Origin: Nostoc carneum NIES-2107
GTDB lineage: Bacteria; Cyanobacteriota; Cyanobacteriia; Cyanobacteriales; Nostocaceae
Length of the DNA stretch: 64,000 bases
Direction of reading: 5' to 3'
Assembly (NCBI GenBank): GCA_002368155.1
Contig: AP018180.1
Span: 4,263,380-4,327,379 of the forward strand
Numbering within the stretch: position 1 is the first letter of the stretch; each line of letters opens with the position of its first letter. Below are positions 1 through 64,000 of the stretch, one piece after another. Made by a program: the position numbers and the translations under genes. The notes beneath the pieces were generated by a model. That model made no database searches. It worked only from the letters and a program-made list of their open reading frames with translations, and had not been told where the DNA came from.

Positions 1-1017
1 TTTGAACGTTACTTAAGCGGCAAATTGCCTGATGGTTGGGATAAAGTACTACCCACCTACACCCCCGAAGACAAAGGATTACCCACCCGGAAACATTCCG
101 AAACTTGCCTCAACAAACTCTCGGCAGTATTACCAGAGTTAATCGGTGGTTCCGCTGACTTAACCCACTCCAACTTAACCGAACTCAAAGGTAAGGGCGA
201 CTTCCAAAAAGGACAATACCAAAACCCCAACATCCACTATGGTGTACGGGAACATGGTATGGGTGCAATTGTCAATGGTATCGCGTTGCACGGTTCTGGC
301 TTAATTCCCTACGGCGCTACCTTCCTAATCTTCACAGACTACATGCGGGCACCCATCCGCTTATCTGCTTTGTCCCAAGCCGGTGGTATTTGGGTAATGA
401 CTCACGACTCCATTGGTCAAGGTGAAGACGGCCCCACCCACCAACCCATCGAAACCCTGGCTTCCCTGCGTGCTATTCCAAAGCTGACAGTGCTTCGCCC
501 CGCAGATGGTACAGAAACCTCTGGTGCTTACAAAGTAGCAATAGAGAGAGCAAAGGCAAATGCTCCTACTCTGTTAGCGTTAACCCGTCAAAATGTTCCT
601 AACTTAGCAGGTACCTCGATTGAAGGTGTAGCTAAGGGTGGATACATTGTGGTAGATAGCGACGGTACACCAGATATCATCCTGATTGGTACTGGTTCAG
701 AATTGAGCCTCGCTGTTACCGCCGCTGAAAAACTGACAGCCGAAGGTAAGAAAGTTCGCGTTGTTTCCTTACCCGCATGGGATTTGTTTGACGCACAAGA
801 TGCAGCTTACAAAGAATCCGTACTACCAAAAGCTGTTACCAAGCGTTTGTCTGTAGAAGCAGCTTCTAGCTTCGGCTGGCACAAGTATGTAGGTAGTGAA
901 GGTGCTACCGTTAGTATTGATACATTTGGTGCTTCCGCGCCTGGTAATGTTGTCCTAGAGAAGTTTGGCTTTAGTGTTGATAATGTATTAGCTAAAGCAA
1001 AAGAATTGTTGGGTTAA
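1..1017 (+). CDS. tkt: Transketolase, C-terminal part (5' truncated by window edge)
   Basis: The open frame runs in from base 1, so only the C-terminal half is present. Transketolase moves two-carbon ketol units between sugar phosphates in the Calvin cycle and pentose phosphate pathway, using thiamine diphosphate. The visible part holds the pyrimidine-binding domain (GGSADLTHSN near the start, then YGVREHGMGAI with the catalytic Glu, and HDSIGQGEDGPTHQP) followed by the C-terminal transketolase domain (VRVVSLPAWDLFD). The length from these motifs to the stop matches full-length enzymes, so the 3' end is intact. A strong terminator follows 34 bases after the stop. Confidence 0.97.
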   Translation, partial: FERYLSGKLPDGWDKVLPTYTPEDKGLPTRKHSETCLNKLSAVLPELIGGSADLTHSNLTELKGKGDFQKGQYQNPNIHYGVREHGMGAIVNGIALHGSGLIPYGATFLIFTDYMRAPIRLSALSQAGGIWVMTHDSIGQGEDGPTHQPIETLASLRAIPKLTVLRPADGTETSGAYKVAIERAKANAPTLLALTRQNVPNLAGTSIEGVAKGGYIVVDSDGTPDIILIGTGSELSLAVTAAEKLTAEGKKVRVVSLPAWDLFDAQDAAYKESVLPKAVTKRLSVEAASSFGWHKYVGSEGATVSIDTFGASAPGNVVLEKFGFSVDNVLAKAKELLG

Positions 1018-1051
1018 TCGCAACAGCAAATTCTTTGAATTCTCTTGTATG

Positions 1052-1075
1052 GTGGGCATCTTGCCCACTTTTTTT
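1052..1075 (+). terminator. Rho-independent terminator of transketolase gene
   Basis: A perfect 7-bp stem GTGGGCA/TGCCCAC with a three-base loop is followed directly by seven T residues. Confidence 0.92.
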
Positions 1076-1122
1076 ATAGATTCAAGCTAATAATCGTCAA
1101 TTAATCAAAAGATATATTTAAA

Positions 1123-1149
1123 AACCGAGTTTTTATGAAAAACTCGGTT
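1123..1149 (-). terminator. Hairpin terminator of the leftward gene at 1186-1518
   Basis: A 12-bp inverted repeat (AACCGAGTTTTT / AAAAACTCGGTT) lies 37 bases downstream of the minus-strand stop. On the minus strand the stem runs into a T-rich tail, so it suits the leftward gene. Confidence 0.7.
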
Positions 1150-1185
1150 GCTATATGTTTACTAATTGTTAATATTTCTGCTGCT

Positions 1186-1518
1186 CTATATTCCTACTAA
1201 TCTATCTAAAACAGCCGTAATACGAGAATCTTTTAGTCCTGTCGCTGACCGATAAAACAATTCCCATTCATCAAAAGTAATTCGTAAATAATATTTATAT
1301 TGCTCGGCCGATGCTCTGAGCTTTTTTTTGCCATCGGGATATGAATAAATTTTCAGATAACGTCCTCGTTTATTTGAAGAGCGTACTTTTACTTTCCATT
1401 TCCGGTTATGGCTGTCACATAGAATTGTTTCTCCCAAATCATCTTTACCACTATGGCCAAATAAATGATTGGCATCCTTGGCAATTTTCTTACCAAGCTT
1501 ATATAAATCAAATATCAT
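1186..1518 (-). CDS. Uncharacterised 110-aa protein
   Basis: No family recognised. The frame can be extended seven codons upstream to a GTG, but the ATG at 1518 is preceded by a strong ribosome binding site (AAGGAG, six bases away) and is chosen here. The product is small, soluble and very basic: 17 Lys/Arg in the stretch from DSHNRKWKVKV to LRASAEQYKYYL, which alternates like beta strands, followed by an acidic-aromatic segment (ITFDEWELFYRSAT). The basic surface would suit nucleic-acid binding, but that is inference only. It stands alone between transketolase and a PIN toxin pair, with its own terminator. Confidence 0.65.
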   Translation of the reverse strand: MIFDLYKLGKKIAKDANHLFGHSGKDDLGETILCDSHNRKWKVKVRSSNKRGRYLKIYSYPDGKKKLRASAEQYKYYLRITFDEWELFYRSATGLKDSRITAVLDRLVGI

Positions 1519-1695
1519 TCCTTTCTCCTTAAAATCCACGCTTTTTAAGTCTTAATAGCTTTTTTCAGCTTATTTGCTTATTTGCTAGGATGCTACCAAA
1601 TAAATACTTAATGGAAATAAAGATTTATTAAAGCCCAGATGTCTGTTTGTTTGATTAGCCAACCTACAACACAAACACCTTGCTAGAATAACTAT

Positions 1696-2016
1696 GTGAA
1701 ATGTAATAAGTTGGGAATAATTATGCAGGAAGTTTCTAGTTACCGTCAGGAACTTATCAATCGGATATCCCCAATAGTGGAGAAGTTATTTAAAGCTAAT
1801 AGCTTGTATTTAGTGAAATTAAAAAGACGGGACATGATTGAAATGTTGGTAGACCTGTTCAGCAAATTTTCTCCTGAAGAGATGCAAGCAATTAAAGATG
1901 ATGATTTAACAGATAGAATTGATAGTATTCTAGTTTTAGAAGCTGTTTCAGGAACATTAAACGATTTAACGCCTGAGCAAATAGCTCTTTTTGATGAAGC
2001 AGTAGAAGGAAAATAA
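1696..2016 (+). CDS. Probable antitoxin partner of PIN toxin
   Basis: A small acidic helical protein whose stop lies five bases before the start of a PIN-domain gene, the usual layout of a VapBC-type toxin-antitoxin pair. No AbrB, RHH or Phd/YefM motif is visible, so the antitoxin class is not recognised. Most of the chain reads as amphipathic helices (MLVDLFSKFSPEEMQAIKDDD; LNDLTPEQIALFDEAVEGK). The start is uncertain: GTG at 1696 gives 106 residues, while ATG at 1723, preceded by a GGGA element, gives 97. The role as antitoxin rests on position only. Confidence 0.6.
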   Translation: MKCNKLGIIMQEVSSYRQELINRISPIVEKLFKANSLYLVKLKRRDMIEMLVDLFSKFSPEEMQAIKDDDLTDRIDSILVLEAVSGTLNDLTPEQIALFDEAVEGK

Positions 2017-2021
2017 AAGAT

Positions 2022-2432
2022 GTGAATTATTTACTAGATACAAATATTGTTAGCTATATTCTCAAAAAAAATGCCACTATAGACTATAAATTCCGAGAGG
2101 CGCGTCGTCTTCAGAAAGAAATATTTATTAGTTGCATTACTTATTATGAAATCAAAAGAGGGCTATTAGCTATAAATGCTACAAGGCAAATGACAGATTT
2201 TGCTCTGTTCTGTAATAGATATCAAATTCTACTCTTGGATGATATTGCAATTCTCGATAAGGCTTGCGAAATCCATGCAGATTTAAAAAGAAAAGGTACT
2301 CCAATACAAGAACCAGATATTTTAATTGCCGCTACAGCGATCGCACGTGGATTAATTTTAGTTTCTAATGATTCTGATTTGCTGAGAGTTGAAGGGCTAA
2401 ACTTGGAAAATTGGCTATCAGCAGATATTTGA
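2022..2432 (+). CDS. PIN-domain ribonuclease, VapC-like toxin
   Basis: 136 residues with the PIN fold metal site: Asp6 in LLDTNIVSYIL, a Glu in ITYYEIKRGLL, Asp in EPDILIAATA and Asp in VSNDSDLL. VapC-type PIN proteins are Mg-dependent RNases that cut tRNA or rRNA when not held by their antitoxin. The start is GTG; the ATG overlapping it runs straight into TGA. The five-base gap to the upstream gene implies one transcript. The length is typical of free-standing VapC. The RNA target cannot be read from the sequence. Confidence 0.9.
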   Translation: MNYLLDTNIVSYILKKNATIDYKFREARRLQKEIFISCITYYEIKRGLLAINATRQMTDFALFCNRYQILLLDDIAILDKACEIHADLKRKGTPIQEPDILIAATAIARGLILVSNDSDLLRVEGLNLENWLSADI

Positions 2433-2880
2433 CTATATCAAGCTGGAAAATTTTAGGTTAATTCTAGTTTAAGTTTTAGTTATTTTGTACTATTTAATCT
2501 GCAAAAGCCAGTTCATCATGGCACACACCCAACAAAAATAAAATCCCCACATCAATGATGTGAGGAAAAGCTTGTGTGAGTCATTACATAAGTGTCCTAC
2601 CACTCCAGAGTTTAAAATTCACAGGCAGAACAAATATCTACCTAAAGCATTAATTCTCAAAATTTGTGGTATTACAATTTTGGTGAAATCAAGAGAATTG
2701 CCATAGCAATTTACAAACTGACAGCGATAATGTGATTACTAAAAGCGAATTCTAGTCTAAATTGAAGTATGTAAACTTGAAATGTAGCCTAAAGCAATGC
2801 CTTGCTATTCTGGCAATTTTTATAGGGTGGGAACTGGAAGATATTTCGTTGTTGACTAACAGCCACCCCATTACATAACC
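2433..2880. other. Non-coding gap between PIN toxin gene and leftward gene
   Basis: AT-rich, no credible ORF. The only structure seen is an inverted repeat at 2545-2565, listed separately. Confidence 0.6.
2545..2565 (-). terminator. Possible terminator for leftward transcript
   Basis: CCCCACATCA / TGATGTGAGG form a ten-base stem with one mismatch and a one-base centre. On the minus strand it is followed by ATTTTATTTTT. It lies over 300 bases beyond the stop of the gene at 2881-3660, so assignment is tentative. Confidence 0.45.
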
Positions 2881-3660
2881 TCAAACAAGATAAATAGTAT
2901 TCGGTACGATCGCAAAGAAAGCGTACTCATACCAAGCAGTCCAAATGAAGCTGCGAAGCCAACGTTGACGCTTTTCGGGGCTGATTTCGTATGCAAATTC
3001 ACCAGAAGAAGCATCAATAGATGAGAGGTGAGAGTTGCAACCGCAGCCATGTTGATAGGTAAAACCGTATTTAGCAGCAATGCTTTGTACTTTCATTTGG
3101 ATAGCAAACACTTTACCCGCGTGTAAAACAGCATCCCAAGCCCGTTTGTGTTCTATATCACGCTTGTCAAATCTTAAGGCGCGTTCTTCAAACACATGAT
3201 CTCGATAAATTGGCGCTAAATGGACATGATAAAAGCTAGCGGGTAACTCATAACCAAATTCTTCAAAAAGTTCGATGCCAATGCGCGCTACTTTTACCTC
3301 ATTGGCGTACTCTACACCCTTTGATTCGACATCGCGGAGAATTTCTGCAAAGTTGGGGTAGCTACTAACCAGGAAATCTTGACCGTAGAATTCTAGAGTT
3401 TCTCGCGCTAACTGCCCAAATAACTGAGAAAAAACGGGTTTGAAGTGAGCTAAATCTGGGCGATCGCTAAATAAGTCTACATCACCATGTTCCAATTTGT
3501 ATTGAAACAACTGCGCCATCTCAACATAGCATTGTGGATCGCACATTCCTACATCAGCCACTCCTCTGGCGATATTTTGCCACACAGCAGGTAGTTGAGA
3601 AACTGTCACCGCATTTTCACCAGCAATGACCGTCACGCTAGGAGCTTCCAGAAGCTGCAT
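2881..3660 (-). CDS. Uncharacterised protein divergent from mbnP-like gene
   Basis: 259 residues, ATG preceded by AAGGAG. No family recognised. It is soluble, without signal peptide or membrane segment. Notable residues are a Cys pair in GMCDPQCYVEMAQLF (about residues 39-45), a HxH in YHVHLAPIY, and a His/Cys cluster, YQHGCGCNSHLSS, about 45 residues from the C-terminus, which could bind a metal. It is transcribed away from the MbnP-like gene across a gap of about 200 bases holding a GACAG-A-CTGTC palindrome. The divergent layout and candidate metal-binding residues suggest a link with the neighbouring haem/copper genes, but this is inference. Confidence 0.7.
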   Translation of the reverse strand: MQLLEAPSVTVIAGENAVTVSQLPAVWQNIARGVADVGMCDPQCYVEMAQLFQYKLEHGDVDLFSDRPDLAHFKPVFSQLFGQLARETLEFYGQDFLVSSYPNFAEILRDVESKGVEYANEVKVARIGIELFEEFGYELPASFYHVHLAPIYRDHVFEERALRFDKRDIEHKRAWDAVLHAGKVFAIQMKVQSIAAKYGFTYQHGCGCNSHLSSIDASSGEFAYEISPEKRQRWLRSFIWTAWYEYAFFAIVPNTIYLV

Positions 3661-3744
3661 ATCTATTCTCCTTTCAGATATTAAGCTGCAATTTACACTA
3701 AGCGATCGCTTTTTTAGTGTTCTCGACAGAATTAAAAAATCTTT

Positions 3745-3755
3745 GACAGACTGTC
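3745..3755. promoter_or_regulatory. Candidate operator palindrome in divergent intergenic region
   Basis: GACAG-A-CTGTC is a perfect palindrome between two divergent genes, and a further GACAG half-site lies at 3725-3729. A repressor site shared by both promoters is plausible. No regulator gene is adjacent. Confidence 0.3.
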
Positions 3756-3858
3756 TTTTTATACGAGATGCAACTTTACTTCATCGTCCAAGTATCAAAC
3801 TGTGCGCTTATATACCATCAGGGAAATTTGCAGTGCAGGTCATAAGCTATTTGCTAAT

Positions 3859-4887
3859 ATGACAACCCGTCATTTGACAGCAACTCGACTGTTATCGAGA
3901 ATTGTTACACACCTCGATTTAAGCACTGGTAAAGAAATGCTGTTGTTTGTCAAATCAGCCGCGATTGGCGTAGCCAAAAGCCTTCAGTGGATCGCAATAA
4001 TAGCAATTCCCCTCACTGCTGTGTTGGGGAATGATGGTGTAGCTTTAACCGCCAATGCTCAAACCCAAGAAGTCAGCATTAAATTTAATACCAAAGTCGG
4101 CAAGCTTGCTTTTGAGTGTGGTAAAAGCTACGTTGGTTTAGGCAAACCAGCAATAAAAGTCACTTTTTCTGACTTTAGGTTTTATGTATCTGATGTTGCA
4201 TTAGTTGATAGTAACGGCAAAACTGTACCCGTAACTTTAACCCAAGATAATAAATGGCAATATCAAAATGTAGCCTTGTTAGATTTTGAAAATAAATCTG
4301 GTGCTTGTGCAAATGGCACAGTAGAGACAAACAATCAAGTTATTGGCACAGTACCCAAAGGCAATTACCAAGGACTGCAATTTACTCTGGGTGTACCCTT
4401 CAATCTCAATCATGGTGATGTTGTGACAGCCCCATCACCATTAAATTTGACTTCACTTTGGTGGAATTGGCTATCGGGGTATAAATTTCTTCGCCTAGAT
4501 TTGGCGAGTCAAAGTTTAGGCGCAAGTGCAAAGGATAATCAACATAGTCATCACGGACAAGGTTTCCCCATCCACTTGGGTAGTACTGGTTGTCAAGCTG
4601 CTGAAGGTAGCCAAAAACCAGCAAGTTGTAGCAATCCCAATAGAGTCAAGTTATTTTTTACGAAGTTTGATCTGACAAAGAATGTAATTATTGCCGACGT
4701 TGCAGCATTAGTAGCAAATACGAATTTAGCAGCTAATCAGCCCAATAGCCCACCAGGTTGTATGTCATCCCCTGATGATGGCGATTGCGCTGGGATTATG
4801 GCTAATATTGGTATCCCATTTGCTAATAAACCTACTGCTGGTCAAGCATTTTTTAGGGTTGAATCACAGTCCAGTAGGATGCGTTAG
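3859..4887 (+). CDS. mbnP: MbnP-like metallo-mystery pair protein (kynurenine/copper family)
   Basis: Resembles the MbnP family (metallo-mystery pair four-Cys protein): after a signal sequence (hydrophobic WIAIIAIPLTAVLG, cleavage near TANAQ) comes a beta-rich domain with VSIKFNTKVG, FSDFRFYVSDVALVD, the family stretch LTSLWWNWLSGYKFLRLD, then Cys-rich segments (GSTGCQAAEG, KPASCSNPNRV, PPGCMSSPDDGDC). Members bind copper after a partner MbnH oxidises a Trp to kynurenine; the Trp-rich WWNW stretch is the likely substrate here. The start is unclear: GTG 3802, ATG 3859 or ATG 3937, the last giving the neatest signal peptide. The partner MbnH lies beyond cydAB. The stop codon falls inside a dispersed palindrome. 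Confidence 0.85.
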   Translation: MTTRHLTATRLLSRIVTHLDLSTGKEMLLFVKSAAIGVAKSLQWIAIIAIPLTAVLGNDGVALTANAQTQEVSIKFNTKVGKLAFECGKSYVGLGKPAIKVTFSDFRFYVSDVALVDSNGKTVPVTLTQDNKWQYQNVALLDFENKSGACANGTVETNNQVIGTVPKGNYQGLQFTLGVPFNLNHGDVVTAPSPLNLTSLWWNWLSGYKFLRLDLASQSLGASAKDNQHSHHGQGFPIHLGSTGCQAAEGSQKPASCSNPNRVKLFFTKFDLTKNVIIADVAALVANTNLAANQPNSPPGCMSSPDDGDCAGIMANIGIPFANKPTAGQAFFRVESQSSRMR

Positions 4888-4904
4888 CGATAGCGTAACG
4901 CATC
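4874..4904. repeat. Dispersed palindrome GATGCGTTA..TAACGCATC
   Basis: Nine-base arms GATGCGTTA/TAACGCATC around GCGATAGCG. Related copies are at 31652-31682 and 42057-42121. The mbnP stop codon (TAG at 4885-4887) lies within it. Confidence 0.85.
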
Positions 4905-5107
4905 GCATCATTGGCAAGCATAAACGTTGCTTTTAATGAATTTTAGGCATTGCTGAATCAGAGGATGAATTTTGATGTATTGAACTTTTCAACTCCTTAT
5001 TCTCTCTGCGTCTTTGCGCCTCTGCGTGAGGTAAATCATCCCGCAATTATGCAACGCCGAATTTTAAATTGGTATAAATATTGTGGCTAGCTAATGGAGA
5101 AAATTTA

Positions 5108-6553
5108 GTGGAATTTTTATCCGATTCCGTAGTGCTATCACGGATGCAGTTCGCGCTGACTGCTATCTTTCATATGCTTTGGCCTGTCCTGACTACAGGG
5201 ATGGGCATTTATTTAGTGATTGTAGAGGGATTATGGCTTAAAACTCGTAATCCAGATTACTATCTCCATGCCCGGTTTTGGTCTAAGTTCTACGTCCTCA
5301 ATTTTGGTATTGGTGTCGCCACTGGTATTCCAATGGAATTTCAGTTTGGGACAAACTGGGCCCCCTTCTCGGAAGCAGTAGGCAATTTTTTTGGTAGTGT
5401 AATTGGGTTTGAAGCTTCTTGGGCCTTTATGCTAGAAGCTGCTTTTTTGGGAATTATGTTATTTGGTTGGGAACGGGTAAATCCAACCATTCACTATCTC
5501 TCAACAATTTTGGTGGCTTTTGGTGCTAATCTTTCAACTTTGTGGATTTTGACAGCCAATTCTTGGATGCAAACACCCGCAGGTGGAGAAATTATCAATG
5601 GCAAGTTTATCGTTCACGATTATTTTCAGGCAATTTTAAATCCTTTTATGGTCAATAGTGTGCTGCATATGTTTTTTGCCACACTAGAGACATCTTTGTT
5701 TGTGATTGGTGGTATTAGTGCTTGGTACATTGTCAAGCAACGCCATACAGCTTTCTTTAGTAAGTCTTTGAAGATTGCTTTAGCAGCTGCGATCGCAGTT
5801 GCACCATTACAAATATATATTGGGCATTTAAGTGGCGAGCAAGTTTATCACTATCAACCCACAAAACTAGCAGCGATGGAAGCCCAGTGGGAAAGCACAC
5901 CCGCCGGACAACCTGCTGATTGGAGTTTACTTGCTATACCCAATACCAAAGCTGAGAAAAATGATTGGGAAATTACTATTCCTAACGCTTTGGGATACAT
6001 TTTGGAATTTAAACAGAATCTTTCTCAGCCAGTACGCGGTTTAAAAGAATGGAAACCAGAGGATCGTCCGCGCATGGTAGGTTTAATTTATTACGCCTTT
6101 CGGGTGATGATTGCGATCGGTTTTTTCTTTGCTGGCTTAATGCTACTGAGTACTCTGCAATGGTTGCGAGGTAAACTTTCCGCCGAAAATATCACACAGC
6201 AGCGTTGGTTGATGTGGGCTTGGGTATGTGCTGCGCCTCTAGGATACATTGCTGTAGAATCTGGTTGGATTGTGCGTTGTGTGGGCAGACAACCTTGGAT
6301 ACTTTACGGACAAATTCGCACCGTTGATGCAGCTTCTCGGTTACCAGCTAGTAATGTGTTAGTTTCACTGACTAGCTTTGCATTAGTTTATACCCTGTTA
6401 TTTATGACAGCGATGTACTTTGGTAGCCGGATTATTCGCACAGGGCCAAATCTAGAACTACCAATTCCCGGGGTAGAAATTACCAAACCCGCAATAGATA
6501 CTACTCCTGGGGAGTTTGTACCCGATGAGCGTCCTGTAGAAGCACAACAATAG
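5108..6553 (+). CDS. cydA: Cytochrome bd quinol oxidase subunit I
   Basis: Membrane subunit that binds haems b558, b595 and d and oxidises quinol to reduce oxygen without pumping protons. Visible: the axial His22 in ALTAIFHMLWP, GFEASWAFMLEAAFLG with the conserved Glu residues, VLHMFFATLETS with the b558 His, the Met in RPRMVGLIYYAFRVM, and the hallmark GRQPW in VGRQPWILYGQ. At least eight hydrophobic segments are present. A TTG at 5081 in the same frame would add nine residues, but GTG 5108 has GGAG eight bases upstream and begins MEFLSDSV like other CydA, so it is chosen (481 aa). cydB follows after eight bases. Confidence 0.96.
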   Translation: MEFLSDSVVLSRMQFALTAIFHMLWPVLTTGMGIYLVIVEGLWLKTRNPDYYLHARFWSKFYVLNFGIGVATGIPMEFQFGTNWAPFSEAVGNFFGSVIGFEASWAFMLEAAFLGIMLFGWERVNPTIHYLSTILVAFGANLSTLWILTANSWMQTPAGGEIINGKFIVHDYFQAILNPFMVNSVLHMFFATLETSLFVIGGISAWYIVKQRHTAFFSKSLKIALAAAIAVAPLQIYIGHLSGEQVYHYQPTKLAAMEAQWESTPAGQPADWSLLAIPNTKAEKNDWEITIPNALGYILEFKQNLSQPVRGLKEWKPEDRPRMVGLIYYAFRVMIAIGFFFAGLMLLSTLQWLRGKLSAENITQQRWLMWAWVCAAPLGYIAVESGWIVRCVGRQPWILYGQIRTVDAASRLPASNVLVSLTSFALVYTLLFMTAMYFGSRIIRTGPNLELPIPGVEITKPAIDTTPGEFVPDERPVEAQQ

Positions 6554-6561
6554 GAGATGAT

Positions 6562-7575
6562 ATGGAGACGCTCGAGTATTTTCTGCCGCAAGTCTGGTTT
6601 GTAATTCTAGCTCTATTTCTTTTCCTCTATGTCATGTTAGATGGATTTGATTTAGGGGTAGGTATTTTGTCTCTTACCTCCTCCGATGAAGAACGTCGGG
6701 GAATTTTGATGACTAGCTTAAGCAACATTTGGGATGCTAACGAAACTTGGCTAGTCCTCATGGGAGGAGGTTTATTTGGGGCTTTTCCTTTAGCTTACGG
6801 CACAATTTTAAATGCCTTGTATATCCCGATTTTCGTCATGGTGTTTGGGTTTATTTTTCGGGGTGTCGCCTTTGAGTTTCGGGAACTAGCCAGGCGCAAA
6901 TTTTTTTGGAATTTCGCTTTTGGTGCAGGGAGTTTTACGGCTGCACTCGGTCAAGGTTTCGCTTTGGGTGCAGTACTCAAAGGTATTAAGGTGGATGAGA
7001 CGGGACACTTTATCGGTAGCACCTGGGACTGGTTCAGTTTACCTTCAGTATTGGTGGCATTAACCTTAATTCAAGCATACGTGTTGATTGGTTCTACTTA
7101 TCTGGTGTGGAAAACCTCGGGGGAATTGCAAGCAACGCATTATAAAACAGCCAAAATAGCAGCTTGGACAACCCTCATAGGTGCGGTTCTAATTACAATT
7201 ACCACACCAATCATTTATGAAAGTGCCAGAACCCGGTTATTTCAGCAACCCCTAGTTTATATCTTTGCGCTCATTCCCATACTGGGAGTACTGTTGATTT
7301 GGCAACTTTTGCAGAGTCTCAACCGCCAGGAAGAACGAGCGCCTTTTGTCTGGACTATTCTGCTGTTTATCCTGTCATTTATCGGCTTAGGCTTGATTGT
7401 CTTTCCTTATATCATCCCACCACAAATTAGGATTTATGAGGCAGCTGCCGATCCCAGTTCGTTGGTGATCATGATTATTTTTATCGGCTTTCTCATTCCT
7501 GTAATGCTGTTTTATAACCTTTACCAGTACATTGTGTTTCGAGGTAAGGTGACTGGCGGTCATTACAGTGAATAA
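6562..7575 (+). CDS. cydB: Cytochrome bd quinol oxidase subunit II
   Basis: 337-residue integral membrane partner of CydA. Family signs are the N-terminal MLDGFDLGVGIL, then WDANETWLVLMGGGLFGAFP, FRGVAFEFRELARRKFFWNFAFGAGSF, and repeated hydrophobic helices to the C-terminus. AGGAG precedes the ATG by a few bases and overlaps the cydA stop region, so translation is probably coupled. The two subunits together form the working oxidase in cytoplasmic or thylakoid membrane. mbnH starts nine bases downstream with no terminator between. Confidence 0.96.
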   Translation: METLEYFLPQVWFVILALFLFLYVMLDGFDLGVGILSLTSSDEERRGILMTSLSNIWDANETWLVLMGGGLFGAFPLAYGTILNALYIPIFVMVFGFIFRGVAFEFRELARRKFFWNFAFGAGSFTAALGQGFALGAVLKGIKVDETGHFIGSTWDWFSLPSVLVALTLIQAYVLIGSTYLVWKTSGELQATHYKTAKIAAWTTLIGAVLITITTPIIYESARTRLFQQPLVYIFALIPILGVLLIWQLLQSLNRQEERAPFVWTILLFILSFIGLGLIVFPYIIPPQIRIYEAAADPSSLVIMIIFIGFLIPVMLFYNLYQYIVFRGKVTGGHYSE

Positions 7576-7584
7576 TCTATTGCC

Positions 7585-8763
7585 ATGAAATTATCTCGCT
7601 GGTTTACCCTTGCTACCATTTTTTTATTATCCATTTGCCTGTCAGTGGGACTGGGTAAAGCTTTTTCTGCTTCCTCAACTTCCGATTATGACTGGAATCT
7701 CCCCACTTGGATGCCTAAGCCAATTGTGCCAGCAGATAACCCAATGAGTTCTGCAAAGGTGAAATTGGGAAGACACCTGTTCTATGAGCAGCGCTTATCA
7801 ATTACAGGCAAATTCTCTTGTGCATCTTGTCATATCCAGTCACTAGCCTTTACAGATGGTAAACCAATAGCTGTGGGAGCCACTGGCGAACAACACCCGC
7901 GCAATTCTATGAGTTTGGCTAATATTGCCTACAATCCGGTGTTGACTTGGGCTAATCCTTTGATCACAAAGTTAGAAAATCAGGCTCTTGTGCCCATGTT
8001 TGGCGAACATCCAATAGAAATGGGTATGGTAGGAAGGGAAACACAAATATTGGCTATGCTAGAAAGCGATCGCCAATATCGGCAAATGTTTACCGCAGCT
8101 TTTGGTAATGGAAAGGATGCAATTAGCCTCAGCAATCTCACTAAAGCTTTAGCTAGTTTTGAACGCACTTTCATTTCTGTTAACTCTCCCTATGATCGCT
8201 ATCGTTTTGGTGGTGATGCTCAGGCTATTTCTGACGCTGCTAAACGAGGCGAGAAATTATTTCATAGTGAAAGCTTGGAATGTTTTCATTGTCATGGTGG
8301 TATTAACTTCAGCGATTCCGTGATTCATGAACGCCTAGCTTTTGTAGAAATCGCCTTTCATAACACTGGACTTTACAACATTGATAGTAAAGGAGCTTAT
8401 CCACCTGATAATACAGGCGTTTATGCAATTACCGCCAAACCATCTGATATGGGTAGGTTTAAAGCTCCGACTCTCAGGAATATTGCTTTAACTGCTCCCT
8501 ATATGCATGATGGCAGTATCGCTACCCTGGAGGAAGTTATCGCCCATTACCAAGCAGGTGGTAGAACAATTCATACAGGAAAGTTTGCTGGAGATGGCAG
8601 TAAAAATCCGCTCAAAAGTGAGTTTATCTCCGGTTTTAAATTATCTGAGAGCGAAAAACAAGATTTACTGGCATTCTTGCACAGCCTGACTGATGAAACT
8701 TTTACTCACAACCCCAAACTGAGTAATCCTCACGGGGAAAATTCCAGCAGATCTGCCTTTTGA
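7585..8763 (+). CDS. mbnH: MbnH-like di-haem cytochrome c peroxidase family enzyme
   Basis: 392 residues with a signal peptide (MKLSRWFTLATIFLLSICLSVGLG) and two c-type haem sites: CASCH at 79-83 and CFHCH near residue 235. FKAPTLRNIALTAPYMHDGSIATLEEVI is the conserved C-terminal MauG/CcpA segment. This is the periplasmic bacterial di-haem peroxidase / MauG superfamily; pairing with the MbnP-like protein upstream points to the MbnH branch, whose high-valent iron oxidises a Trp of MbnP to kynurenine. An ordinary cytochrome c peroxidase is the alternative. It is the last gene of cydA-cydB-mbnH, with an intrinsic terminator about 90 bases after the stop. Confidence 0.88.
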   Translation: MKLSRWFTLATIFLLSICLSVGLGKAFSASSTSDYDWNLPTWMPKPIVPADNPMSSAKVKLGRHLFYEQRLSITGKFSCASCHIQSLAFTDGKPIAVGATGEQHPRNSMSLANIAYNPVLTWANPLITKLENQALVPMFGEHPIEMGMVGRETQILAMLESDRQYRQMFTAAFGNGKDAISLSNLTKALASFERTFISVNSPYDRYRFGGDAQAISDAAKRGEKLFHSESLECFHCHGGINFSDSVIHERLAFVEIAFHNTGLYNIDSKGAYPPDNTGVYAITAKPSDMGRFKAPTLRNIALTAPYMHDGSIATLEEVIAHYQAGGRTIHTGKFAGDGSKNPLKSEFISGFKLSESEKQDLLAFLHSLTDETFTHNPKLSNPHGENSSRSAF

Positions 8764-8851
8764 TAGATAACAAAATATACCAAACGGATGAGCCAACTCT
8801 GATATGAGTCAGTCGATAATAACGATCGCTGGTATATTACTTTTTAGCCCG

Positions 8852-8876
8852 CCCTGAGGTGACTCAGGGTTTTATA
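8852..8876 (+). terminator. Terminator of the cydAB-mbnH operon
   Basis: Stem CCCTGAG/CTCAGGG with a GTGA loop, followed by TTTTATATT. Confidence 0.85.
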
Positions 8877-9439
8877 TTGCCCAGAATTATCTTTAAAGAA
8901 ATATTACACTAAACTACGGAATTTTCTGTTGCGGTCATAGTGTTAATTTTCGCTCCTCATAGAATTTTCAGAGTAGTAAAGTGCTTAAAGTTTTGCATCT
9001 TACCGAGTTATTACAGAGAAATAAGCTAATACAGCTTAATTTCCATTACTAAGTATTGAAATTTTCAGGGTCACTTAGCTAAATATTTCACCTAATTCAA
9101 CAGGTTGCCTAAGTAATGACGAATCTTTCTACAGCCAGTAGACTATGTTTTCAAAGAGATGATACAACGCCAGAGGACTTACGTTGTAATACTTCCATCT
9201 TCTCACGGCAAGTTAGAATCAGTTCGCTCAGAAAAACCGTAGTTACCAGCTATGGTTTTTTTTTGCGAAAAAATACTAAGAATTATTACTGGTAACATTT
9301 TTTCTTTACATTCCCTGTGTTATTTACAGTAAAAGCACGGGAAAAATAACATGGAACTGGATAAGGTATACATAACAATTGTGCTGTGTTCCTTACTCCA
9401 GGCTGGTTACACGCAGTTATGTAATTATGGAGTTATACA
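8877..9439. other. Non-coding gap, possible small RNA
   Basis: No ORF worth calling. The stretch ends in a terminator-like hairpin at 9232-9264 that serves no visible gene, so a short RNA transcribed from about 8940 onward is possible. Confidence 0.4.
9232..9264 (+). terminator. Orphan intrinsic terminator
   Basis: AAAAACCGTAG pairs with CTATGGTTTTT (one G-T pair) around a seven-base loop, ending in nine T. It lies over 350 bases beyond the previous terminator and upstream of the next gene. Confidence 0.65.
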
Positions 9440-9643
9440 ATGATTGAAAATTTAATATACATCACAAACAAAAATACAGATGCATTAATAGACATATTAT
9501 TTGGCTTTTACTTAGATGGTGATGCTATAGATCGGCAACAAATAGAACGCGAACTGATCGATTTAGGCAAAAAGCATCAGCTGGGTGGTAGCAATGAATT
9601 AGTCCAAAAATTGCGGAAGTTAGCAGCAGATAGAGGATTGTAG
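9440..9643 (+). CDS. Uncharacterised 67-aa protein
   Basis: Small acidic protein with no recognised family. The ATG has GGAG about eight bases upstream. The chain reads as two helices (TDALIDILFGFYLDG and DRQQIERELIDLGKKH) followed by a short basic helix (ELVQKLRKLAADRG). It stands alone, 350 bases before an orphan terminator. Confidence comes from the binding site and the helical, charge-balanced composition only. Confidence 0.55.
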   Translation: MIENLIYITNKNTDALIDILFGFYLDGDAIDRQQIERELIDLGKKHQLGGSNELVQKLRKLAADRGL

Positions 9644-9990
9644 GCTGCTCCCCCTTTATTGCTAAATTAGGGCAAAATAGTCAAAATAGACATAGTTACG
9701 CCATGATTTTGACATTATTTTGTCAATTCCAGGTGTAATACTGACTATTACTAGAGGATTCCTAATTAATTTTTGAAAATCTACTTAGTCTTTTATCGCC
9801 AAGAATACGGCATCAAAGCTTTCAGAAGGTGCAGTATAAACTCCGTATTGCATCTTCCGAATACTGAGATTGTTGTCAAAAATAAAATCGCATTGCTATA
9901 TAAATTTTCCAGCCAGTGTTTACCTGCTGTGGCTGATTTCTTATATATCTTTGATTTTCCCATCGTCTGTGCAGTATCAATGCACACCCA
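9644..9990. other. Gap ending in a strong orphan terminator
   Basis: Two short overlapping ORFs on opposite strands look like chance frames. The region ends in the terminator at 9991-10020, so it may be the 3' untranslated part of the 67-aa gene transcript or a separate small RNA. Confidence 0.4.
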
Positions 9991-10020
9991 GCCCTCAGAC
10001 TCAATCTGAGGGCTTTTTTT
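9991..10020 (+). terminator. Strong Rho-independent terminator
   Basis: Nine-bp perfect stem GCCCTCAGA/TCTGAGGGC, five-base loop, seven T. Confidence 0.9.
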
Positions 10021-10236
10021 GTCCTTAAATGTAATATTTATGACCTAAAAAATTGTCATATCAAATCAATTTTTTAAAGCTAAAATTAAAAAAAATATTT
10101 TTGTAGAATCAAGAACAATATATACTGAAATTTACTCAAACATGATAAAAAACACTCTACCAAAAGATAGATAAAGCAGTTAATCATCCAAAAAGCTGCA
10201 AATATCAAGCAATAATCTAAACTTTAAAATTTGATA

Positions 10237-11538
10237 ATGAAAATAGCTTTCGTAGTAGGGTATTTCCCCGTCTTGTCGGAAACATTTATTGTTAATCAAA
10301 TTATAGGTTTGATTGACCGGGGGCATGATGTTGATATCTATGCATATCAACTAGGTAATACCTCGCAATTGCATCCAGATATCATTAAATACCAGTTACT
10401 AGAGCGGACGAAATTTCAACCGTCAATCCCACAAAATTTCTTTTGGCGGTTGCTGAAAGCGGTAAAATTAATCATTGCCAACTTTCAGAAAAGCCCTTTA
10501 GTATTGCTGCGATCGCTCAATTTTTTCAAATATGGCAGATGGGCAGCTTCTCTAAGATTACTCTACTCAGTCATTCCCTTATTAAACACAGAAACCTACG
10601 ATATAATTCACTGTCAATTTGGCACATTGGCGCGTGAAGGGATGGCATGGCGGGATATGGGCGCGATTAAGGGTAAGTTAATTACTTCGTTTCGCGGCTA
10701 TGATATTAGTTGGTTTGTCCATGAATATGGAGAACATATTTATGATGAACTGTTTGCCAAAGGAGATTTTTTCTTAGCTAACTGCAAATATTTTCAAACC
10801 AAAGCTATCAGTATTGGTTGCGCTCCCCAAAAAATTGCTGTGCATGGTTCGGGAATTGATTGTAGTCAGTTTCAATTTAAAACAAGGCTATCACCAGAAC
10901 CCCAAGGCAAAATTTATCTGGCTACAACTTGCCGCTTGATACCCAAAAAAGGCATAGAATACAGCATTCGTGGAGTTGCCAAGGTAGCGAAAATCTATCC
11001 TGATATTGAATACAACATAATTGGCGATGGCTATTTAAGAGATGAGTTAGAACAACTAATTCAAGACTTAAATGTTACTGCACAAGTAAAGCTTTTAGGT
11101 TGGAAAAATCAGCCAGCCATTATTGAAATTTTGGATCAAGCGCATATTTTTCTGGCTACCAGCATCACAACTGATGATGGTAATCAAGATGCACCCCTCA
11201 ACACCTTAAAAGAAGCGATGGCTATGGGTTTACCAGTCATCAGTACCTTACATGGTGGTATCCCAGAACTAGTGGAAGATGGGATTTCCGGTTTTCTGGT
11301 TCCAGAGAGAGATGCGGATGCGATCGCCGAAAAATTAACTTACCTAATTGAACATCCAGAAATTTGGTCACAAATGGGTGCAGCTGGCCGCGCCTACGTG
11401 GAAACACACTATGATATGAACAAGCTCAATGATGAGCTAGTACAAATTTATCAACACGTAATTGCTAATAATTTACCTCTACTACAACCAACTTTAGCTG
11501 TAGCAGGCAGGCTGAACTATGAAGCCTCAGGGAGTTAA
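10237..11538 (+). CDS. Glycosyltransferase family 4 (WcaL-like)
   Basis: 433 residues from ATG 10237; a TTG two codons upstream is less likely because family members begin MKIAFVVGYFPVLSETFI. The GT-B fold is shown by this N-terminal Rossmann strand, the central IYLATTCRLIPKKGIEYSIRG that opens the second domain, and the nucleotide-sugar binding segment KEAMAMGLPVISTLHGGIPELVEDGISGFLVPERD with the conserved E-x7-E. It probably adds a sugar to a lipid-linked polysaccharide on the cytoplasmic face. A GT2 gene follows after seven bases and a Wzm/Wzt exporter further on, so the group likely builds an exported glycan. Confidence 0.9.
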   Translation: MKIAFVVGYFPVLSETFIVNQIIGLIDRGHDVDIYAYQLGNTSQLHPDIIKYQLLERTKFQPSIPQNFFWRLLKAVKLIIANFQKSPLVLLRSLNFFKYGRWAASLRLLYSVIPLLNTETYDIIHCQFGTLAREGMAWRDMGAIKGKLITSFRGYDISWFVHEYGEHIYDELFAKGDFFLANCKYFQTKAISIGCAPQKIAVHGSGIDCSQFQFKTRLSPEPQGKIYLATTCRLIPKKGIEYSIRGVAKVAKIYPDIEYNIIGDGYLRDELEQLIQDLNVTAQVKLLGWKNQPAIIEILDQAHIFLATSITTDDGNQDAPLNTLKEAMAMGLPVISTLHGGIPELVEDGISGFLVPERDADAIAEKLTYLIEHPEIWSQMGAAGRAYVETHYDMNKLNDELVQIYQHVIANNLPLLQPTLAVAGRLNYEASGS

Positions 11539-11545
11539 TGCATAG

Positions 11546-12526
11546 ATGAATTTACCAGATATACCCCAAGTAACTATTGTTGTGGTTCCGCGAGAACGTT
11601 TTAGCTACACTCAGGAATCTTTAACCAGCGTCTACGCGCATACAACCTATCCATTTAAATTAATTTACGTAGATGGCAATTCACCTGCTCATATTAGAGA
11701 TTATCTTGCAAAACAAGCAAAGCAAAAACAATTTCAACTGATTCGCACCGAAAAATATTTATCTCCCAACTGCGCTAGAAATCTTGGTTTGCGAGAAGTT
11801 AGCAGTAAGTATGTGGTTTTTCTCGATAACGATGTAGTACTTACTCCTGGTTGGCTGGAAGCATTAGTAGAATGTGCCGAAACGACAGAAGCAACTATAG
11901 TCGGCCCCCTTACTTGTCAGGGTACACCAGTACATGAAGAAGTACATTGTGCAGGTGGGGAAACTGGGGTGAAAGAAGAAACCAAAGGTGGAACTACCAG
12001 AAGGCGGATTATTGAAAAGATTTATCTTCAAGGTAAGCGAGTAGAGGATGTACAATCCCAGCTAAAACGAGAAGAAACTGGGTTAGCAGAGTTCCACTGT
12101 GTGTTAGTACGTACAGAAATATTCCAGCAAATTGGCTTTTTAGATGAAGAGTTACTTTCTACTAAAGAACACGTTGATTTATGTATGCTGGTAAATGCAG
12201 CTGGCGGCATAATTTACCTCGAACCCGAATCTATCGTGACTTACGTTCCAGGGCCACCATTAGAGTGGACAGACTTACATTACTATATGTTGCGGTGGAG
12301 CGATCGCTGGGAATTCTCCAGCCTGAAACACTTACTACAAAAGTGGAACCTCAGCGAAGACGAATATTTTCAAAACAGGTATAAACGCTTGGGTTCAAGA
12401 CGACACATGACCATTGTCCACCCATTTGCGCGCAAATTTCCCGTCGGTAACTTTGGCTTTCGGGTAGTGAGTAAAATCCTGCGTCTGCTGGATCGGGTAT
12501 TAAACCGTTGGATTACAACATGGTAG
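11546..12526 (+). CDS. Glycosyltransferase family 2
   Basis: 326 residues with the GT-A fold: VTIVVVPRERFSYTQESLTSVYAHT as first strand, then FVVFLDNDVVLTPGWLEAL carrying the DxD-type metal site (DND), and FHCVLVRTEIFQQIGFLDEEL, usual for GT2 enzymes. It transfers a sugar from a nucleotide donor. The C-terminal third (LKHLLQKWNLSEDEYFQNR) is not assigned. It starts seven bases after the GT4 gene and is almost certainly co-transcribed with it. Acceptor and sugar cannot be read from the sequence. Confidence 0.88.
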   Translation: MNLPDIPQVTIVVVPRERFSYTQESLTSVYAHTTYPFKLIYVDGNSPAHIRDYLAKQAKQKQFQLIRTEKYLSPNCARNLGLREVSSKYVVFLDNDVVLTPGWLEALVECAETTEATIVGPLTCQGTPVHEEVHCAGGETGVKEETKGGTTRRRIIEKIYLQGKRVEDVQSQLKREETGLAEFHCVLVRTEIFQQIGFLDEELLSTKEHVDLCMLVNAAGGIIYLEPESIVTYVPGPPLEWTDLHYYMLRWSDRWEFSSLKHLLQKWNLSEDEYFQNRYKRLGSRRHMTIVHPFARKFPVGNFGFRVVSKILRLLDRVLNRWITTW

Positions 12527-12700
12527 GATATGCGATCGCGGCTTTACCACTTAGCTAATTATTTTGAACTCATAATTGAGTTTGGGGAAAAGGGTAAAGG
12601 GGAAGGGTAAAAGGTATTATTTTTCCGGCGTTGCATATTTGCGGGATGAATTCAGACTTCTGGAAAAAGCTAAAAGTCTATTCTTTGCGACTTTGCGCCT

Positions 12701-12725
12701 AACCTCCGGGAACGGCTGCGCCGAA
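12701..12725. repeat. Small repeat nested inside another dispersed repeat
   Basis: Flanks match a common cyanobacterial unit (CTTTGCGCCT...TGCGTGAG) also seen uninterrupted at about 4995-5030. Here a GC-rich segment of about 25 bases splits it. Confidence 0.6.
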
Positions 12726-12811
12726 TGCGTGAGACAAAAATCATCCCATCAATCAGCAACGCCATGTTTCCCTTTCCCCATTCCTCCTTCCCCGTTTTCC
12801 CCACATAATAT

Positions 12812-12894
12812 ATACCAATTTGAAAAAAGAATACGACAAATATCTGAACTGAAGAATCTTTTATATGCCGTAAACATTCTTCAAATCGGTATTA
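12812..12894. repeat. MITE-like inverted repeat (ATACCAATT family)
   Basis: Ends ATACCAATTTGAA and TTCAAATCGGTAT are inverted copies enclosing about 57 bases. Related ends occur near 26604-26630, 27037-27175 and 62824-62850. Its right end supplies the stop codon of the leftward gene at 12892-13515. Confidence 0.75.
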
Positions 12895-13515
12895 ATTAGA
12901 AATGGGTACATTTTTAAATGCTGCTGTATCTGGTACAAACAGGTCTACGTTTTTGACACCATCAGGAACCCTAATCCAAACATAAGCATCGGCTGACGCT
13001 TTGGGACGCAACTGTGCTAAAGAAACGGTTCCTGTTGAGCGATTTGCAGAAACTCCTTTATAGGTTTCACTGGTGTCAGGATTACGCGCTGTTGTATTAG
13101 CAATCGAGATGATATCGCCACCACCAACACCGTCCGTAGCTTGGCGACGGATACGCATCTGTAAATTGATCACATCACGGTTTGCGGTTTCTGGATCTTT
13201 AATCCGTTTTGCTGAAAGTATCTCAACTTCAGCCTTATTCCCAAAAGCAGGCTGCACAAATTGTCCAGGCTGAATTGCATTTGCCGAGGTAGCCGCAGGT
13301 GAGGGTGTTGTTTCTGGTGATGGTGATGCTGTTGTTTCTGGTTCCGGGGAAACTGATTGTTTGGTAGAAATTGGAGAAGCAGTATTAGTTTGCTGAAGAG
13401 TGCTAGTAGTATTTAGCGTCTGTCGCAGCGTGAACACTTCGTAAGCTGCATAGCCGCCACATAACAAAGCGACAGTAGAAAGGAATACTGCCACACCTGA
13501 TAGAAATGTACTCAC
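12892..13515 (-). CDS. Membrane-anchored protein with Pro/Ser/Thr linker
   Basis: 207 residues. One N-terminal hydrophobic segment (FLSGVAVFLSTVALLCGGYAAYEV) is followed by a short possible coil, a Ser/Thr/Pro/Glu-rich linker (about residues 45-80) and a beta-rich domain of about 120 residues with ADAYVWIRVPDGVKNVDLFVP. This layout resembles DUF4352-like extracytoplasmic domains held by a membrane anchor, but the family is not certain. It probably faces the periplasm. It is divergent from the Wzm/Wzt genes across a 200-base gap. The stop codon lies in the end of a dispersed inverted repeat. Confidence 0.75.
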   Translation of the reverse strand: MSTFLSGVAVFLSTVALLCGGYAAYEVFTLRQTLNTTSTLQQTNTASPISTKQSVSPEPETTASPSPETTPSPAATSANAIQPGQFVQPAFGNKAEVEILSAKRIKDPETANRDVINLQMRIRRQATDGVGGGDIISIANTTARNPDTSETYKGVSANRSTGTVSLAQLRPKASADAYVWIRVPDGVKNVDLFVPDTAAFKNVPISN

Positions 13516-13718
13516 GCCATTACCTCAAACTCATCTTTCGTTTCCAGCAATTTTTACCTAAATAGAACACATTGTAGAAACACAGCACTGCTGTGGCCTG
13601 ATAATAAATGTGTTGCAAATACATAAAAACTACTGTCAATACAGGTTTGCTAACCTATCGCCTTTATAATGCCATAAATGTTGAAAATAATACATTTAAC
13701 TAGGTTCGGATCTGTCTA

Positions 13719-14609
13719 ATGTCACAGGGAGAAATCGTGAAGCGACAGCAGGATTTAAATTCACAGCTACCTGAAGTTATTTATACACCCGAAAGTCGGC
13801 TGAGACATCCCATACAATTAGGTAAACAAATGTGGCGCGACTTGTTAGCTTCGCGGGAACTGGCTTGGCGGCTACTAGTACGGGATATTAGCGCTCAGTA
13901 TCGTCAATCGTTTTTCGGTATAGCTTGGGCTTTTTTACCACCAGTAATTATGGCAGTAGGATTTACCTTAGCTCACGATGCTAATGTAATTAACATTGGC
14001 GCTACAGATTTACCCTATCCAGCCTATGTGATGTTCAGCACTGCATTATGGCAAACATTTGTCGAAGCTTTAAATGGCCCAGTGCAAGCTGTAAGTGTTG
14101 CTAAACCAATGTTAGCGAGAGTGAATTTTCCCCGAGAAGCATTGATTTTAGCAAAAATTGGCGAAGTATTTTTTAACTTTGCTATCAAGCTAATTTTAAT
14201 TGTGGCATTGTTTATCTGGTTTAAAATATCTATAACTTGGACAGTAATTCTTGCACCTGTGGCGTTAATTAATTTAGTTTTACTCGGAATATTTATTGGG
14301 CTTTTATTAGCTCCATTGGGGATATTATATCAAGATGTATCTAGAGGTTTAACTTTAATTACAGGCTTTTGGTTATTCTTAACTCCTGTCGTTTACCCTG
14401 TACCAAAACAGGGAATATTCGGTTTTTTAGTTCAGCTTAATCCTGTGACTCCTTTATTAGTCACAGCCAGAGAATTAGCGACAACAGGTGCGATATCTAA
14501 TTTTTCTGCATTTTTGATTGTCAGTGCCATTACCTTAATAGGATTAATTCTAACTTGGATTGTTTTCCGGTTAGCTATGCCATTTGTCGTGGAAAGAGTC
14601 AGTTCATAA
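13719..14609 (+). CDS. Polysaccharide ABC exporter permease (Wzm/TagG type)
   Basis: 296 residues with six hydrophobic segments and the ABC-2 signature region: WRDLLASRELAWRLLVRDISAQYRQSFFGIAWAFLPP at the N-terminus, and ITGFWLFLTPVVYPVP and FLVQLNPVTPLLVTARELA later. Such permeases carry undecaprenyl-linked O-antigen or other glycans across the inner membrane with a Wzt ATPase, encoded 29 bases downstream. A GTG at 13737 with GGGAGA just upstream is an alternative start that removes six residues. Confidence 0.92.
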   Translation: MSQGEIVKRQQDLNSQLPEVIYTPESRLRHPIQLGKQMWRDLLASRELAWRLLVRDISAQYRQSFFGIAWAFLPPVIMAVGFTLAHDANVINIGATDLPYPAYVMFSTALWQTFVEALNGPVQAVSVAKPMLARVNFPREALILAKIGEVFFNFAIKLILIVALFIWFKISITWTVILAPVALINLVLLGIFIGLLLAPLGILYQDVSRGLTLITGFWLFLTPVVYPVPKQGIFGFLVQLNPVTPLLVTARELATTGAISNFSAFLIVSAITLIGLILTWIVFRLAMPFVVERVSS

Positions 14610-14638
14610 TTTGTAGTTCGTAATTCGTAGTTTAGATA

Positions 14639-15898
14639 ATGCTTGACGAGATTCAGCCTCAAGATTCCGATTTGTTGATTTCTGTAGATAATGTCTCTAA
14701 AAAATTTTGTCGAAATCTCAAGCAGTCTTTGTTATATGGCGTACAAGATATTTTTACAGAAATAATCGGCGGAAGTCGGAGAAGTGACACCTTACGTCCT
14801 CAAGAATTTTGGGCGCTAAAAGATGTAAGTTTTCAACTACGCCGGGGAGAAGCTTTAGGATTAGTAGGCGCAAATGGAGCCGGAAAAAGTACATTATTAC
14901 GCATTATTAGTGGATTGATTAATCCTGATACTGGCTATGTCAAAGTTAGGGGAAGATTAGCACCATTAATTGCTTTAGGTGCTGGGTTTAATCCGATTCT
15001 CACAGGAAGAGAAAATATCTATGCTAATATGTCAATTTTGGGTTTATCAACTCCAGAAATTACAGCCAGATTTCAAGATGTTATAGACTTTGCTGGCATT
15101 GCTGATGCCATTGATGCACCTGTACAAACCTATAGTTCAGGGATGGCGGCAAGGTTAGGTTTTGCTTGTGCTGTACATATAGAACCCGATGTTTTATTAA
15201 TTGATGAAGTCTTGGCGGTTGGGGATATAAATTTTCGGGTGAAATGTTACCAAAAACTAGCACAACTCAGACAAGCAGGTACAGCTTTTATTTTAGTTTC
15301 CCATAATCCCCATGTGGTTTTAAATGTCTGTGAAAATTCTCTATATCTTGCTCAAGGTAAATTAATTAAAGCTGGAGAAACCGAAGCAGTAATTCGGCAA
15401 TACGAAGAGGATTTAAGTTTAGCTGGTGCAGACACAGCTTTAGGAATCATGTTTTTACCAGAGAAACCTGAAAGCGAAAGTTTAGGTGTAGATATTGTTT
15501 CTCTTTGCTTTAAGGATAAACAAGGTAATATATTGACTGCTCCCCTCTGTGGAGAACCAGCCTATTTATGTGTAGAATGTAAAGCTTATAGAGAAGTTGA
15601 GTATGCTAATTTAGGTGTATTAATTACAGCTTTATCTGGGCAAAATGAGCGAGTTTTATATATTACTTCCGCCAGCGATAATGAACCTCTAAAAATATTG
15701 CCTGGTAAAGTAGAAATTCAAATGCAGATGCCTTATGTTTGCTTATTAGCTGGTGTATATACAGCCAAAATTTATATCAAAGAAGGTGTCTGTTCTTTTG
15801 ATGTTGTCGAATCATTCCGATTCACTGTCAAAGCCAGCAAAATTACCAGTCGTTCTTTATTTTATCAACCAAGAAAATGGCAAGTTTTGAATAAATAA
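14639..15898 (+). CDS. Polysaccharide ABC exporter ATPase (Wzt type)
   Basis: 419 residues. The ATPase domain shows Walker A (GANGAGKST), signature YSSGMAARLGFA, Walker B (VLLIDEVLAVGD) and the H-loop (VSHNPH). Unlike minimal TagH, it carries a C-terminal domain of about 150 residues (DIVSLCFKDKQGNILTAPL to RFTVKASKITS), which in Wzt proteins is a beta-sandwich that recognises the capped end of the glycan. That points to export of a modified polymer made with the glycosyltransferases upstream. The short gap to the permease carries a small AT-rich repeat. Confidence 0.93.
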   Translation: MLDEIQPQDSDLLISVDNVSKKFCRNLKQSLLYGVQDIFTEIIGGSRRSDTLRPQEFWALKDVSFQLRRGEALGLVGANGAGKSTLLRIISGLINPDTGYVKVRGRLAPLIALGAGFNPILTGRENIYANMSILGLSTPEITARFQDVIDFAGIADAIDAPVQTYSSGMAARLGFACAVHIEPDVLLIDEVLAVGDINFRVKCYQKLAQLRQAGTAFILVSHNPHVVLNVCENSLYLAQGKLIKAGETEAVIRQYEEDLSLAGADTALGIMFLPEKPESESLGVDIVSLCFKDKQGNILTAPLCGEPAYLCVECKAYREVEYANLGVLITALSGQNERVLYITSASDNEPLKILPGKVEIQMQMPYVCLLAGVYTAKIYIKEGVCSFDVVESFRFTVKASKITSRSLFYQPRKWQVLNK

Positions 15899-15910
15899 TA
15901 TTGGTGTTTG

Positions 15911-16014
15911 TCAAGAATCAAGAGTCAAAAGTCAAGAGTCAAGAGTCAAGAGTCAAAAGTCAAAAATTATTGTTCCCCATCCCCAATCACCAGTCCCCAA
16001 TCACCAGTCCCCAA
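15911..16014. repeat. STRR block (two heptamer families)
   Basis: Seven-base units related to AGTCAAG/AGTCAAA run from 15911 to 15966, then CCCCAATCACCAGT units to 16014. The block sits directly at the 3' end of the leftward gene that follows. Confidence 0.9.
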
Positions 16015-16749
16015 TCAACTAATAGCACTATTTTCATCAAGAAAATGATCTCTGCTAAAGCTTCTGCGGGGTATTTGTCTACCAGACATAGCTTTGAGTT
16101 TAGATGTGAAGGAATCGGTGCGATCGCTAATTTCGGGAGTGAATTGCCCAATTGGGCTATGATTGGCTGCAGCTTGAAGAAACCGAGGAGAATTATTACC
16201 AGCCTGTGCAACAGCATATTCAGGCTGTAGGCTTGGCTGTTCATCGGAGACAACTGCTGCTGTTTGGGCTGGTTTTTCCGGTTGAGGTACTAGTTTTACA
16301 GGCGGAAGCTGTCTTTGACGATAGTCATGGTTCACCTTAGAAGGAGGTGCTTCAGCAGTGGGAGATGATAAGTGATAGCTAGTTTTTTCTACAGAGGGGT
16401 TTTTCTTAGCTGGATATAAAACTGGTGATGGAATTGCTGTTAAGCTTTCAGGAAATTTGCTACAAATTAAGCGCTCAAATTCCATGTTGAAATGATAAGT
16501 TGCCTGGCCTTTTCTGTGCCAGAAGTTTAAAATTTGTTGTACGGAAACTGCTTTATAACGACCTTGATACAGTGCTTCTATGACTGCAATATGTAGCCAT
16601 TCAAGTGGGTAATGGGTTTTCCAACGCCTAATTAGCTCACTGGCGCTATAACCACTCAAGTCAAAGCTATAGTGAGTTAATAAGGCAGTGGCCAAATCGG
16701 GAAATGTGTCTGTAACTGGTGTTACCATTGAACTATTAGCTTCAGACAT
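16015..16749 (-). CDS. Uncharacterised cyanobacterial protein
   Basis: 244 residues, two regions. Residues 15-115 form a compact helical domain (LATALLTHYSFDLSGYSASELIRRWKTHYP...LEWLHIAVIEALYQGRYKAVSVQQILNFWHRKGQ) that reads like a winged-helix or DnaD-type nucleic-acid binding module. The rest is Pro/Ser/Gln-rich and probably disordered. Function unknown; the helical domain hint is inference. The TGA stop is flush with an STRR block, so the last residues may have changed by repeat growth. Confidence 0.7.
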   Translation of the reverse strand: MSEANSSMVTPVTDTFPDLATALLTHYSFDLSGYSASELIRRWKTHYPLEWLHIAVIEALYQGRYKAVSVQQILNFWHRKGQATYHFNMEFERLICSKFPESLTAIPSPVLYPAKKNPSVEKTSYHLSSPTAEAPPSKVNHDYRQRQLPPVKLVPQPEKPAQTAAVVSDEQPSLQPEYAVAQAGNNSPRFLQAAANHSPIGQFTPEISDRTDSFTSKLKAMSGRQIPRRSFSRDHFLDENSAIS

Positions 16750-16855
16750 AAGTTAAAAATTTTACCCATTACAAATAGGCTAAAGTACTTTTAATTACAA
16801 GGGATTAACCCAAGTGTTTTTTTAATTAATAGGAAATGCTTCTTATTCTACTGTG

Positions 16856-18946
16856 TCAGTTAATGGTATGGGAAACAATATAGGGTGAATTAATTGCTGT
16901 TGTGCGTTGAATTGCAGCTAAAGCTTGATAAACCATCGCTGCTACTTCTGCACGTGTCGCTTCACGAACTGGCACAAGCAGCTTAGGATCTGGGTAATTA
17001 ACTACTATTTGCTGTTGAGTAGCTGTTGCTACAGCCTTCCGGGCATATTCAGGGATAGTATCCCCATCTTTATAAGCAACTAAGGTATTACTATCGGCTG
17101 CTGGTAGGGCTAGTCCATTTACTAAAGAGACAATTACCTGTAGCCTTTGGACATTTTGATCGGGGCGGAAAGTGCGATCGCTAAATCCACTCACAAAACC
17201 ACCGCTAGCGGCAATTTCTATGGCTTTAGCAGCCCAAAAATTCTTGGGTACGTCAGTAAAATCAATGGCTGCGCGTTTAGCAGTTGGGTTAAAGGCCGCT
17301 GCTACTAAAGCTGCATACTGGGCGCGAGTCATGGGTTTATCTGGCTGATAAGTACCATCGGCAAAACCTGTGGTTAAGCCCATGCTGACTAAGCCGCGAA
17401 TAAAAGCTTCTGCCCAGTGTCCTTTCAAATCGCTGAAGGAAGGGATATCAACATCAGGGTTGACAATGTAAGGCGAGGCGATCGCTTTTTCTTGACCAAT
17501 AGCAACTAATGCCTGATAAATAATTGCAGCTACCTCCGCGCGGGTAATATCCCGCAATGGTTCTAGCTGTTCGGTTTTTGGATAGTTGACTACCAATAAC
17601 TTTTGGGTAGCCACTGCCACCGCATTAGTAGCATAGCTAGGAATTTGAGCGCGATCGCCATATACAGTCAACACATTTGGGTTGCCCCCACTCCATTTCA
17701 ATCCATTCACGATAGATACAATTGCCTGAATTTTTGTTAAGTTTTGTCCCGGTCTAAAAGTCCCATCAGGAAATCCACTAATAAAACCCATATTCGCCGC
17801 CCGCGAAATGGCTGATGCTGCCCAAAAATCTGGTTTGACATCCGTAAAATTACTGGCTTTACTACTGCTGGGAGGTGGAAAAGTCTTGGCAATTATAGCA
17901 GCATACTGGGCGCGAGTGATCGGTGAATTTGGTTTAAAGGAACCGTCGGGGAAGCCACTGATTAGGCCTTTGCTCACTAAGGCTTCCACATAAGCTGCTG
18001 CCCAATGCCCACCTAGATCATAAAAACTAGTGCCTAGTGATACTTGGGAGGGGGTTTCTATTGATGAAGAGAGAAAATCAACTGCACCTTTAACTTTGCT
18101 GGGATTTAATTGATTACCAACAGAAATTAGCTGCCCAGATGTGACATTTTGTAAATCGAATACTTGATTATCACGAAAAACATTACCAGCAGAGTCTTGA
18201 TTACTCCCTAAATCGGGAAATGCATTACCATTTACCAACAAACCGCCTTGGGAATTGTTAGTAATCACATTTTGACGTAACACCGGTTTAGCATCGCGAG
18301 AAAGTGCGATCGCAGTCTGATTTTCTGTTAGTTTATTATTTGCCACTAAAGGCGCAGCAGCATCACTAATTGCTATACCTATAGAATTCTTTTGCAAAAC
18401 ATTCCGCAAAACTTCACCCTTGCTATTCCGTGCCATCGTCAACCCACTGGCAGCATTTTGCAAAAATACATTATCTAAAATTGCAGGTTTCGCTGTGCCT
18501 GTGGTAAATATGCCTTCCCTTGCACAATTAATAAAAGTATTGTTAGCAACAGTGGGGGCAGTTGACTCAATCCAAACACCACTACCTTTAGGCGTGTTAT
18601 TTGTCACAGTCACCCCCCGCAGGCTAGCATCATCTAGCAATAGCAGCGTCACGTTTTGCGCCCCAAAGCTAGCACTCTGATAAGTACCACTTCCAATAAT
18701 CACAACGCCAGCGCCTTTACTGGCTTCGTTACCCACCACAAGCACCCCCGCAGGGATAATGAGGGGAAATACCTCACCGCTAGCGGCGCTATATGTCCCA
18801 GAACTCAGTTGAATAATAGTAGATTGTGTAGAGGCTTTTAAGGCACGGGTGAGGCTTTTAAAGGGACTCAACCGTGAACCAGCGTTGGCATCATTTCCCT
18901 GTACGGAATTGACGTAGATTGTGGTCACGAGGCTAGAGTTCACCAT
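16856..18946 (-). CDS. DUF1565 beta-helix protein with six SLH repeats
   Basis: 696 residues. Residues 8-270 form a right-handed beta-helix of the DUF1565/pectin-lyase type (IYVNSVQGNDANAGSRLSPF, then repeated xNxF/xxNVxxxN coils). Residues about 310-690 hold six SLH-type repeats in two similar sets of three (FPDGSFKPNSPITRAQYAAIIA; FADGTYQPDKPMTRAQYAALVA). SLH repeats usually hold proteins to peptidoglycan-linked polymers, so a surface or outer-envelope role is likely. No N-terminal signal peptide is visible from the ATG, which is odd for such a protein. A single gene, leftward. Confidence 0.9.
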   Translation of the reverse strand: MVNSSLVTTIYVNSVQGNDANAGSRLSPFKSLTRALKASTQSTIIQLSSGTYSAASGEVFPLIIPAGVLVVGNEASKGAGVVIIGSGTYQSASFGAQNVTLLLLDDASLRGVTVTNNTPKGSGVWIESTAPTVANNTFINCAREGIFTTGTAKPAILDNVFLQNAASGLTMARNSKGEVLRNVLQKNSIGIAISDAAAPLVANNKLTENQTAIALSRDAKPVLRQNVITNNSQGGLLVNGNAFPDLGSNQDSAGNVFRDNQVFDLQNVTSGQLISVGNQLNPSKVKGAVDFLSSSIETPSQVSLGTSFYDLGGHWAAAYVEALVSKGLISGFPDGSFKPNSPITRAQYAAIIAKTFPPPSSSKASNFTDVKPDFWAASAISRAANMGFISGFPDGTFRPGQNLTKIQAIVSIVNGLKWSGGNPNVLTVYGDRAQIPSYATNAVAVATQKLLVVNYPKTEQLEPLRDITRAEVAAIIYQALVAIGQEKAIASPYIVNPDVDIPSFSDLKGHWAEAFIRGLVSMGLTTGFADGTYQPDKPMTRAQYAALVAAAFNPTAKRAAIDFTDVPKNFWAAKAIEIAASGGFVSGFSDRTFRPDQNVQRLQVIVSLVNGLALPAADSNTLVAYKDGDTIPEYARKAVATATQQQIVVNYPDPKLLVPVREATRAEVAAMVYQALAAIQRTTAINSPYIVSHTIN

Positions 18947-19124
18947 TAGTTGTTAGTAGTCAATTGTTTAAATTTTGACGGTTTTAAATAATAACTCTAG
19001 TTATAATCACTCCGGGAACATAAGTACATCTAAGCGAAAAATATATCCGAGTAAGCAGATTATACTGGCGCTATATCGTACCTACATCTTTAAATTTAAT
19101 TAAAGGCACAGTAATTGTACCTCT

Positions 19125-19291
19125 GCATGGGGCATTGGGCATGGGGCATTGGGCATGGGGCATTGGGCATAGGGCATTGGTAATGAGTAATGAGTAATGA
19201 GTAATGAGTAATGAGTAATGAGTAATAGTTTTTCCCCAGTCCCCAGTCCCCAGTCCCCAGTCCCCAATCCCCAGTCCCCAGCCCCCAATCC
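19125..19291. repeat. STRR block (three unit types)
   Basis: Three abutting arrays: GGGGCATTGGGCAT units (19127-19180), TAATGAG units (19181-19226) and CCCCAGT units (19233-19290). It touches the 3' end of the acetyltransferase gene. Confidence 0.92.
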
Positions 19292-19702
19292 CTACTGGTA
19301 ACGATACATCAACCGCAGTTCGCCTACTTCAGTTGTAAAACCCCAACGCTGATAAAAGGGCATCATTTCTGGTAAGCAATAAAGTGCGATTTGCTCAACT
19401 TCTCGCAACTGGGGATGATTGATGGCTGTATCCATTAACTTAGCGCCAAGTCCCAGTTTTCTATAGGTAGGTTTAATAATTACATCGTAAATAGTTGCCC
19501 GATAAACAAAATCTGTCAGAATGCGGGTAAAACCAATCAATTCTTGGCTATCGGTAACAAAGGCAATAATAATATTTGATGCAGCCAGCATTTTGACCAC
19601 ATCTTGATATTTACGATTTTTACTCCAGAATTCGTTTTTGTATAAATCTACTAACTCTAAAATCTGATTTTCAGTCAAACGCTCAACAATTTGGTAGTGC
19701 AT
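19292..19702 (-). CDS. GNAT family N-acetyltransferase
   Basis: 136 residues covering one GNAT domain. Motif A with the acetyl-CoA loop is VIIKPTYRKLGLGAKLMDTAI (Q/RxxGxG/A pattern as RKLGLG), and MPFYQRWGF is the usual C-terminal motif B. The substrate is not readable. Family size is normal. The stop codon directly abuts a large STRR block at the 3' side. No co-directional neighbour is close. Confidence 0.9.
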   Translation of the reverse strand: MHYQIVERLTENQILELVDLYKNEFWSKNRKYQDVVKMLAASNIIIAFVTDSQELIGFTRILTDFVYRATIYDVIIKPTYRKLGLGAKLMDTAINHPQLREVEQIALYCLPEMMPFYQRWGFTTEVGELRLMYRYQ

Positions 19703-20176
19703 GATTTAGTCGTGAGAAATTTGATGAAATCCAAGAAGCGGGTAAAGAAATACAGCAGATGACAAGTTGGTAAGGTACAAATAATTGTAAGGGCAAGGCA
19801 GTTCCTTGCCCCTACACCTCGTGATGGAATTTCGTACCCTATCTGCATAATAAACGCTATATAATATTTAAACTCTGTTTAACTTCTATCATGCAAAAAT
19901 TAGGTTCCGCTAAGCTTACCACAGCCTAAATTTTGCCTTAAAAAAATTCCTTAGCGGTGGTATAAAAACCACAATTTTCTGGGACTCGACTGTAATCAAG
20001 GTTTACCAAACTATATTAAATACAAATAGCTAAAAGTCCTTCAATTTAGAAGAACTTTTAGCTATGAGAAATCAATTATTCTGAAAGTGCCAACTTTAAA
20101 AGTCGTTTCTCAATTTCACCCGATGTGACTTTTTTGAGTTTGAACAAACGAGGTAGAGATAGCGTACTCTTAATAA
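19703..20176. other. Gap with a dispersed repeat and a hairpin
   Basis: A GGCAAGGCAGTTCCTTGCC-type dispersed palindrome lies near 19790-19815 and a 12-bp hairpin lies at 20026-20065. No ORF. Confidence 0.6.
20026..20065 (-). terminator. Hairpin downstream of gvpA
   Basis: Perfect 12-bp stem ATAGCTAAAAGT/ACTTTTAGCTAT with a 16-base loop, about 110 bases beyond the gvpA stop; only a weak T tract follows on the minus strand. Confidence 0.5.
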
Positions 20177-20392
20177 TTAAGCAGGCATAGCAGCTGATTG
20201 AGTTAAACCAACAGCTTCTGCATATTTCAAATAGGTTTCAACAGAAGCGATAACGATCCGAGCTTCAATAGCTAGTAGTTCAATACCTACTAAAGAAACA
20301 CGTACCCAAGCGTCTACAACGATACCTTTGTCTAAAATGCGGTCAATAACTTCTGCCAAACTTGAAGAGGAATTAGTTTTTTCAACTGCCAT
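20177..20392 (-). CDS. gvpA: Gas vesicle structural protein GvpA
   Basis: 71 residues, the usual size, with the highly conserved core [37 protein letters not shown] and [19 protein letters not shown]. GvpA polymerises into the ribs that form the gas vesicle wall, giving buoyancy. In cyanobacteria it usually heads a cluster with further gvpA copies, gvpC, gvpN, gvpJ and others. None is present here: upstream is a 550-base AT-rich non-coding stretch and downstream a hairpin. It is therefore a solitary copy, with other gvp genes presumably elsewhere. Confidence 0.95.
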
Positions 20393-20870
20393 TGTTTTTT
20401 ACCTTACTCATTGTTGATTGTTAGTAGTTTCAGCTAGGTTTTATTCCTTTGCTTACCACTGAATTAATATTAAACACACCTGAGTGAAATGTAAATAGTT
20501 TTGGACAGAAAAATGTAAAAAAATATGCAATTAAATAAGGAGAGATATCCCAAAACTTGTTTGAAATGTTTGAGTTGTATATATTATCTATTGAATAACT
20601 AACTTATGCTGGATAAATTGGTTAATTTTGTTGATTTTTCTGTATATTTTGGCATCTAGAAAATTTCTTCCTTATTCAAGGACAAATATGGGGTAAAAGC
20701 CCTACTCCATATAGATAATGCTTGATTGGAAAAATAATCGTGATTTGGGAAAATTATCTCAAAATTTAAGTAATTATACGGTTATAAAAATATAAATATA
20801 TCGCTATAAAATAATTTGAAATAGTATTTAATATAGTTTTTTGTCGGAAAAAATTGGATATAGAATATAA
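20393..20870. other. AT-rich region upstream of gvpA
   Basis: No ORF; very A/T-rich. It must carry the gvpA promoter, but no box could be fixed by eye. Confidence 0.5.
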
Positions 20871-20908
20871 AAAAAGCTGTTGATTATTGCAGAATCAATA
20901 GCTTTTTT
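20871..20908 (-). terminator. Terminator of phytochrome kinase gene
   Basis: 15-bp stem AAAAAGCTGTTGATT/AATCAATAGCTTTTT with one G-U pair. On the minus strand it ends in a run of T. It lies 40 bases after the stop. Confidence 0.85.
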
Positions 20909-20947
20909 CATGTCTAGAAAAATCTTGATTATGGGCTGCGAAACCTA

Positions 20948-23914
20948 CTATCTTAAATCGCTGAGAGTGGCGATCGCTTCTAGCTGAAAGTTATCGACTA
21001 AATATTTCAAGGCTTCTGCTAGAGGCTGTTCCTGACTGGAGATTTGGGCAATCAGTTGATAGAGTTTGGCATCATTGAGATCCAAGGCGGCTTCATGAAC
21101 TTCACCAATCCACTCGCTGGGCATTACTTGCAGGTCTTCAGCCGTGAGGGTTTTCTGTGGAGAAGTTACTACATTGCTATCGGGTGCGACTATTTCACTA
21201 TATATATAGCGTACCCCCAAGTACTGGGCCATCTTGTCAAACAGTACTGTTTCTGTGAAAGGCTTGGTAATGTGGTCATTACAACCTGCTTGCAGACTCG
21301 CTAAAAAGTCTTGTTCAAAAGCAGCCGCAGTCAGAGCAATAATAATGACATCGTTACCGTCTGCTGTGGCGCGGATTTGTTGTGTGGCTGTGTAGCCATC
21401 CATCACAGACATTTGAATATCCATCCATATTAGATGAGGATGCCATTCTTGCCACATAGCGATCGCTTCTGCGCCATTCTCGACGGCGCACACTTCAAAG
21501 CCTACTGACTCTAGCAACTTGACTAGCAGTTGCCGATTTTCTAAAACATCTTCTACTACTAAAATTCGGTAGTTGGCTTGTCCTGGTTCTAAACCAATAA
21601 CATAGTGGGTGGCTTCTGTTTCTAATAAATCTACTGAGTCTGCTAGACGCAAAAATACTTCACAGCTAAAGGTTGAACCCTGGTTTAAGGTGCTGTGAAC
21701 TGTAATATTACCACCCATCAAGCGGGCAAACTGGCGACTAATGGATAAACCTAAACCGGTACCTTGGGCATTACGTCCCTTTTCGGTTTGCATAAAGGCT
21801 TCAAAAATCGATTCTAGATCTGAAGTAGCAATCCCGCATCCAGTATCTGCAACTTCTAAACGCAGCATGATTTTTAATTCGCCTGCGGGTACAGCTTGTA
21901 CCCGTAATGTGACGCTGCCTTTATTGGTAAATTTAATGGCATTACCTAACAAGTTGATTAAGATTTGCCGCAGTTTGGCTTCATCTCCACAAACATAATA
22001 AGGAACATTGGCATCACGCAAGGTTTGAAGGTTCAAGCCTTTCTGTGAGGCTTTGAGGGCAAACATATCGTTGAGCGATCGCAATAGTCGATGTAAATTA
22101 AAGCAGCTGTCGTTGAGTACTATTTGTCCCGCTTCAATTCTCGACATCTCTAACACATCGTTAATCAAAGCTAGCAAATGTTCACCACTGCGGCTGATAA
22201 TGCCTAAATGCTCGCGAAATTGATCGTGAGCTTGGCGATCGCGTACCATTAATTGCGTAAATCCCAGAATGGCGTTCATGGGAGTCCGCAGTTCGTGGCT
22301 CATTTTGGCGAGGAACTGACTTTTGGCATGATTAGCGATCGCAGCTCTTTCTGCGGCTTGTTCTAACGCCACTTGGGAAAACTCTAGTACTGCTAACATC
22401 AGAGTATTTCGCATTTCCAAGGCTGCTTCCATCTCCACGCTTTCCCAAGGTAAGGATGTTTCTTTAACTATTTCTTGCCAAAGTTCAAAGGATTTACGCG
22501 GTGTCAGGCGCATTTCTTCATCACTAGAAATAGCGACCGATGTTTGGGGATTACCTGCCCAATTCACTGTTTGTATTTGCTCTGGTCGAAACCAAATAAT
22601 ATGATAAGACTTTTGTTGCAGCACAATTGAAATTACTAAAATACCACTAGCAACTGTGCTAAATTGCTGTGCTTGCGGGTAGATTTTGGAGAGTGAATCT
22701 GTAACATATATTGGTTGGCAATTTTTCTCTAATAGCCAAGTCATTAAATCTTGCACTTGATGCAGAGTAGGCGTTTTACCCAGAAGTGAGACTTCGTTAT
22801 CTAATATAATTGCCGCTCCCTGGGCGTGAACTAAATTCAATATAGCTAATTCATTCCGCCGAAACACTGCTTCAATAAAGCTAGCTTCTTGAGATAGAGT
22901 TGTTCGCAATTGTTCCTGAATTAATTTTACTTGGGAACGATAGCGATTCATTTCTTGTTCTTGTTGATAAACTAATTCTACGGAAGCAAACTGCCCCAAA
23001 AATTCGCAAGCTTTCCGCATTTCATAATCAACGAATTTGGGCGTGTAATGATGACAAGCAATCATCCCCCACAGCCTTTTGTCATTAATTAATGAAATCG
23101 ACATCGAAGCCGCTACACCCATATTTTGTAGATATTCTAGATGGCAAGGCGACACACTGCGTAAATTGGCATGACTCAGATTTAGCGGAGTTGCCGTGAT
23201 AGGATTGTCAGTAGGAATTAGCTTTACTGGTTGATAGTTAATATTGGGAATTATCCGCAGCCAGCTATTGTAATATAGACGACGAGCTACTTGAGGAATA
23301 TCAAAAGCTGGATAATGTAGCCCCAAATAAGTTTCTAAATGTTGAGCCTTGTCTTCTGCAATTACAGTGCCGCTGTTGTCGCTAGCAAACTGGTAGATCA
23401 TGACGCGATCAAAGCCAGTAATTAGCCGCACTTGTTTGGCTAAAGTGTCCACCAAATCATCAAAAGTTTCGGCGGCGCGCAGCAGAGCGATCGCTTCTTT
23501 TAATAAATGATAAAACTTGAGAACCTGCTTGTTTGTAGTTACCGGGCTAGGTTCTAACTCCATGACTACGGCTTTGCCGCTACGGTGTAATATGCCCTTA
23601 AAACTTTGTAAATGTTTTGTCTGATTAACTGTTGCTAATGCACTCTGAATTTTTAAATCTAGCGGATTAACTACTTCCAAGTTATCTTGTGCGAGATATT
23701 GGGATATTTCTTGAACTTTTGCTTTAGAAAGCAGCACACTCAGCGGTTTACCCAAAAGATTTTCTACAGTAATTCCTAATATTTGCTTTACGTTCTCACT
23801 AACTTGCAAAATCTCTAATTCTGGTTCCCGCAACGTCAGCAAAATGCCATGCGGCTGAATCAAACCAGGAATTTCAATTTCTTCGCGATCGCAATTAGTT
23901 AAATCGGTAGTCAT
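20948..23914 (-). CDS. Phytochrome hybrid histidine kinase (PAS-GAF-PHY-HisKA-HATPase-REC)
   Basis: 988 residues. Order: PAS with the bacteriophytochrome-type Cys8 (NCDREEIEIPGLIQPHG); GAF with PAFDIPQVARRLYYNSWLR (Asp205) and LRSVSPCHLEYLQNMGVAASM; PHY with PRKSF at 472-476; HisKA with His540 (FLAKMSHELRTP); HATPase (NLLGNAIKFT, DTGCGIA, GTGLGLS); REC from about 783 with phosphoacceptor Asp832 (IWMDIQM). It senses red/far-red light through a bilin. Unusually both candidate bilin-binding cysteines are present: Cys8 as in biliverdin-binding phytochromes and Cys257 at the Cph1 position. The last 90 residues are unassigned. It follows another hybrid kinase by 75 bases, probably in one operon. 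Confidence 0.94.
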   Translation of the reverse strand: MTTDLTNCDREEIEIPGLIQPHGILLTLREPELEILQVSENVKQILGITVENLLGKPLSVLLSKAKVQEISQYLAQDNLEVVNPLDLKIQSALATVNQTKHLQSFKGILHRSGKAVVMELEPSPVTTNKQVLKFYHLLKEAIALLRAAETFDDLVDTLAKQVRLITGFDRVMIYQFASDNSGTVIAEDKAQHLETYLGLHYPAFDIPQVARRLYYNSWLRIIPNINYQPVKLIPTDNPITATPLNLSHANLRSVSPCHLEYLQNMGVAASMSISLINDKRLWGMIACHHYTPKFVDYEMRKACEFLGQFASVELVYQQEQEMNRYRSQVKLIQEQLRTTLSQEASFIEAVFRRNELAILNLVHAQGAAIILDNEVSLLGKTPTLHQVQDLMTWLLEKNCQPIYVTDSLSKIYPQAQQFSTVASGILVISIVLQQKSYHIIWFRPEQIQTVNWAGNPQTSVAISSDEEMRLTPRKSFELWQEIVKETSLPWESVEMEAALEMRNTLMLAVLEFSQVALEQAAERAAIANHAKSQFLAKMSHELRTPMNAILGFTQLMVRDRQAHDQFREHLGIISRSGEHLLALINDVLEMSRIEAGQIVLNDSCFNLHRLLRSLNDMFALKASQKGLNLQTLRDANVPYYVCGDEAKLRQILINLLGNAIKFTNKGSVTLRVQAVPAGELKIMLRLEVADTGCGIATSDLESIFEAFMQTEKGRNAQGTGLGLSISRQFARLMGGNITVHSTLNQGSTFSCEVFLRLADSVDLLETEATHYVIGLEPGQANYRILVVEDVLENRQLLVKLLESVGFEVCAVENGAEAIAMWQEWHPHLIWMDIQMSVMDGYTATQQIRATADGNDVIIIALTAAAFEQDFLASLQAGCNDHITKPFTETVLFDKMAQYLGVRYIYSEIVAPDSNVVTSPQKTLTAEDLQVMPSEWIGEVHEAALDLNDAKLYQLIAQISSQEQPLAEALKYLVDNFQLEAIATLSDLR

Positions 23915-23955
23915 TGGGGATTGGGGACTGGGGACTGGGGATTGGGGATAAGGGA
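23915..23955. repeat. STRR block between two kinase genes
   Basis: GGGGACT/GGGGATT heptamers directly upstream of the phytochrome start codon, in the space where its ribosome binding site would be expected. Confidence 0.85.
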
Positions 23956-23981
23956 GATGAGGAAGAAAATTACTCTTGTAC

Positions 23982-24001
23982 AGACGCGATTAATCGCGTC
24001 T
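23982..24001. repeat. Dispersed palindrome AGACGCGATTAATCGCGTCT
   Basis: A perfect 20-base palindrome, present again at 43167-43186 and degenerate at 28060-28079. It encodes the final codons and stop of the hybrid kinase at 23990-26140. Confidence 0.88.
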
Positions 24002-26140
24002 CTGCAATTCACGACTCAGCACTCTTTTGTGAAGTTCTAGCTGCAAAGCGGTTTTGACTCTTTCAAATTCCGCTTCTAATTGATAGAGTCGCTCTGGCAG
24101 ATTACTGGTTTCGGAAAGAGCGATTGTTTCAATTTCTCGACAAATTTCTGTGAGATTTCTGGCTCCTAAATAGGCGCTACTTGATTTCCAGCTATGGGCT
24201 AGACGGTGTACAGTTGGGGCATCTCCTTGAGTAACTGCTTCTCGAATTTGCTCCAGTATATGGGGGGAATCTTCTAAATAACAGTCAATAATTTCTGAGA
24301 CAAATGTTTCATCGTCTCCAGCCATTTCGTAGATTTTTTGAATAGCTTGACTATTAATTGCTGGTAAGTCTGCTAGGGGAATAAAGGAGGGATTTGTGAG
24401 TGGTGGATTGAGTGGATGGGATTGGCGATCGCGTCTGTTGGGTGGGATAAAACCACCATTTGTAGATACTATCGGTACGCATCGACTTAAGGCTTTAGCT
24501 AGTATTTCAATGCGGATAGGTTTACTTATATAGTCATCCATCCCTACTGCTAGACATTCTTCGCGATCGCCTTGCAGGGCGCGGGCTGTCACGGCAATAA
24601 TTCGCGGACGTAAACTCGCTGGATATTTTTGGCAGATCAGCTTTGTGGCTTCTAATCCGTCCATTTCGGGCATTTGCACATCCATTAAAATTACGTCGTA
24701 AGACAAGTGCTGGATGATTTCTAGTACTTCCTTACCATTGCTAACAACATCAGCGCGGTATCCCAATTGTTTGAGCATTAATAATGCTAGCTTTTGATTC
24801 ACTACATGATCTTCCGCCAGCAAAATTCTTAAGGGGAATTTTTCCGCCATTGTAGAAGTGAGTGAAATTAGATGAGATGGCTGGGTATTTGTATAGCTAA
24901 TAGGCTGCACATTCGCTTTTCTGGTAGGTACAGGATAACTAGCCGAAACGCGTATAGTGAAATAAAAAGTAGATCCCTCACCTAGGTGAGTCTCTACCCA
25001 CATTTTGCCGCCCATCAATTCGCTAAGTTGGCGGCTGATAGCTAATCCTAAACCTGTACCGCCATAACAGCGAGTAGTTGAGGAATCAATTTGACTAAAA
25101 GACAGGAATAAGCGATTGAGTTTATCTGCTGGTACGCCTACCCCTGTATCTTGAACGGAGAACTGAATTTCATAGATATGCTGGCGATCGCGGCTGCTAA
25201 TCTGCGAACCTTGTTGATCACCAGATTCACTTGCTAGCTGGGCTGTAACTGCCACTTTAATACTGCCCTCTGGTGTAAATTTAACGGCATTACTCAATAA
25301 ATTTACTAAAATCTGCCGCAGACGGGTGACATCTCCCACAATATTTGTGGGTACATCTGCTGCCACATGAAAGCTAATTTCTAAGCTTTTAGCTGCGGCA
25401 TCGTTAGCTAGTAAAGCTATTGATTCTTTGAGGCAATTTACTAAATCAAATCTTGCCGCTTCTAGCTCTAATTTACCAGACTCAATCTTCGAGAAGTCTA
25501 AAATATTATTAATTAAAGATAGTAAAATTTCACCACTATAACGAATTGTCTCTACAGCATCTTGTTGATCGGGATTCAGCTTGGTATCTAGCAATAATCC
25601 CGTCATGCCAATTACCGCATTCATGGGTGTGCGGATTTCATGGCTCATATTTGCCAAAAAATCGCTTTTAGCATGAGTAGCGGCTTCTGCTGCAGCTTTT
25701 GCCTCTTCTAAGCGTTGATTTTGTTGAATTAGCAATTGCTGTTGTTGTTGAATCAGTAATTGATTTTTAATTCTGGCTAATACTTCTAACTCTTTAAATG
25801 GTTTAGTAATATAGTCTTGCGCTCCTAATTCAAAAGCTTTGACTTTATCCTTAATATCATCGAGAGCGCTAATAAATATAATCGGGATATTACGTGTTTT
25901 CTCTATAATTTTCAACTGCTGGCAAACTTCATAGCCGTTCATTTCCGGCATATTAACGTCAAGTAAAATTAAATCTGGTACCTCTCTTTGGGCAGCTTGC
26001 AATGCCATGCGTCCACTAAGCGATTTGCGAAGCACATAACCCTCTGACTCTAGCATTTTGGCTAATAAACGTAGATTGTCAGGGTTGTCATCTACGAGTA
26101 AAATATTGGTTTGTGATGCAGATTTCAGTAAGGTATCCAT
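23990..26140 (-). CDS. Hybrid histidine kinase (REC-HisKA-HATPase-REC-Hpt)
   Basis: 716 residues, no membrane segment. REC1 at about 12-125 with Asp61 ([13 protein letters not shown]); a Gln-rich coiled linker ([21 protein letters not shown]); HisKA His167 ([12 protein letters not shown]); HATPase ([24 protein letters not shown]); REC2 with [13 protein letters not shown]; and a C-terminal Hpt with [17 protein letters not shown] full phosphorelay is thus in one chain, controlled by an N-terminal receiver rather than a sensor. The natural partner is the phytochrome kinase 75 bases downstream. The last residues (ELQRRD) come from a dispersed palindrome, so the native C-terminus may have been replaced. 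Confidence 0.93.
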
Positions 26141-26603
26141 TGTTAGTTGGAATTAAGGCCGATTGATCATAGCGATCGCTTCTCACAGAAAGCAATCAAC
26201 TCCATATTTCCGAGCATCTGCAAGAAGTAATTCTCAGCAGGAAATATTCGCAGTTATTGCGTCAAGTCTGTCAGCCTTAAGAGTTGCTCTCAAAATTTCT
26301 ACATCTAATTATTTATATTGCACAGGAAAGAGATTGTAAACTAAAAGCCAGCTTACTATTTGACAAGTATATATAACTTTAAAAATTCTACTTAATTAAG
26401 TAATAAAGTGTCATACTTCTAATGCAATTATTACTTAATGTCGGTAGTTTACCGTATATGTACTTGTGCCGAGTGATCAAAGGGAAGCAGCTATAAAGAT
26501 ATACTGATTTTTTTCAGAAATAAAATGTTATAACAAATCAAATAATATTGGCGACACATCAATAATAGTCTAGAGGTCAAGGCAGTGTCTTGCCCCTACA
26601 ATA

Positions 26604-26630
26604 TGTCGCATTCTTTTTTCAAATTGGTAT
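26604..26630. repeat. Dispersed repeat, TGTCGCATTC...AATTGGTAT unit
   Basis: A 27-base unit identical to 62824-62850 apart from its flanks; the inverted form begins the element at 12812. Both are preceded by a CTTGCCCCTA motif. Confidence 0.8.
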
Positions 26631-27036
26631 TAGATATATCTCAACAAAACAGACAATTAAATCTGAAAGATTTTAGCCAATATCAAAGCCGAGAAATATG
26701 AATAATTCAAAATTTCAGCAATTAAATTATTCAATTTTTAGGAGATAATAATGCCGATTACTTCTCTGCTGCTAAAACAAGCTTAGACACGCTAATAAAT
26801 AAGCCGCTAACTAATAAAACAACTAAGATAACATTAAATTTATGAAAAAATAACGTATAAATATATACATTATATCCTTGTCCCTATGTTCACAAAACAG
26901 AGGTTTGCGCGTCATGGATGAGCGTCAAGGATAAAACGGCAATTTTCAAGCTAATACCAGTTCAAATAATGTTTGCGACAGATAAATTCTTTGTAGGGGT
27001 AAGGCATCCACAATCTTTTAGTATATCAAATATCTT

Positions 27037-27175
27037 ATACCAATTCTTTATGAAGCTGCATAGAATTCGATCCCCCCTAACCCCCCTTAAAAAAGGGGGA
27101 AAAGAATCAAAGTCCCCCTTTTTAAGGGGGATTTAGGGGGATCAAGATATGTGCAACTTCACATTAAATTGGTAT
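27037..27175. mobile_element. MITE-like element with inverted ends
   Basis: Ends ATACCAATT...AATTGGTAT, with an imperfect inverted repeat about 25 bases long (TTTATGAAGCTGCATA against TATGTGCAACTTCACA). Inside, C-rich and G-rich tracts (CCCCCCTTAAAA / TTTTTAAGGGGG) form further inverted pairs. About 139 bp, no ORF; non-autonomous. Confidence 0.65.
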
Positions 27176-27365
27176 TACTCAATACTTGTCGGTTAAGGGA
27201 AAAAAGGGTAACGGGAAAAGAGAAAGAAAAAACCTTTAACCCTTAACCTTTAACCTTTTCCCCAAAACCCCTTTTGAGTTCAAAATGCTTAACCGAGTAG
27301 TATTGATATCTTACTGGTGTCGTGCCCCTACCTACCCATCTGTCAGAGGAAGAATGACACTTTGA

Positions 27366-27965
27366 TTATAGTGTTGCGACTAGTTCCTTGAGGCGATCGC
27401 GTCCATCGTGAAAAACTGACCAACCATCCCCGACTAATATTGTTTCTACTTGAGTCAGGTTTGCTAATCTCTGCACAGATGCTACAGCTTGCTCGCGGTT
27501 TATCAGCTTTTCGTCTGGCAATATAGTTAATGTACCTGCTCGATGGGCGCGTACCAAATCCCCAGTAATTAAAGTGGTTTCTTCTAGCAATAGCGCTAGT
27601 TCGCCGGGAGTTTTAGAACCTTGAAGTTCAATCACCTTTAAGCCGGGGACTAATTCTTCACCATCACTCAGCCAGCGATCGCAATTTATCGGAAAGTCTT
27701 CTTTTTCTGCTATGGGCCCTGCTATTTTAGCGTAGGTTTGATCAGCAATATCCTTCGCTGCTCTAGCATGATCGGAGTTAGTCAGTACAATCCAAGCTAC
27801 ATTACCCAAAGAGTTTAAGTGATTCCAATCGTGATTGGATAAAGCCACCGGATCGATTAAGATATTGCCCTCTGGACGAATCCAGGCAATCCCATTAAAA
27901 TCAATGTTTCTTGCAGGATTGAAAGTTGACCAACCATATAGATCGGAACGGTGCAGAGATTTCAT
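27366..27965 (-). CDS. MBL-fold protein with degenerate metal site
   Basis: 199 residues with the metallo-beta-lactamase-like order of strands: GNILIDPVALSNHDW, VAWIVLTNSDHARAAKDIA, VIELQGSKTPGELALLLEETTLITGDLVR. The usual THxHxDH motif is reduced to TNSDH, so the first two histidines are lost, while the Asp of TGDLV remains. It may be a non-hydrolytic or altered enzyme of the superfamily. ATG start; isolated, with dispersed repeats on both sides. Confidence 0.75.
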   Translation of the reverse strand: MKSLHRSDLYGWSTFNPARNIDFNGIAWIRPEGNILIDPVALSNHDWNHLNSLGNVAWIVLTNSDHARAAKDIADQTYAKIAGPIAEKEDFPINCDRWLSDGEELVPGLKVIELQGSKTPGELALLLEETTLITGDLVRAHRAGTLTILPDEKLINREQAVASVQRLANLTQVETILVGDGWSVFHDGRDRLKELVATL

Positions 27966-28396
27966 ATTTATTTTGGGTCAATACCTTCAATAATTCAGTA
28001 TCCGCAAATTTAGGATATAAATCAAGCTAGTGTTGCTGTAGAGGAGTCAAGAGTTGGAGAGACGCGATTATTCACGTCTGTATTCAAAAGTCAACACCGA
28101 TATTCTTTTACCTCTATTCAGTTATGTACAGAGGTTGCAGTTGCAATTTCTACAGCGATGCTTGTCATACACTAAAATTATTTTACAGTTTTAAATACAT
28201 TTAATTTTTTTAATTACACATTTTTAAATTAGTGCTTATGCTTTCTCAAGAAAATATTAAATTACATATTATATAACTCGTACGGGTTTAAAAAATCGAT
28301 ATAGCTATACTTTCTCTCGCTTTTTCCTTATTCTCTATTCCCTGTGCCCTTGCTCAGAAAATAATTTCAGTAATTAAACCCCATTAAAAATAATAT
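27966..28396. other. Divergent intergenic region
   Basis: Carries a degenerate AGACGCGATT palindrome copy at 28060-28079. Otherwise AT-rich; promoters for the genes on both sides must lie here but none is clear. Confidence 0.5.
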
Positions 28397-30535
28397 ATGC
28401 AAATCTGCCAAAATTCCAATTGCTCAAATCCTTTTAACTCAGACGGTAATAGATTTTGCACCAGTTGTGGAGGAAACAGCTTTGGTACGCTATTCAAAAA
28501 CCGCTACCGTATTAATCGATTATTAGGTGAAGGTGGTTTTGGTAAAACTTATGAAGCCAGAGATATAGATAGATTAGATGCACCTTGTGTAATTAAGCAA
28601 TTTGTGCCCCAAGTGCAGGGAACTAGCGCCCTTAAAAAAGCTGCGGAGATGTTTAAAGAAGAAGCAAAGCGCTTGTTTGAACTTGGAGAAAATCATCCTC
28701 AAATTCCGCGGCTAGTTGCCTATTTTGAGCAAGGATTAAATTTGTATTTAGTGCAAGAATTTATTGCTGGGGATACTTTAGCTGCAGAAATGCAACAACA
28801 CGCTTTTAATGAAATACAGATTCGGGAACTGTTAGCTGATTTATTACCAATTCTGCAATTTATTCACGAGCGGAATGTCATTCATCGGGATATTAAACCA
28901 GAAAATATCATTCGTCGCGGCTATGATCGCAAATTGGTTCTAATTGACTTTGGGGGTGCGAAACAAGTTACACAAACCACTTTAGCGCGCCAGGGTACAG
29001 GAATTTATACAATTGGTTATGCTCCCTTAGAACAAATGCAAGGCTACGCTTACCCAGCTAGTGATTTATATGCTTTGGGTGCGACTTGTGCGCGGCTGAT
29101 AACTCGGTGTTTACCACTACAAGACCCCTATGGTAATCTTGCAGATGCTCTTTATGATGTCAGAGAAGCGCGTTGGCTGTGGCGAGAACGAGTCAAGGAG
29201 CAAGGTTTAAGTATTAGTGATGATTTAGGACGGGTAATTGATAAGCTGCTCAAACATTTTGTTGGGGAAAGATATCAATCAGCAGCCGAAGTGTTGCAAG
29301 ATTTACAAGCGCCTCAAATTAGTAACGTACCACCAACAATTCCGATTGTTAACCCATCCACAAATAATGCTCAAGCTTATAACTTTTGGGGATTAGACAA
29401 GGCTCAACGCCAAGATTATCAAGGTGCAATTACAGATTTTAATCGCGCTTTACAAGTAGATCCCAATTATTTTGAGGCTTGGTGTAATCGAGGTCATGCC
29501 TACTTACAAATAGGCCAATATGATGCTGCACTAGCAGATTACGATCGCGCTTTAACTATCAATCCTAGCTTTGCAGAAGCGCTGCAAGGTCGAGAGAAAA
29601 TTTTGTCTATGCAGCGCCGAACTATACCTGCTCAATCGCCACCGCAATTTCAACAAGCGGTTTTCGCCTATAGTTTAAATGGACACTCACAGCTGGTTAG
29701 ATCTGTAGCCTTCAGCAGAAATTCTCAAACCCTCATTAGCAGTAGTAACGATAAGACAATTAAGATTTGGAATCTGCAAACAGGCAAACTGCAAAGTGTG
29801 CTAAATGAAACTGGTATTTGGATAGTAACTGCGATCGCTCCCGATAATCAGACTGTAGTGAGTGGCAGTAGCGATAATACAATTAAGATTTGGCATCTCA
29901 ATGCTAATAAACCCCAGCGCATTCTTAGAGGACATTCTGACTTAATTAATTCCCTATCCGTCAGTCCCAATGGGCAAACTATTGTCTCTGGAAGTAGAGA
30001 TAAAACCATCAGAAGTTGGCAATTAGAAACAGGAAACCTACAGCAAACTCTCCCTGTAAATGCTGGCTTTATTTACACCACAGCTATCAGTCCCGATGGT
30101 AAATTCCTCATTAGTGCTGGTAGTGATAAAGTAATTAAAATTTGGCAGTTAGACAATGGGCAATTACTCCACACTATTACAGGTAACCCTGGCTTCGTGC
30201 GTGCTGTGGCTGTGAGTTCAACACTACAAATCATTGCCAGTGGCGGCTTTGGCTCAACCATCAACCTTTGGAACCTGCATACAGGACAGCCACAGCAGCG
30301 TTTGGAAGGTCATCAAGGTTTAATTCAATGTTTGGCAATTACTCCAGATGGGCAAACCTTAATTAGTGGTAGCAGCGATCGCACAATCAAAATTTGGAAT
30401 TTAAAAACTGGTAAATTATTACAAACCCTAACAGGACATACAGCCAGTATCTTATCTGTTGATATCAGTTCCGATGGGCGAAATCTTGCCAGCGCCGGCG
30501 AGGATAAAACTATTAGGATTTGGCAAGCGGCCTAA
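28397..30535 (+). CDS. 4-Cys-prefix Ser/Thr kinase with TPR and WD40 repeats
   Basis: 712 residues. The N-terminus is a zinc-ribbon-like four-Cys prefix (CQNSNCSNPF...RFCTSCGG). The kinase domain spans about 33-300: GEGGFGKTYEA glycine loop, CVIKQFV lysine, VIHRDIKPENII catalytic loop, LIDFGGAKQV. About two TPR units follow (NPNYFEAWCNRGHAYLQIGQYD). From about residue 430 there are seven WD40 repeats (e.g. GHSQLVRSVAFSRNSQTLISSSNDKTIKIWNL). This is a characteristic cyanobacterial signalling architecture; substrates are unknown. A single gene with no close operon partner. Confidence 0.95.
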   Translation: MQICQNSNCSNPFNSDGNRFCTSCGGNSFGTLFKNRYRINRLLGEGGFGKTYEARDIDRLDAPCVIKQFVPQVQGTSALKKAAEMFKEEAKRLFELGENHPQIPRLVAYFEQGLNLYLVQEFIAGDTLAAEMQQHAFNEIQIRELLADLLPILQFIHERNVIHRDIKPENIIRRGYDRKLVLIDFGGAKQVTQTTLARQGTGIYTIGYAPLEQMQGYAYPASDLYALGATCARLITRCLPLQDPYGNLADALYDVREARWLWRERVKEQGLSISDDLGRVIDKLLKHFVGERYQSAAEVLQDLQAPQISNVPPTIPIVNPSTNNAQAYNFWGLDKAQRQDYQGAITDFNRALQVDPNYFEAWCNRGHAYLQIGQYDAALADYDRALTINPSFAEALQGREKILSMQRRTIPAQSPPQFQQAVFAYSLNGHSQLVRSVAFSRNSQTLISSSNDKTIKIWNLQTGKLQSVLNETGIWIVTAIAPDNQTVVSGSSDNTIKIWHLNANKPQRILRGHSDLINSLSVSPNGQTIVSGSRDKTIRSWQLETGNLQQTLPVNAGFIYTTAISPDGKFLISAGSDKVIKIWQLDNGQLLHTITGNPGFVRAVAVSSTLQIIASGGFGSTINLWNLHTGQPQQRLEGHQGLIQCLAITPDGQTLISGSSDRTIKIWNLKTGKLLQTLTGHTASILSVDISSDGRNLASAGEDKTIRIWQAA

Positions 30536-30552
30536 TAATTCGTAATTCATAA

Positions 30553-30581
30553 TACCCTGCGGGAAGCCGCTACGCGTCTAC
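30553..30581. repeat. Small dispersed repeat copy (TAC..TAC type)
   Basis: Begins TACCCTGCGGGAAGCCGC and ends GCGTC-TAC. It matches the inserts in two tRNA genes at 40668-40693 and 40775-40800. Flanks here are GTAATTC repeats. Confidence 0.88.
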
Positions 30582-30682
30582 GTAATTCGTAATTATTTTA
30601 CTGCTTCTACTAATGGCAAATAATTAATGATAAATAACAGCCTTAGCTATTTATCATTAATTGCATCAAACTACTGATTTTT

Positions 30683-31114
30683 TCAAGGTGCTAACCAAGA
30701 AAAAGGCGCAAAAGGAAGATTTCGCAATACCCAATAAGCTAAAATAATTTTTAACATCAACCAAATCCAAGTTGGTTTAATAAAAACTTGGGGAATTTTT
30801 TCACCTAGAATTACAGGTGCGCTGTACGATATATAAGAATAAATTAAATATGGCAGTGCTAAAATCATCAACGGGTTCAAATCAAAAGCCTTGATGATAT
30901 GCCCGTGGAGTAATTGATGTAAAGCTCGTAGCGTACCACATCCGGGGCAATATAAGCCAGTTAGTGCTCTAAATGGGCTAGGCGGGTAAATAGAAGAATT
31001 GCTCGGATTGAAAAAGTAGAGAATAATTGCAGCTACAACAATAACGCCCGACAGTGCTGCAACTTTAACAGTTCTCACAGATATAGAAGATGAGCGACTA
31101 GGAATAATGTTCAT
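30683..31114 (-). CDS. DUF2752 membrane protein
   Basis: 143 residues with the family signature FRALTGLYCPGCGTLRALHQLLHG between an N-terminal transmembrane segment (VAALSGVIVVAAIILYFF) and two C-terminal ones. The CPGCG pair is invariant in the family and may bind metal or be redox-active. Function is unknown. A CD225-family membrane protein lies 43 bases upstream in the same direction; such small membrane proteins often travel together. Confidence 0.88.
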   Translation of the reverse strand: MNIIPSRSSSISVRTVKVAALSGVIVVAAIILYFFNPSNSSIYPPSPFRALTGLYCPGCGTLRALHQLLHGHIIKAFDLNPLMILALPYLIYSYISYSAPVILGEKIPQVFIKPTWIWLMLKIILAYWVLRNLPFAPFSWLAP

Positions 31115-31157
31115 TTTTGTAGATAAAATTTTTGCAATTTTTAACGCTGCATAATGA

Positions 31158-31412
31158 TTATTGCGGTGCCAAAGAAGCCAAAATTATTAGGAGAATATAA
31201 ATTAAAAACACAGCTAATCCTGAACCAAAAGATACCCAACACCATGTTTTGGCACTTTTGGATGCTTGCATTGCCCCTTCATAATCTCCTGCTTGCAACT
31301 TTGTATTCACTTGAGCAGCATAGACGATAGCCACAATTCCAAATGGTAAACAGCAGAAAAGTGTAGTTAAAATTGCTTGTGGCAAATAGTTGGGTACATT
31401 CTGAGATTGCAT
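31158..31412 (-). CDS. CD225/dispanin family small membrane protein
   Basis: 84 residues, two hydrophobic segments (AILTTLFCCLPFGIVAIVYAA and the C-terminal SFGSGLAVFLIYILLIILA) around the CD225 core VNTKLQAGDYEGAMQASKSAKTW. The family includes animal IFITM proteins; bacterial members have no established role. Likely co-transcribed with the DUF2752 gene downstream. Confidence 0.88.
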   Translation of the reverse strand: MQSQNVPNYLPQAILTTLFCCLPFGIVAIVYAAQVNTKLQAGDYEGAMQASKSAKTWCWVSFGSGLAVFLIYILLIILASLAPQ

Positions 31413-31593
31413 TCAAACACCTTTGCAATGTCATTAATCAGACAATGTGCGTTTCTAGTAATGTCTCTAAACGATATCAGAATTAGCTTTGGGTCTCGAA
31501 AGCAGCTTCATAAAAATAAATACTTCACTATTATTCTTGCTCTTACTGCATTATCTGGCACTGCAAATAACTTTTACAAAAAAATTACTAACG

Positions 31594-31626
31594 AAATACC
31601 CGACTTTTTCTAAAAGTCGGGTATTT
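31594..31626. terminator. Symmetric hairpin terminator
   Basis: 15-bp perfect stem AAATACCCGACTTTT/AAAAGTCGGGTATTT with a three-base loop. It lies about 140 bases beyond the stop of the leftward methyltransferase gene. Confidence 0.65.
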
Positions 31627-31651
31627 AAATCTCGATAAAGATAATTACCAT

Positions 31652-31682
31652 GTAGGATGTGTTAGCGATAGCGTAACGCATC
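31652..31682. repeat. Dispersed palindrome, GTTAGCGATAGCGTAAC family
   Basis: Same family as 4874-4904 and 42057-42121; here GATGTGTTA pairs with TAACGCATC, with one G-T pair. Confidence 0.85.
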
Positions 31683-31766
31683 CCACGTGAATTTTAAAAA
31701 TCAAATCAGATTCCTAGAGATTGCTTCTTGACGAAAACAGAAAAAAAATGCCAAGTTTTAACAAAA

Positions 31767-32462
31767 TTATAAACTCGTCATTACCTGAGCTAATTCTTTA
31801 GATAAATCTGGTGTATCTTGTGGGCACTTGCTAAATAAAACCCCAGCCAAGAAATAATAATCACCAGAATAGAATGCCATTTTGTGTTTCCGTAACTCTT
31901 CAATGTGATTCTTCACTTTTGGTTCTGAGCTATAATAGCCAAACTTTAAAGGTAATACCACAAAGTTATTCACCACATATCCATGCTCTTGTGCCCAATC
32001 AATTGTACTCTTAGGATTAGAAAAACTAGAAACCAAAACTAGCACATTGTCATAGCCTAAAGCTAAAAGTTCATTAGTAATTGTGGCTCCATCTATCCCC
32101 CCAAATAATAGGGGCATATAAATATCTTTATCGGGCGCGGGAAGATATGGTGGATTAGCTACAAGATATTTACCTTCTGGCTTATCCGATTTAAACAAAC
32201 AAGAATTATTGATAATATATTTATTGTTGAGTTTATACTCATCAATTGTTAAATTAGCAGCTTTCCAGGCAGAAGTATTTAATTCAAAGCCATGAATTAC
32301 ACCTGCAAATTTGTTTCTTAATAGTGAGTTGATCACAGGACTACCATCGCCAGAACCAAACTCAACAATACTTTCAGGATCTTGGCAATTACGGAGAACT
32401 AAGTTTTCTAAACAATTTGAGTAAAAATTAGATTCTTCTGGGCAGAAAAATACGTCTTTCAT
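31767..32462 (-). CDS. Class I SAM methyltransferase with NPPY motif
   Basis: 231 residues from the ATG at 32462, which has GAGG five bases upstream; the frame extends to a TTG 21 codons earlier without a binding site. Motif I is IVEFGSGDGSPVI, and VANPPYLP is the N/D-PP-Y motif of enzymes that methylate planar nitrogens (DNA/RNA adenine, glutamine, or small molecules). No target-recognition domain is visible, so the substrate is open. The haem-oxygenase-like diiron gene lies 150 bases upstream on the same strand. Confidence 0.85.
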   Translation of the reverse strand: MKDVFFCPEESNFYSNCLENLVLRNCQDPESIVEFGSGDGSPVINSLLRNKFAGVIHGFELNTSAWKAANLTIDEYKLNNKYIINNSCLFKSDKPEGKYLVANPPYLPAPDKDIYMPLLFGGIDGATITNELLALGYDNVLVLVSSFSNPKSTIDWAQEHGYVVNNFVVLPLKFGYYSSEPKVKNHIEELRKHKMAFYSGDYYFLAGVLFSKCPQDTPDLSKELAQVMTSL

Positions 32463-32616
32463 GTGACCTCGATGCAAATTTAAGGTATAATCAAGCTTGA
32501 AAAAAATACTGCTGCATTTAGGCAATAAAAACTGTTTCTTTAGTAATCAAGCTGTTACTAAAGAAAGCTGTTTTTGAGCCAATTATGAGGAATCAAATAA
32601 GAGTCTGTGCCTAGAT

Positions 32617-33735
32617 TTATCTGCTATCTAAGGCAGCTTTTTCGACTTTACGTATGGAACGGACAACGGCTTTAGCGGCGCGATCGCCCATAAATTTTTC
32701 TTGGTCATAACCTAGTACTATTTCCCAAGCATCATCGGGATACTTATCTGCTAAAGGTAAAGCCACATCATCCAACATCCAACGACCGTGGCGTTCATCT
32801 TCCTTAATGTGCAGTTCCCAATAACCCATTGCTGCTTGTGAAAGTCCCAATCTTTGCGCTGCTGCTAAATAATTTCTGTAAGCCGCTGGCCCAGCTACTT
32901 CAAAATAGGTTAATGCACCACTATAGCGGAGAAAATAGCGTTTACGCTGCGTAGTTAAAAAATTATGGTTATCACAAGCTAAAACTTCCCAAGGTACTAA
33001 ATCAAAATATCCCTCAGGTTCAGTATTCATGCCAAACTCATCTAACATTTGGGCAAAAAAGGTCGAATGCTTGCGAGGTAAACGACCGTTGCCGTATTCT
33101 TCCAAAAATACCCGCACTAGCGTACACTGCACTTCATTCGCTGCACCACCCAAAATGTTGGTCATGCGGCTACCTTCTACCAAGCCATCAAAAGAGGCGA
33201 TCGCTAATAAATGACGATAGCCAACCTCGCTCATTTCCTCCTGAAGATAGCGACTATCAGCCGATAATGGTGGATCGACATCCAAAGATGCGCGTTCGGT
33301 AAGTGCTTGTTTGACATTCAATTTTTGCAATCTGGGCAAATCGAATTGTGCTAGTTCCCAAGCTTGCCAAGCAGCTTCGATTTGATTACGACATGAAGAC
33401 AAATAAAGCGATCGCTCATTGTCATAATGTCGCAAATCGTCATACCAAAACAAATTCAGTCGATTAATTCGATATAGTATTCTTTGCAAAAACAGATGAG
33501 CCTCTTGCTCACCACAGCCATTTTCGTAAGCCTCACGAATCGCTATCGAAAGCGTCTGTTCAAACGCATTGACTTTCTCAGCAACATTTTCTAGTTGCTC
33601 ATCTAAATTTTCTGTTGCTAGCAGTTCTATAAACAGCTGCTCAGCATAGTTATACTTAGTAGGCTTTGTTTGCGTTGTGTGTGAACTATTCCCTGCTACC
33701 TTCAGGCTAGGGAACATAACCAGATTGTTTTGCAT
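32617..33735 (-). CDS. Haem-oxygenase-like diiron enzyme (iron-containing redox enzyme family)
   Basis: 372 residues, all-helical. The C-terminal 220 residues carry the metal-ligand pattern of the HDO superfamily: VRVFLEEYGNGRLPRKHSTFF (Glu and His) and GYWELHIKEDERHGRWM (His-x3-Asp-x2-His). Related enzymes (UndA, SznF) use a labile diiron centre for oxidative chemistry on small molecules. The N-terminal 150 residues are helical and unassigned. A methyltransferase follows on the same strand, which would fit tailoring of a metabolite. The substrate is unknown. Confidence 0.85.
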   Translation of the reverse strand: MQNNLVMFPSLKVAGNSSHTTQTKPTKYNYAEQLFIELLATENLDEQLENVAEKVNAFEQTLSIAIREAYENGCGEQEAHLFLQRILYRINRLNLFWYDDLRHYDNERSLYLSSCRNQIEAAWQAWELAQFDLPRLQKLNVKQALTERASLDVDPPLSADSRYLQEEMSEVGYRHLLAIASFDGLVEGSRMTNILGGAANEVQCTLVRVFLEEYGNGRLPRKHSTFFAQMLDEFGMNTEPEGYFDLVPWEVLACDNHNFLTTQRKRYFLRYSGALTYFEVAGPAAYRNYLAAAQRLGLSQAAMGYWELHIKEDERHGRWMLDDVALPLADKYPDDAWEIVLGYDQEKFMGDRAAKAVVRSIRKVEKAALDSR

Positions 33736-35370
33736 GGAGGATTTAGTAGCTTTGCCAAGATGTGAAAAATTCCATCTCTATTACTTAAATTTCTCCAAGT
33801 TGAGTAATCTTTACATCTTTCTCTGGTTATAAACAAAGATTAACTCTATAGAGACAGGGCATTGAAGCTGACAAGTGTATTACCTAGTCTGCATTCCAAT
33901 GCCCTATACTCATTGACAATTATTTTGGATGTTACTAGATGCTTAGTACCCGGTTAGTAAAGACTTCCACACAACAAAAATAGATTCATAGCCATCGAAA
34001 GTAAGTGCAACAAGATAACCTTATTTGCAACTTGCTTGTAGCTTTCACTATTTTGAAAAAAGAAATTTCTGATTTACTCAACCATCTTGCTTGAGCGATT
34101 TTACCTAGTACTTAGTATCTATAAATCAAAGCAAATTTTGCAAATAGCTAAGAGATAATTTATGCTATTAGTGCTATCTGCCGCTACCACGTTCATCAGA
34201 AGAATTAATTAACATTATTGCCTTCCTTAATTTGTTTGCTAAATGTACAGAAGCATCTCACGACAAAAGATAGTCACAACATTTTGATCTACAATTAATT
34301 TTTTTGCTTAAGCAGAAATTAAGAGTAGATGAATTACACTTGACTCCAAGGATTTGGCTAGCGCAATTCTTTTGTAGGAAATATCTAGTATCGCCACTTG
34401 AGAAAAAGATGTTTTGTGGCTATGCAGAGTTTCAAAGTCAACACAAAAGTTTAGAATCAACAATGTTTGACTTTTGAACGTCAGTTTTTACACCTTCAGG
34501 TGAAGGAAACGCCACTTCTAGCTTGCTTAACTGTAGAGATCAGGTTTTTCTGAGAATTGAAGCCTGATGGACTAAGACACTGATTGCTTTTGAATGTAGC
34601 AATTTTAGATTTTAGATGGGTTTGCGGTTTGCTCAACGCTACTTTGTGACTGAGCAAATCAAAAAGATACTCATTCCTCTCTAGGAGAACCTATGCTAAA
34701 GCCACCGCTTCGCTAATACAAATCTCAAACTGTCTGATTTCTGCATAGCGGTGCTAGGTAATTAGCAGACTTAATCAATACCTGCATTCCAAACAAAATT
34801 TATTTCAGAATTAATCACATCTCTGCTATCAATATCGCCGAAATTTCGTAAGCTGCTGGCATGATGCTTAATCATCCTTAAATTACCTAAAAAATGGGGT
34901 TTTGGGCTTGCTGTAATGATTGTTGGTTGGTTTTAATTTAATCTTTTACACCAGTAATCAGCCTGCTGGCAAAGTACTGTTAAATCTATTTTGTATTTGC
35001 ATTTCAGCAATTTTTAAGATTTGTTATCTAAGCATATCTGTATTTTTGATTGGTTGAGAACAGAGTTTATACATAACTAACAGAGATTTATTTTCTAGCT
35101 AAAGTTTCTCAAATTACTGAGAAAACGACTAACAATAGTGAAATACCGCAATAGATTTTTAAACAATTTTCAGGATAGTAAATTAATTTCAGCAGTATAA
35201 CTTAGGCTGATGAAGATTATTTTGCAATCAAATTAAATATTTATACAGACAAAATTTTTTATAGAGATTGCTTAAATTATTAATTTAATTAAATCCTACA
35301 ATCAGCAACAGAAATTTTTAACATCTATATGTAGCTCTTACTGAAATCAACACAAAAATCTGGATGATAG
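33736..35370. other. 1.6-kb AT-rich region without genes
   Basis: No ORF of note in any frame. I looked for rnpB, tmRNA, SRP RNA and rRNA fragments and saw none. A TTCAGGTGAA-like palindrome near 34497 and an ATCAGG/CCTGAT pair near 34540-34568 are the only structures seen. Size suggests a decayed gene or long leader. Confidence 0.45.
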
Positions 35371-35411
35371 CGCGTATAAATACGCGAAAATCTCGTATAC
35401 ATACGAGATTT
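35371..35411 (-). terminator. Double hairpin downstream of patatin gene
   Basis: Two adjacent perfect hairpins: CGCGTAT-AA-ATACGCG (35371-35386) and AAATCTCGTAT-AC-ATACGAGATTT (35388-35411). They lie 55 bases after the leftward patatin stop, the second followed by TTTT on that strand. Confidence 0.7.
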
Positions 35412-35465
35412 CTATCTAAACATCTTTAAGGATTGTATTTTGTTTATGGTTTTAAGTGAATGCAA

Positions 35466-36647
35466 CTAGTTAATAGCAATAAAAGATGCGATCGCGTCTT
35501 TTACTCTAGGCCCAACATCGTCTCTCGTATAGTATGTATGGCCTTCATCTATGTATGCAGATGTAGTATCTATCCATTGTGCAATAATATCCCTGTGAGC
35601 GTTATCTATGTCTTCACTCACTTTTATATCTGTATATCTATTTTTCCGTTCTTCTGGCCGCAATAACACTCTACTGTCTTTATATGTCTCTCCTGGTTTC
35701 GCCTTAAATCTCTCATTTAAATCAAATTGCAGGCGTAAATACCTTTGAGATTCATATCCACCCATAATTTGCCGACAAATAGTGCTATTAACCTCAGACG
35801 TAGGCTCCATAAAAATATCAGGAATATGTTGTGCCCAATCTAACGGCTTCCACTTGTTGATTTGCTCAAATTGATAAGGTTCGCCAGTTTGACCAGTTCC
35901 AATCGAAAGGATAGATATGTCTTCCATCTGGAGGTTATCTAGCTTATATTTGCATTTTGTTTCTTGGGAAACAACCCGATCCGAACATTGACTGATCCGC
36001 ATAATTAAACTCAGCGCCGCCAAAGCCGGATTATTAGCTGATACGCCACCATCAATATGTGGAAATACCCAATTGCCAAATTTCTCTTTATTAACAGGCT
36101 CTAAGTTATAAGGTGGAAAAAACGAAGGAGCCGCTGCCGAAGCCACACATAACTGCCATAAATAACATTCATCATACCAACGGTAGCCTAAATCGGGATG
36201 ACAATTCGTAAAAAATGTGGTGTTGCGATAAAGGGTATCGTAAGCCAAAATCAAAATAATCGGACTATCTACATCTTGGATTCTGCGGTATCCCAACTCA
36301 TCTATCAAAACTTTAATCAGCCCTTCGTGAGAATATTTGCTTGGTGACAATGCCTCCAAAATGGGTTGTATGAAAGATGGAAACCTTTTATAGCGGTTTT
36401 TAATTTTCAGGGGGAAGATGTATTTACCCTTATTTACATATAGATTTATTAGTTCTGCACTAGTTTTACCTAAAGCAATTCCCGCTGCTAAAATTGATCC
36501 AGTAGAAGTACCAGCAATGAGGTCGAAGTATTCATTTAAAGACTGACCTTTCTGTTTTCTAATCTGGTCTTCAACTTCTTGGAGTATACGTGCAGTAATC
36601 ACTCCACGCATCCCGCCACCATCCATACTGAGGATTTTGAAGGACAT
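35466..36647 (-). CDS. Patatin-like phospholipase
   Basis: 393 residues. The catalytic dyad is Ser48 in GTSTG and the Asp of HIDGGVSANNPA (about residue 200); the oxyanion-hole glycines are MDGGGMRG at 8-15. These lipases release fatty acids from phospholipids. GGAG precedes the ATG. The family includes CBASS effectors (CapV), but no cyclase, CD-NTase-associated or other defence gene is near, so a housekeeping or signalling lipase is as likely. No signal peptide. Confidence 0.92.
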   Translation of the reverse strand: MSFKILSMDGGGMRGVITARILQEVEDQIRKQKGQSLNEYFDLIAGTSTGSILAAGIALGKTSAELINLYVNKGKYIFPLKIKNRYKRFPSFIQPILEALSPSKYSHEGLIKVLIDELGYRRIQDVDSPIILILAYDTLYRNTTFFTNCHPDLGYRWYDECYLWQLCVASAAAPSFFPPYNLEPVNKEKFGNWVFPHIDGGVSANNPALAALSLIMRISQCSDRVVSQETKCKYKLDNLQMEDISILSIGTGQTGEPYQFEQINKWKPLDWAQHIPDIFMEPTSEVNSTICRQIMGGYESQRYLRLQFDLNERFKAKPGETYKDSRVLLRPEERKNRYTDIKVSEDIDNAHRDIIAQWIDTTSAYIDEGHTYYTRDDVGPRVKDAIASFIAIN

Positions 36648-37020
36648 AGTTATTCTCCTTAATTAGTGTGTAGAGTAACTTTTGGTGCATAGTGCTTCTG
36701 CTTCTAGATGATTTTAAGCAAGCTTACACATCACAAAGTTGGTCGCCAATGACACCTGTTCTCACCCGATACACTAATAACGTCAAGACTGCAAGTGACA
36801 ATTCTACACGCTCTACTAACTTTAGTCCTGTATTGAAAATGGGCATGGGGCATGGGAAACAAGTTTTTCCCATGATTAGCTGAGTGGAAAGTGCTGAGTG
36901 CAAATCCCATTCAGGTATTTTCTTTCCCTTTCCCCCTTCACCTTTTACCAACAAGTATTGATATTAGTTACAATATGTAGTAGACAATTTCATACTACAA
37001 CTGTATTATAAATATTAGTT
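36648..37020. other. Intergenic region upstream of structured leader
   Basis: No gene. Contains GGGCATG repeats at 36841-36854 and AT-rich sequence near 36955-37035 that could hold the promoter of the structured RNA. Confidence 0.4.
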
Positions 37021-37053
37021 ATTAGTCTTAATCACACATACTACAGAAATTCA

Positions 37054-37361
37054 ATGAACCGCAGATTTTCCTCAACACATAAGTGCGCGATAGATTGCCG
37101 ACCCAGCAAGGGTTTAGGTAATGCGATCGCATTCTGTAAAGCCGCTAGCCTGTATGGGCTATTGGCATTTGAGGGAATATATCGGTTTGTGGGCAGTAAA
37201 TCTGCAAATCAAAGGATAGTAGGAGCAATTGCGCTCTGGCTAAATCCAAATCGACTGATACAAAGCGGGAGGTGCAAGTGCTTTCTTGTGCCAACTATAA
37301 AGCCAAGAGTATTAACTACTTGACCCCCGCTCCTGAATGACTAGAGGCGGGGGTTATTTTT
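37054..37361 (+). ncRNA. Candidate structured RNA / leader of HNH gene
   Basis: The segment folds by eye into a long imperfect stem: GCAGATTT (37060) with AAATCTGC (about 37198), then CACA with TGTG, and GATAGATT with AATATATC. This encloses a hairpin with TAGCC/GGGCTA arms. A second hairpin GGTGCAAG/CTTGTGCC lies near 37271-37294, then the terminator at 37323-37361. It resembles a 6S-like RNA or a regulatory leader. An 89-codon ORF covers most of it but lacks a ribosome binding site. Confidence 0.4.
37323..37361 (+). terminator. Terminator/attenuator just before HNH ribosome binding site
   Basis: ACCCCCGC pairs with GCGGGGGT (37347-37354) and TTATTTTTTT follows. The GAGGAG of the HNH gene begins three bases later, so the gene can only be reached by read-through. 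Confidence 0.75.
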
Positions 37362-37380
37362 TTGAGGAGTGAATTCACTT

Positions 37381-37917
37381 ATGGAAGCTCAACCACAGAC
37401 TCAGAAACCACACATATTACAAAATTCGGTGGTCGTGTTCTCTAAGAACTACCTACCATTAGCACGGGTTAATATTAAACGAGCCATTGTGCTTTTAGTC
37501 ACCGGACAGGCAGAATCCTTAGAGTTCGGCAGCACTAAGCTTTGGGAAGTTCGCTCTCCCAGCTTTGTACTCAAAGTTCCCGAACACATTCGTCTAACAT
37601 TTGGCAATCCCGAACGTCATTGGAAAGTACCACCTGTCAATAGACGTGAAGTACTCAAACGTGATAGCCATACCTGCCAATACTGTGGAAGCACCAAGCG
37701 TCTCACCCTCGACCATGTAATTCCCCGTTCTAAAGGTGGGCAGCATACTTGGGACAACGTTGTTACAGCTTGTGAACGTTGTAACTCAACCAAGAGCGAT
37801 CGCCTACCACATGAAGCAGGAATGGTACTTAAAACCAAACCCAAAGCTCCAATCCACCCAGCTGTTGCATTTGCAGAACAGTTTTGGAATGCACAACGCC
37901 TTACTGAGAATGAGTAA
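37381..37917 (+). CDS. Small HNH endonuclease (PLMP-like N-terminus)
   Basis: 178 residues from ATG 37381, with GAGGAG eleven bases upstream. N-terminal VVVFSKNYLPLARVNIKRAIVLLVTGQAESLE is the family's beta-alpha module, reminiscent of the PLMP domain of IscB/IshB proteins. Then the HNH: VLKRDSHTCQYCGS with one Cys pair, LTLDHVIPRSKGG with the catalytic DH, and WDNVVTACERCNSTKSDR with the second Cys pair and Asn. The family is widespread in cyanobacteria and its role is not established. No RuvC domain. A structured, terminator-ended leader lies directly upstream. Confidence 0.9.
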   Translation: MEAQPQTQKPHILQNSVVVFSKNYLPLARVNIKRAIVLLVTGQAESLEFGSTKLWEVRSPSFVLKVPEHIRLTFGNPERHWKVPPVNRREVLKRDSHTCQYCGSTKRLTLDHVIPRSKGGQHTWDNVVTACERCNSTKSDRLPHEAGMVLKTKPKAPIHPAVAFAEQFWNAQRLTENE

Positions 37918-37988
37918 TTCACTCCTAATACCGTTTAGTTAAGATATCTCTTCGTTGAGGCAGCAGAGGAAGAAGAGAAAACAGAGGA

Positions 37989-38024
37989 GCAGAGGGAGAG
38001 ATTCTTCCTCTGCTTTCTTTTTTT
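37989..38024 (+). terminator. Terminator of HNH gene
   Basis: GCAGAGG/CCTCTGC stem, 11-base loop, then TTTCTTTTTTT. Confidence 0.85.
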
Positions 38025-38149
38025 GGACATACTACAAGAACAAGATTCAATTTTCCCTCACAAGTGCATTAAACTAATTCCCTGAAACCCAGTGATAGAG
38101 AGCCATAAAGCGATTACATAATCCTGCTATCTCCTCCTCGAAAAAAATT

Positions 38150-38200
38150 TGTAGTATACCCTTGACACTTTTGTAGTATTTATGTAGTATTAATGTAGTG
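38150..38200 (+). promoter_or_regulatory. tRNA-array promoter with TGTAGTAT direct repeats
   Basis: TTGACA at 38162-38167, a 17-base spacer, and TAGTAT at 38185-38190: a near-consensus sigma-70 promoter about 85 bases before the first tRNA. TGTAGTAT occurs at 38150, 38172 and 38183, with a TGTAGTG at 38194, so three copies overlap or flank the promoter boxes; these could be an operator. Confidence 0.75.
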
Positions 38201-38276
38201 AAGCAAAAGAGCCTCTGCAAAAGGCACAAAGCTAACACTTCTGAACCATGAAAACTAAATAATTGCCACCCAATAT

Positions 38277-38352
38277 GGGGGTGTAGCTTAGTCCGGTTTA
38301 AAGCAGTCGCCTGTCGAGCGAAAGACCGTGGGTTCAAATCCCATCATCCCCG
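38277..38352 (+). tRNA. tRNA-Asp(GTC)
   Basis: Acceptor GGGGGTG/CATCCCC, anticodon loop CTGTCGA, T loop TTCAAAT. First gene of the array; 3' CCA not encoded. Confidence 0.92.
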
Positions 38353-38358
38353 CCTTGT

Positions 38359-38433
38359 AGCCTTGTGGACAAGTAGATTAAGTCGCTCTGATTCTCAGTC
38401 AGAGAGAAGCGGGTGCAACTCCCGTCGAGGCTT
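38359..38433 (+). tRNA. tRNA-Glu(CTC), degenerate D and T loops
   Basis: Acceptor AGCCTTG/CGAGGCT, anticodon stem TCTGA/TCAGA with loop TTCTCAG. D loop lacks the usual GG and T loop is TGCAACT, so tertiary contacts may be weak. CTC is redundant where Glu(TTC) exists. Confidence 0.72.
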
Positions 38434-38441
38434 CTAAAAAT

Positions 38442-38516
38442 GTCCGAGTAGCCAAGTGGTAAGGCGTTGGTCTGCAAAATCAATCATCGTGGGTTCAATT
38501 CCCACCTCGGACTCCA
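38442..38516 (+). tRNA. tRNA-Cys(GCA)
   Basis: Acceptor GTCCGAG/CTCGGAC, anticodon loop CTGCAAA, T arm GTGGG/CCCAC; CCA encoded. Confidence 0.93.
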
Positions 38517-38521
38517 AACGT

Positions 38522-38596
38522 TGCAGTGTCACCTAATGGTAAGGTACTCGGCTCATAACCGAGAGTATGCGAGTTCAACTCTCGCCGCTGCGACCA
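38522..38596 (+). tRNA. tRNA-Met or Ile2 (CAT)
   Basis: Acceptor TGCAGTG/CGCTGCG with wobble pairs, anticodon stem CTCGG/CCGAG, loop CTCATAA; CCA encoded. No initiator features. Elongator Met and lysidine-modified Ile cannot be told apart by eye. Confidence 0.85.
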
Positions 38597-38599
38597 AAT

Positions 38600-38670
38600 G
38601 CAGGGATGGTGTAACGGCAGCATAAGGGTCTCCAAAACCTTTAGTCTAGGTTCAAATCCTAGTCTCTGCG
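38600..38670 (+). tRNA. tRNA-Trp(CCA)
   Basis: Acceptor GCAGGGA/TCTCTGC, anticodon loop CTCCAAA, T arm CTAGG/CCTAG. Confidence 0.9.
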
Positions 38671-38692
38671 TTCTACTGCGTGTCCTAACATG

Positions 38693-38759
38693 AGAAGCTT
38701 ACAAACTGGTTAATCGGTCTAAAACACCGAAGTAGGTTCGACTCCTACAGCCTCCGCCA
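38693..38759 (+). pseudogene. Degenerate tRNA-like element, loop CTAAAAC
   Basis: Intact anticodon stem TCGGT/ACCGA with loop CTAAAAC (anticodon would be AAA) and a good T arm GTAGG/CCTAC with CCA, but no normal D arm. The 3' acceptor AGCCTCC pairs poorly with the 5' side, yet perfectly with GGAGGCT downstream at 38765. An outer pair TGAGAAGCT (38691) / AGCTTCTCA (38781) encloses the whole. Confidence 0.6.
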
Positions 38760-38818
38760 AACCTGGAGGCTGTTAAAAACAGCTTCTCAAACTTACACGT
38801 GGTAGAAATTTCAATCTT

Positions 38819-38892
38819 GGTGCCGTAGGCAAATTGGTAAAGCCACCTGTCTTTCAAGCAGGAGATTGCGGGTTCAATTCCCGTCGGCACTG
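38819..38892 (+). tRNA. tRNA-Glu(TTC)
   Basis: Acceptor GGTGCCG/CGGCACT, anticodon stem CCTGT/GCAGG, loop CTTTCAA, T loop TTCAATT. Confidence 0.92.
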
Positions 38893-38904
38893 CTGACTTG
38901 AGTT

Positions 38905-38947
38905 GGGATGGCAGAGAGCAGGATAACTGGTCTCTCCATTCCTTTAT
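38905..38947 (+). terminator. Hairpin inside the tRNA array
   Basis: GGGATGG pairs with CCATTCC and AGAGA with TCTCT, followed by TTTATTT. It may be an internal terminator, a processing site or a tRNA relic. Confidence 0.4.
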
Positions 38948-38985
38948 TTCACCTAGAAATCTCAAGCCATTACTCAAAAATATAT

Positions 38986-39066
38986 GGGTCGGCTCGCCTA
39001 TTGGTGTAGGCAACGGTCTGTAAAACCGCCGCGTTTGCGTTGCTGGTTCAATTCCAGCCCGGCCCA
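38986..39066 (+). tRNA. tRNA-Tyr(GTA)
   Basis: Acceptor GGGTCGG/CCGGCCC, anticodon loop CTGTAAA and a proper long variable arm, as expected for bacterial Tyr. Confidence 0.92.
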
Positions 39067-39070
39067 TTTT

Positions 39071-39155
39071 GGAGAGATTGCTATTGGCAGGGCAAACTGT
39101 TTGCTAAACAGTCGTGGATGCAAGTCCACTGTGGGTTCAACTCCCTCTCTCTCCG
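39071..39155 (+). tRNA. tRNA-Ser(GCT)
   Basis: Acceptor GGAGAGA/TCTCTCC, anticodon stem ACTGT/ACAGT, loop TTGCTAA, and a long variable arm with GTGGA/TCCAC stem. Confidence 0.92.
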
Positions 39156-39161
39156 CCTTAT

Positions 39162-39236
39162 GAGAACGTGGTGTAACTGGATGAACACATCGGTCTACGA
39201 AACCGAAGAGTGGGGGTTCAAGTCCCTCCGTTCTCG
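39162..39236 (+). tRNA. tRNA-Arg(ACG)
   Basis: Acceptor GAGAACG/CGTTCTC, anticodon stem TCGGT/ACCGA, loop CTACGAA. A34 would normally be edited to inosine. Confidence 0.92.
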
Positions 39237-39242
39237 CCTTAT

Positions 39243-39316
39243 CCCCTGGTAGCTCAGTTGGTAGTAGCGCCTGTCTGAAGAACAGGAGGTCATCCGTTCA
39301 ATCCGGATCTGGGGGA
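39243..39316 (+). tRNA. tRNA-Phe(GAA)
   Basis: Acceptor CCCCTGG/CTGGGGG, anticodon stem CCTGT/ACAGG, loop CTGAAGA. One extra-base change disrupts the last D-stem pair. Confidence 0.9.
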
Positions 39317-39325
39317 CTGGCACAT

Positions 39326-39400
39326 TGCCCCATAGCTCAATGGCAGAGCGACGCGCTGTTAACGCGGGGGTTGTAGGTTCAAACCCTACTGGGGCAGCCA
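39326..39400 (+). tRNA. tRNA-Asn(GTT)
   Basis: Acceptor TGCCCCA/TGGGGCA, anticodon loop CTGTTAA, T loop TTCAAAC; CCA encoded. Confidence 0.93.
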
Positions 39401-39405
39401 TTCAT

Positions 39406-39482
39406 TGCCGAGTGGACGATATGGAAAGTCGCTGTGACTCTGAATCACAGAGATGTTGGTTCGACCCCAACCTCGGCAACCA
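39406..39482 (+). tRNA. tRNA-Gln(CTG)
   Basis: Acceptor TGCCGAG/CTCGGCA, anticodon stem TGTGA/TCACA, loop CTCTGAA; CCA encoded. The CTG anticodon is an addition to the usual TTG. Confidence 0.9.
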
Positions 39483-39487
39483 ATTAT

Positions 39488-39562
39488 TGGGAAGTAGGCG
39501 ACGTTGGCAAAGCCACCTGATTTTGACTCAGGATCTCGCGGGTTCGATTCCTGCCTTCCCAG
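39488..39562 (+). tRNA. tRNA-Gln(TTG)
   Basis: Acceptor TGGGAAG/CTTCCCA, anticodon stem CCTGA/TCAGG, loop TTTTGAC. Confidence 0.92.
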
Positions 39563-39590
39563 TTCTGCTTTGATAGAGCAGAAAAATTAT

Positions 39591-39671
39591 GCTCCTGTAG
39601 CCCAATTGGAAGAGGCGGCTGTCTCAAAAACAGTCTATTTTGTACGGGTTCGACTCCCGTCAGGAGTACCA
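39591..39671 (+). tRNA. tRNA-Leu(CAA) with short variable region
   Basis: Acceptor GCTCCTG/CAGGAGT, anticodon stem GCTGT/ACAGT, loop CTCAAAA; CCA encoded. The variable region is about nine unpaired bases instead of the long paired arm expected for bacterial Leu. Confidence 0.88.
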
Positions 39672-39672
39672 G

Positions 39673-39749
39673 CGGGATGTGGCGCAACTTGGTAGCGCGG
39701 CAGCTTTGGGAGCTGAAGGTTGCAGGTTCAAATCCTGCCATTCCGACCA
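39673..39749 (+). tRNA. tRNA-Pro(TGG)
   Basis: Acceptor CGGGATG/CATTCCG, loop TTTGGGA, T arm GCAGG/CCTGC; CCA encoded. It starts one base after the preceding tRNA. Confidence 0.92.
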
Positions 39750-39752
39750 TTT

Positions 39753-39826
39753 GCCCCTGTGACGTAATTGGAAACCGTCGCTCGTTTAGACCGAGTGTTT
39801 TGCAGGTTCGACTCCTGTCAGGGGTA
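39753..39826 (+). tRNA. tRNA-Leu(TAG) with class I variable loop
   Basis: Acceptor GCCCCTG/CAGGGGT, anticodon stem GCTCG/CGAGT, loop TTTAGAC; the variable region is only GTTTT. Confidence 0.88.
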
Positions 39827-39919
39827 CTGAATCTTTGTTTGTACTACTTGCTTTCGCTTAGTGACAGACATTAGATGAGTTTTTTTAGCGTGTATTAGAA
39901 ACTGGAGGAATGAAAAGAC

Positions 39920-40006
39920 ATGAAATTTTCAACAAAAAAGACCAAATTAGGCAGTGAATTAGCGAAAACATTCTCAGGAATTTATTTGCAGTCAACTGCT
40001 CTTTAA
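39920..40006 (+). CDS. Possible 28-aa ORF inside the tRNA array
   Basis: ATG to TAA, 28 codons (starts MKFSTKKTKLGS), in the only sizeable gap of the array (39827-40073). GGAGG lies about 11 bases upstream, which is the reason for listing it. A basic N-terminal half precedes a mildly hydrophobic end (FSGIYLQSTAL). No family recognised. A second ATG right after the GGAGG opens a different 15-codon frame. It may be chance. Confidence 0.25.
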   Translation: MKFSTKKTKLGSELAKTFSGIYLQSTAL

Positions 40007-40073
40007 ACATAAAAAAATGTACGAGATTGGAAAACCTTTTAGGGGTTACTGCGCTAAACAAAGGTTAATTCAA

Positions 40074-40154
40074 GCTCCCGTGGCGGAATAGGTAGACGCA
40101 CTCAGTTGAGCGCTGAGTTTCTTGTTGCAGGTTCAAATCCTGTCGGGAGTACCA
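40074..40154 (+). tRNA. tRNA-Leu(GAG) with short variable region
   Basis: Acceptor GCTCCCG/CGGGAGT, anticodon stem CTCAG/CTGAG, loop TTGAGCG; nine-base unpaired variable region; CCA encoded. Confidence 0.9.
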
Positions 40155-40158
40155 AATT

Positions 40159-40233
40159 GGGTCGTTGGCAGAGCGGATATGCAGCTACCTTTTAAGTAGA
40201 CTTATCCAGGTTCAACCCCTGGGCGACCCACCA
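40159..40233 (+). tRNA. tRNA-Lys(TTT)
   Basis: Acceptor GGGTCGT/GCGACCC, loop CTTTTAA, T arm CCAGG/CCTGG; CCA encoded. Confidence 0.93.
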
Positions 40234-40239
40234 AATTAT

Positions 40240-40313
40240 GCCCCTGTGACCCAATTGGAAGAGGTGCCAAACTTAAAATTTGGAAGTTGCTGGTTCAAAT
40301 CCAGTCAGGGGTA
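40240..40313 (+). tRNA. tRNA-Leu(TAA) with class I variable loop
   Basis: Acceptor GCCCCTG/CAGGGGT, anticodon stem CCAAA/TTTGG, loop CTTAAAA; the variable region is AAGTT. No group I intron, unlike the usual cyanobacterial tRNA-Leu(UAA) gene. Confidence 0.9.
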
Positions 40314-40330
40314 TGGCTGAGATGGAGCGG

Positions 40331-40354
40331 GTAGTCACTCTTTTGGGTGACTAC
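40331..40354 (+). other. Hairpin between tRNA-Leu(TAA) and tRNA-Thr
   Basis: GTAGTCAC/GTGACTAC stem in a 66-base gap. It looks like a surviving anticodon-arm-like relic of a lost tRNA or a spacer hairpin. Confidence 0.35.
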
Positions 40355-40379
40355 AATTTATACTTTCAGATCCACAAAT

Positions 40380-40456
40380 GCTGGTGTAGCTCAATCTGGC
40401 AGAGCAACTGATTTGTAATCAGTAGGTTGCAAGTTCAACTCCTGTCACCAGCTCCA
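40380..40456 (+). tRNA. tRNA-Thr(TGT)
   Basis: Acceptor GCTGGTG/CACCAGC, anticodon stem ACTGA/TCAGT, loop TTTGTAA; one mismatch in the T stem; CCA encoded. Confidence 0.92.
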
Positions 40457-40460
40457 AAAT

Positions 40461-40534
40461 GCGATCGTGGTGTAAAGGCAGCATCAGAGTCTTCCAAACT
40501 CACGGTACGAGTTCAATTCTCGTCGATCGCTCCA
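40461..40534 (+). tRNA. tRNA-Gly(TCC)
   Basis: Acceptor GCGATCG/CGATCGC, anticodon loop CTTCCAA, T arm ACGAG/CTCGT; CCA encoded. Confidence 0.93.
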
Positions 40535-40539
40535 ATAAT

Positions 40540-40610
40540 GCGGATGTGGTGTAAGGGTAACACTGGAGTATGCCAAGCTTCAGATACGAGTTCAAATCTC
40601 GTCTTCCGCT
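40540..40610 (+). tRNA. tRNA-Gly(GCC)
   Basis: Acceptor GCGGATG/CTTCCGC with one T-T mismatch, anticodon stem GGAGT/GCTTC, loop ATGCCAA. Confidence 0.88.
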
Positions 40611-40615
40611 CTCGT

Positions 40616-40716
40616 AGCCCTGTAACTCAGTGGGAGAGTGCCTCTCTTACAAAGAGGAAGTAGCGGGTACCCTGCGGGAAGCCGCTCCGCGTCTACAATC
40701 CCTGCTAGGGCTACCA
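40616..40716 (+). tRNA. tRNA-Val(TAC) interrupted in the T loop
   Basis: Acceptor AGCCCTG/TAGGGCT, D stem ACTC/GAGT, anticodon stem CCTCT/AGAGG, loop CTTACAA, CCA encoded. The T stem GCGGG/CCTGC is intact, but the loop holds a 26-base dispersed repeat at 40668-40693. Without it the loop would read TACAATC. Confidence 0.88.
40668..40693 (+). repeat. Small dispersed repeat inside tRNA-Val
   Basis: Same element as 30553-30578; flanked by TAC on both sides; contains the hairpin GCGG-GAAG-CCGC. Confidence 0.9.
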
Positions 40717-40722
40717 ATTTAT

Positions 40723-40820
40723 GGGAGTGTCGCCTAATGGATGGGCATCGATCTTCTAAATCGACCTATGTAGGTACCCTGCGGGAAGCCGCTGCGCGTC
40801 TACAAGTCCTACCACTCCTG
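40723..40820 (+). tRNA. tRNA-Arg(TCT) interrupted in the T loop
   Basis: Acceptor GGGAGTG/CACTCCT, anticodon stem TCGAT/ATCGA, loop CTTCTAA, T stem GTAGG/CCTAC. The T loop holds the same 26-base repeat as tRNA-Val at the same position, 40775-40800, leaving TACAAGT if removed. Confidence 0.88.
40775..40800 (+). repeat. Small dispersed repeat inside tRNA-Arg
   Basis: Differs from the tRNA-Val copy by one base (CTGCG against CTCCG); TAC flanks on both sides. Confidence 0.9.
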
Positions 40821-40825
40821 CTTAT

Positions 40826-40899
40826 GGGGTCATAGCTCAACTGGCTAGAGCATCCGCCTTGCAAGCGGAAGGTTAGGGGTTCAAATCCCCTTGATTCCA
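40826..40899 (+). tRNA. tRNA-Ala(TGC)
   Basis: Acceptor GGGGTCA/TGATTCC, anticodon stem TCCGC/GCGGA, loop CTTGCAA, canonical D and T arms. Confidence 0.93.
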
Positions 40900-40903
40900 C
40901 TGT

Positions 40904-40979
40904 GGTGTCTGAAGCCAAAGCGGTCGCGGCGCTGGTTTGTGGAACCAGTCATTAGGGAGTTCAAGCCTCCTCAGACACC
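40904..40979 (+). tRNA. tRNA-His(GTG)
   Basis: Acceptor GTGTCTG/CAGACAC with the His-specific extra G at -1 (40904) facing C73; anticodon stem CTGGT/ACCAG, loop TTGTGGA. Confidence 0.92.
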
Positions 40980-40986
40980 CCTGAAT

Positions 40987-41069
40987 GGAAGATGCCGCTG
41001 AATGGTCGGCAACTGGTCTTGAAAACCAGGGTACAGTCAACTGTAGGGGTTCGATTCCTCCATCTTCCG
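40987..41069 (+). tRNA. tRNA-Ser(TGA)
   Basis: Acceptor GGAAGAT/ATCTTCC, anticodon stem CTGGT/ACCAG, loop CTTGAAA, long variable arm with ACAGT/ACTGT stem. Confidence 0.92.
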
Positions 41070-41073
41070 CCTT

Positions 41074-41145
41074 CCACCAGAAGCCGAAAAGTGAGGCGCT
41101 GTGCTGATAACACAGATACAGGAGGGGCAGTACCTTCCTGGTGGA
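41074..41145 (+). tRNA. tRNA-Ile(GAT), degenerate D and T loops
   Basis: Acceptor CCACCAG/CTGGTGG, anticodon stem CTGTG/CACAG, loop CTGATAA. The T loop is GGCAGTA rather than TTCRANY and the D loop lacks GG. Last tRNA of the array. Confidence 0.75.
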
Positions 41146-41241
41146 TTAGCATGATCAAAACATACCTTGTAACCAGAGTACTGGACTTAGAAGTCTATTC
41201 GGCTAAAATCTATCAAGTAAGAGCGCGCGAGGCCAACGAGA

Positions 41242-42036
41242 TTGGACGATAATTATCAAACTTACTTGAATCGGGTAGCACGAATGACGCTACCAGAAGC
41301 TTACAGATCTCAAGTCCAGCATATTCAAGAATCTTCTAAATTTCAGCCAGACTCGGGTTCTAGGCAAGCAGCACCATTTCCCGGCTACACGCTAATTACC
41401 CCACCTGCGGGGGAAGCAACAGAAAACTCTGCTTTCTATACGCAGTTAAAAGCTTATCAACAAAAACTGTTGGAGTTACCTACCAATAGTGATTTGATTG
41501 TGCCTGTACCGGATAGTAGCTTCCATTTGACGGTGGCAGATTTAATTTGGGATAGTGCTTACCGTGATGCTTGTGAAAAAAATCCCCAATTTGAACAGCA
41601 GTTACATTCTTGCTGTGGGGAAATATTTCAGGAATATCAAAAATCTCTCACAGCTGATAGTAAACCTATTTATTGGCAAGTGCTGGGATTGATAGTCATG
41701 CCAAGAGCAATAGGAGTTTGCTTAGTACCGCAGGATGAGCGTTGCTACGAACAGGTGATTAAACTTCGCCGTACTATTTATCAAAATTCTCAGTTAATGG
41801 CTTTGGGAATTGAACAACATTATCATTTCACTGCCCATATTACATTAGGCTATTTTGGAGCAATTTCGCCAGAACTAGACCGTACCAACTTGAGTACTAT
41901 GCTGTCTGATTTAAATCAACAATGGCTTTTAAATTCACCAGAATTTTTAGTAGATCGCGTTGAATTGCGAAAATTTGATGACATGACCCGCTATTATCGT
42001 CAACCTGATTGGCCGACTTTAGCTATTAGTGAATAA
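41242..42036 (+). CDS. DUF1868 / 2H phosphoesterase-like protein
   Basis: 264 residues. The TTG start is kept because the N-terminus (QTYLNRVARMTLPEAYRSQVQHIQESSKF) matches the family; ATG 41284 is the alternative. Two H-x-T motifs, FHLTVADLIW and HFTAHITLGYFG, are those of the 2H phosphoesterase / LigT superfamily, which act on 2'-5' or cyclic phosphate bonds in RNA and nucleotides. The DUF1868 branch has no established substrate. It lies 96 bases after the last tRNA on the same strand with no terminator seen, so it may be read from the array promoter. Confidence 0.85.
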   Translation: MDDNYQTYLNRVARMTLPEAYRSQVQHIQESSKFQPDSGSRQAAPFPGYTLITPPAGEATENSAFYTQLKAYQQKLLELPTNSDLIVPVPDSSFHLTVADLIWDSAYRDACEKNPQFEQQLHSCCGEIFQEYQKSLTADSKPIYWQVLGLIVMPRAIGVCLVPQDERCYEQVIKLRRTIYQNSQLMALGIEQHYHFTAHITLGYFGAISPELDRTNLSTMLSDLNQQWLLNSPEFLVDRVELRKFDDMTRYYRQPDWPTLAISE

Positions 42037-42056
42037 GTAGGGAGGCATAATTATTT

Positions 42057-42121
42057 GTAGGATGGGTTAGCGATAGCGTAACCCATGCGGGTGTTGGGTT
42101 TCGTTCCTCAACCCAACCTAC
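42057..42121. repeat. Compound dispersed palindrome
   Basis: Starts GTAGGATGGGTTAGCGAT and ends AACCCAACCTAC. Two nested hairpins: GGGTTA/TAACCC and GTTGGGTT/AACCCAAC. Confidence 0.85.
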
Positions 42122-42313
42122 TTCCATCTTATATTTAATTCCCACCAGCTACTTAGTCAATATAAGGATGAAGGATGAAGTCTGAAGTATGAAATTAATG
42201 TGCCCAAATGTAGATGGAATATAAATCTATAAAAGCTGATTTTTTGTTTATTATTCCATTTTACTGCTACTAATTCTCATTTCATCCTTCATCCTTGATA
42301 ATTCAGCCTTTCT

Positions 42314-43093
42314 TTAAAATTCTTTTTGTTTATAAGCCAGATAAATAGCTTCTAAAAATTCGTCTGAGGAAACACCAGCAGGCATCTGCTCTAGGTTAAT
42401 AATAGCTTGAACCTGTTGCGATAATTTTAGCGCCAGTAAAGATTTGGCTTTAGCTGACATTCCACTACGTCGTTGTAAATATTCTCGAATAACAGCGAAA
42501 TCATCAGGTAATAAGGGAGATAAATCAGCAATTTCTATTAGTTGTGCGTGTAATGATTTTGCTGATTCTGAAATAGTTAAAGTTGCAGTTCCGACTGGGA
42601 TTTGGTCTTGAATCACAATTGTGCCAGCAGCTAAATCGCCTAAGCGCTTTTCTTGACGAGTCAACATAATAAAAAAAGCGCCCATAAACAAGAACTCATC
42701 AACGGGACGCAGTAGAGCCCGTAAAGCTGCTTGTTGTAAACCAATTGGTCTACCATCATCTCGAACAACGCGAATTTTAGCAATGCGTTTACCAGGGGTT
42801 TGTCCTTGCCATAAAGTTTCTAGAAAAACGAAATAACCTGCATAAATAGTAAAAGTGATGATGAATGCGATCGCAATCATCCACAAACCTAAAGTAGAAC
42901 CCACAACCGTTATCCAAAAATCCGAAAATTGGACGACAAGCACCCAAAAAAGAATGTAGAACCCCACCAAAATGAAAGCCAAAATATGATAATCAATGAG
43001 CAATGCCCAGGCACGATTACCAATCCCTGCGAGGGTAAATTCTAATTCTACACTTTCTGGGGTACGGAATTTAACACGGTTAAAAAGGTGCAT
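42314..43093 (-). CDS. RDD family membrane protein
   Basis: 259 residues with the RDD-type core: NRAWALLIDYHILAFILVGFY in the first membrane segment (Arg and Asp conserved), GQTPGKRIAKIRVVRDDG, and LLRPVDEFLFMGAFFIMLTR. A cytoplasmic C-terminal part of about 90 residues follows. The family's role is unclear; several members are ion transporters. The membrane protein gene lies 110 bases upstream, and a SpoIIM-like gene is divergent beyond; this threesome is a recurring bacterial neighbourhood. Confidence 0.9.
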   Translation of the reverse strand: MHLFNRVKFRTPESVELEFTLAGIGNRAWALLIDYHILAFILVGFYILFWVLVVQFSDFWITVVGSTLGLWMIAIAFIITFTIYAGYFVFLETLWQGQTPGKRIAKIRVVRDDGRPIGLQQAALRALLRPVDEFLFMGAFFIMLTRQEKRLGDLAAGTIVIQDQIPVGTATLTISESAKSLHAQLIEIADLSPLLPDDFAVIREYLQRRSGMSAKAKSLLALKLSQQVQAIINLEQMPAGVSSDEFLEAIYLAYKQKEF

Positions 43094-43166
43094 AAGTAAT
43101 TTAAAATTAACTATAAAAAAGCAGTCCTAATAAATAGGACAAGCAGCAGGTTGTTGACTCTTGTAC

Positions 43167-43186
43167 AGACGCGATTAATCGCGTCT
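43167..43186. repeat. Dispersed palindrome, copy 2
   Basis: Same perfect 20-base palindrome as 23982-24001, in the gap between two leftward membrane protein genes. Confidence 0.88.
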
Positions 43187-43203
43187 CTCCAACTCTTGAC
43201 TTT

Positions 43204-44079
43204 TTAAATTTCGCGATCGCGTAACTTTAAGCCTAAGCCTTCACGACGACTCCGCAGGTCATAATAAATCACAGCTTTGATGCTTTGCCAAAATGGAAGA
43301 ACGGCTGCGCCACTGACAAAACTTAAAGCCAGAATCAGCAAGAATAACAGCACACCTGCAGCACTATTGTCCTGTTGGAGTAGGGGTGTGAAAATTAACT
43401 GAATAATAGTCACGAGGATTTGCACTACTAGTTGAATTGGAAATGTGATCAAAACAGCCACAAAGCTAATCAACAGAATCCGCCAAACGTAACCTTGAGT
43501 TAACTCCCAACTACGACTAATGGTTGAAGTCGCATCAACATTATCCTCAATTGATAAGGGAACATCCACTAAATAGAACCTTGTTAACAACCAAAACACT
43601 GCAATCAAAGCCGCAATACCTACAATAAAACCGATTAAAACTACAAGTAATGTCGCCGCAAGACTGCTTTGTTGACCTAATCCTCCGACTACGACAGCTG
43701 ATAAAACGCCAATTATCACAAATGCAAAGCTAATACCGAAGACAATTCCCATACCGACAATTGTCATTAACAGCATTGTCAATAAAAACTGCCATAATCT
43801 TGAATTAACAAAACGTTCACCCTCGCTAATGCTTTCTGGTTGATCGACTAAATCGCCAAAAGCTAAACGAGAAATCAGCCCTGTCAGAGCATAAAATTTC
43901 GCCCAGCCATATACTGGAACAAGTATCCAAACGTAAGCTTTGAGGGCAAGTAAAAAGTAATCTTTGAGGTGAGAACGATACAATCTTATTCCTGCACTCA
44001 CGACATTTCCCACACTCAGGGGTTGCATGGGGTTAGGAGAACCAAAATCACCAGTCATGATGTTATATTTTCCTTGCAA
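43204..44079 (-). CDS. Multi-pass membrane protein (glycerophosphodiesterase membrane-domain-like)
   Basis: 291 residues with about six hydrophobic segments. The opening PLSVGNVVSAGIRLYRSHLKDYFLLAL and later DVPLSIEDNVDATSTISRSWELTQGYVWRILLISFV resemble the membrane domain found next to RDD and SpoIIM proteins, but the exact family is unsure. An upstream ATG sits four codons from MTGDFGSPNPM, which may be the true start. Leftward with the RDD gene; divergent from the SpoIIM-like gene 58 bases away. Confidence 0.8.
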   Translation of the reverse strand: MQGKYNIMTGDFGSPNPMQPLSVGNVVSAGIRLYRSHLKDYFLLALKAYVWILVPVYGWAKFYALTGLISRLAFGDLVDQPESISEGERFVNSRLWQFLLTMLLMTIVGMGIVFGISFAFVIIGVLSAVVVGGLGQQSSLAATLLVVLIGFIVGIAALIAVFWLLTRFYLVDVPLSIEDNVDATSTISRSWELTQGYVWRILLISFVAVLITFPIQLVVQILVTIIQLIFTPLLQQDNSAAGVLLFLLILALSFVSGAAVLPFWQSIKAVIYYDLRSRREGLGLKLRDREI

Positions 44080-44137
44080 GTACGGAGATGAATTGAGGCT
44101 ATCTTAAATTACACTCACCCAAATCCTCCCAAAATTT

Positions 44138-45088
44138 ATGAATATTCAACGTTGGATTGCGCGACGGGAATTAAATTGGCAGCGTTTGGATACCCTTTTA
44201 CGGCAGGTAGAAAAAAAAGGGTTAAAATCACTGCGGGCGGTGGAAATTAGGGAATTAGCCAGTTTATATCGTTCCGTAGCAGCAGATTTAGCACGTGCCC
44301 GTACTCAAAAAGTCGGCAATACTTTGATTCAAAGTTTACAATCTTTAACAACTCGCGCCTATACGCAGATTTATCAAGGTTCGCGACGGCAGGAATGGCA
44401 AGCTGTAGTAGAGTTCTACAAATGGGGATTACCAGCTGTAGTACAGCAAACATTCCCATATATCGCTATAGCTACCGCTTTATTTTTGTTAGGGGCGTTA
44501 GTGGCTTGGTGGTATGCTTGGCAAGACCCCAGCTTTATGCCTCTGATTGTACCCGAAAGTTTAATTTCCCGCGTGCGAGACGAGCATCAATTGTGGATGG
44601 GGTCAATTGTTGGTGTTGAACCCCTCGCATCCAGCAGTATTATGATTAATAATTTATCGGTTTCCTTTGGGGCTGTTGCTGGTGGAATTACAGCCGGGGC
44701 ATACACAACATATTTAATGATATTTAATGGTTTATTAATTGGTGCGATTGGCACATTGGTAGGTCAAAATCATCTTGCCTATCCCTTTTGGGCATTTGTA
44801 TTTCCGCATGGTTCCTTAGAATTACCTGCTATTTTTTTTGCTGGTGGTGCAGGATTGCTAATAGCAAAAGCAATTTTATTTCCTGGTAAATATCGTCGTC
44901 TTGATGCCCTCAAATTCTACGGTTCCCAAGCAGCACAGTTAGTATTTGGGATTGTGCCAATGTTAGTAATTGCTGGCACTATTGAGGGATTTTTTTCTCC
45001 CAATCCCAGCATACCAGACCCTTTAAAATATCTTGTGGGGATGGGATTTTTTGGGGTTTTGGTAATGTATTGTAGTCGCAAGCGCTAA
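44138..45088 (+). CDS. Stage II sporulation protein M-like membrane protein
   Basis: 316 residues. A charged N-terminal cytoplasmic part (RRELNWQRLDTLLRQVEKKGLKSLRAVEIRELASLYRSVAADLARART) is followed by five or so membrane segments of the SpoIIM/DUF95 type, with IMINNLSVSFGAVAGGITAGAYTTYLMIFNGLLIGAI and FPHGSLELPAIFFAGGAGLLIA as the family core. In non-sporulating bacteria the role is unknown; the association with RDD suggests one membrane assembly. Confidence 0.92.
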   Translation: MNIQRWIARRELNWQRLDTLLRQVEKKGLKSLRAVEIRELASLYRSVAADLARARTQKVGNTLIQSLQSLTTRAYTQIYQGSRRQEWQAVVEFYKWGLPAVVQQTFPYIAIATALFLLGALVAWWYAWQDPSFMPLIVPESLISRVRDEHQLWMGSIVGVEPLASSSIMINNLSVSFGAVAGGITAGAYTTYLMIFNGLLIGAIGTLVGQNHLAYPFWAFVFPHGSLELPAIFFAGGAGLLIAKAILFPGKYRRLDALKFYGSQAAQLVFGIVPMLVIAGTIEGFFSPNPSIPDPLKYLVGMGFFGVLVMYCSRKR

Positions 45089-45146
45089 TAGCAATTCAAT
45101 TAATGTTTGATTTGGTATTATATATATCTAGATTTAGAATCAGATT

Positions 45147-45917
45147 ATGTCTTTTATTGATGAAATTAATCAAGCAAATGTCTTGATTGTAGGAGCTAAT
45201 CAAGGCATTGGTTTCGGTTTTGTGAAAAAACTATTGCTAGATATAAGAATTAGCAAAATTTATGCAACCTATCGTCAATTAGAGTCATCCTCAGATTTGA
45301 TTAGGTTATCAGGTGAACATTCCGAGCGATTAATTTGTTTACCTGTAGATATTACTGAAGAATCGCAAATTGCAGAAGCAACGCAAACAATTCGTAACCA
45401 AATTAACAAGCTGCACTTGGTAGTTAATTGTGTAGGATTACTTCATGACGATACTTTGCAACCAGAGAAAAGTTTAAGACAAATCAACTCAGACAACTTA
45501 CTGCGCTATTTTCAAATTAACAGTATTGGCTCTGTATTATTAGCCAAACATTTATTGCCTTTATTTAAACATAAAGAACGCAGTGTATTTGCTAGTATTT
45601 CTGCCAAAGTTGGTAGTATTGGCGATAATCAACTAGGCGGATGGTATGGTTATCGCGCCTCTAAAGCTGCACTGAATATGTTTATGCGTACAGTTGCAAT
45701 TGAGTATGGCAGAAGTAGTCCAAAAACCTTAGTAGTGACATTACATCCAGGGACAACAGATACACGCCTTTCGCTTCCTTTTCAAGGTAATGTACCACCA
45801 GAAAAGTTATTTTCAGTAGAACTTACTGTTAGTCAATTAATGAATGTTATTGAACAACTTCAGGAAGGCGATAGTGGGCAATTTTTCTCTTGGGATGGTA
45901 GCAGATTGCCTTGGTAG
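45147..45917 (+). CDS. Short-chain dehydrogenase/reductase
   Basis: 256 residues, classical SDR: GANQGIGFGF nucleotide loop, VNCVGLL in place of NNAG, Ser of SISAKVGS and the YGYRASK catalytic Tyr-Lys. The C-terminal LHPGTTDTRLSLPF is typical of the CsgA/C-factor-like branch. Substrate unknown. It faces the end of the exopolysaccharide operon but is on the opposite strand, 58 bases after the SpoIIM-like gene. Confidence 0.92.
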   Translation: MSFIDEINQANVLIVGANQGIGFGFVKKLLLDIRISKIYATYRQLESSSDLIRLSGEHSERLICLPVDITEESQIAEATQTIRNQINKLHLVVNCVGLLHDDTLQPEKSLRQINSDNLLRYFQINSIGSVLLAKHLLPLFKHKERSVFASISAKVGSIGDNQLGGWYGYRASKAALNMFMRTVAIEYGRSSPKTLVVTLHPGTTDTRLSLPFQGNVPPEKLFSVELTVSQLMNVIEQLQEGDSGQFFSWDGSRLPW

Positions 45918-45985
45918 GCAAAATATAAATGAGCATCTTTTTTCGGTATTATTAATCATACAATAAGTAGTTGGGAGTCTAAATA

Positions 45986-46750
45986 TTAATCTTTAAAAAA
46001 TATTTCATAAGGAGATAAGAAACAATTTATTAATCCAGACGGTAATGTTTTGATTTGAGAGTGATAAGATGCTATTGCTCGATTTTTTTGGTGTTGAACA
46101 AGCTCTATGGAAATTCGGTAAACGCTAGATATTACTGGAAATTTAAACCGCAAAGATAATGGATTTTGCCAAAACAACCAAACGGGATACTGCCATAATT
46201 CTACTGTCATATTAGATGCTTCTATTGCTCTTTGCACCAAACTGTAAGTAACTTCATGGTCTGGGTGAATATCATAACGATAGGGAACGTAAGCCTCCTC
46301 AGTATTAAAAGACTTTAGCAGATGGGATAACTCTATAATTATTTTGTTTTGTTGCTCATAAGAAAGCCCTTTTAAATGGTTATCTATTTGCCCAATAAAA
46401 TGAATATTTGATGGTAGAACCCCAAGGATTTCTAAAGCATTTAAAGCTTCTTGGTAGCGAATATTAATAATTTCTTCAGATTTTATGTCAGATGGTTTAC
46501 TTACTCTTCCATCTGTTATAAAAACGACTTTAACTGGTATATTTAAAGAACGTTTTAGAGCAATAATACCAGCACAGCCAAAAGTTTCATCATCTTGATG
46601 AGGTGCAAAAATAATTGCAGATTTTTGATTTAATGATAATGGCTGACTTTTAATGTACAAAATCCAATTAAACAATATTGTACAGTAAATATCTCGTATT
46701 TTTTTACTAAAAACTATTCGTAAAAAAATCAAAATCTGTTTTAATTGCAT
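45986..46750 (-). CDS. PIG-L family deacetylase
   Basis: 254 residues. The zinc site reads FAPHQDDETFGCAG (His-x-Asp-Asp) and RYDIHPDHEVTYSLV (HPDH), with VVFITDG between. PIG-L enzymes remove acetyl groups from N-acetylglucosamine units of lipids or small molecules. A short hydrophobic start (IYCTILFNWILYI) may anchor it. Being the last gene of the long leftward polysaccharide operon, it probably deacetylates the glycan or a precursor. Confidence 0.9.
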   Translation of the reverse strand: MQLKQILIFLRIVFSKKIRDIYCTILFNWILYIKSQPLSLNQKSAIIFAPHQDDETFGCAGIIALKRSLNIPVKVVFITDGRVSKPSDIKSEEIINIRYQEALNALEILGVLPSNIHFIGQIDNHLKGLSYEQQNKIIIELSHLLKSFNTEEAYVPYRYDIHPDHEVTYSLVQRAIEASNMTVELWQYPVWLFWQNPLSLRFKFPVISSVYRISIELVQHQKNRAIASYHSQIKTLPSGLINCFLSPYEIFFKD

Positions 46751-46768
46751 ATAGTAGAGAATATATTA

Positions 46769-47422
46769 CTAAATAGCTATTGGTTTAATATAAAAATTAT
46801 ATATATGTCTACGTGGAGTATTTGGCGTAAGGTATTCGTAAGTGGACAGAGGTTCAAATAGATATGGGTCAAATTTTTTTAATTGTTCACAAATCTCCAT
46901 AACAGGAAAAGGTTTATACTCAGATACATCATTCCAGCCAAATACTAAAACGCCTCCTGTCCGTAAAGCTTCAAAACATTGAGCAAATGATTCTTCTGTT
47001 TCTTCCAAGGTATTGATACCATATCCAAATACACCATTGAAGATAATTAAATCAAAATAACTAGGTTCAATATATTGATTTAAATTTTGTATTTCGTCGA
47101 TAATATGGTTTTTAGAACCGTATTTCTGCTTTTCTTCATCTATTTCTATAGTCCAGTATTCCTGCTTTTTAAATAAGGTTTTATAAGGATTGGTGTACCA
47201 ATCACAACCTACAAATAACACTTTTCTAAATTCATTTTTAGATGCAAAGTAAGGTATGATAATATCTTCTAATACTAACCTATCTGGAGAATTACGATAT
47301 AAATCTAATCCTCGTAAGCGACTGACAGCAAGCTTATTAAAAATTTGGTGCAATTTCTGATAACTGAAGTATTTTTTGAGAATATTTAAGATATTAATCT
47401 TTGATGAAATCCTGTATTTCAT
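46769..47422 (-). CDS. Class I SAM-dependent methyltransferase-like protein
   Basis: 217 residues. The Rossmann motif I is shortened (KVLFVGCDWYTNPYKTLF), followed by WTIEIDEEKQ, then FDLIIFNGVFGYGINTLEETEESFAQCFEALRTGGVLVFGWND, which is typical of methyltransferase motifs IV to VI. Position 18 bases upstream of the PIG-L gene suggests it decorates the same product. Target unknown. Confidence 0.82.
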   Translation of the reverse strand: MKYRISSKINILNILKKYFSYQKLHQIFNKLAVSRLRGLDLYRNSPDRLVLEDIIIPYFASKNEFRKVLFVGCDWYTNPYKTLFKKQEYWTIEIDEEKQKYGSKNHIIDEIQNLNQYIEPSYFDLIIFNGVFGYGINTLEETEESFAQCFEALRTGGVLVFGWNDVSEYKPFPVMEICEQLKKFDPYLFEPLSTYEYLTPNTPRRHIYNFYIKPIAI

Positions 47423-47585
47423 ATATTTATTAATAGATTTATAAAAAGTAAGTAATGAGCTTAACCTATAGCAATCTTAAATAATAGGTGAGAAGTAAAA
47501 TAAGAATTTTTATCTCAGTATTTTCTCATGAATAATTACAGATTGCTATATAAGAGACACAATTTAATTGTGTCTCCCTATAGTT

Positions 47586-48278
47586 TTAAAGTTTAAAATT
47601 CTCAGTTTTTGAGTAAATTACAAGAGTTTGATACTCATACATTTTTTTGATTTTCCCTAATTCTACAAATGATTCAATAATGGCTTGAGTTTTATTCCAT
47701 GCAAAGGAACCTGTGTAGAAAATTATCTGTCCACCTGGATTAAGTTTGTCTAAAAATAGCTGAAGCAGAGATTCATCATTTTGGTGCAATAAATGAGCAT
47801 TTTCAGGTATATAGAATTCACATAAATGGAAGAGCGTTACAATATCAAACATTGGTAAATTTCTTGGTGTTAATGTGTAGATATCGCCAAAAATAACTTT
47901 ATAAAACTTACTAAGGGAACTATCTTTAATCACCAATTTAATATATGACTTTTGTTCCAAGGCTGAAGCTGTAATCCCTATAATTTCATTAGGTTGAGTG
48001 AATTTTTGATTTTCCAAACCGATGAAATGATGCTCTCCTGTACCAAAATGGAAAATATTTTTACCATTAATTTCAAATTCTCTAATATATTCAACAAAAT
48101 GTACATCACAGGGACAACGTTGTGGATTAAAATGCCATGTAGATGTTTCTTGAAAAAATGCCATTCCCAAATTATTAGGAACTATCGGTCGCTTTTTACC
48201 AAGAGCATATAATAATTTTAGTGAAAAAGAACTTTTCGCTACTGACTGAATTCTTTGCTTTAAGTCCACTATATTCAT
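47586..48278 (-). CDS. Methyltransferase-like protein of polysaccharide operon
   Basis: 230 residues, distant class I methyltransferase features: NIFHFGTGEHHFIG at the motif I position, KVIFGDIYTLTP, FDIVTLFHLCEF and LDKLNPGGQIIFYTGS. Glycines of motif I are only partly kept, so it may be inactive or specialised. The 160-base gap to the next gene is AT-rich and unremarkable. Confidence 0.7.
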   Translation of the reverse strand: MNIVDLKQRIQSVAKSSFSLKLLYALGKKRPIVPNNLGMAFFQETSTWHFNPQRCPCDVHFVEYIREFEINGKNIFHFGTGEHHFIGLENQKFTQPNEIIGITASALEQKSYIKLVIKDSSLSKFYKVIFGDIYTLTPRNLPMFDIVTLFHLCEFYIPENAHLLHQNDESLLQLFLDKLNPGGQIIFYTGSFAWNKTQAIIESFVELGKIKKMYEYQTLVIYSKTENFKL

Positions 48279-48394
48279 AATTAACCACCTTAAAGAGATA
48301 AATGCAATACTAAATGAAAGCTTTTTTTGTCCAAACGATTAGTATCTGATGAGTGAAACCTGAATCTAAAATTCTGATTAATCTAAAATTTTTC

Positions 48395-49507
48395 TCATCG
48401 AACTAATGCTTTTAAACCTATCTTATCTAATAAGATAGATAAGCTGAGAGACATTCCCAGTAGTAAAAATAAGCCTATTAACTTAACAACTATAATTTCA
48501 ACAATATTCAATTGCCAGGATGTAGTTCTTAATAGATATGTGCTGATTGAAAGAAATACTTGATAAAGAATACCATTAATACAAAAAATACCTAAGCTGT
48601 AAGTTGATAAAATCGAAATCCATTTTCTATATATAGGATGCAATTGATGTTCTTGAATTGATGCCAAGCATATGATGAAAGCAAATACACTAAATATACA
48701 AGAAATCATAGTGTAATCAAATGGAGGTATATTTTCTCGCAAAACTATTAATTGTATATAGGATTCAAAATACTGGGACATAGTATATATTAGGATAATT
48801 ATTGTTTTATATTTAAAACTTAAATTCACAGATTTTTTGACAATTGATTGCCAATTATGGCAAAAATATATCCCTAAAGCTATATATACAAACCAATATA
48901 TAAATAAAGGTCGGTTTAAGTTATGCAGTATAGATAACACAGATATGTTATCTCGCCTTAAATGTATAAGGTGTATCCACAGATAAACGCAAACTTGTAA
49001 TACTAAAGCAATCGTCAGTTTATACGGTTTATTAAACCAAACCCTTGCTACTAAAAATATTGTAAAAAACTGTAATAAAATTAGTAGATAATATCCCCCA
49101 GTAAATATTTCACCATTTAACAGACTTACAGTAATTTCAAAGCCAGGAGTTTTTGTGAATGTTTTCAATATAGCTACTAAACCAAACCAAAATATAGTCG
49201 GTATTAAAATTCGCTGCAATCTTTTTTTGATTAATGACAACCTGGTATGCTCCTTTAATACTCCTTTTTCGAGTAATAAGAAAGAAATTGTCAAAAAAAG
49301 CGGAACACAAAACCTTAAGGGAGAGAAAATTAAACTAATAGCTAATGAAATATCTGCATAAATAGCCCTAGGAATGAAAATTGAATGGAAAGATACTACA
49401 GCTACTATGCTTATTGCTTTCATTAAATCAATTGAAAAAATTCTATTTTGTTGTTGATTATAGTCTGTATTCAAAAATAAACTTTCTTGAGATGATGTTT
49501 CTTTCAT
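48395..49507 (-). CDS. Acyltransferase family 3 membrane protein
   Basis: 370 residues, about ten membrane segments. IFSIDLMKAISIVAVVSFHSIF contains the family's catalytic His (H in VSFHS), and LRFCVPLFLTISFLLLEKG and KKRLQRILIPTIFWFG follow in the expected order. These OafA/WecH-type proteins transfer acetyl or other acyl groups to sugars on the membrane. It probably O-acylates the exopolysaccharide repeat unit. Confidence 0.9.
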   Translation of the reverse strand: MKETSSQESLFLNTDYNQQQNRIFSIDLMKAISIVAVVSFHSIFIPRAIYADISLAISLIFSPLRFCVPLFLTISFLLLEKGVLKEHTRLSLIKKRLQRILIPTIFWFGLVAILKTFTKTPGFEITVSLLNGEIFTGGYYLLILLQFFTIFLVARVWFNKPYKLTIALVLQVCVYLWIHLIHLRRDNISVLSILHNLNRPLFIYWFVYIALGIYFCHNWQSIVKKSVNLSFKYKTIIILIYTMSQYFESYIQLIVLRENIPPFDYTMISCIFSVFAFIICLASIQEHQLHPIYRKWISILSTYSLGIFCINGILYQVFLSISTYLLRTTSWQLNIVEIIVVKLIGLFLLLGMSLSLSILLDKIGLKALVR

Positions 49508-50329
49508 CGGTTTTTAATTTATAATTAACTATCTTTTGTACTACTTACATCATTTTTTAAAAAATTATTAAAGCCATGTATAAAGATTTTAGGAATCCTA
49601 CCTGCTGATAATATAGACAGAGATATTACGTAGATAAAAAGTACAAGAATGGTTTGTAAATAAATCGATAAATTAGTTATTTGCAAGCCTAATATTGTGA
49701 AAATAATTACTACTGTAGGTAGCACAATAGGTTTAATTAAAGCTCCTATATCCCATCCAGTTGCACGACAGGTTGCTACCCAAAACCATATAGTGGCACC
49801 TATACCCATTACCAAAGCAACAGCCATCGCCACTCCTGTACTTCCACCCCACTTAGCTCCTAAGAAATAGGCGGGGAAAGTTAGCGGAATTAAAGCCCAG
49901 TTAATAACTGCATTGACATTTGGTTTATTAGCAGTTATTAAAGTAATCCCAAGTATCGACATGAATCCCCGTGTGTATGCAAACAGAAGTATCACATGAA
50001 ATAACGGTACTACGGGTTTCCATTCCGATCCATATAACAAGGGAATAATCCCAGGTGCAATTACAAAAGCAATCCCATAAATAGGAGCATAAACTAATGC
50101 ATAAACTTCCAAGATTTGAGTAAGATAAGCTTTTTTACCTGCATTATCTTGCTGTGAAAGTACTGAAAAGTTGACATGATTAATCTGAGATAAAGCAAAC
50201 CCAGGTAGCATTGCCAGTAGATAAGCTAGGTTATAATAACCAAGATCCTGCGCTCCAAGTAATTTGCCAATAATAATATTGTCACTAGTGGTATTAATAT
50301 AAACACCTAAATTAATTCCAACTAAGCTA

Positions 50330-51454
50330 TAGCAATCCTAAATGAGTTGTGAAAAAAATGAACCATACATAAATATTTTGGGAAAATTAAAAACTTGATG
50401 ATTAGTAACGAGTTCAAATAATCTCTTGACCTGAGAAAAGGATTTACATAAGTGGTAAAACTCTCGAATAAATTTTTTAGCGTACAACCAGATGTCTTCT
50501 ACAGGATTTTGCGTTGGGTCATTGGGTGCAAATCTCATACAAGTAACTTTCCATTCATCTTCACTTAATCCTTGATTCAGATTATCTAAGTAAGCTTTAA
50601 ATTCAGCAGAACGATGATAACTAGCTCCATCCCAAATTAAAGCAATACGGCTTTTTGGATACTGGGAAATTAAATATTGTACAAAAGCAATCGCGTTGCT
50701 AGAATCACCTTTTTTACAAGGCTTAATTAGAAACTCTTGTGTGTAATAATTTAGAGCGCCAAAATAGGTTTGTCTTTGTCGTTCATTGATCACTGGAACT
50801 TCAATCCGTTCTTTCGTATTTCCCCAAATATAACCACAAATATCTCCCCATAATAGGTGACATTCATCTTCAAAAAAAACTATGAGTTCCCCAGATACTA
50901 TCTCACGCTCATGTGCCGTCAGCCATGCGGTTATTTCTAGTTTTTTTTTAGCTACTAGTTCTGCGTCTTTTTTAGGATTCTTTTTTTGTGTTTTTTTCCA
51001 ACTTATATTAGCGTCTTTAAAGAGATCGTAATAGCTTTGATTTGACTCAAATACAACATCAAAATTATCTTCTACGTACTCCTTTAATTCTGATAAATGC
51101 CAATAGTTTTTCTGTTGAAGCCAGTTTAATACTACTTGTCTTTGTGCAGAGTCAAGATAACTTTTTGACCCTTTGTATTTTAGCCTCAATCCGGTTATAC
51201 CCTGTTCTATAAATATATATTTCCATTTGTTTACAAAACCAACAGACACTCCGAGAATATTTCCAATCTTTGAATGTTTATAGTTTTGCATCACCATTTG
51301 TACTGCCAGTGCCCGTTTTAGTTCTCTGGAGTCTGAGGTAGCCTGAATGAACTCTATCAACTCTTCCATTTGTGCTGCCATGCACCCTATCAATGACTTC
51401 TAATGTTCACCATATCAACAACTGTGATTTTTCACAAATGATTTAGGATTGCTA
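50330..51454 (-). mobile_element. IS630-family insertion sequence
   Basis: 1125 bp, bounded by inverted repeats beginning TAGCAATCCTAAAT and extending with mismatches to about 28 bp (TTGTGAAAAA in both ends). The duplicated target TA is at 50328-50329 and 51455-51456, as expected for IS630/Tc1-mariner transposition. Confidence 0.93.
50338..51381 (-). CDS. IS630-family transposase
   Basis: 347 residues from ATG 51381 (a TTG four codons upstream is possible). The N-terminal helix-turn-helix (SKIGNILGVSVGFVNKWKYIF) is followed by a winged region (SELKEYVEDNFDVVFESNQSYYDLF) and the DDE catalytic domain: VFFEDECHLLWG, ALIWDGASYHRS and NPTQNPVEDIWLYAKKFI. The reading frame is complete, so the element may still be active; it ends inside the terminal inverted repeat. 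Confidence 0.93.
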   Translation of the reverse strand: MAAQMEELIEFIQATSDSRELKRALAVQMVMQNYKHSKIGNILGVSVGFVNKWKYIFIEQGITGLRLKYKGSKSYLDSAQRQVVLNWLQQKNYWHLSELKEYVEDNFDVVFESNQSYYDLFKDANISWKKTQKKNPKKDAELVAKKKLEITAWLTAHEREIVSGELIVFFEDECHLLWGDICGYIWGNTKERIEVPVINERQRQTYFGALNYYTQEFLIKPCKKGDSSNAIAFVQYLISQYPKSRIALIWDGASYHRSAEFKAYLDNLNQGLSEDEWKVTCMRFAPNDPTQNPVEDIWLYAKKFIREFYHLCKSFSQVKRLFELVTNHQVFNFPKIFMYGSFFSQLI

Positions 51455-52118
51455 TACTAACATAGGCCCTGACTTCTTGAATAACGTACTTATCGGGAAT
51501 AATGTGGTATGTGAAGCGGTATTTACTAAACCATCGCTTGAGTAAAGCATCAACCGTCGCCATTGCAACCTCTGCAACCACAAAAGACCAAACACCAGCT
51601 CCATAACTTGCAAGAATGATCGCACCTGCAAAACGTGCTAACCCTGCAATACTATCAGCGATCGCCAGTTCTTTAAATCTCATCTGTTGTTGGAGTATGG
51701 CAGAATGAGAACCAACACCAGCACCAATTAAGTATACTAGTGCAGTACTGGCAACAAGTGGTAAGAGTAGTGGCTCATTAAAAAAGTGAGCTAGAGGAAA
51801 TCCAGATAGTACTTGTATTGCAAATAAGATCAGAGAAATGTTTACACCCAAGCTGTAGACAGCATTAACAAGTTTTTGATCATCCAAGCCTCGCTGAACC
51901 AAGACTGTGGCAACGGTTGTATCTTTAAATAAGCTAGATAATGTCGTGATAATTAATACCATCCCCCAAATGCCGAAATCTTTAGGTGTTAGTAGACGCG
52001 CTAGAAGAATCTGAGCAATTAATTGGGAAATTTTTGTAATCGCAAAACTTGCTGTCAACCATAAACTACTTGATGCTATTTTTTTTATACCTATATGCTT
52101 CATACAATTATAAACAAA

Positions 52119-53378
52119 TTAAGATATATATAAATCATTCGACTTCGCATTTTCTTCTTCAATTTTGTTGCTTAAATACAGCTGTCTATGCAAAGTTTTA
52201 CGGCTAGCTAGCTCTTGCCCTTTTAGTCCTAGTGAATAACGCAGATTTTTGTCTTTACACAAACATTTAAAAGCTTCTAATATGCCATTTTCAGAATTTG
52301 GATCGACAAGGATTCCATTCTCTTCATCATGTACAGCATCCACTACACCTCCAACTCTGGTAGCAATGACAGGTTTTCCAAAGTAACCAGCTTCTACATA
52401 AACTATGCCAAAACCTTCAATGCTATAAGCATTCTGATCGAAGAAAGTTAACATAGCAAATAAATCACAAGCTGCGTAGTAACTTGCTAATTCTCTATCG
52501 GGTACATATCCAGCAAAGTGTACTCTATCTATTAAATTTAAGCGGCTAGCAAGAGATTTTAATTCTAATTCCATTACACCTCTGCCACAAACGATGTAAT
52601 GTACATCAATGTTTTCTGCTAGTAGTAACGGTAAGAGTTGAATTATTTTGTCAAACCCTTTACGTGGAACAAGTCTTCCTACCGATAAAATAACAATAGA
52701 TGTTTCCTGAATTTTGTAATTATTTCGTAGTTTCTTACCTAAATTTTCAAAATCATTTTTAATGTTTAATATACCAAACTTTTCTGGTCTAACCACAGGA
52801 TTAATCACCAGAGTAGAAGTATTAAAGTTAAAATTTTTAGTAAGATAGTCGGCTGTAAAAGAACTGTTACAAACTATTTTTTCAACTCGATTGAGTGTAC
52901 AGCTAAACAGCAATCGCAACATGGGATTTTTTAAAGGACAAAGAATATCGTTACCATGTACATATATAAAACAACGAACTGGTAGGAGATAACTTAACAG
53001 TAATAAAACCGGGAAATCGTAGCCATGACCCCATTCAATATAACGATAACGATAGCGAAAATATATTTTGATCGCTAGAAGCAATTCACAAAACATATAA
53101 AAAAATTGTTTGATAAAGCTACCTAGCAATACAAAATTAAATAATTTGGGAGATTTCCAGCGAAATATAGGAAAATTTTGTTTCTCATCAAAGTATTTAT
53201 CTCCTAAACAAGCACTAGATAAAACAATTACCCTTTCTGGATCTTGGAGACAACGATTATAAATATATTCCTCAATACCTCCTTCTTTTGGTAGTAGTGT
53301 ACGAGAAACAACCAAGATATCCGGTTTCAGCAAAGGTAAATTCTCTTTAATTGCAGCATTTGCTAAAGAATTTGGCAT
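52119..53378 (-). CDS. Glycosyltransferase family 4
   Basis: 419 residues. GT-B signs: LVVSRTLLPKEGGIEEYIYNRC at the N-terminus (glycine-rich donor/acceptor loop), VILSVGRLVPRKGFDKIIQLLPLLL, and EGFGIVYVEAGYFGKPVIATRVGGVVDAVHDEENGILVDPNS with the E-x7-E pair. It adds one sugar to the growing lipid-linked repeat unit. It lies 15 bases upstream of the flippase and is surely co-transcribed. Confidence 0.92.
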   Translation of the reverse strand: MPNSLANAAIKENLPLLKPDILVVSRTLLPKEGGIEEYIYNRCLQDPERVIVLSSACLGDKYFDEKQNFPIFRWKSPKLFNFVLLGSFIKQFFYMFCELLLAIKIYFRYRYRYIEWGHGYDFPVLLLLSYLLPVRCFIYVHGNDILCPLKNPMLRLLFSCTLNRVEKIVCNSSFTADYLTKNFNFNTSTLVINPVVRPEKFGILNIKNDFENLGKKLRNNYKIQETSIVILSVGRLVPRKGFDKIIQLLPLLLAENIDVHYIVCGRGVMELELKSLASRLNLIDRVHFAGYVPDRELASYYAACDLFAMLTFFDQNAYSIEGFGIVYVEAGYFGKPVIATRVGGVVDAVHDEENGILVDPNSENGILEAFKCLCKDKNLRYSLGLKGQELASRKTLHRQLYLSNKIEEENAKSNDLYIS

Positions 53379-53425
53379 TAAAATACCTCAAGTCAATATT
53401 TTTATAATGCTAAATTTTAATCAGC

Positions 53426-54508
53426 TTAAACTAGATTTTTTGTCGTTAAATAAAATCGAGATAAGCTTTGTTCCCAATAATAACAATTAGTAACTTTCAA
53501 GCGATTTTTTTCTTCTATAGATTTTCTGATTTCGGGGTTATCAATCAACTTTGATATAGCATCTGCAAGAGCTTGAGAATTTCTAGGTGGAACTAGTAAT
53601 CCATTTTCACCATCTATTACTAACTCAGGTATTGCTCCCACCTGAGTTGTAATAATTGGTAAGCTATAATGCATAGCTTCAATTAAGACAATTCCAAAAG
53701 TTTCTTTAAGAGTTGGCAAGACAAAAATATGCGATTTTGAGTATAGGGTTTGCAATATTTGTCTGTCTCTACCATCATGAAAAAATACATTGTTAGTTAA
53801 ATTGTAACTTTCTACTATTTTTTTCAGATTTTCTAAATATTCAGTAGATTTATTAGGATTTCCTACTAAATGTAGTGTAGCTTTATCTCTATTTATTTGA
53901 GAAAATGCTTCTATAAGATAGATTAATCCTTTTCCAGGTAAATAGTTGGCAACACATAAAACACAGATATTTTCTGTATTCTCTTTTGGGGCAATGATAT
54001 GTAAATGTTCTCTATCTACTCCTGGAGGTATTACAGTTATTAATTCAGATTTAATTCCTAATGAAGATATTTCTCTCTTAGAATATTCACTATTGGTAAT
54101 AATAATATCTATTACTGATAATCTAATTTTATGGTTAATACCATTAATCCACTGTTGTAATAAAAATTTATCACTAGTATCATAACCATAAAGTGAATGC
54201 ACCAATACAAGTATCTTTCCTCTTTTTATGAATCGCTGAATAATATTAGTTAAAAAAAGATACTTGCTAAAGTAATGGTCTTCTATAAAAACTCCTTTAC
54301 ATTTGTAAAGCCAACAGCATAACACTATATTTGTCAATATAATTCCTATTACAGGTATTCTAGAAATCCTAATTGATAAACTTTTATGTAAACTTATAAA
54401 TTCTGTATCATGTCCTTTTCCTTCCAAATATTTGAAAAATTTGTAGTTATATATTTCTCCTCCTGTTTGCGGAGGAATTGCTCCAACAAAAAACCAAAAT
54501 TTATTCAT
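53426..54508 (-). CDS. Glycosyltransferase family 4
   Basis: 360 residues. FVGAIPPQTGGEIYNYKFFKYL opens the N-terminal domain; ICVLCVANYLPGKGLIYLIEAF and KETFGIVLIEAMHYSLPIITTQVGAIPELVIDGENGLLVPPR give the nucleotide-sugar site. The start overlaps the end of the upstream gene by eight bases, so translation is coupled. Sugar specificity is not readable. Confidence 0.92.
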   Translation of the reverse strand: MNKFWFFVGAIPPQTGGEIYNYKFFKYLEGKGHDTEFISLHKSLSIRISRIPVIGIILTNIVLCCWLYKCKGVFIEDHYFSKYLFLTNIIQRFIKRGKILVLVHSLYGYDTSDKFLLQQWINGINHKIRLSVIDIIITNSEYSKREISSLGIKSELITVIPPGVDREHLHIIAPKENTENICVLCVANYLPGKGLIYLIEAFSQINRDKATLHLVGNPNKSTEYLENLKKIVESYNLTNNVFFHDGRDRQILQTLYSKSHIFVLPTLKETFGIVLIEAMHYSLPIITTQVGAIPELVIDGENGLLVPPRNSQALADAISKLIDNPEIRKSIEEKNRLKVTNCYYWEQSLSRFYLTTKNLV

Positions 54509-55730
54509 GATTAATAGAATATTGTGATAATAAACCTGTTAAATGCATCATTTTTTGGGCATACCTAGCAACATTGCAGTTCGTCTTTACCCAAGCTTGA
54601 CCTTTTGCTAATAACAAAGATGTATTAGTGTCATTAAAAACGCGAACGATTTTTTCAGCTACAGTGGCTGGATCGTTGGGGTCAACAGTCCACTCAGGTG
54701 CAAAATTTTGTAAGATTTCGTTAATTCCTCCTGTAGAACTACCAATGACAGGTACACCACAAGCGATCGCTTCTACCACTGTGCGTCCAAAGGGTTCTCT
54801 TGGAGCTAAAGTTACAACTATATCTGCATACTTATAATAATTTTCAATGTTGAGAGTGGCTGGCAAGATAGTAAAGCGATCTGCAACTCCTTGCATTGCA
54901 GCACTTGCAAGTAAATCACTTGTACGACTTCCGTCTTCCGATTCATCAGGCCCGATCACTACTCCGTGATAAAAGTGACCCATAGCTTTTAAATGTGCAA
55001 GTACAGGAATTAATGCACGTAAATTTTTATCGTTTACAGTTCCAGGTTTATTTAAGCGTGAAGGTGTTAAAAGCAATCTCGCCCCAGAATTAAGTATTGC
55101 CCGTAAATTTACAGGTGGAGAACTATTGTTGCTATAGCTATTGAAGCGTTCTGCATCTACTGGTTGATATAGGATTCCTTGAATATTAGGCATTAAACGG
55201 CGAATATGTCTTGCCGTAAATTGAGAATTGCAAATAGCTTTGGGATTAATACTAGCAAAAGCTATTCTTCTTAAGGATTCACCTAACTTGTTGTAGGAAA
55301 GTATTAAGTCGTGACAAAAATGATAAATAGGACGACCACTTAAGCGTATCGAAGGTGCAGACTTGATTAAAAAGGCCATCGAATACCAATCAGACCAGTT
55401 ATCCAATAGTAAAGGAAAATTTTTCGGTTGTTGATTTATCCACTCAAATGCTAAGTTAACAAACTGATATTCATTTTCTGCTGTAATCAAGTGCATACAT
55501 GAAGAAAGTCCTGCCTCATTTAGGTATTTTTCTGTTAATGAATCTGACCAAACTAAGATACATAAATGCTCTAATGTGCCACATTGCTTAAATCCTTGAG
55601 CCAAAGATAATAGCGATATAAGTGCGCCACCTAAGTGTTGAAATCCTCCTGGCAAAAGCAATAGTCTTGTCTGACTATTGTTAATTTTTAAATTTTGATT
55701 TTTCTTGATAAAAAACGATTTTGATAACAT
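54501..55730 (-). CDS. Glycosyltransferase family 4
   Basis: 409 residues with LLLLPGGFQHLGGALISLLSLAQGF as first domain loop, ARLLLTPSRLNKPGTVNDKNLRALIPVLA at the domain junction and REPFGRTVVEAIACGVPVIGSSTGGINEILQNF as the donor site. Third GT4 of the operon. Its first helix (MLSKSFFIKKNQNLKINNSQ) is an atypical basic extension, so the true start could be a later codon, though none with a better binding site was seen. Confidence 0.9.
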   Translation of the reverse strand: MLSKSFFIKKNQNLKINNSQTRLLLLPGGFQHLGGALISLLSLAQGFKQCGTLEHLCILVWSDSLTEKYLNEAGLSSCMHLITAENEYQFVNLAFEWINQQPKNFPLLLDNWSDWYSMAFLIKSAPSIRLSGRPIYHFCHDLILSYNKLGESLRRIAFASINPKAICNSQFTARHIRRLMPNIQGILYQPVDAERFNSYSNNSSPPVNLRAILNSGARLLLTPSRLNKPGTVNDKNLRALIPVLAHLKAMGHFYHGVVIGPDESEDGSRTSDLLASAAMQGVADRFTILPATLNIENYYKYADIVVTLAPREPFGRTVVEAIACGVPVIGSSTGGINEILQNFAPEWTVDPNDPATVAEKIVRVFNDTNTSLLLAKGQAWVKTNCNVARYAQKMMHLTGLLSQYSINHE

Positions 55731-55759
55731 AAAATTTAGTTTGATTTAAAAGATACTTA

Positions 55760-56755
55760 CTAGTAAGCCCTCTGCCTTAAAAGACTAAAATTTTTCTTAA
55801 TTCTTTGTCTTAAACTATATTTTGATATATCAATAACGTTTTCCTCAGAAATATTAGATAACAATCTCGCGAGATACGCAAATGTTGATGTTGAGTCATG
55901 TATTAAGTAATGACATTGACTAAGCAAATATATATCAATTAGTGCTTCAACACCATTTTCAAATCTGTCTGGACACTCAAGATTTTGATGAAGAGAAGAT
56001 TGGTCTGCTGGATACCATTTGCATGTTGTTGCAACATTTGTATATTTTGTTTTAAACTGCTTTTCTACTTCCTGATTATCAGTAGACAAAAATATTACTA
56101 TATTCGTTTTATTTTCAGATATTGCGTTGATAAAGTTGTAATATTTATCATAGGGATTTTTTAAATCTGTATATCTAACGTGAACACCTATAACTTGTTT
56201 ATTAACAAAATATTTACTTTTAAATTCCTCTGCTCTTTGTTTTATTTTCTCATTAATTCTTAAGTGGCAAAAAAAGACTTGTCTCAGGATTTCACTATCA
56301 TTTAAATGTGTAAGATGTTGAAAATCTCCCTTGAAGTATCGTCTTAACCTATGAATTTGATGTAAATATGTCCATCTAACTAAAATATCTTGATGATAGT
56401 CTATATGAGTAATATCAATAGTGTACTTTTGCCATATTTTTGGATTTCGATGTCTATCTTTCACATGCCCATCATAACAATCGATGATTTCATTAACGCT
56501 TTTATTTAAGTTATTTTCCCAGACTTTTGGATAGATAGAGCTTACGGGCAAGATAATAGATATTTCACCAATTTCTGGCGCTGTGAAAAACTTATGAAAC
56601 ACATTCTCTTGATTGTTTGAATAAGCATAGTCGCTCCAATCAACCACAACTTTCCTATGGGTAATTTGAGCATATAATATTCCTTCTAATACAGCTAGTA
56701 TACGATTACCTAAACCAGCCTTACCTTTAATCAGTAAAATTTTATTATCAATCAT
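55760..56755 (-). CDS. NodZ-like fucosyltransferase (GT23-type)
   Basis: 331 residues. ILLIKGKAGLGNRILAVLEGILYAQ is the GDP-sugar fold start with the GLGNR motif, and VIGVHVRYTDLKNPYDKYY carries the H-x-R-x-x-D motif shared by alpha-1,6-fucosyltransferases such as NodZ. ALIDIYLLSQCHYLIHDSTSTFAYLARLL matches the C-terminal S/T-rich site. It likely adds fucose from GDP-fucose to the repeat unit. Its ATG overlaps the stop of the polymerase gene by four bases (ATGA). Confidence 0.82.
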   Translation of the reverse strand: MIDNKILLIKGKAGLGNRILAVLEGILYAQITHRKVVVDWSDYAYSNNQENVFHKFFTAPEIGEISIILPVSSIYPKVWENNLNKSVNEIIDCYDGHVKDRHRNPKIWQKYTIDITHIDYHQDILVRWTYLHQIHRLRRYFKGDFQHLTHLNDSEILRQVFFCHLRINEKIKQRAEEFKSKYFVNKQVIGVHVRYTDLKNPYDKYYNFINAISENKTNIVIFLSTDNQEVEKQFKTKYTNVATTCKWYPADQSSLHQNLECPDRFENGVEALIDIYLLSQCHYLIHDSTSTFAYLARLLSNISEENVIDISKYSLRQRIKKNFSLLRQRAY

Positions 56756-58104
56756 ATATTTTGGGAATAATAGTTATACTTGGGAGATTTATATAGCATT
56801 ACGCAAAGTAAAACAATAAAGATTTCCGGCCCCATAAAATCCGTAACTAAAGAACTAATAATAAAGTAAAGCAGCATCAGAAAAGCAGACAAAGGTCTTT
56901 GTTTTCTTGTTTGGTAAAGCCATGTTAAAAATGGAATAAAAAATGTCATAAAAATACCAGTTCCTAGTAATCCTGATCTATAAAATAGACATCCCAGCAA
57001 AAAACTTTCAGTTCCAGTTAAGGCAAACTCATATCCAGGTAATACAGGAGAACCAGGGACTCCATGTCCTAAAAGAGGTTCTTTAATAAAATCTTCCCAA
57101 GTTCTTAAATAAATTTTATAACGTACATCTGTTGAATCCTTGCGAAAATTACTAGTTGCTTCAACACTCTGGTTGTAATTCTCCATTAATAAAGATGTTA
57201 CTGAAGGTACAGATAAAGTTACAAAGCTAGTAATTGCAAATAATAATAATATAAATGCAATTCCTTTATCTTTAGCAGATGTCAAAAGCCAACGAATAAA
57301 TAGTACAGCAGCTAAAGACAACCATGCATTACGAGCTTGACAAATCACAATTAGTACTGAACAAATAATACATAATGTCCAAGACCAATAACGTTTTTTA
57401 ACATCTAAAATAACTAATCCAGCAAAGCCAATTGCAAAAGACGAAACTGTAGGATGAGCAAAGAAAAAAGTATAACGATAAAGTCCTCCAAAACCTGGTT
57501 CACCAAAATAATATGGGACTAGAAAATTACCAACACTACCTAATTTGCTTGCATTAAATGTTCCTTTATCGGTCAATACAGCATATAAAGTTCGGGGTGG
57601 AACAAAATATGGTTCTCGGAGTATAAAGTGAAAAAATAACCACCAAAAGAGCATGAAGCAAATTAAAACTGAAAATGCCCAGGCTACAACATGATATCGA
57701 ACAAAAATTTTATGACTCTGGATATACCAGAGAATAATTCCACCACAGCCCCAAGTTACAAATGGATCGATGAGTAATCTGGGTGCAATCTCTGGAGAGT
57801 TGAGAGCATAGGAAATACATTGCTGAAAAGCAAATAAGATGATACCAATAACTTCTAAGCTGGGTTTAGATAAACGTATCCTTTTATATTGTTTCAATTC
57901 ATAAATACATATACCGCCAACCCAAGGTAAGAGCATTATTCCCCAACCGATGACCCACCATAAGGGAATTAATAGAATTCCTAAGCAGACTACTTTCTCG
58001 GATAGAGTTAGTATGTGCCATTTTAACCAAATTCCATGAAATAAAATATCATCAGCCCGATTTTTAATATCTAAGGATACTTGTCGAAAATTGGTATGAC
58101 TCAT
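56752..58104 (-). CDS. O-antigen ligase/Wzy-type polymerase family membrane protein
   Basis: 450 residues, about eleven membrane segments, with one large outside loop (FVPPRTLYAVLTDKGTFNASKLGSVGNFLV...) and the RSGLLGTGIFMTFFIPFL / PLLGHGVPGSPVLPGYEF parts typical of the Wzy_C/O-antigen ligase group. It probably polymerises repeat units at the periplasmic face. Four-base ATGA overlaps with both neighbours show tight coupling in the operon. Confidence 0.88.
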   Translation of the reverse strand: MSHTNFRQVSLDIKNRADDILFHGIWLKWHILTLSEKVVCLGILLIPLWWVIGWGIMLLPWVGGICIYELKQYKRIRLSKPSLEVIGIILFAFQQCISYALNSPEIAPRLLIDPFVTWGCGGIILWYIQSHKIFVRYHVVAWAFSVLICFMLFWWLFFHFILREPYFVPPRTLYAVLTDKGTFNASKLGSVGNFLVPYYFGEPGFGGLYRYTFFFAHPTVSSFAIGFAGLVILDVKKRYWSWTLCIICSVLIVICQARNAWLSLAAVLFIRWLLTSAKDKGIAFILLLFAITSFVTLSVPSVTSLLMENYNQSVEATSNFRKDSTDVRYKIYLRTWEDFIKEPLLGHGVPGSPVLPGYEFALTGTESFLLGCLFYRSGLLGTGIFMTFFIPFLTWLYQTRKQRPLSAFLMLLYFIISSLVTDFMGPEIFIVLLCVMLYKSPKYNYYSQNI

Positions 58105-60146
58105 ACCTCTATCTGGTGAATATTTTTTTTGTACATATATTCCTCACCCCTATGCTCAACTCCATTCAAGGCTAAACCGAGAATTTGAGCATTATGACGC
58201 ACGAGTTGTTCTAAACTTTCGTGTAACATTCCGCGATCGCTTACCCCTAACCGCACTACTAACAAAACATTAACGATCGCTTTTGCCATCAAAGATGTTT
58301 CTCCCGTAGAATTAACAGGAGCAGTATCAACAATTACGTAATCATAATTTCCTGACTTCTCTGTCCTATTAAGGTAATCCTCAAATTTTCCTTGTGCTAC
58401 AAACTCCATAATTTTATCCGTAGGTAAAGAGAAGTTAGGTACAAAATCTAACATATTGTTGATTGTAATAGGCGTAGATAAAGCATTTGTTTCTCGTGGT
58501 AAACTATACCCAAAATATTTACTCAGTTGGGCTTTATGGAAATCGCCATCCACAATCAGCACCCGGAAACCCAAAATAGCTAATGCTGCTGCTAGTCCAA
58601 TTGCTACAGTGGTTTTACCTTCTCCAGGTATGGAACTGCTAACCATCAAACGGCGCTTTTCTAAAGACATTAAGCTGAGGATAGAAGCCAAGCGTTGGAA
58701 GCAAATTTCCGATACCAATTCTAATTTCAATCCCATAGTTGCAGATCTGAGAGTTGGAATTCTTGCTAAGATTGGCAATTCCATCTCTTGCAAATCTTTG
58801 ACTTTCAGTAGCGAGTTACGAGACTCCAGATATGTGACAACGGCAAGGCTACCAAACACTGATGATAAAATTGCACCCAGAACCATCAAAGATAACTTGG
58901 GACTTGTTGGTTTAGGATCTACAGTCGGTGAATCAAGAATTTGCACATTAGGATAAGAATTAAAAGCACTAAGTTTTGCTTGCTCTAACTGAGCCACAAC
59001 GCCTTTGTAAACACCTTCGGCAATCTCATACTTGCGTTGTAAATCTGACAGTTCTCCTTGTTGAGTAGAAATTGCTCTCAGTTCTGCATTCAAACTCTGC
59101 ACTTGACCTTGAATCTGCTTTGCTTGTTGTTCCAAGGCTTGGCTATCGCTATCGGCTTGAATCAACTGCACAATTAAATCCATTGTCGGGTCTTTAAAAT
59201 TATTTCCACCAAAGCTAGTATCAATTCTTTCTGAACCAGGAACTAAAAGATTTAGTTGTCGGTTGAGTGCCACTATTAATGTGGATCGCTTTTCCTGTAA
59301 AGATTTGATACTGGGGTGTTCCTCAGTAAAATTGCCTCTTTGAGTAGCAATCTCTGTATCAACTTCTGATAACTTTTGTCGTATTGCTTGGTACTCCTTA
59401 TTTTGACTTAAACGTAAGGAGTTCATTGCTTGTTGTGCACTCATTCCCAGCCTTTGACTTAAAGTTTGCGACCGAATTTTTGCAGCTTGTGCTTGGGAAT
59501 GCATCTCTGTTTGTAGAGTTCTTAAACTTTTAATAGCCTCTACTAGATTTCTAGTTTGGTCATCATTGCTCACCAGTCCTGTAGATCGTTTAAATTGAGC
59601 CAGTTTGTTCTTGGCTATTTGCAAATTGCGTTCTGCTTGTTGAAGTTGCACCTTGCTAAATTGTTGTCGAGAATTAGAAGTTCCCTGACGGAGTTCATTT
59701 AGGCGACGTTGGTAACTTAAAAGCAATTTTTCTGATCTGTTTCTTGCTAGTTCTGCTAGGGAACCCGTAACTTCTAAGCGAATAGTGGTAGATTGGTCTA
59801 TCGGCTTAACTGTAAATTGCTTTTTGTAGCTATCAAGGCTACTATAGTTATCTTTTTCAGGATCGGTAAACCAAACAGGACGAATGACATCATCGCTAGT
59901 GATGATAGAAATCTGTACTTGTAGAGGATTGAGTTCGTTAGTAAAAGTAACCCCTTGGTCTTTAATTTGTCCTAAACTGCCCAAATTCGCATCTAAGTTA
60001 CTTGTGGTATCCGGCAATATCAGTTGAGTGCTAGCTGTCCAAAGACGTGGTGATAATGTAGCTATTATTGCTGCGCCACCCAGAGTTAAACTGTTCAATC
60101 CAGCTAGAGTAAGTCCATGTCTTTTTACAATTGCAGATACCTTCAC
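58101..60146 (-). CDS. Wzc-like polysaccharide co-polymerase / BY-kinase fusion
   Basis: 681 residues. A Wzz-type N-terminal membrane segment (LTLAGLNSLTLGGAAIIATLSPRLWTASTQLILP) is followed by long coiled coils (about 130-400), a second membrane segment (LSLMVLGAILSSVFGSLAVVTYLESR) and a cytoplasmic ATPase with Walker A (SSIPGEGKTTVAIGLA), A' (VLIVDGDFHKA) and B (YVIVDTAP). It controls chain length and export. The C-terminal Tyr-rich tail of classic tyrosine kinases is almost absent (one YMYKK). Confidence 0.93.
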   Translation of the reverse strand: MKVSAIVKRHGLTLAGLNSLTLGGAAIIATLSPRLWTASTQLILPDTTSNLDANLGSLGQIKDQGVTFTNELNPLQVQISIITSDDVIRPVWFTDPEKDNYSSLDSYKKQFTVKPIDQSTTIRLEVTGSLAELARNRSEKLLLSYQRRLNELRQGTSNSRQQFSKVQLQQAERNLQIAKNKLAQFKRSTGLVSNDDQTRNLVEAIKSLRTLQTEMHSQAQAAKIRSQTLSQRLGMSAQQAMNSLRLSQNKEYQAIRQKLSEVDTEIATQRGNFTEEHPSIKSLQEKRSTLIVALNRQLNLLVPGSERIDTSFGGNNFKDPTMDLIVQLIQADSDSQALEQQAKQIQGQVQSLNAELRAISTQQGELSDLQRKYEIAEGVYKGVVAQLEQAKLSAFNSYPNVQILDSPTVDPKPTSPKLSLMVLGAILSSVFGSLAVVTYLESRNSLLKVKDLQEMELPILARIPTLRSATMGLKLELVSEICFQRLASILSLMSLEKRRLMVSSSIPGEGKTTVAIGLAAALAILGFRVLIVDGDFHKAQLSKYFGYSLPRETNALSTPITINNMLDFVPNFSLPTDKIMEFVAQGKFEDYLNRTEKSGNYDYVIVDTAPVNSTGETSLMAKAIVNVLLVVRLGVSDRGMLHESLEQLVRHNAQILGLALNGVEHRGEEYMYKKNIHQIEV

Positions 60147-60184
60147 AGTTTTAAAACCTCAAATAAATACAATAGACGTTAAGT

Positions 60185-60694
60185 TCACGAAACTAACTGA
60201 ATAGTCTGATTTTGAGGAGGATATTGCATCAACAGGTAATCTGTTAATCGAGGAGAAGTGAAGATGTTTTCTTGAAAGTAAGGTGGTGGATTGATAATAG
60301 CCTTTTGCAGTTCATCCAAATAGATAAAGCTTCTGATACCAAACTTGGCAACACTTTGAGCAAATAAAAGTTGATGATCGTCAACATGTTCGCCGTAGCG
60401 TTTGAGTCTTGGTAGAATCACAAAACTTGCACCTCTAGCTGCTAGCATCTTGGTTGAACCTTGCCCAGCATGAGAAATAACTAAGCGAGAAGCATCTACC
60501 AACTTCATTAATTCTTGGGAAGTAACAGTTGGTTCTAAAGTTAAAGAGGACATTCCTTTTAATATAGAAACGTCGCTAGTTCCATATTGCAAAAACACAG
60601 ATTCAGAAATTACGCCACGTTCTCTCAATGTCTTTAACCACAATACGGCACGGTCAAACGGAAATGAAATGGTTCCTAAGGTCATTAGAATCAT
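60185..60694 (-). CDS. Alg13-like glycosyltransferase subunit (PssE/Cps14G type)
   Basis: 169 residues. MILMTLGTISFPFDRAVLWLKTL is the family start and LVISHAGQGSTKMLAARGASFVILPRLKRYGEHVDDHQ the nucleotide-sugar site (HAGxGS). Alone it holds the catalytic donor domain; the membrane partner is the gene upstream, overlapping by four bases. The pair usually adds the second sugar of the repeat unit. Confidence 0.92.
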   Translation of the reverse strand: MILMTLGTISFPFDRAVLWLKTLRERGVISESVFLQYGTSDVSILKGMSSLTLEPTVTSQELMKLVDASRLVISHAGQGSTKMLAARGASFVILPRLKRYGEHVDDHQLLFAQSVAKFGIRSFIYLDELQKAIINPPPYFQENIFTSPRLTDYLLMQYPPQNQTIQLVS

Positions 60695-61140
60695 GATGCA
60701 TATCCCTTAAAAATTGCTTTAGGGTATTTCTGGCAAAGCTCAGCCCACTGAACATAAAATTCATCACATATTGGGTAGACTAATTTCCCTGAAATGCTTA
60801 ATTCATTAGCACGAGATATACTTTCAATGTATATAAATCGTAGCCCTAAACTCTTAGCTATATATGCAAAATTGATAGCAATACTAGCTCCTGTTGAAAT
60901 AATTACATCAGGTTTTTCTAAACGGATAAGTTGGAAAGTTTTGGGAATATTCTTGATTAGAGCTAAAATATCTCTTGGCGCTTGATAAGCCAACCAATGT
61001 ACTTTCTCGCTCTCTTCAAGAATTACTGTATCGCTCTTGCGATCGCTCACCCATACTCTCTCATGCATTGACCAAAAAGACTTCAAACTTCTCATGGTCG
61101 CAAAGTGACCGCCAGAAGTACAAACTAACATGATTTTCAT
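60691..61140 (-). CDS. Alg14-like glycosyltransferase subunit (PssD/Cps14F type)
   Basis: 149 residues from ATG 61140; a GTG nine codons upstream extends the frame, and MKIMLVCTSGGH is how family members begin. IMLVCTSGGHFATMRSL, DVIISTGASIAINFAYIAKSLGLRFIYIES are the defining segments. It recruits the Alg13-like partner to the membrane and gives acceptor specificity. First gene of the leftward operon seen here; its promoter must lie in the 1.8-kb region to the right. Confidence 0.9.
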   Translation of the reverse strand: MKIMLVCTSGGHFATMRSLKSFWSMHERVWVSDRKSDTVILEESEKVHWLAYQAPRDILALIKNIPKTFQLIRLEKPDVIISTGASIAINFAYIAKSLGLRFIYIESISRANELSISGKLVYPICDEFYVQWAELCQKYPKAIFKGYAS

Positions 61141-62944
61141 CTTCTCTAACTTTAGACAAAACAGCACTCATGTAAAATGAAAAATAGCTCTGGGGAAGTA
61201 ATTATCTGACTTTTAAAAATTACAGAACCAAGAAGTCAAGTAAGCTCAACTTCCACTTTGATTTGATTAGTTAATCCCCAGAAATTAGTTCGTTGCCAAT
61301 ATCTACTTTTTCGATGCTCCACCATAATGAAATTATTAACCATTACGGTTTAACAAGGATTCTTTCTGCTTTGCTAACAATGACTAAAAAGTATTCAAGC
61401 ACAAGCAAAATTGACATCAAAAGTATATAGCCTACAAAAAGCTGCTTTGATGCAATGAAATCAGGAACAAGGCTTAATTGCTATCTAAATTGTTCAATCA
61501 ACTATGTAGCAAATCAGAAATATCCCTAATTAAAGGATTTAAAGTAAGTTGGTGCGGGAACTTATGAGTACGTTTATAGCGAATCGAAAGTATTTAAATG
61601 TAGAGGCGCACCTACTTATATCTGATGTATTATAGTGATTTAAAAGCTTAAAACTTTCTTAGGCTCTATAATACATCCCAAATATTGAGCGATCCTATTT
61701 GATTTGTGAAAATTATCTATGTATGAAAAAACATACAAAGAAAAACCAGAAAAAAAGTAAGTTTACGTATTTTACACATCAAATGGAATTGCCAGACAAT
61801 TTACCACGTTAACTAGTAATTAGGGAAGAAATTAAATTACCCCTAGTGAATATTAACTAGTTTTCTAAATCCCTGATTAGAATCGACATTGCCGTCGAGG
61901 TAGATAGCTGATGCAACCGTACAAATCCTGAAACTGTGAGTGTTTTTTTACGTCAATTACTTGTTAGTTATCATCGAATAATCATGTTAAATTTGCAACT
62001 AGTTTCTCGGTTTTTTATAGAAAGTTCAAATTTTGTTTATATAACCATTATAATTTTTGGTGTTATATGCTATTTTATTCTCTTAAAATCATCGAATCTC
62101 TTGTGATGATAGCAATTTCAGGTTTAAGTAAATAAAAAGTAAAAATAATTACTTAAATTACTTGAGTACTTAAGGGATACTGATCGGGCACTTATTGATA
62201 CTATGCTAAGAGCTTTGATACTTCTTGCAGAATCCCTCATATTTATAACAATTCAAAATTTGTCTTGATTGCGCGTTGGGGCAATGCCCATACGTGTCAA
62301 CTTAACGTGAAACCCTTATCAGGACTTGATTTTGCATCAAATCGTTTACCATCAAGATCCGCGTTACCCCACCCCAGTTTTGTCTAAAGCCAAAACTTCC
62401 CCTCCCCGCGCGCGGAGAAAAGTTGCGTGCGGGGGTTCCCCCCGCTGACAGGTGTAGGTATTTTACACGAAGGGTAAAACCCTGATGATTGCGTGGTCAA
62501 TATGTAGGATTATGAATCTTAAAAAGGAGTGTTGTGTATGAATCCATAATTTTTGACCGACTTCTCGAACGATGATTCAAGTGTTCCAATTATTGGACAA
62601 TTGAAGAGTGAAGTTTTGAGAGAGTTCAAAACGTTGATTTTCAAGTATGGACTCATACCCATGCAAAAAACCTACACCTGTGAGCCCCCCGCCCTTGCAA
62701 ACTTCTCCCAAGGGGAGACGCTTTGCGAACGGGGGAGGGGATTGAGGGGAGGGGTAAAACGCCTGTGGGATAAGCCTTTTTGCTTAAATTTACACCTCTG
62801 GGCAATGCCTTGCCCCTAAAGTCTGTCGCATTCTTTTTTCAAATTGGTATCACTTTTTATTTTTCAGCCAACCCTGGTTGGATTTAGCATCTGTTGCATT
62901 CTTTTTTTCATATTTATATGAGTTTGAGGTAGATACGATCGCAA
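61141..62944. other. 1.8-kb non-coding, repeat-rich upstream region
   Basis: AT-rich and gene-free from 61141 to about 62330. The rest holds GC-rich dispersed repeats (CCCCGCGCGCGG-type at 62402-62455, a GGGGAGACGC unit at 62713-62725) and the TGTCGCATTC unit at 62824-62850. An 88-aa ORF at 62553 is made of repeat sequence. Its length suggests a long leader or a decayed gene. Confidence 0.6.
62824..62850. repeat. Dispersed repeat, TGTCGCATTC...AATTGGTAT unit
   Basis: Identical 27-base unit to 26604-26630, again preceded by CTTGCCCCTA. Confidence 0.8.
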
Positions 62945-64000
62945 TTATTTACGCTGAACAATTTGCGCGATCGCCTGAATTAACTCGTCTGGATCAACGG
63001 GTTTGGAAAGATAGAACTGAAAACCAGCTTGCAGAGCTTGCTTTTTGTTCATATCCCCAGCGTAGGCTGTTAAAGCGATCGCAGGGATTTTTCCCCCTTG
63101 TTCTCTAATCTCGCGGATTAATGTATAACCATCGATTTTGGGCATTCCAATATCCGCTAGCAAAATGTCAGGTTGAGTTTGCTGGAGTAGCTGTAATGCT
63201 TCTGTGGCAGAAGATACGGAGATAACGGTAGCGCCTGCTTCTTCTAAAATAAAATTAACTAAGTCTAAATTATCTACTTCGTCATCTACAGCTAACACCT
63301 GAATTCCCTGCAAACTCAAGCTATCTGTTATTGATTCTTCCACTGCTGTTTTTAATGTTGGTGTCGGTAATAAAGGTAAATTAATGGTGAAGGTAGAACC
63401 CTGTTCTATGCCTAGACTCTCGGCTTTGACAGTTCCGCCATGCAGTTCAACAATTTGCCGGACAATCGCCAATCCTAATCCTAAACCCCCAAAAGTTCTG
63501 GTGATACTACTATCAGCTTGCCGGAAATAATCAAAGACGTAGGGTAGGAATTCGGGGTTGATACCTCTACCTGTATCTATAACTTGAATCTGCGCCTGTG
63601 AATTATTTTTCTCTAAACGAATTTCTACCCTACCCCCTGTAGGTGTGAACTTCACCGCATTCGAGAGCAAATTCCAGATAACTTGTTGCAATCGCGTTGC
63701 ATCGCCTAATACTTGCCCAACATTGGCTGCAAAATCAGTGTAGATGGGAATTGCTTTAGCTGCAGCTGCTAAATGTACAGTTTCTACAGCCGCGCTAATA
63801 GTCGCTTTCAGGTCAACAGCATCAGAATTTAAACTGAACTTACCCTGTAAAATGCGCGAAATATCTAGGATATCGTCAATTAGCTGGACTTGTAACTTGG
63901 CATTGCGCTCGATTGTTTCTAGCGCCACAGCCGTTTTATTGACATTAAGATTGCCACTACGAAGTAATTTAGTCCAACCAAGAATCGGACTCAATGGTGT
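62945..64000 (-). CDS. Hybrid histidine kinase, C-terminal part (truncated by window edge)
   Basis: Frame continues past base 64000; about 351 residues are visible. TPLSPILGWTKLLRSG is the region just after the phosphoacceptor His of a HisKA domain (the His itself is outside). Then the HATPase: [36 protein letters not shown] receiver follows at about residues 232-347 with VLAVDDEVDN and phosphoacceptor Asp in ILLADIGMPKIDGY. This is a common cyanobacterial arrangement; the sensor input lies outside the window. Confidence 0.92.
   Translation of the reverse strand, partial: TPLSPILGWTKLLRSGNLNVNKTAVALETIERNAKLQVQLIDDILDISRILQGKFSLNSDAVDLKATISAAVETVHLAAAAKAIPIYTDFAANVGQVLGDATRLQQVIWNLLSNAVKFTPTGGRVEIRLEKNNSQAQIQVIDTGRGINPEFLPYVFDYFRQADSSITRTFGGLGLGLAIVRQIVELHGGTVKAESLGIEQGSTFTINLPLLPTPTLKTAVEESITDSLSLQGIQVLAVDDEVDNLDLVNFILEEAGATVISVSSATEALQLLQQTQPDILLADIGMPKIDGYTLIREIREQGGKIPAIALTAYAGDMNKKQALQAGFQFYLSKPVDPDELIQAIAQIVQRK

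What the first reader, a model, noticed from the sequence alone, without database searches (positions are those of the whole stretch)
40616..40820. The same 26-bp mobile repeat interrupts two adjacent tRNA genes at the same T-loop position
tRNA-Val(TAC) and tRNA-Arg(TCT) each carry a 26-base element in the T loop, right after base 53, with TAC on both sides. All stems are otherwise intact. The same element, with the same TAC flanks, occurs between genes at 30553-30581. Small dispersed repeats that insert into genes and RNAs are known from Nostoc, but two tRNA hits at the homologous site suggest either TTC-loop targeting or gene conversion. The insert can form its own hairpin (GCGG-GAAG-CCGC), so the tRNAs might still fold with an extended T loop, be processed, or be dead.
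Basis: partly seen in the sequence, partly recalled or inferred. Interest (0 to 1): 0.78.

Follow-up and report, generated by a model that had tools for sequence, protein, structure and literature searches.

The report
Tiny mobile repeat invades tRNA T-loops
A mobile DNA repeat only 20-27 letters long has inserted itself, again and again and at exactly the same invariant spot, into spare tRNA genes of filamentous cyanobacteria, which points to an unexplained way of homing on the T-loop of tRNA.

Summary
In the window, tRNA-Val(TAC) and tRNA-Arg(TCT) of a 27-gene array each carry a 27-nt element in place of T-loop base 55 (TTC becomes T[27 nt]C, net +26). The element is a dispersed two-hairpin repeat: 26 genome copies, reversed control 0. 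In 51 arrays (1171 tRNAs; 41 arrays are the window or were chosen for a hit, 10 were not) 88 tRNAs carry it or a sibling in the T loop, with 24 named anticodons hit. Of TTYR target sites inside arrays, 89 of 1106 T-loop sites are filled, against 0 of 460 elsewhere in tRNAs, 1 of 226 in anticodon loops and 2 of about 3076 on the other strand. Different variants, and empty orthologues one base apart, point to repeated independent insertion, not ancestry or gene conversion. Other, intact Val(TAC) and Arg(TCT) genes exist in the genome. Best reading: an SDR-type mobile repeat with target T-T-Y-R and strong T-loop preference, tolerated because array tRNAs are spare. Whether insertion works on RNA or DNA is open. 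The interrupted tRNAs are probably not functional (inferred). New variant of a known kind.

The parts
38277..41147 (+). long tRNA gene array (L-array type), 27 tRNAs called by ARAGORN once the two inserts are replaced by T; a further Ile(GAT)-like gene, read by eye, at its end
   Evidence: ARAGORN; sequence
40616..40716 (+). tRNA-Val(TAC) gene with T-loop insert
   Evidence: Rfam tRNA 45.1 bits at 40616-40713; ARAGORN tRNA only after the insert is replaced
40669..40695 (+). 27-nt element in the Val T loop, between T54 (40668) and C56 (40696), in place of T55
   Evidence: sequence; element family
40723..40821 (+). tRNA-Arg(TCT) gene with T-loop insert
   Evidence: missed by ARAGORN and Rfam as it stands; ARAGORN tRNA after the insert is replaced
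40776..40802 (+). 27-nt element in the Arg T loop, between T54 (40775) and C56 (40803), in place of T55
   Evidence: sequence
30554..30580 (+). intergenic copy of the same element, flanked by T (30553) and C (30581)
   Evidence: sequence
42093..42114 (+). empty copy (GTTGGGTTTCGTTCCTCAACCC) of a larger repeat that carries the element at several other places of the genome; shows the TTC before insertion
   Evidence: sequence compared with filled copies
38150..38190 (+). three TGTAGTAT motifs (38150, 38172, 38183) upstream of the array, like the TrcR site over the -10 box of the Anabaena trn operon
   Evidence: motif from passages of PMC10272220; sequence match only
37369..37917 (+). ORF with HNH-like sequence (named by eye from its residues and its position, no family search) upstream of the array; in 13 named plasmid arrays 9 have an annotated HNH endonuclease at the same place and 3 a hypothetical gene
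   Evidence: annotation

Best explanation
The insert is a very small, non-autonomous mobile repeat of the SDR kind. Shown: the element is 27 nt (siblings of 20-28 nt, nested copies of 48 and 53 nt); it has two 3-bp hairpins kept by compensatory changes; it sits in one orientation at T-T-Y-R and stands in place of the second T; inside tRNA arrays nearly all copies lie in the T loop (T54-T55-C56-R57), in many different tRNAs and genomes. Inferred: T loops are preferred because the invariant TTCR is presented in an exposed loop, in the tRNA transcript or in single-stranded DNA; insertions persist in arrays because array tRNAs are redundant and normally repressed, while hits in housekeeping tRNAs would be purged; a tRNA that lacks U55 and has a 33-nt T loop is unlikely to serve in translation, so the insert mainly knocks out that array copy. 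What moves the element is unknown.
For: 26 genome copies, reversed control 0. Copies with T-arm-like flanks in 53 of 217 family genomes and 21 of 388 order-level genomes (which includes part of the family); these flanks also admit some non-tRNA sites. In 46 fetched regions 68 copies: ARAGORN calls none of the 68 sites as they stand and 58 when T[27]C is read as TTC. 51 arrays, 1171 tRNAs: 88 with T-loop inserts, 1 with an insert in the anticodon loop of Glu(TTC). Filled TTYR sites inside arrays: T loop 89/1106, other tRNA 0/460, anticodon loop 1/226, spacer or unannotated 7/1219 (by eye all seven are T arms of uncalled genes); other strand 2 of about 3076. The 20- to 22-nt siblings, not used to choose arrays, lie in T arms in 30 of 32 cases, four of them judged by eye and one of these outside the span. 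874 other array sites (some of them T arms of uncalled tRNAs) score at least as well as the median filled T loop on a target matrix learned outside tRNAs. 48 distinct contexts: T before 45, Y after 46, then R 46. T loops reading TGC are not hit, 0/57, p 0.018, but come from two isoacceptors only. Covariation at pair 3-9 (CG 133, TA 39) and 16-22 (GC 152, AT 15) of 176 copies.
Against: Outside tRNAs the empty sites show no general hairpin preference: 43 sites, one-sided p 0.90-1.0 in nine settings; stems of 5 bp or more are commoner than in controls in the six settings with larger loops (for example 6 of 43 against 5.4%) and absent in the three with loops up to 7. So structural targeting rests on tRNAs alone. 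Orientation relative to neighbouring ORFs at other sites shows no sense bias (10 against 13), which does not help an RNA route. Selection for the least harmful position could give part of the pattern. 41 of the 51 arrays contain a hit by choice (or are the window); in the ten chosen without it, 4 of 225 tRNAs are filled. Two copies lie on the other strand within array spans (L172 clean by eye, L166 unclear). Acceptor and anticodon stems of inserted tRNAs are as well paired as those of others, so many inserts are young or the genes keep some use.
Confidence: 0.72

Rival explanations
1. No T-loop targeting: insertions fall anywhere at TTYR, but only T-loop insertions leave a working tRNA, so selection keeps those.
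For: Acceptor and anticodon stems of inserted tRNAs are no worse than those of uninserted ones; no other part of the called tRNAs is hit except one anticodon loop.
Against: Arrays tolerate other damage (annotated transposase genes inside two named arrays; a Val gene without its 5' part in L172). U55 is lost and the loop is 33 nt. Of 1219 spacer or unannotated sites the only filled ones are seven T arms of uncalled genes. T-stem mismatches are slightly commoner in inserted genes (12/88 against 68/1082, p 0.015).
Confidence: 0.15
2. RNA-level homing: the element RNA joins into the T loop of tRNA precursors and returns to the genome as cDNA by recombination with the array.
For: Sense orientation of nearly all copies inside arrays; exact T-loop site in many tRNAs; an anticodon loop reading TTC and the TTC loop of another element copy are also hit. 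RNA intermediates were proposed for SDRs by Elhai et al. 2008 (recalled; paper not held).
Against: No excess of encoded CCA in inserted genes (29/88 against 284/831); no sense bias at non-tRNA sites; the like array of Anabaena is repressed in standard culture (PMC10272220 abstract).
Confidence: 0.35
3. DNA-level insertion by a single-strand transposase (IS200/IS605 or RAYT kind) acting on an extruded T-arm hairpin.
For: The reverse complement begins GTAG, the tag of REP elements thought to be mobilised by RAYTs (PMC3733652, abstract and passages); one orientation and no target duplication; four Y1 transposase domains in the genome.
Against: The target loses one T, which is not the rule for IS200/IS605 insertions (recalled); no general hairpin preference outside tRNAs; two tiny hairpins, not one palindrome; no link between a Y1 gene and the element was tested.
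Confidence: 0.3
4. The insert is an ancestral part of these tRNAs, or spread by gene conversion from one T loop to the next.
For: Some genes are filled in several arrays (Leu(CAA) 10, Tyr(GTA) 8, Leu(CAG) 7, Cys(GCA) 7, Val(TAC) 6), so some insertions may be inherited.
Against: Patchy presence; empty orthologues identical or nearly identical outside the insert; different variants side by side; within-array identity 0.921 against 0.914 between arrays.
Confidence: 0.04

Closest known systems
Small dispersed repeats (SDR) of Nostoc, Elhai et al. 2008 (paper not held; features recalled; cited in passages of PMC4390886, PMC3116915, PMC2884548)
   Same: size of about 20-27 nt, dispersed in heterocystous cyanobacteria, short hairpins kept by compensation, nesting in other repeats and in one another, precise site (SDR5 inside HIP1, PMC4390886 passage)
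   Different: site here is T-T-Y-R with loss of one T, and the strong preference for tRNA T loops, which I saw in no paper listed by my searches
REP/GTAG palindromic repeats and RAYTs (PMC3733652, passages seen)
   Same: short hairpin DNA; GTAG at one end of the reverse complement; possible transposase-driven spread
   Different: two 3-bp hairpins in place of one palindrome; no transposase link shown
Long tRNA array / trn operon of Anabaena PCC 7120 (PMC10272220, passages seen; the 2021 NAR paper not held)
   Same: 26-27 clustered supernumerary tRNA genes, TGTAGTAT motif at the promoter, an HNH gene next to 9 of 13 named arrays fetched here
   Different: several of the tRNA genes here and in relatives are interrupted by mobile repeats
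tRNA introns
   Same: extra sequence inside a tRNA gene
   Different: removal of any one continuous stretch leaves TAC, not TTC, in the T loop; patchy presence does not fit

Membership tests
SDR (small dispersed repeats) | 21-27 nt, many dispersed copies in heterocystous cyanobacteria (feature recalled) | tested here: met
   27 nt; found in 143 of 217 family genomes with reversed control 0; siblings of 20-28 nt
SDR (small dispersed repeats) | secondary structure supported by compensatory changes (feature recalled) | tested here: met
   pairs 3-9 and 16-22 covary in 176 copies
SDR (small dispersed repeats) | nested in other repeats or in copies of itself (feature recalled) | tested here: met
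   inside larger repeats; element within element in L148 and L155
SDR (small dispersed repeats) | sequence identity with a named SDR family | not testable with these tools
   the 2008 paper is not held
REP / GTAG repeats with RAYT | GTAG tag at one end | tested here: met
   reverse complement reads GTAGACGC... in copies followed by C
REP / GTAG repeats with RAYT | one palindrome with a single stem | tested here: not met
   two 3-bp hairpins. Inverted dimers were not looked for; parts of a second copy in the same orientation lie close by in L243 and L290
REP / GTAG repeats with RAYT | a RAYT gene flanked by the repeat | tested here: inconclusive
   four Y1 hits in the genome; their flanks were not examined
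Long tRNA array (L-array / trn operon) | more than 20 clustered supernumerary tRNA genes | tested here: met
   27 tRNAs; separate Val(TAC), Arg(TCT) and many other isoacceptors in the genome
Long tRNA array (L-array / trn operon) | TrcR-type site at the promoter | tested here: inconclusive
   TGTAGTAT at 38150, 38172, 38183; sequence match only, no binding test and no search for a trcR gene
tRNA intron | excision of one stretch restores the standard tRNA sequence | tested here: not met
   continuous removal leaves TAC in place of TTC (sequence)

The most novel reading that the evidence does not exclude
A 20-27 nt RNA element homes by itself (or with a host enzyme) into the T loop of tRNA precursors, swapping out U55, and returns to the genome: it would be the smallest RNA-level mobile element and the first with the T loop as its home site, as far as I know.
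Probability: 0.25. Interest if true: 0.92.

Novelty: new variant of a known kind. Interest (0 to 1): 0.72.

Why it matters
The T loop is one of the most invariant structures in biology. A repeat of about 27 nt that finds it again and again in different tRNAs gives a natural, countable assay (dozens of filled and empty sites in public genomes) for how such tiny elements move, a question that seems still open. It also affects annotation: ARAGORN called none of the 68 insert sites examined, so interrupted genes in long arrays are easily overlooked and counts of working array tRNAs may need revision.

Tried and rejected
Hairpin targeting as a general rule: not supported outside tRNAs. Sense-strand bias relative to neighbouring ORFs: none. 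Encoded CCA as a sign of mature-tRNA cDNA: none. Local gene conversion: no signal. A general sequence preference explaining the T-loop choice: not enough. Decay of inserted genes: only a weak T-stem excess (p 0.015 overall, 0.029 in the same isoacceptors), 6 of the 12 cases from Leu(CAG). One search counted target sites on the other strand but did not look for inserts there; one search did and found two, which are told. A first stem-mismatch count read the structure line wrongly and gave zeros; one search replaced it. Paper searches (listings with starts of abstracts seen) showed no report of T-loop inserts, but the papers most likely to hold one (Elhai 2008, NAR 2021, FEMS 2012) are not held, so absence from print is not claimed. 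No tree of arrays was built; promoter scans, structure prediction and fold search were not used.

Full report
Observation. The window lies at 4263380-4327379 of an 8.35-Mb contig of a 9.36-Mb genome; its named relatives by array and element are filamentous cyanobacteria. It holds a tRNA array from 38277 to about 41150. Val(TAC) at 40616-40716 and Arg(TCT) at 40723-40821 each have extra letters in the T loop. Read base by base, T54 and C56 are kept and T55 is replaced by A-N25-A, so the net gain is 26. ARAGORN misses both genes; Rfam finds Val only. When T[27]C is read as TTC, both become ARAGORN tRNAs. The same genome has other, uninterrupted Val(TAC) and Arg(TCT) genes.

The element. Genome-wide there are 8 copies with one free position and 26 with up to 3 mismatches; the reversed pattern gives none. 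Many sit inside larger repeats whose empty form is known: GTTGGGTT-T-CGTTCC at 42093-42114 in the window against GTTGGGTT-[27 nt]-CGTTCC elsewhere. In 48 distinct contexts from 91 sites taken without regard to the flanks (own genome and others), the base before is T in 45, the base after is a pyrimidine in 46 (34 C, 12 T), and the next is a purine in 46. The target is therefore T-T-Y-R with the second T lost; that the lost base is T rests on the repeats with known empty forms and on the tRNAs. The full-length pattern occurs in 143 of 217 genomes of the family, reversed control 0.

T loops. With T-arm-like flanks and at most one mismatch, the element occurs in 53 of 217 family genomes and in 21 of 388 genomes sampled from the order, family members included. 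These flanks also admit some non-tRNA sites. I fetched 46 regions. They held 68 copies. ARAGORN called none of the 68 sites as they stand; with T[27]C read as TTC it called 58. The ten others: three are in long tRNA-like genes (L138, L140, L150), one is not a tRNA (L151), and six are T arms of uncalled genes, some visibly damaged or doubly hit. None of the regions that I fetched showed the element in a dispersed, standard tRNA gene; not all listed hits were fetched.

A scan of gaps in the arrays found sibling elements at the same place (ACCCTTCGGGAAGCAAGCTA, 20 nt, is the commonest), nested copies (L148, L155), and one insert in the anticodon loop of Glu(TTC), whose anticodon is itself TTC (L137). 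The 20-nt sibling with T-arm-like flanks and at most one mismatch occurs in 83 of 217 family genomes; judged from the listed flanks only, part of these are dispersed non-tRNA sites. In 51 non-duplicate arrays (1171 tRNAs) 88 tRNAs have a T-loop insert; 27 labels of 41 are hit, 24 with a named anticodon and three undetermined. Two order-level arrays not in that set add Arg(GCG) and Ser(CGA) (L175, L176). Ten of the 51 arrays are named plasmids taken by similarity to the window's array alone; three of these ten carry T-loop inserts (L211 two, L212 one, L217 one by the patterns, two gaps), 4 of 225 tRNAs. Three more of the 13 named plasmids fetched (NIES-22, NIES-4101, PCC 7524) also carry them but duplicate regions already chosen for a hit.

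Specificity. After removal of the inserts the arrays hold 1106 T-loop TTYR sites, 89 of them filled; 460 other sites inside tRNAs, none filled; 226 in anticodon loops, one filled; 1219 in spacers or unannotated stretches, seven filled, all seven T arms of uncalled genes on reading; two further inserts lie outside the spans. On the other strand there are 3076 sites. One search did not look for inserts there; one search did and found two (L172 clean by eye, L166 unclear). Because 41 arrays were chosen with a 27-nt T-arm hit (or are the window), the cleanest figure is for the 20- to 22-nt siblings, which were not used for the choice: 26 in called T loops, four in T arms judged by eye (one of them outside the span), two on the other strand. 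A weight matrix from 38 non-tRNA targets gives T loops somewhat better scores (median 5.1 filled, 4.7 empty, 2.95 other sites on the same strand, 2.2 other strand), but 874 other array sites, some of them T arms of uncalled genes, score at least as well as the median filled T loop. T loops that read TGC (57, from Glu(CTC) and Met only) are not hit (p 0.018).

Independence. 27-nt elements in one array are about as different as elements of different arrays (0.921 against 0.914 identity). The Arg(TCT) gene of L136 is empty and differs from the window's at one base, while its Val(TAC) is filled. L142 has the same Arg sequence as L136, filled with another variant. Leu(CAA) sequences identical outside the insert occur filled (L161, L164, L165) and empty (L154, L155). 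Some insertions shared by related genomes may be inherited; no tree was built.

Function. Acceptor and anticodon stems are as intact in inserted as in uninserted genes; T-stem mismatches are slightly commoner (12 of 88 against 68 of 1082, p 0.015). The insert removes U55 and opens the loop to 33 nt, so an ordinary tertiary fold is unlikely (established tRNA knowledge, no test here). Three TGTAGTAT motifs lie upstream; in Anabaena this motif overlaps the -10 box of the trn operon, which the repressor TrcR keeps down in standard culture (PMC10272220, abstract and passages). A spare, mostly silent array would explain why the hits survive (inferred).

Mechanism. The site, strand and T-loop preference are shown. 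Why T loops are preferred is inferred. No general hairpin preference is seen at non-tRNA sites (a minority with longer abutting stems when loops above 7 are allowed), nor a sense bias, nor an excess of encoded CCA. An RNA route, a single-strand DNA transposase and a selective filter all remain possible. The loss of one T at each insertion is a fixed feature that any model must meet. SDR5 is reported to insert at an exact place in HIP1 (PMC4390886, passage), a precedent for precision at another site.

Noticed in passing
L138 1700-2330; L140; L150: Tandem long tRNA-like genes. In L138 and L150 four of them reach the Rfam tRNA cut-off (121-140 nt, 38.9-51.2 bits); in L140 none does, though the sequence is alike. 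They share an insert in the anticodon region (...CTTGCCTGCAAAGGCCGACGAATGAGGGTTATCG...). One gene in each locus also carries the 27-nt T-loop element. No other Rfam family fits L138.
   Followed up: partly
L150: A still smaller T-loop insert, T[ACCCTTCGGGCGTCTA]C, 16 nt, in a neighbouring long tRNA-like gene (by eye).
   Followed up: no
L190 (own genome, C1 about 951119-951193): A tRNA with anticodon CTA (called Pyl by ARAGORN) and T loop TGC; possible amber suppressor or decayed array-type tRNA.
   Followed up: no
window 41072-41147: Ile(GAT)-like tRNA at the end of the array with an odd T loop (GGCAGTA), read by eye, not called by ARAGORN.
   Followed up: no
array tRNA-Glu(CTC) and tRNA-Met in 51 arrays: 57 uninserted T loops read TGC in place of TTC: 36 Glu(CTC) and 21 Met(CAT).
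   Followed up: partly
L097, L098, L099 (other families of the order): Copies in non-tRNA sequence whose empty site would form a minihelix with loop TTCGATG, rather like a T arm.
   Followed up: partly
window 37369-37917: HNH-like ORF upstream of the array; 9 of 13 named plasmid arrays have an annotated HNH endonuclease there and 3 a hypothetical gene.
   Followed up: partly
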